Shown: positions 1-13,696 of the stretch, one piece after another
Layout of the letters: every line of letters begins with the position of its first letter
Position numbering within the stretch: the first letter of the stretch is position 1
From: Candidatus Poribacteria bacterium
GTDB taxonomy: Bacteria > Abyssobacteria > SURF-5
Direction of reading: 5' to 3'
DNA length: 13,696 nucleotides
Assembly (NCBI GenBank): GCA_016215705.1
Contig: JACRIR010000259.1
Coordinates: forward strand, 1 to 13,696
Translations under genes and position numbers: made by a program
Notes under the pieces: model-generated
Told to the model about the DNA's origin: nothing
Seen by the model: the letters and a program-made list of their open reading frames with translations, nothing else
Databases searched by the model: none

Positions 1-736
1 CACTGTGAGCGTCCAATCCGATAGTATGCATCTCGGGCCTCCTTGCGTTGACTGGTTGGTTTGTTCTTACCTTAACTGCGTATTTTATACCAACTGCAAC
101 ACTTGGATGCCCGCTTTTTCACATTACCAGGTCTACACATTGACAACGCCAATCCGTTTTTGAAACATTCGGAGCCATCCTCACCCGTCAATAAACCCAT
201 GATTGGAACATCGGTTTCGTTTCCCCTTTCCTCTCTCACGCTGCCACTTGCCATCTTATGACACCGCGCCTCGCGGTATTTCCGTTCAGTTTCTCACCTC
301 TGATTTAATCCAAAACCCAAAACATGTCCTCGACTTTGATCGGGGATCTAAAATCCAAAATCAAATCCCTTTCCCCCCAAAAGCCTTCCTTCATTCCTGT
401 CATTCGCTGTTGATTCGCGACATTCGTGATCCACCTCTTTTTCTGGCAATACGAATACGCTCGATCCTTGATAGCCACAGACTACTATTCTCACTCAACG
501 ATGCCAAGCATAACCTGCGTCACCAATCGCCTCAAAAAGTTCCCCAAGTCGTTCCCTCTTGGACTTCTTAACTTCTTGTTGGTCAATTATTTGCGCATCT
601 CCTTTCGTCTTTCGTCTTGCTCCTTTCCCCTCTCATGTCCCACGCGCTTCGCGCGTCCCTGCCTTGTGGTGTATCAAACACCCACAGTGGGAAAACTTGC
701 ACAGAACAGCCGACCATCCGCTTCAGCCGGCCACAA
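1..736. other. Gene-free region with low-complexity repeats
   Basis: I see no credible gene here. Reading frames on both strands have no recognisable domain or good ribosome binding site. The stretch is pyrimidine-rich on the plus strand and carries short phrases that recur elsewhere: CATTCGTGATCCA at about 425-437 recurs near 3352-3364, and there are small hairpins such as CGCGCTTCGCGCG near 642-654. Such text-like phrases are common in intergenic DNA of environmental bacteria; here they look like decayed dispersed repeats. A minus-strand frame at 72-254 contains TDVPIMGLLTGEDG, faintly like a receiver-domain fragment, but too little is left to call a pseudogene. Confidence 0.6.
308..366. 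repeat. Degenerate 7-bp tandem repeats (ATCYAAA)
   Basis: Heptamers run in phase in two short blocks: ATCCAAA and ACCCAAA at 308-321, then ATCTAAA, ATCCAAA and ATCAAAT at 346-366. The period of seven is also seen in an unrelated-looking tract at 11636-11670. No coding function is apparent. Confidence 0.5.
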
Positions 737-749
737 TATACTTTGTAAC

Positions 750-766
750 ATACTGACAATCAGTAT
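750..766. promoter_or_regulatory. 17-bp palindrome, candidate operator
   Basis: ATACTGA-CAA-TCAGTAT is a perfect inverted repeat with 7-bp arms and a 3-bp centre, 70 bp upstream of the DUF3347 start codon. A TATACT sequence at 737-742 could be a -10 element, which would place the palindrome at about +1 to +17, a classic repressor position. No convincing -35 box was found, so the promoter half of this call is weak. The binding protein is unknown. Confidence 0.4.
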
Positions 767-836
767 CTTGCAAGTTATGCTGCAACCGAGGCGCCTTTGG
801 CCCGCAGATTGCTTTTGGACAAAGGAGATAAACGTC

Positions 837-1520
837 ATGGTGAATGTTAGAGGGCAGAATCAGGTCCAGGAAGAAAGGAACAAAACAATGTGGAGAACTA
901 AAGTTCTGGTAGCAGGACTTATCGTGTGCCTTGGCGCAACGCTGCCGGTTACCGCGTGGGCCATGGACTGCGGCGGCGGGCATTCCGGCAGTCAAGGCTC
1001 CCATCAAGGCGCTCAAGCAACTCATGAGCATGGCACACAAAGTCAAGCGCAGGGGACAGAAGCAGGCCACGAGCACGGCGCCGTAACAAGTAACGAGCAT
1101 ACGGCAGCGGACTCCATATTCGACAACTACTTTGACATTCGGGCTTCTCTCGCACAAGATACGCTCAAGGATGTGTCCTCGAGCGCGAATGCGTTGGCGA
1201 AGGCAGCAGGGGACTCGCGCGCCACTGGCTCCGCGGGAACAAACGAAGCGCAGGAGAAGACGCAACGTTCTCTGGAAACCGAAATGGCCGCTGCCGCGCG
1301 AGATCTCGCCAAGAAGACCGACATTGCATCCGCGCGCACTGAGTTCGGAGAACTGAGCTCGCAATTATACGAATACCGCAAGGCGACCGGCATGACATCC
1401 GACAACGTTCACGCCTTCGCTTGTGACATGGCCAAGAAGGTGTGGTTGCAAGAGAGCGCCGACCCGGGCAACCCGTACTATGGCCGCTCAATGGCAAAAT
1501 GCGCGCGAGAAATCGAGTAG
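837..1520 (+). CDS. Secreted His-rich protein with DUF3347 domain
   Basis: Predicted 227-aa exported protein. The chosen ATG has a good ribosome binding site (GGAG at 824-827, 9-bp spacing); an in-frame ATG at 888 (210 aa) would give a more classical signal peptide starting MWRTK and is the main alternative. A hydrophobic stretch ends in TAWA at about residue 42, a signal peptidase I type site. Residues 49-90 are rich in His and Gly with repeated HEHG, likely metal-binding. Residues about 95-225 match the DUF3347 pattern: an alpha-helical region beginning DNYFDIRASLAQD and the C-terminal signature CDMAKKVWLQ...NPYYGRSMAKC. In known genomes DUF3347 occurs in periplasmic proteins and at the end of CusB-like efflux adaptors, so a heavy-metal role in the periplasm is inferred. 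The YHS-like mini-protein downstream supports this. Domain call is confident; function is not. Confidence 0.85.
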   Translation: MVNVRGQNQVQEERNKTMWRTKVLVAGLIVCLGATLPVTAWAMDCGGGHSGSQGSHQGAQATHEHGTQSQAQGTEAGHEHGAVTSNEHTAADSIFDNYFDIRASLAQDTLKDVSSSANALAKAAGDSRATGSAGTNEAQEKTQRSLETEMAAAARDLAKKTDIASARTEFGELSSQLYEYRKATGMTSDNVHAFACDMAKKVWLQESADPGNPYYGRSMAKCAREIE

Positions 1521-1555
1521 CGCAATGCCGGCATGGCCGCTTCTCCTCACTCCCA

Positions 1556-1606
1556 GAAAGGGGTAGTGGCGTAGTCCCGCGCAGTGGCGGGACTACGCCC
1601 CCTTTC
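1556..1606. terminator. Strong hairpin after the DUF3347 gene
   Basis: Perfect 13-bp arms (GGCGTAGTCCCGC at 1568-1580, complement at 1587-1599) enclose a 6-nt loop, and the outer GAAAGGG/CCCTTTC arms add seven pairs across a small bulge. It lies 35 bp after the stop codon. There is no long T-tract, so it may be a REP-like palindrome that also blocks transcription or protects the mRNA end. Confidence 0.5.
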
Positions 1607-1687
1607 CGATAACTCGATGAACGGAGAAAATACGCCATTAATTCTCATTGGCTGTTTGACCAAACAGATCACAGGAGGTGACATGAC

Positions 1688-1843
1688 ATGACAACGGAAA
1701 GAACCTGCCAGGTTTGCGGGAAACCTTTGGCAGAAAAGGAAATGTGTTTCAAAAAGGAATTCGAGGACAAGACCTATTTTGCCTGTTGCCCGGTATGTTT
1801 CTCGATATTGCAGAAAAATCCCGAGAAACATATCGCCGCATAG
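1688..1843 (+). CDS. YHS/TRASH-like Cys-rich mini-protein (51 aa)
   Basis: A 51-codon gene starting MTTERTCQVC and ending at TAG, with a textbook ribosome binding site (AGGAGG at 1673-1678, 9-bp spacing). An ATG at 1683 is followed at once by a stop and is not the start. Cysteines at 7, 10, 20, 33, 34 and 37 form CxxC ... FACCPVCF followed by LQKNPEKHI. This is the pattern of YHS/TRASH metal-binding domains (CxVCG ... YxFCCxxC ... F..NPE.Y). Such small proteins bind or sense heavy metals and are often found with copper or mercury efflux genes. Here it follows a His-rich DUF3347 protein and precedes a receiver protein by 59 bp. Metal specificity cannot be read from the sequence. Confidence 0.8.
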   Translation: MTTERTCQVCGKPLAEKEMCFKKEFEDKTYFACCPVCFSILQKNPEKHIAA

Positions 1844-1902
1844 TCGGCAATGCGGTGGATGCCGGCAAATTCAGGCGATTCCCGGAAGCCGGAGCTAGTC
1901 AC

Positions 1903-2301
1903 ATGCAAGATAAACCCAAAATACTGATTGCTGACGATGACGTCACGCTGAATCTATCTCTCGCGTTCCTGGTGGAACATATAGGCATGAAGGCAGTTCA
2001 GGCCTATGACGGCCTTGAAGCCCTCAAGGTAATCCAGAGTGACAACATTGACGCAGTGATCTCGGATGTCAGGATGCCGGGGATGACAGGGATCGAGCTC
2101 TTGCGCGAAATCAAGCATCTCAAGGAACACTTGCCGGTCATCATTATGACCGGCTGCGCTGAAAAGCAAATAGCTGAGGAAGCCGCCGCGTGCGGCGCCT
2201 TCGCCTTCCTGGAAAAACCAGTGCAACTCGTTGCCCTCATCGCCACGCTCAGGGCTGCGGTGGACTTCTCAGAGCAGAATAAGATATCATCTGAGGCGTA
2301 G
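1903..2301 (+). CDS. Stand-alone response-regulator receiver protein
   Basis: 132-aa single-domain receiver (CheY-like). The acidic pocket is DDD at residues 11-13, the phospho-acceptor is Asp55 in AVISDVRMPGMTG, the switch Thr is Thr83 in IIMTG, and Lys105 sits in the conserved KP. All key residues are present, so it should be phosphorylated. There is no DNA-binding output domain, so it must act through a partner protein. The ATG at 1903 is chosen because GGAG lies 8 bp before it and the receiver fold begins directly after; the frame stays open upstream to 1714 but overlaps the mini-protein gene. No histidine kinase is visible in the window. It may be co-transcribed with the mini-protein gene 59 bp upstream. 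Confidence 0.88.
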   Translation: MQDKPKILIADDDVTLNLSLAFLVEHIGMKAVQAYDGLEALKVIQSDNIDAVISDVRMPGMTGIELLREIKHLKEHLPVIIMTGCAEKQIAEEAAACGAFAFLEKPVQLVALIATLRAAVDFSEQNKISSEA

Positions 2302-2350
2302 TCGCGAATTTGTGATCGATGGTCCGCCTTGCAATCGTGTTTGCTCATTA

Positions 2351-2450
2351 AAGACTAGACAAAGATTGCTGGTACCGGCGCTTGGTTCTTCGTAGGGGCA
2401 CGGCGCGCCGTGCCCCTACAGATACCAACAAAATCAACTTGACATGACAC
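2351..2450. mobile_element. MITE-like palindromic element, copy 1
   Basis: A perfect 28-bp palindrome sits at 2392-2419 (half GTAGGGGCACGGCG). It is embedded in a block (2384-2450) that is repeated without gaps at 11428-11494, with 61 of 67 bases identical. The right end (AACTTGACATGACA at 2436-2449) resembles the inverted complement of the left end of copy 2; the left end here is more degraded. No transposase is encoded, so this would be non-autonomous. It ends 23 bp before the next start codon. Confidence 0.6.
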
Positions 2451-2473
2451 TAGTACTCTGATGGGAGAGAATA

Positions 2474-3118
2474 ATGACGAAACTACTATTGATTCTTCTC
2501 GGAGTCATCGGAGGGTTCCTGTTTCTTGTGCTGGTCGTGCTAAAGGTTGTAGTTCGCGTAGCGGCAAAACTCGGCAAGTCTGCGCCCTGTCCACCGGGAC
2601 TTAACTGGATTCTCGACAACCCCTACCGCCGCCAATACGCGCCTCTGATATTAGAAAGGGTTGGTATTTCTCCCGGCGAACGTGTCCTGGAGCTCGGAAC
2701 AGGGCCAGGCCTTTTCTCCGTGCGCGCGGCGCGACTCCTGGAGCCTGAAGGACAGCTCGTTTCAGTGGACATCCAACCGGAAATGATTGCGGCAGTCGAA
2801 AAGAATGTCCGGGAAGCCGCGCTCACGAACGTGAAGACCCACGTGGCCGGCGCATATGAGCTTCCATTAGATAGCGAGAGCGTGGATCGCGCCTTCTTAA
2901 TCACGGTTCTGGCCGAAATTCCGGACCAGAATCGGGCGTTGAAAGAGTTGCGAAGAGTGATCAAGAGCGGAGGCATACTCTCGATTACCGAAGAGTTTCC
3001 CGACCCGGACTATCCCTTCGCCTTCGAGACAATCCGGCGCGTGGAGCCCAATGGATTCAAATTGGAATCCCGCCTTGGGAACTTTTGGCTTTACACTCTC
3101 AACTTCAAGAAAGTGTAA
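2474..3118 (+). CDS. Membrane-anchored class I SAM methyltransferase
   Basis: 214 aa. Residues 4-29 form one long hydrophobic segment, so the protein is probably tethered to the inner membrane with a cytoplasmic catalytic domain. The Rossmann SAM-binding motif is VLELGTGPG at 71-79, with acidic Asp99 in SVDI at the end of strand 2 and the later motif DRAFLITVLAEIPD at 138-151, followed by LKELRRVIKSGG. This is a Methyltransf_11/25-like enzyme; the substrate is unknown. The start is supported by a GGGAGAG site just upstream. It is separated from the receiver gene by the MITE-like element, so it probably has its own transcript. A second methyltransferase follows 372 bp later. Confidence 0.85.
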   Translation: MTKLLLILLGVIGGFLFLVLVVLKVVVRVAAKLGKSAPCPPGLNWILDNPYRRQYAPLILERVGISPGERVLELGTGPGLFSVRAARLLEPEGQLVSVDIQPEMIAAVEKNVREAALTNVKTHVAGAYELPLDSESVDRAFLITVLAEIPDQNRALKELRRVIKSGGILSITEEFPDPDYPFAFETIRRVEPNGFKLESRLGNFWLYTLNFKKV

Positions 3119-3490
3119 ACACGATATCCCTTCTCATGTTTGTTTTGCCACAATGAGCCGGCAACCTCCCGAAAGCGTCCACTCTCCATAACTCGTTTTA
3201 TTTTAATACTTTATGTCGTTCTCCACGAAGGCAGATTCGGTTGGCTCGACAATTGCCCTTCTTGTCCTTGTTATCGGCAGGCGGAGGTAAGCCTTCGCGG
3301 GAATGATAAAGAAAAGAAGCTGCTCATTCGTATAGTTCGCATAATCCGTTGCATTCGTGATCCAAGTCTTCTTCTTTTTATTCGTGATTCGTCTCGCGCT
3401 TTGCGCGATTCGTGGAATTTCTGTTTCAGGAATTCTTTTGTTTTGGCTGCGGCTATCACGCACTGTATTGCTCACATCAAGGAGATGCGT
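3119..3490. other. Intergenic repeat-rich spacer
   Basis: About 370 bp without a credible gene; the frame of the next gene stays open here but encodes no recognisable sequence. It holds the 13-bp phrase CATTCGTGATCCA also seen near 425, a GCGCTTTGCGC hairpin near 3396, a copy of a TTTTGGCTGCGGCTAT phrase (3441-3456), and a piece resembling the widespread CATTCCCGCGAAGGC palindrome family (minus strand, 3292-3306). Confidence 0.55.
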
Positions 3491-4135
3491 ATGATGAATT
3501 TTAAGGAAGACCCGGCGAGGGAGCGGTATGATCGAAACGCATGGTGCTTCGACTTCCAGGACTCCTTGTTCGGGCAATTATTGGCCAAGAAGAAACATGA
3601 GATGATCAAACAAACGAAAGGAACGGTCCTGGAGGTCGGCGTCGGCACCGGCAAGAGTCTGAGCCATTATCCGAAGGGAGTAGAACTTGTAGGGATAGAC
3701 ATTAGCCCGAAGATGCTTGCGAGAGCGGAAGCGAGGGCTAAGGATTTCCCGGGAAGACTGACGCTTAAGGTTGCCGACGTTCAATCGCTTGAGTTTCCGG
3801 ACAACTCGTTCGATATGGTGGTAACTTCGTGCGTGTTCTGCTCCGTGACGGACCCCGTTCAAGGATTCAGGGAAATCAATCGGGTGCTGAAGTCCGGAGG
3901 AGTCGGTCTGCACCTCGAACATGTCCGGAGCAAACATCCACTGATTGGCAAAATCATGGACATTCTGAATCCGTTGGTCGTTCGCATGGCCGGCGCAAAT
4001 ATCAATCGCGACACAGCCGAGAATATCCGAAAATCGGGCCTGCGAATCCTCGAGGAGAAAGACCTCTTGTCTGATATCCTGAAGTTATTCAAGACGGGGA
4101 AAAACGAAAACGCATCCAAGTCAGTCCGTGGATAA
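3491..4135 (+). CDS. Class I SAM methyltransferase, METTL7/UbiE-like
   Basis: 214-aa soluble methyltransferase. Start chosen at 3491 because AAGGAG (3479-3484) lies 6 bp upstream; ATGs at 3485 and 3494 are close alternatives. SAM motif LEVGVGTGKSLSHYP at 47-61, Asp70 in GIDISP, then SFDMVVTSCVFCSV at 106-119 and EINRVLKSGGVGLHLEHV at 128-145, ending in a GANINRDT region. The V/LFCSV, EHV and late NINRDT arrangement resembles METTL7-type (thiol methyltransferase) and UbiE-like proteins, so a small thiol or lipid-like acceptor is possible but unproven. It is convergent with the USP gene, with about 100 bp between them. Confidence 0.85.
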   Translation: MMNFKEDPARERYDRNAWCFDFQDSLFGQLLAKKKHEMIKQTKGTVLEVGVGTGKSLSHYPKGVELVGIDISPKMLARAEARAKDFPGRLTLKVADVQSLEFPDNSFDMVVTSCVFCSVTDPVQGFREINRVLKSGGVGLHLEHVRSKHPLIGKIMDILNPLVVRMAGANINRDTAENIRKSGLRILEEKDLLSDILKLFKTGKNENASKSVRG

Positions 4136-4203
4136 GTAATGACTCCTTTTCTTCTTCTTTTTTTTCCAAATCCACGAGAATCATGCGGATTCCCCGTTTC
4201 TTC

Positions 4204-4231
4204 TTTTTGGTTGGCTGCGGCTATGCCGCGC
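4204..4231. repeat. Dispersed hairpin phrase GGCTGCGGCTATGCCGCG
   Basis: The convergent spacer 4136-4241 contains a T-rich run (4157-4166) and the phrase TTGGCTGCGGCTATGCCGCG, whose GCGGC-TAT-GCCGC core is a perfect short hairpin. Related phrases occur at 3441-3460, 11684-11704 and, on the minus strand, 10716-10736. Confidence 0.45.
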
Positions 4232-4241
4232 CGGCCCCCAC

Positions 4242-5156
4242 TTACGTTTGATTTGCCTGCGTTGCGGCTGCTGACACACCCGTTTCATCAATCACCCAGA
4301 CCGGACACGTCGCCTGCCTGGCAAGTCTGAGGGCCGTGCTCCCGAAGAGGAACTCCTCAGTGCGGGAGAAGCGATGTCTTCCTGTTACAATCGCGGTATG
4401 TCCGTGTGACTTTTGGTGGGCCAGTATGACATCGGAAACTCGCGTGTTCTGACCCTCTTCTAAACAGGTCTCGAGGCGAGATTCTTCGAATCCGTTTTGG
4501 AACAGATACTCTTTTGCCTTTCCCAGAACGGAAGCCGCCGTATCCGACAATCTGGCTCGTTGGCTTTGCTGTTCTTCCGCAGAGGCAAAGAGCTCCGGGT
4601 TGGGATTGTTTGCGACATATAAGAGCGTGACTCTTACCTCCGGCGAGCGGCCGAACAAACGGGCGACGTAGCGGACGGCATTCATGGATATCTCTGATTC
4701 ATCCAGATGCACCAGCAGATTCTGCTCGGTGGAGAAGCTCGCGGCGGGAAGCGGCTTTGCGTCGGAAAGAGTCTGATAATAGCTGCGCCTGATGTCCGCG
4801 TACGTGCCCGTGAAGAATCCTACGGCAAAGAGGAGGAGTATCTGGATGCCGTTGCTCACGGCCATCTCGGCGGTAGCCATCATTACAGTTACCGCATGAT
4901 ACATGTATACCAGACTGATCGCGCTCGCGGCGGCCAGCCCGCCCTTCTTACCGAACCACCAGCCGGAAAGCGACACGGGAGCGAAAAAGAGCGCCTGCAG
5001 TAAGACGTGCAGGTACATGAGGTGGCCCGGTGTCCCATAGTGGAACAGCGTGATGCCCGCGATAAGGCTGGCAACAAGAAGTATTCTCGCATTTCTGTCC
5101 GTCATTGGCAGCATATCGTCATCTCCACGAACATCGGGCGCCGTCCATCCCATCAT
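4242..5156 (-). CDS. Membrane protein with universal stress (UspA) domain
   Basis: 304 aa. Residues about 23-120 form four hydrophobic segments containing HY...LHVLLQALFFAPVSLSGWWFG..GGL, a module repeated in the HD-GYP protein at 6625 and loosely similar to the KdpD-type DUF4118 membrane domain. Residues about 144-290 are a UspA domain: NLLVHLDESEISMNAVRYV at the start and TGRHRFSRTEEFLFGST...CPVWVID at the end. The nucleotide-binding loop keeps the first Gly and the GS but has GRHR instead of GxxG, so ATP binding is uncertain. The ATG overlaps the upstream stop codon as ATGA, implying translational coupling. An internal ATG at 5114 with GGAG 8 bp upstream is an equally good start (290 aa). 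Probable role: membrane stress sensing or signalling. Confidence 0.8.
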   Translation of the reverse strand: MMGWTAPDVRGDDDMLPMTDRNARILLVASLIAGITLFHYGTPGHLMYLHVLLQALFFAPVSLSGWWFGKKGGLAAASAISLVYMYHAVTVMMATAEMAVSNGIQILLLFAVGFFTGTYADIRRSYYQTLSDAKPLPAASFSTEQNLLVHLDESEISMNAVRYVARLFGRSPEVRVTLLYVANNPNPELFASAEEQQSQRARLSDTAASVLGKAKEYLFQNGFEESRLETCLEEGQNTRVSDVILAHQKSHGHTAIVTGRHRFSRTEEFLFGSTALRLARQATCPVWVIDETGVSAAATQANQT

Positions 5157-6115
5157 CCTATCAGCGATGCGGCGTCGCCAATGTCCTCCAGAATCTCATC
5201 AACTGCTTCATAGTAGACTTCAGCGCCCGCAGCAAAGCTCATAAGCACGCGATTCAATTTCTCAGGGACATACGGATACAGCTTTCTCCAATTCATGAGC
5301 CGGGATGGTTGAACCACCGAAAAATCCGTCCGTTCGAGACTCTTCACCCTCTGCGCCGCCTCTTTGTCCAGGTTCCCGACCTGGAAGCTCCGTTCTCCCT
5401 TTCCGATCATTTCGCTGAGTATGTCGGCGACGCCGAGTAGGTCAAGCGCGAAGGGCGCTTCATTGAATATGAAGTCGTAGTCAAAATCGATCCACCGAAG
5501 CTTTCCCATCTCTTTATCAAGTATGAGGTGGTCACTCCGAACGTCTCCGTGCCGTATCCCCCGGCTGTGCAGAGAGCTGAGCGCCTTCAAAGCAGGAAGA
5601 AACAATTGCAGGAGCGCAGGCAGTGATTCGTGAAAATACCGCTCATGTGATTCCGGAGAGTCCACCATGATTTCAAAAAGTGTCTTGCCGGCGATGTAGT
5701 CGATGAGGCGTATGTGATTGGTGGCGTCCACCAGAACCGTTCGTCCCTGCATGAAATGCTCGAGTCCTTTGACGGATTCGAGCACGCGTCCTTCCTTGGC
5801 GGGACTGCGAAAACAGCGAACGATGTATTCGCCGTACTTCAGGTCGAATTGTTCGAGGTAAACCAGCTTGATAATTTTCCGTTTTCCCGTAAACGCCTCG
5901 TATGCGTACTTCACCCAATATTTCGGCTCGTCATCCAGCCCGAAGCTCTTCTCTTTGGCCGTTCCGCTCACCACGTAGTGCGCGCCGTCAAGCAGCACGA
6001 CATCGCCACGGTTGATCGAAAAGAAGTCGTCCAGCTTCTCATGGATTCTCACGCCGGCCGGGCGGAAACTAAGAAACCGCTCCACTTCGGAACCCAAATC
6101 CAAATCCTGGGGCAT
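5153..6115 (-). CDS. Protein-kinase-like protein (HGD type)
   Basis: 320 aa from the ATG at 6115, which has a purine-rich GGAAGGGAAG ribosome binding site; a longer frame reaches a TTG at 6184 but lacks one. The C-terminal half shows an atypical protein kinase core: HGDVRSDHL (residues 189-197) stands for HRDxKxxN, and WIDFDYDF has Asp210 in place of the DFG Asp. Lys69 in YWVKYAYE is a candidate for the ATP-anchoring lysine, and DYIAGKTLFEIM at 139-150 resembles a hinge. HGD replaces HRD, as in aminoglycoside-phosphotransferase-like and lipopolysaccharide kinases, so the phosphate acceptor could be a protein or a small molecule. First gene of a two-gene minus-strand operon with the USP membrane protein. 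No transmembrane segment is visible. Confidence 0.8.
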   Translation of the reverse strand: MPQDLDLGSEVERFLSFRPAGVRIHEKLDDFFSINRGDVVLLDGAHYVVSGTAKEKSFGLDDEPKYWVKYAYEAFTGKRKIIKLVYLEQFDLKYGEYIVRCFRSPAKEGRVLESVKGLEHFMQGRTVLVDATNHIRLIDYIAGKTLFEIMVDSPESHERYFHESLPALLQLFLPALKALSSLHSRGIRHGDVRSDHLILDKEMGKLRWIDFDYDFIFNEAPFALDLLGVADILSEMIGKGERSFQVGNLDKEAAQRVKSLERTDFSVVQPSRLMNWRKLYPYVPEKLNRVLMSFAAGAEVYYEAVDEILEDIGDAASLIG

Positions 6116-6624
6116 CTTTTTTCTTCCCTTCCGGTCTTGTAGACGAAGGCCCGGCAGATTCGCGCCTGCACATTTGTCGGACAATCAATCTGAGACCTGC
6201 AAATATGAGATATGATTGCAACTTTTGTGCCGATGTTACCAGTGGGTTTTGCCGGTCCAAGTGAGAATGCGCAAAGGTTTGGAATACCGCTACTTCGAGC
6301 CATCTTGCTCGTAAGACAGGTGGATATCGAGAAACCCGCAAGTGGCGCCGCTGCAAACAAACGGACTCCGTTTGTCCAATATCAAACACCGGACGAGGAA
6401 GGAATTACGAACGGCGCGAACCGGAACAGGTCTAGATAATTCGCACATATTAGCGCCCTTCGCGGATTCATGCGTTATAATAGGGCCAAGGGAAACGCAC
6501 ACGCAGCCACCAGCGCGCGGGACATGCAGAGGGAAGTATTCATTGCAAACGACACTGACTGTGGATTTCCGCCCACGCGGGAAAGACAAAGAGAGTTCGA
6601 ACCCATCGTAACCGCCGGACACAT
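6116..6624. other. Divergent intergenic region
   Basis: About 510 bp between the kinase-like gene and the HD-GYP gene, no credible gene. It must hold both promoters; a TATAAT at 6476-6481 could be a -10 box for the HD-GYP gene, but no matching -35 was found. At about 6561-6587 lies a TTTCCGC...GCGGGAAA palindrome, which resembles the very common CCCGC/GCGGG environmental repeat family. Confidence 0.45.
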
Positions 6625-7584
6625 ATGAAGACTTCCGTCAAATTTCTCATCCTTGCAGGCTGTTTTGTTGTCATTAGCGCCGTTCATTACACTACACAAA
6701 CAGAGGACCCCGGCGTTCGCTTCGTCCATGTAATCTTCCAGGACCTCTACCTCGTGCCGATCGTCTTCAGCGCCTATTGGTTCGGCCTGATAGGAGGGCT
6801 GCTCTCAGCGACTCTCGCCATAGTCTTCTATCTTCCTCACGTGTCTTTTCAATGGCTCGGCGGCCCAATGGACAAGGCCGACCAACTCGGCGCAATGGCC
6901 GTCTTTGCGCTTGTGGGACTGGCGGCCGGCTTCCTTTCAAGCATGGAGAAGCGCGCGCGTCTTCAAACAGAACGCGTTGAAGCGCGAAGCCAGAGAAGAG
7001 CTGTCGCAACGGCAATCACCGCTCTTGAGCGCGCCCTGAAAGCCAAGGACGAATACACCCGGGCGCACAGCGAACGCGTAGCCGATGTTGCCGTAGCGTT
7101 GGCAAGAAGGATCGGTCTGGACGAAGCTGATTGCGAGGAAGTCTGGCTTGCCGCTTTGATGCATGATGTAGGAAAAATAGGGGTGCGCGACGACGTCTTG
7201 CTGAAGCCCGATAGCCTCACGGGAGAAGAATGGGAAACAATCAAGAAGCACCCTAACATTGCCGAGGAAATATTGAAACCGATCAAGGGGATAGGCGGCG
7301 TGGTTTCAATTGTGCGCTCACACCACGAGAATTTTGATGGAACCGGCTATCCGCAGGGTCTCAAGAGAGACGAGATTCCCCTCGGGGCGCAAGTATTGGC
7401 CGTCGCTGATACGTTTTCGGCCCTTACCGATGACAGGGCGTATCACAAACACGAAGAGGCAGCTAAGGCGCTGGATACAATGGAAACAATGTCCGGTAAG
7501 AAACTGAACCCTGAAATCCTTGAGGTGTTCAAGAGAATGATCCTTGAGCAATCAGGAGGCAACTACCCGGCGTCCAAACGGTAA
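6625..7584 (+). CDS. Membrane HD-GYP domain phosphodiesterase
   Basis: 319 aa. Residues 1-105 are a membrane module with about four hydrophobic segments (HY...VHVIFQDLYLVPIVFSAYWFGLIGGL), clearly like that of the USP protein. A charged linker (106-130, probably helical) leads to an HD-GYP domain: HD at 180-181 in ALMHDVGKIG, HHENFDGTGYP at 233-243, and DTFSALTDDRAY at 262-273. All metal-ligand and GYP residues expected of active c-di-GMP phosphodiesterases are present. Likely role: a membrane signal is turned into hydrolysis of cyclic di-GMP. No strong ribosome binding site precedes the ATG, so expression may be low or the start may differ slightly. Divergent from the kinase/USP operon. Confidence 0.9.
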   Translation: MKTSVKFLILAGCFVVISAVHYTTQTEDPGVRFVHVIFQDLYLVPIVFSAYWFGLIGGLLSATLAIVFYLPHVSFQWLGGPMDKADQLGAMAVFALVGLAAGFLSSMEKRARLQTERVEARSQRRAVATAITALERALKAKDEYTRAHSERVADVAVALARRIGLDEADCEEVWLAALMHDVGKIGVRDDVLLKPDSLTGEEWETIKKHPNIAEEILKPIKGIGGVVSIVRSHHENFDGTGYPQGLKRDEIPLGAQVLAVADTFSALTDDRAYHKHEEAAKALDTMETMSGKKLNPEILEVFKRMILEQSGGNYPASKR

Positions 7585-7593
7585 CTACCATAT

Positions 7594-7676
7594 GTCATTC
7601 TGAGCGAAGCGAAGAATCTCTGGTTAGCGGCGCGAATTTATGAGTAACCGAAGGGTCCTTCGCCACTGTCAGAATA
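7594..7676. repeat. Fold-back repeat with GTCATTCTGAGCGAAGCGAA arm
   Basis: The left arm at 7594-7618 is the widespread environmental repeat beginning GTCATTCTGAGCGAAGCG. A degraded complementary arm (CCTTCGCCACTGTCAGAAT) lies at 7657-7675. Together they can form a long imperfect stem in the convergent spacer between the HD-GYP and ATC-hydrolase genes. Confidence 0.55.
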
Positions 7677-7759
7677 CCCTGACCCTGGTTTTCGAAATAG
7701 CTTTGCGCTCTTCTTCATAGGATCTTTTGTCGAGAAATCAGCATGGGCAGTCATGCGCT

Positions 7760-8446
7760 TTAGGCGCAATTGGATTTTGGGATGACATTAAACCGCATGT
7801 GGCAATATTCAGCACCCTCGACTGCCTGAACGCAGGGTCGCTCAAACTGACCGCCCCAGTACTCCATGAGAGCGAAATCCAGGTTGCAGAAGCAGGCCAG
7901 GCACAGGTCCTCAGCGTGGTGCTTTCGGAGAAAATCGATTATGGGACATCGAAACCATTTTATGGCTATGACATTGTTTTCGTCATCGTCAGGAACAATC
8001 TCGAAGCGATAGCCCGGCTCGCTGAAAGGAAACAGCAAGAACATTCTCACGCAAATACGGATTTGTTTCCTGACATCACGTGAAATCAGTCGAGCTGTGA
8101 GTCGAGGTAAAAACGCGAATGCCTTATAAGGATGCCATAATGTATCATTTATTAATACCTTGGCATAGTCTTTGTCGATGCCTTCCCCCAAGAGGGTTCT
8201 GTAGAATGCCAGACCGAGGCCCGCGGCTCTCACATTGAGTTGTGCGCCGATTGTCGGTTCATCGGGAATTTCGCGGGCAAGCTCGTGGTAATTTTGCCAG
8301 AGCTTGTCAAGAATGCGGTTTACGTCGGCCGAATCAAACTTGCCGCATTCCGGTTTTTGGAGATGTCGGTTTCGATCTGTAATAGCATTGTGCGCGGCGT
8401 GTTTCAGGAGAAGTTTGCCAATTCTTCTAAAAACGGCTTCGTTCAT
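7760..8446 (-). CDS. ATC hydrolase-family protein (PF14196-like)
   Basis: 228 aa from the ATG at 8446, preceded by GGGAG with 7-bp spacing; the frame stays open upstream but overlaps the methyltransferase gene and is non-coding there. The C-terminal part has the pattern of the L-2-amino-thiazoline-4-carboxylic acid hydrolase family: Cys167 in RCPIIDF, then LCLACFCNLDF (Cys182, 185, 187), FERPC and GAEYCHMRF (Cys215). The founding enzyme opens the thiazoline ring of ATC in bacterial cysteine production, but most family members in anaerobes have no known substrate. It follows the methyltransferase gene by 31 bp on the same strand, so the two are probably co-transcribed and may act on one compound. 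Family call fairly sure, reaction not. Confidence 0.75.
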   Translation of the reverse strand: MNEAVFRRIGKLLLKHAAHNAITDRNRHLQKPECGKFDSADVNRILDKLWQNYHELAREIPDEPTIGAQLNVRAAGLGLAFYRTLLGEGIDKDYAKVLINDTLWHPYKAFAFLPRLTARLISRDVRKQIRICVRMFLLFPFSEPGYRFEIVPDDDENNVIAIKWFRCPIIDFLRKHHAEDLCLACFCNLDFALMEYWGGQFERPCVQAVEGAEYCHMRFNVIPKSNCA

Positions 8447-8477
8447 GTTGCGCTCCCGCCGGACCCATCTTCCTGCC

Positions 8478-9104
8478 TTAGCTTGGTTGGGCCTCGATCT
8501 GATGCATGATGCCGAGAAAGGTCCGTTTGGCCTTGATGAGCGTGAGGCCCGCCTGCTGAACAATGTCCAAGGGGTGACGGTTCCAGCGGCATCCGACTCT
8601 CCTTGCGTGCTTGTCTGCCCTGTGGTCCATCCACTGTCCCAGCCATTCGTGATCGCTCCGTCCATGCTCCAGAAGCAGAATTCGGCCTTCAGGTCGGCAT
8701 ACACGGGCCATCTCTCTAACTGCCGCAACAGGGTTGGGAAAGGTGCACAACGAAAGGGAAGATACCACTGTATCAAAACTGCGATCAGGAAAAGCGAGCG
8801 CTTCTGCATCCATAGTCCGAAACGCGATATTGCGTCCTAACCCTTCGGCGTGCCTCCGAGCGACTCCGAGCATCCCCGTGCTCATATCGACAGCCGTAAT
8901 CTCACAATCCTTTGAATAGTGAGAAAGGTTCTTCCCGGTTCCAACGGCGATCTCCAGAACTTTTCCCGTGGCCCCTTGAAGCAGTTGGCGCCTGAGATTC
9001 TTTATGCCCAACAGTAACTCATAGGGCGTTTCCACCAAGTTGTAACGTCCTGCCATCCCGTCATATTTTGCCTTGATATCTGCTTTTGATCTTGGAACCG
9101 TCAT
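8478..9104 (-). CDS. Class I SAM methyltransferase
   Basis: 208 aa from the ATG at 9104, which has GGAG 9 bp upstream; an ATG at 9140 has no such site. The protein starts with KAKYDGMAGRYN, typical of UbiE-like enzymes. SAM motif VLEIAVGTGKNLSHY at 49-63, Asp73 in AVDMSTGML, SFDTVVSSLSLCTFPNP at 109-125, LLLEHGRS at 143-150, and a C-terminal GCRWNRHPLD segment common in a UbiE-like methyltransferase subfamily. It is related to the methyltransferase at 3491 (SLCTF vs FCSV, EHG vs EHV). Likely soluble and acting on a small molecule. First gene of an operon with the ATC-hydrolase-like gene. Confidence 0.87.
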   Translation of the reverse strand: MTVPRSKADIKAKYDGMAGRYNLVETPYELLLGIKNLRRQLLQGATGKVLEIAVGTGKNLSHYSKDCEITAVDMSTGMLGVARRHAEGLGRNIAFRTMDAEALAFPDRSFDTVVSSLSLCTFPNPVAAVREMARVCRPEGRILLLEHGRSDHEWLGQWMDHRADKHARRVGCRWNRHPLDIVQQAGLTLIKAKRTFLGIMHQIEAQPS

Positions 9105-9468
9105 CCCCCGCTTCTCCTTTTTGACCCTGTGTTTTTCCATGCAGCCCTAATTTCGATGCCGGCAATGCCCCCAAGATTCCAAATAGAGTCCTTAGCATCG
9201 CCCGGACGTATCTCTAATAAAGCAATCCGCAAGCCAATGGTTGAGCTACACTGGAAAGAATACACAAGACGCTAACACAACACGAGTTAGGGATGGAAGA
9301 CAGTTTTGGCGAGCCGACAAATTCGTGAAGAAATGTTGAAAATCAGACACGTGCCTGCTTGATGTGAACCAGGCAAAAGGGGGGCTGCGATAAGTAGAGG
9401 ATCATTCGTCGGGGACAGCTATATTGCGCTAACAGCGCGAAAAGACAACTGTACCGACCGCTTCAGCA
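9105..9468. other. Intergenic region, nothing certain
   Basis: About 360 bp without a credible reading frame. It should hold the promoter of the minus-strand methyltransferase operon, but I find no clear -35/-10 pair. A perfect short hairpin GCGCT-AAC-AGCGC lies at 9426-9438, 30 bp after the membrane-protein stop codon, without a T-tract on the minus strand. GTCGGGGACA at 9409-9418 echoes the GGGGACA of the palindrome at 9925. Confidence 0.4.
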
Positions 9469-9873
9469 TTAGGCGCAGTTCCACGTTTTCCCGAAATACA
9501 TGATAAGGTACGATCCAACCGACAGGCAGTATAGCTTTATCGCAATCTCGATGAGTTCCTCAGCCGTAACATTGAACAAGAGCCGAGTGTTGAATCCGTA
9601 TAGCAACGCGTATAAACCCAGGAAGATCAAACCGGAACCGGTGGAAATTCCGAATACCCTTGCTGCAGGGTTTCCCTTCAGGAAATATACCGCTGAGAGC
9701 AATGCGCATGCCGCTATCCATCCGTCAGCCAGCGGAAAGGACATGAACCAGTCCTTGTAGCCCGGCACAATATCTGCGATTTCAAAGACGCCGGAAAAGA
9801 CAAGAATCCAATAAATCGCTATTCCAGCCGCCGTGAAAAACAACAACGACAAAACAATTCCTTTTGATCCCAT
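9469..9873 (-). CDS. Small four-helix membrane protein, unknown function
   Basis: 134 aa with a good ribosome binding site (AAAAGGAG, about 11 bp before ATG). Four hydrophobic segments are visible at about residues 7-29, 50-65, 74-95 and 108-127, with the loop EIADIVPGYKDWF between the first two. I do not recognise the family. It stands alone on the minus strand, with gene-free DNA on both sides, so its context gives no clue to function. Confidence 0.75.
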   Translation of the reverse strand: MGSKGIVLSLLFFTAAGIAIYWILVFSGVFEIADIVPGYKDWFMSFPLADGWIAACALLSAVYFLKGNPAARVFGISTGSGLIFLGLYALLYGFNTRLLFNVTAEELIEIAIKLYCLSVGSYLIMYFGKTWNCA

Positions 9874-9924
9874 TTTGTAGGCTCTCCTTTTGATTGCATT
9901 TCCGTCAGATCCTAAGAGACACGC

Positions 9925-9967
9925 GCTTATTCGGGGACACCTTGCCGCAAGGTGTCCCCGAATAAGC
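9925..9967. repeat. Perfect 43-bp hairpin with 20-bp arms
   Basis: GCTTATTCGGGGACACCTTG at 9925-9944 is followed by a 3-nt loop and its exact complement at 9948-9967. It lies between the 3' end of the selenoprotein-like gene (10081) and the start of the membrane-protein gene (9873). A GTCCCCGAATCAAGG fragment of the same family follows at 9986-10000. Such TTCGGGGACA palindromes resemble REP elements mobilised in trans by REP-associated transposases; none is present here. It could stop transcription from the upstream gene. Confidence 0.65.
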
Positions 9968-10080
9968 TCACCATGCTGGATCGCGTCCCCGAATCAAGGA
10001 GCGTCTCTTTCGCAGTTAACCACGCCCATCGCGGCCAAGCGCTCCCGAGAAACCAGCAACCCAAAATCCCACCTTTGTTT

Positions 10081-10644
10081 TCAATTCGGGCGCCGTGGAG
10101 GCAACGCGCAAACGGCGCCCTCGGCCGGCGGCAACTGTACGGCCTCGTTTAACACATGTCCCGCATGAGCAATAGCCGCCGCCATGCACAAACCAACAAT
10201 CTCCTCAATGCTGAATTCCTTCTTGATCTCATCGAACAGGTCGTCGGAGACGAAATGGCGCGCGATCCCATCTGACAACCGAACCGCCAAATACTGCCTT
10301 CGGGTTAGCGGCTCAGGATTGACCTCCTTCTCAAACACTGCCCATTCTATCGGCTCAACTGCGCTGCGCACGGCAGCCGTCCGGTGAGTCACTCAGTAAT
10401 GGCAGCCCGTAACAAATGCCCCGCGCAACGCCATAAGCTCCCACGTGACGGGATCCACCGCCGTTGCCGTTCCGGTGATGAGGTGAACCCATCCCCGAAG
10501 AGCTTCCGGAACGTGGGCAATCACGCCGAACATCCGCGAGTCGCGCCACCATCCAACTTGGGTATCGCGCAGAATCGCGTTAATGTCCTCGTCGGACGCT
10601 TCACCCGGAGCGACCGGTCTGATTCGTTCTTCTTGTGCTTTCAC
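10081..10644 (-). CDS. AhpD/CMD-like redox protein, candidate selenoprotein (in-frame TGA)
   Basis: 187 aa if the in-frame TGA at 10393-10395 is read as selenocysteine. The frame is continuous on both sides of this single TGA. Before it: FGVIAHVPEALRGWVHL (39-55) and WELMALRGAFVTGCHY (68-83); after it: VTHRTAAVRSAV and LTRRQYLAVRLSDGIARHF...DDLFDEIKKEFSIEEIVGL. Both halves match the carboxymuconolactone decarboxylase/AhpD fold. The TGA is residue 84, giving Cys81-x-x-Sec84, where the family has CxxC; Glu69 is 12 residues before Cys81, as the catalytic Glu of AhpD is before its first Cys. The family His normally 7 after the first Cys is Arg88 here, with His87 beside it. Start is GTG 10644 after GGGGTGG, less certain. 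AhpD-like selenoproteins are known from metagenomes. The alternative is a pseudogene with a nonsense mutation. Confidence 0.75.
10354..10388 (-). promoter_or_regulatory. Candidate bacterial SECIS hairpin after the TGA
   Basis: Directly downstream of the TGA the mRNA can fold: ACGG-CUG-CCGU forms the top (10370-10380) with GC pairs below a G-G mismatch, and CUCA/UGAG (10385-10388 with 10354-10357) can close the base through an internal loop. The apical loop is 17-19 nt after UGA, inside the 16-37 nt window known for bacterial SECIS elements; if the top G-C pair opens, the loop is GCUGC with a G in first place, as expected. Folded by eye only. Confidence 0.45.
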
Positions 10645-10715
10645 AATTCCACCCCTGTCTCCCGCGACATCGTCCCATGTTTTCTCACGCACTTCGCATA
10701 TGTTTGATAACTCAG

Positions 10716-10736
10716 CGCGGCAAAACCGCAACCAAA
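10716..10736 (-). repeat. Dispersed phrase TTTGGTTGCGGTTTTGCCGCG
   Basis: On the minus strand, upstream of the selenoprotein-like gene, this phrase contains a GCGG-TTTT-CCGC-like hairpin core and is related to copies at 4204-4231 and 11684-11704. It is part of the 5' spacer, not of the protein, if the GTG at 10644 is the start. Confidence 0.4.
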
Positions 10737-10790
10737 CAAGGAGAAGCAGAATCGCTTGCTTAAGAGAGTAACACGTACAGCATTTCCGCA

Positions 10791-10899
10791 GGGGCGACCC
10801 GCCGGGTCGCCCCCCATAAGAGCAAATCACAACTGAAAGACCTGAACAGGATTGCGCTCGACGCCCGCCGGGTCGCCCCCCACAAGAGCAAATCACAAC
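10791..10899. repeat. Palindrome and two 36-bp direct repeats
   Basis: A perfect hairpin GGGGCGACCC-GCC-GGGTCGCCCC lies at 10791-10813. A 36-bp unit starting CCCGCCGGGTCGCCCCCC occurs at 10798-10833 and again at 10864-10899 with one mismatch (period 66 bp), so the second copy keeps only the right half of the palindrome. They fill the spacer between the TIGR04076-like gene and the selenoprotein-like gene and look like a REP element that was partly duplicated. Confidence 0.65.
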
Positions 10900-10941
10900 G
10901 GGAATTCATGACATCGAAACTGAATAGTATAAGGAGCCGGC

Positions 10942-11367
10942 TTATGGCCGATCTTCCACCTTCAGTTCCATGACAATGTGGCCAAAGCCGCCGCACCGCA
11001 CTCCGACATCGGGACAGCCAGTTCTTTTGAACGCCATCTTGTTTGCGTCAAGGCCGGCGTACAAAAGCTCGTTTGCCCCAAAAACCAGTTTCTCCAGACC
11101 TCCCAAAGCATACATGCACACTTTCTCCGGACAGAGCCTGGTCAAGAGGTTCCCCGCCGCGTCGAAATAAAATTTGTCGCCAACCATATGCCGGCTGTTA
11201 CACCCGTGCGATTCGACAACCTCTGCAATGATCGTCTTATTCATCAGCCCGGCCGCCTTGGCGAGAATCTCTTCATTTCGCGGATTCTCTCTGAAGAGTT
11301 TCATCTCTTCATCGGTATACCCCAAATGCTGCTGGAAAAGACTCCATACGCTTTCGTCGATCTTCAT
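10942..11367 (-). CDS. TIGR04076-like Cys-rich protein
   Basis: 141 aa with a very strong ribosome binding site (GGAGGAG) before the ATG at 11367. It starts MKIDESVWSLFQQHLGYTDEEMKLF, a helical segment. The C-terminal part has Cys56-x3-His60 in GCNSRHMVGDKFYF, LCPEKVC (Cys79, Cys84), TGCPDVGVRCGG (Cys118, Cys125) and ends in HIVMELKVED. The ESHGC...H.VGD.F...LCP...CPD order resembles the uncharacterised TIGR04076 family, seen often in anaerobes. Its conserved Cys and His residues suggest metal or cofactor binding, but no function is established. The same-strand selenoprotein-like gene follows after about 300 bp of repeats, so co-transcription is uncertain. Confidence 0.7.
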   Translation of the reverse strand: MKIDESVWSLFQQHLGYTDEEMKLFRENPRNEEILAKAAGLMNKTIIAEVVESHGCNSRHMVGDKFYFDAAGNLLTRLCPEKVCMYALGGLEKLVFGANELLYAGLDANKMAFKRTGCPDVGVRCGGFGHIVMELKVEDRP

Positions 11368-11396
11368 GTTCTCCTCCTCGCTTTGTACTACTATCA

Positions 11397-11494
11397 TGTC
11401 ATGACAAGATCTTTGGGTACTCACGCGGGTTCTTCGTAGGGGCACGGCGCGCCGTGCCCCTACAAGTACCTACATAATTAACTTGACCTGACAC
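11397..11494. mobile_element. MITE-like palindromic element, copy 2
   Basis: Second copy of the element at 2351-2450, same orientation. The central 28-bp palindrome is at 11436-11463. The ends form imperfect 14-bp terminal inverted repeats: TGTCATGACAAGAT at 11397-11410 against AACTTGACCTGACA at 11480-11493 (11 of 14 match). It begins 29 bp upstream of the TIGR04076-like start codon, so it must overlap or shape that gene's promoter. Confidence 0.6.
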
Positions 11495-11558
11495 CACTCA
11501 TGTTCGAAATATTGTCGCAATCTCCCCTCACCGTCTTTGCAGCAAGATGCCACTTATT

Positions 11559-11595
11559 CCCCCCTTTCGTAAAGGGGGGGCAGGGGGGATTTGCC
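11559..11595. repeat. CCCCCCTTT-CGT-AAAGGGGGG palindrome
   Basis: Perfect 9-bp arms at 11559-11567 and 11571-11579, followed by GCAGGGGGGATTT. This is the well-known G/C-tract palindrome family found in many cyanobacterial and deltaproteobacterial genomes. Confidence 0.6.
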
Positions 11596-11635
11596 TCTAC
11601 TACGGCCTTCAACCCTTTCACCTGATTTATCTGTT

Positions 11636-11670
11636 CTTGACTTTCGACCTTTGACCTTCGACTTTTGACC
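11636..11670. repeat. Five tandem 7-bp units (TTYGACY)
   Basis: Five heptamers in exact register: CTTGACT, TTCGACC, TTTGACC, TTCGACT, TTTGACC. The minus-strand reading is RGTCRAR. It lies upstream of the TetR promoter, in gene-free DNA. Confidence 0.65.
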
Positions 11671-11683
11671 GTGCAATAACAGC

Positions 11684-11704
11684 CTTGGTTGCCGCTACGC
11701 CGCG
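11684..11704. repeat. Dispersed phrase CTTGGTTGCCGCTACGCCGCG
   Basis: Variant of the TTGGTTGCGGCTATGCCGCG phrase also found at 4204-4231 and, inverted, at 10716-10736. Confidence 0.4.
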
Positions 11705-11744
11705 ATGTGATACAATAATAGTCATTCGCTCAACCGTGGTGTTG

Positions 11745-11773
11745 TTGATTCTATATCGGACATCCGTTATAAT
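11745..11773 (+). promoter_or_regulatory. Promoter of the TetR gene with palindromic operator
   Basis: TTGATT (11745-11750) and a consensus TATAAT (11768-11773) are separated by exactly 17 bp. Within the spacer and into the -10 box lies TATATCGGA-CA-TCCGTTATA (11752-11771), a palindrome with 8 of 9 pairs matching. This is where a TetR repressor would bind to block its own promoter, so autoregulation is likely. The start codon is 24 bp after the -10. Confidence 0.7.
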
Positions 11774-11797
11774 ATCACAAAAGGGAGGCCTTGTCAA

Positions 11798-12391
11798 ATG
11801 CCGAAGATCGTAGACCATGATTCGAGACGTGAGGAGGTCGCGCAGGCCGTGTGGCAGGTCATCGCCAAACGAGGAATCGGCGCGACCACCATACGCGAGA
11901 TCGCGCGTGCTGCTCGGTGTTCGACGGGCGTCCTTGCTCACTACTTCAAGGACAAGAATGAACTACTTCTTTATGCCCTTCGCATCGCATCGATGCGGGC
12001 GGCCAACCGCATGCAGAAACGAATGCTTGAATCGGCGGGAGGAGAAACCTTGCGTAGGGTAATTTACGAGGCATTGCCCATTGACAAAGAGCGGCGGACG
12101 GAATGGCAAATATGGGTGAGCTTCTGGGGGGAGGCGGTAAGCAACGCCTCTTTTGTAAAGGAACAGAAACGGCGATATATCGAGTGGCGCGCTTTCGCGC
12201 GAGACCTTCTCCTCGAAGAACAAAGGGCAGGACGCATCCGGAAGGATATCGACGCGAAGAAGGAGGCCGACTCTATCATCGCGCTTGTTGACGGGGTCGG
12301 GCTTCAGGCCACGATCGAGCCACGGCGCCTGCCGCCGAAACGCCAGCGCGAAATTGTGGACCGGTATCTCTCCACTCTCTCTTGCCGGTGA
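11798..12391 (+). CDS. TetR family transcriptional regulator, BetI-like
   Basis: 197 aa. N-terminal TetR helix-turn-helix at residues about 11-58: REEVAQAVWQVIAKRGIGATTIREIARAARCSTGVLAHYFKDKNELL. The VSTGVLAHYF-type recognition helix and the C-terminal part (TEWQIWVSFWGEA, ADSIIALVDGVGLQATIEP) resemble BetI-like regulators. GGGAGG precedes the ATG. The promoter carries a good palindrome, so it probably represses itself and the alpha/beta hydrolase gene 15 bp downstream. The inducer is unknown but may be the substrate or product of the hydrolase. Normal family length, intact. Confidence 0.9.
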   Translation: MPKIVDHDSRREEVAQAVWQVIAKRGIGATTIREIARAARCSTGVLAHYFKDKNELLLYALRIASMRAANRMQKRMLESAGGETLRRVIYEALPIDKERRTEWQIWVSFWGEAVSNASFVKEQKRRYIEWRAFARDLLLEEQRAGRIRKDIDAKKEADSIIALVDGVGLQATIEPRRLPPKRQREIVDRYLSTLSCR

Positions 12392-12406
12392 CGAAAGGAA
12401 TCTCAT

Positions 12407-13369
12407 ATGAGACGTATGCGCCTCTGGGTTTTGGGAATTGGTGTTATGTTCGGAGTGTTCCTTGCCTTGTATCTTTATCAGCCCCCTGCCGACAACTCGT
12501 ACGCATCTCGGTATCTCAAAGAAAACCCAACGCGTTTTCTGCAACTGGGAGACTACAAGATACACTATCTCGTTCGCGGATCCGGCGCTCCTGTGATTCT
12601 CGTTCATGGCGGGGGAACATGGCTATACTCATTCAGAAACAATATCCCCTCGCTCTCCGAACATTTTACTGTTTACGCCCTCGATATGCCGGGCCATGGA
12701 TATACCGAATATCTCGGCGAGCCTGCGTTTGATCTTGACACCTTCGCCGAGGTCCTGGATGGTTTCATGATGGCAATGAATCTATCCAGCGCGGCACTGG
12801 TTGGCAATTCATGGGGCGGCGGCTGGGCGCTCTATTTTGCGGAAAAGCATCCGGAGAAAGTTCGTGGGCTGGTTCTGATTGATTCGAGCGGCTTCGTTGG
12901 TCGCGACCATTGGGAGTGGGAAATTCTAAAATACCCGCTGCTGGGCGAGGTGCTTTCCAAATTCGTCTCCCGCAGTTGGGTTGAAGATAGCTACAGGAAA
13001 GATGTCTTCCACGATGCCGGTAAAGTTACGGACGAGATCGTCAGCGAGGTGTACAAACCGCTGACGTTTCCCCGAAATCGCCGCGCCCAATACAAGATTG
13101 AGAGAGGTCTCGACTGGAAACTTACCGAAGCCGCAATGGGTTCAATAAAGGCGCCGACCCTGATTATCTGGGGGAAGCAGGACAAATATGTAGACGTCCG
13201 CTCGGCTGAGCGATTCCGGCAGAACATAAGGAATTCAACTGTGGTGGTGCTTGACAACTGCGGTCACACTCCTCATGAGGAATGTCCCGCTGCCGTCAAC
13301 GAACTGATTGTGGAATTCGTCGGCGGGAGCAAATCGGCGAGCACTGGCGCAAGAAACATGACAAACTGA
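12407..13369 (+). CDS. Membrane-anchored alpha/beta hydrolase
   Basis: 320 aa. Residues about 5-24 are hydrophobic (LWVLGIGVMFGVFLALYLY), an uncleaved anchor or signal. The alpha/beta hydrolase fold follows: oxyanion motif VHGGG at 66-70, nucleophile Ser135 in VGNSWGG, acid Asp259 in WGKQDKYVD and His287 in CGHTPHEE. All three catalytic residues are present, so it should be an active hydrolase of an ester, lactone or C-C bond; the substrate is not evident. Start supported by AAAGGAA. The 15-bp gap behind the TetR gene indicates one operon. An enoyl-CoA hydratase gene lies convergent downstream, compatible with lipid or organic-acid breakdown. Confidence 0.88.
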   Translation: MRRMRLWVLGIGVMFGVFLALYLYQPPADNSYASRYLKENPTRFLQLGDYKIHYLVRGSGAPVILVHGGGTWLYSFRNNIPSLSEHFTVYALDMPGHGYTEYLGEPAFDLDTFAEVLDGFMMAMNLSSAALVGNSWGGGWALYFAEKHPEKVRGLVLIDSSGFVGRDHWEWEILKYPLLGEVLSKFVSRSWVEDSYRKDVFHDAGKVTDEIVSEVYKPLTFPRNRRAQYKIERGLDWKLTEAAMGSIKAPTLIIWGKQDKYVDVRSAERFRQNIRNSTVVVLDNCGHTPHEECPAAVNELIVEFVGGSKSASTGARNMTN

Positions 13370-13381
13370 TACATGTCGATA

Positions 13382-13490
13382 TGAATCAGCACAAATCTGC
13401 GTGCATCTGCGGGTAGTCTCCCTTTTACCCCTCGTTTTTCGCCTTTAGTCTCACGCTCCTTTGCGCTCTTTGCGCCTTTGCGGTTTGATT
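13382..13490. repeat. Intergenic low-complexity phrases
   Basis: The convergent spacer carries ATCTGCGTGCATCTGCGGG (13396-13414) and TTTGCGCTCTTTGCGCCT (13452-13469), short in-phrase repeats of a kind common in environmental bacterial spacers. No terminator with a T-tract is obvious. Confidence 0.45.
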
Positions 13491-13503
13491 TACCTTTCGC
13501 CTC

Positions 13504-13696
13504 TTACTTGTCTCCGTATTGCGGCGCGCGCTTTTCGAGAAACGACATCGCGCCTTCGCGGAAATCGTCCGTGAAGAAGTTGACGACCTGCGTCCGGTTC
13601 TCCATGTGAATCTGGTGCTCGAGGCTCGGCGCGCAGAGGCCGAAATTGAAGACCTCCTTTGTCATGCGGAGCGCAAGCGGAGCGTTTGTGAGCATC
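13504..13696 (-). CDS. Enoyl-CoA hydratase/isomerase family, C-terminal end (partial)
   Basis: Only the last 63 or so residues are in the window; the gene continues to the right, beyond base 13696. LTNAPLALRMTKEVFNFG...FTDDFREGAMSFLEKRAPQYGDK is the typical crotonase-family end: the NAPLAxRxTKE helix and the (D/E)D..EGxxxFLEKRxPxF motif. The family handles acyl-CoA thioesters in beta-oxidation and aromatic-acid breakdown. The catalytic part is outside the window, so hydratase, isomerase or other crotonase activity cannot be told apart. Confidence 0.85.
   Translation of the reverse strand, partial: MLTNAPLALRMTKEVFNFGLCAPSLEHQIHMENRTQVVNFFTDDFREGAMSFLEKRAPQYGDK

Follow-up and report, generated by a model that had tools for sequence, protein, structure and literature searches.

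The AhpD/CMD-like gene on the minus strand at positions 10081-10644 of the window (the whole stretch of 13,696 nucleotides that was analysed) very probably encodes a selenoprotein, in which the in-frame UGA at 10395-10393 is decoded as selenocysteine (Sec). Comparative evidence supported the recoding, the position of Sec and the presence of the decoding machinery. The frame runs from a GTG start (10644-10642) to a terminal TGA (10083-10081), and a product of only 83 residues would be made if the internal TGA were read as a stop. The features of the gene, all on the minus strand, were as follows.

10081-10644, minus: AhpD/CMD-like selenoprotein gene, 187 codons, GTG start, internal TGA = Sec84, terminal stop TGA
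10649-10656, minus: Shine-Dalgarno-like AGGGGTGG before the GTG start, read from the sequence
10438-10440, minus: Glu69, counterpart of the AhpD relay Glu, 12 residues before Cys81, invariant in alignment A4 (AhpD spacing from PMC3141380)
10402-10404, minus: Cys81, partner (resolving) thiol of the CxxU pair (alignments A1, A3 and A4)
10393-10395, minus: UGA codon for Sec84, second position of C81-x-x-U84, with TGA at the same codon in the relatives L018, L019 and L020 and TGT/TGC in haloarchaeal homologues

The preliminary description of this DNA had reported, with no strand given, a single TGA in an otherwise continuous frame, placed exactly where CxxC has its second Cys, with a Glu 12 residues ahead of the first Cys, and all three statements were confirmed. 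The motif of the read-through protein is T-G-C81-H-Y-U84-V-T-H87-R, and Glu69, Cys81 and Sec84 stand at the spacing of the AhpD relay, known as Glu118-Cys130 in AhpD (PMC3141380). His87 lies at +3 after the Sec, compared with +4 in AhpD.

A scan of 84,980 species with six peptide patterns, none of which contained the Sec codon, returned three close relatives, one from a Chloroflexota MAG (L018) and two from Myxococcota MAGs (L019 and L020), with identities to the window protein of 78, 78 and 69%, respectively, over the alignment. TGA was present at the identical codon in all three, and hence in the four close family members when the window gene is counted. Since the patterns did not include the Sec codon, a close Cys version bearing the same peptides would have turned up, and none was found among the 84,980 species. 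Haloarchaeal plasmids carry more distant homologues, with aligned identities of 33-42% and E down to 3e-32, and each of the four that were read had TGT or TGC at the site. These proteins, annotated as carboxymuconolactone decarboxylase family proteins (e.g., WP_285928863.1 and WP_222914518.1), are full-length homologues with the same motif region, but they have Cys in place of Sec, Val instead of His87 (alignment A4) and other neighbours, including thioredoxin, an AmiS/UreI transporter and formamidase. The preliminary description had named homologues with neither Cys nor Sec at this site as evidence against its reading; the codons found were TGA in the close relatives and Cys codons in the haloarchaea.

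The same column was occupied by Cys or Sec in about 30 further AhpD-like relatives, with a single exception. This was the SxxT motif of a degenerate tandem paralogue directly 3' of the L020 selenoprotein gene (L020:3697-4251, plus strand), in which CxxU has become SxxT. The paralogue shares 42-44% identity with the window protein and may act as a partner subunit without catalytic activity. A Chloroflexota-centred search also gave numerous remote AhpD-like relatives in which CxxU is encoded with a TGA (L065-L083), one group of which has the motif YCHYUMAA; two entries, L078 and L083, were listed with two TGAs each. No relatives were found in the IMG/VR viral contigs and phage records.

The part of the gene beyond the TGA was found to be under the same regime as the part before it. 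Between the four genes, dN upstream and downstream of the TGA was 0.14-0.24 and 0.14-0.22, respectively, and pS was high to saturated (0.50-0.82 overall, 0.61-0.82 past the TGA), with 66-79 of the 94 downstream amino acids identical. The low dN together with the high pS after the TGA indicated that the downstream part is under protein-level selection in the same frame.

These data bear directly on the alternatives to recoding. That the TGA is a nonsense mutation or a sequencing error in an ordinary Cys enzyme could be suggested by the single base that separates TGA from TGC/TGT and by the single copy of the gene in a fragmented draft assembly, but the same TGA is present in three independent assemblies from other phyla, so that a base-calling error is not credible, purifying selection is strong 3' of the TGA and the genome has a complete Sec machinery. 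This explanation was thus considered vanishingly improbable, and the preliminary description, which had judged a chance nonsense hit unlikely, was borne out by the identical TGA in all three close homologues. It is likewise extremely improbable that two separate short genes, or the truncated 83-residue product as a real protein, are encoded here. Translation might resume at the GTG that immediately follows the TGA (ORF 10081-10392); nevertheless, no start codon is conserved at that place (GTA in one homologue and GTC in another), the TGA lies inside both the fold and the CxxU-H site, and the haloarchaeal homologues are single continuous proteins. Both a pseudogene or error and a split gene were ruled out by the shared TGA and the selection past it. 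A reading of TGA as Trp throughout was also rejected, because homologues have Cys at the site, the SelD of this genome has TGA at a usual Sec place and other genes stop at TGA; as previously stated in the preliminary description, TGA is a true stop in the window, where it ends the genes at 5153-6184, 11798-12391 and 12407-13369.

The machinery for Sec insertion, which the preliminary description had proposed to look for, was complete in the genome of the window (5.47 Mb, 270 contigs), with selA, selB, selC and selD all detected. The selC gene (tRNA-Sec) was located on contig C59 (68 bits, cut-off 47; ARAGORN agrees), selB (371 bits) and selA (580 bits) lie close together on C228, and selD (391 bits, on C134) is itself interrupted by a TGA in frame, within the motif SGGU-ACK. 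The intergenic repeat at 591-655 of the window recurs on the selC contig, and those at 2392-2421 and 11436-11465 recur on the selA/selB contig; the window contig therefore most likely belongs to the same genome; a stray contig was regarded as unlikely on the basis of these common repeats. Ahead of the selenoprotein gene, at 10790-10900, there are GC-rich GGGCGACCCGGCGGG repeat units that likewise occur on other contigs of this genome. Furthermore, a second AhpD/CMD-like gene of another subfamily with an in-frame TGA (CGHU-TKAH) was observed in this genome (L108, G000:C12:4021-4233), and genes of the same type are present in two other genomes of the phylum (CTHU and CSHU).

A candidate signal for decoding was found just downstream of the UGA.

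10362-10378, minus: putative bacterial SECIS hairpin GCTGC-CGTGC-GCAGC (10377-10363) plus one outer pair, from invariant codons and permutation

The codons at +6 to +10 after the UGA (GCT GCC GTG CGC AGC) show no nucleotide difference among the four genes, which elsewhere in these genes is true of only 15 of the 96 degenerate codons that have an invariant residue, and the permutation probability for such a run was 2.5e-4 at this place and 3.4e-3 at any place. The 15 invariant bases would form a 5-bp stem with the loop CGUGC, the apical loop lying 20 nt after the UGA. According to the bSECIS model, a stem of 4-16 bp, a loop of 3-9 nt with a G in the first two loop positions, a distance of 16-37 nt from the UGA and an MFE of at most -7.5 kcal/mol are expected (PMC13188914). 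The geometry fitted in all four genes. The stem is extended outward by one pair in the homologues (C-G, C-G and G-C), and the window has an unpaired G-G there, which amounts to one pair with a compensatory change; with this pair, the hairpins of L018, L019 and L020 reached -8.8 to -9.7 kcal/mol, past the threshold of -7.5, whereas the 5-bp stem of the window alone gave -6.4 kcal/mol and fell short of it. In the window, a hairpin fitting the model follows about 5% of the TGA triplets, and the Rfam matches at this site were to unrelated families at chance level, with no SECIS among them. Single-sequence folding of the window region was no better than that of shuffles, and the hairpin therefore rests on its conservation, by which it is likely to be a SECIS. 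The tRNA-Sec and SelB would decode the UGA as Sec under the guidance of this hairpin.

The assignment to the AhpD/CMD fold was approached through family profiles and a predicted structure. Both halves had been said to match this fold in the preliminary description, which was somewhat overstated by sequence, since neither half alone, split at the TGA, gave a Pfam match, but was supported by the predicted structure. The half after the TGA alone had a weak NCBIfam match, and the read-through product was marginal by sequence, with 23 bits against the cut-off of 23 of the Pfam CMD family (PF02627). The AlphaFold2 model of the read-through protein (mean pLDDT 88.8, pTM 0.85) is a confidently predicted all-helical AhpD/CMD fold, and its comparison with known AhpD/CMD structures by VIA-align gave Z values from 18.4 to 9.9 (14-18 for AhpD-like structures and about 10 for M. 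tuberculosis AhpD). The top row was the tetrabromopyrrole debrominase Bmp8 (Z 18.4, rmsd 2.3, 176 residues, 14% identity), although rows 1-4, which include Bmp8, the AhpD of S. pneumoniae and SMU.961, lie within 1 Z unit, so that the ranking with Bmp8 on top says little.

AhpD-like CxxU selenoproteins as a kind have been on record since 2005 (PMC1088965), occur frequently in marine data (PMC2398784) and also appear in PMC13188914. The preliminary description was accordingly right that such proteins had been reported from marine metagenomes (PMC1088965; PMC2398784), and its suggestion of a probably new member was correct at the level of the subfamily, the kind itself being known. The window protein shares with the CxxU selenoproteins of the Sargasso Sea and GOS selenoproteomes (NF041047, NF041238 and TIGR01926-type) the fold, the Sec on the second Cys and a decoding of the bacterial SECIS type, but it reached no NCBIfam cut-off and fell in a separate clade, which is joined by the haloarchaeal Cys proteins as the neighbouring group. 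The best NCBIfam match was NF053654 (GroundWater_YciW, YciW-related (seleno)protein), a name that marks a family with Sec and non-Sec members; the match was nearly full length (residues 7-173), but its 27.1 bits against a cut-off of 310 mean that the window protein is not a member. The AhpD-related selenoprotein families NF041238 and NF041047 were absent from its matches up to E 0.1. Judged by the NCBIfam cut-offs, the window protein constitutes a separate, new subfamily of the known AhpD-like CxxU selenoproteins.

In a tree of 36 rows, the four Sec proteins and the degenerate copy formed one clade (100/98), which grouped with the haloarchaeal Cys proteins (97/93), and at least 5 changes between Sec and Cys were counted across the tree. 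The Sec machinery of the window genome is 44-45% (SelA), 34-36% (SelB) and 44-47% (SelD) identical to that of the genomes of the Myxococcota relatives, and its SelD is 45% identical to that of the genome of the Chloroflexota relative. No close relatives were found in two other genomes of the small phylum of the window. The identity of 69-78% for the AhpD-like protein, set against 34-47% for the Sec machinery, and its absence from those two genomes suggested that the gene, which is patchily distributed, has probably undergone horizontal transfer between distantly related bacteria.

The neighbourhood of the gene in the window contains the following features.

10942-11445, minus: Cys-rich protein distantly like TIGR04076 (21.9 bits, cut-off 33), between the selenoprotein and TetR genes
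11752-11771, no strand: operator-like dyad (near-palindrome) TATATCGGACATCCGTTATA, just upstream of TetR
11798-12391, plus: TetR/BetI-type regulator (PF13977, 93 bits), conserved neighbour at the four loci

The TetR protein is 41-64% identical to the TetRs beside L018, L019 and L020; PF13977 and PF00440 were matched in L019 and L020, and the L018 copy, truncated where its contig ends, gave PF00440 alone. A dyad, TATATCGGACGTTCGAGATA, stands at the matching place upstream of TetR in L018 and is identical to TATATCGGACATCCGTTATA of the window at 15 of 20 positions; the two are a probable shared operator. The TIGR04076-like, membrane-protein, ATC-hydrolase-like, methyltransferase and alpha/beta-hydrolase genes of the window had no match beside the bacterial homologues. 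The ATC-hydrolase-like gene, at 7763-8443 on the minus strand, has a partial match to ATC_hydrolase (PF14196, 35 bits).

Regarding function, a selenol-based peroxidase/disulfide-reductase chemistry, by analogy with AhpD-like enzymes, is moderately probable. Sec84 would replace the second Cys of the pair, and its reactive selenolate would reduce a peroxide, or some other substrate in oxidised form, while Glu69 and possibly His87 serve in a proton relay. Cys81 would then act as the resolving thiol, turning the selenenic intermediate into a selenenylsulfide that may be reduced by a thioredoxin-like donor, and the TetR encoded nearby may control the locus. P. aeruginosa PA0269 (2o4d/2ijc), which was detectable as a relative of the window protein, has weak (hydro)peroxidase activity and a Glu-Cys-x-Tyr-Cys relay (PMC3141380). 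Both PA0269 (motif CxYC) and M. tuberculosis AhpD (1knc, motif CSHC) share with the window protein the fold and the Glu at -12, but the window protein has Sec for the second Cys and His at +3 rather than +4, and its identity is 22% to PA0269 and about 10% to M. tuberculosis AhpD. The reduction of peroxide with a thioredoxin-like donor was inferred. The Cys homologue of Halorientalis sits between two thioredoxin genes, and no AhpC or lipoamide partner gene adjoins the selenoprotein gene in the window.

Other roles were weighed against this one. It is possible, but on balance rather doubtful, that the selenoprotein has one particular organic substrate and belongs to a small locus for catabolism or detoxification, formed by TetR, a PPOX-type flavin/F420 protein, a SnoaL-like protein and an alpha/beta hydrolase, instead of being a general antioxidant. 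TetR adjoins all four genes, SnoaL_2 was above the cut-off in L018 and L019 and below it in L020, the PPOX-type protein of L018 has a full-length counterpart in L019 and a fragmentary one in L020, and an alpha/beta hydrolase lies near the window gene and two of the haloarchaeal homologues. Nevertheless, no PPOX or SnoaL was seen in the window, and the window hydrolase is only 24% like the L114 hydrolase. The PPOX-type proteins of L018 and L019 are 49% alike. A function as a reductive dehalogenase or another reductase instead of a peroxidase, to which Bmp8 as the best structural match would point, was considered very unlikely, since the scores of Bmp8 and of plain AhpD-like proteins are practically level, function does not follow from a common fold, and the window had no recognisable genes for halogenation or dehalogenation. 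A combination of these ideas, namely a horizontally moving TetR-regulated cassette whose selenoenzyme does a specific reductive step (e.g., dehalogenation, as in the structurally similar Bmp8) and not general peroxide defence, is very unlikely; if true, it would provide a selenol-based dehalogenase on the AhpD fold.

With this protein, read as a selenoprotein, a conserved CxxU subfamily is added to the AhpD-like selenoproteins, one that appears to move between Sec-using bacteria. An annotation taking the TGA as a stop would split or truncate the gene. The haloarchaeal Cys homologues offer a natural Sec/Cys comparison for what selenium gains in the AhpD fold.
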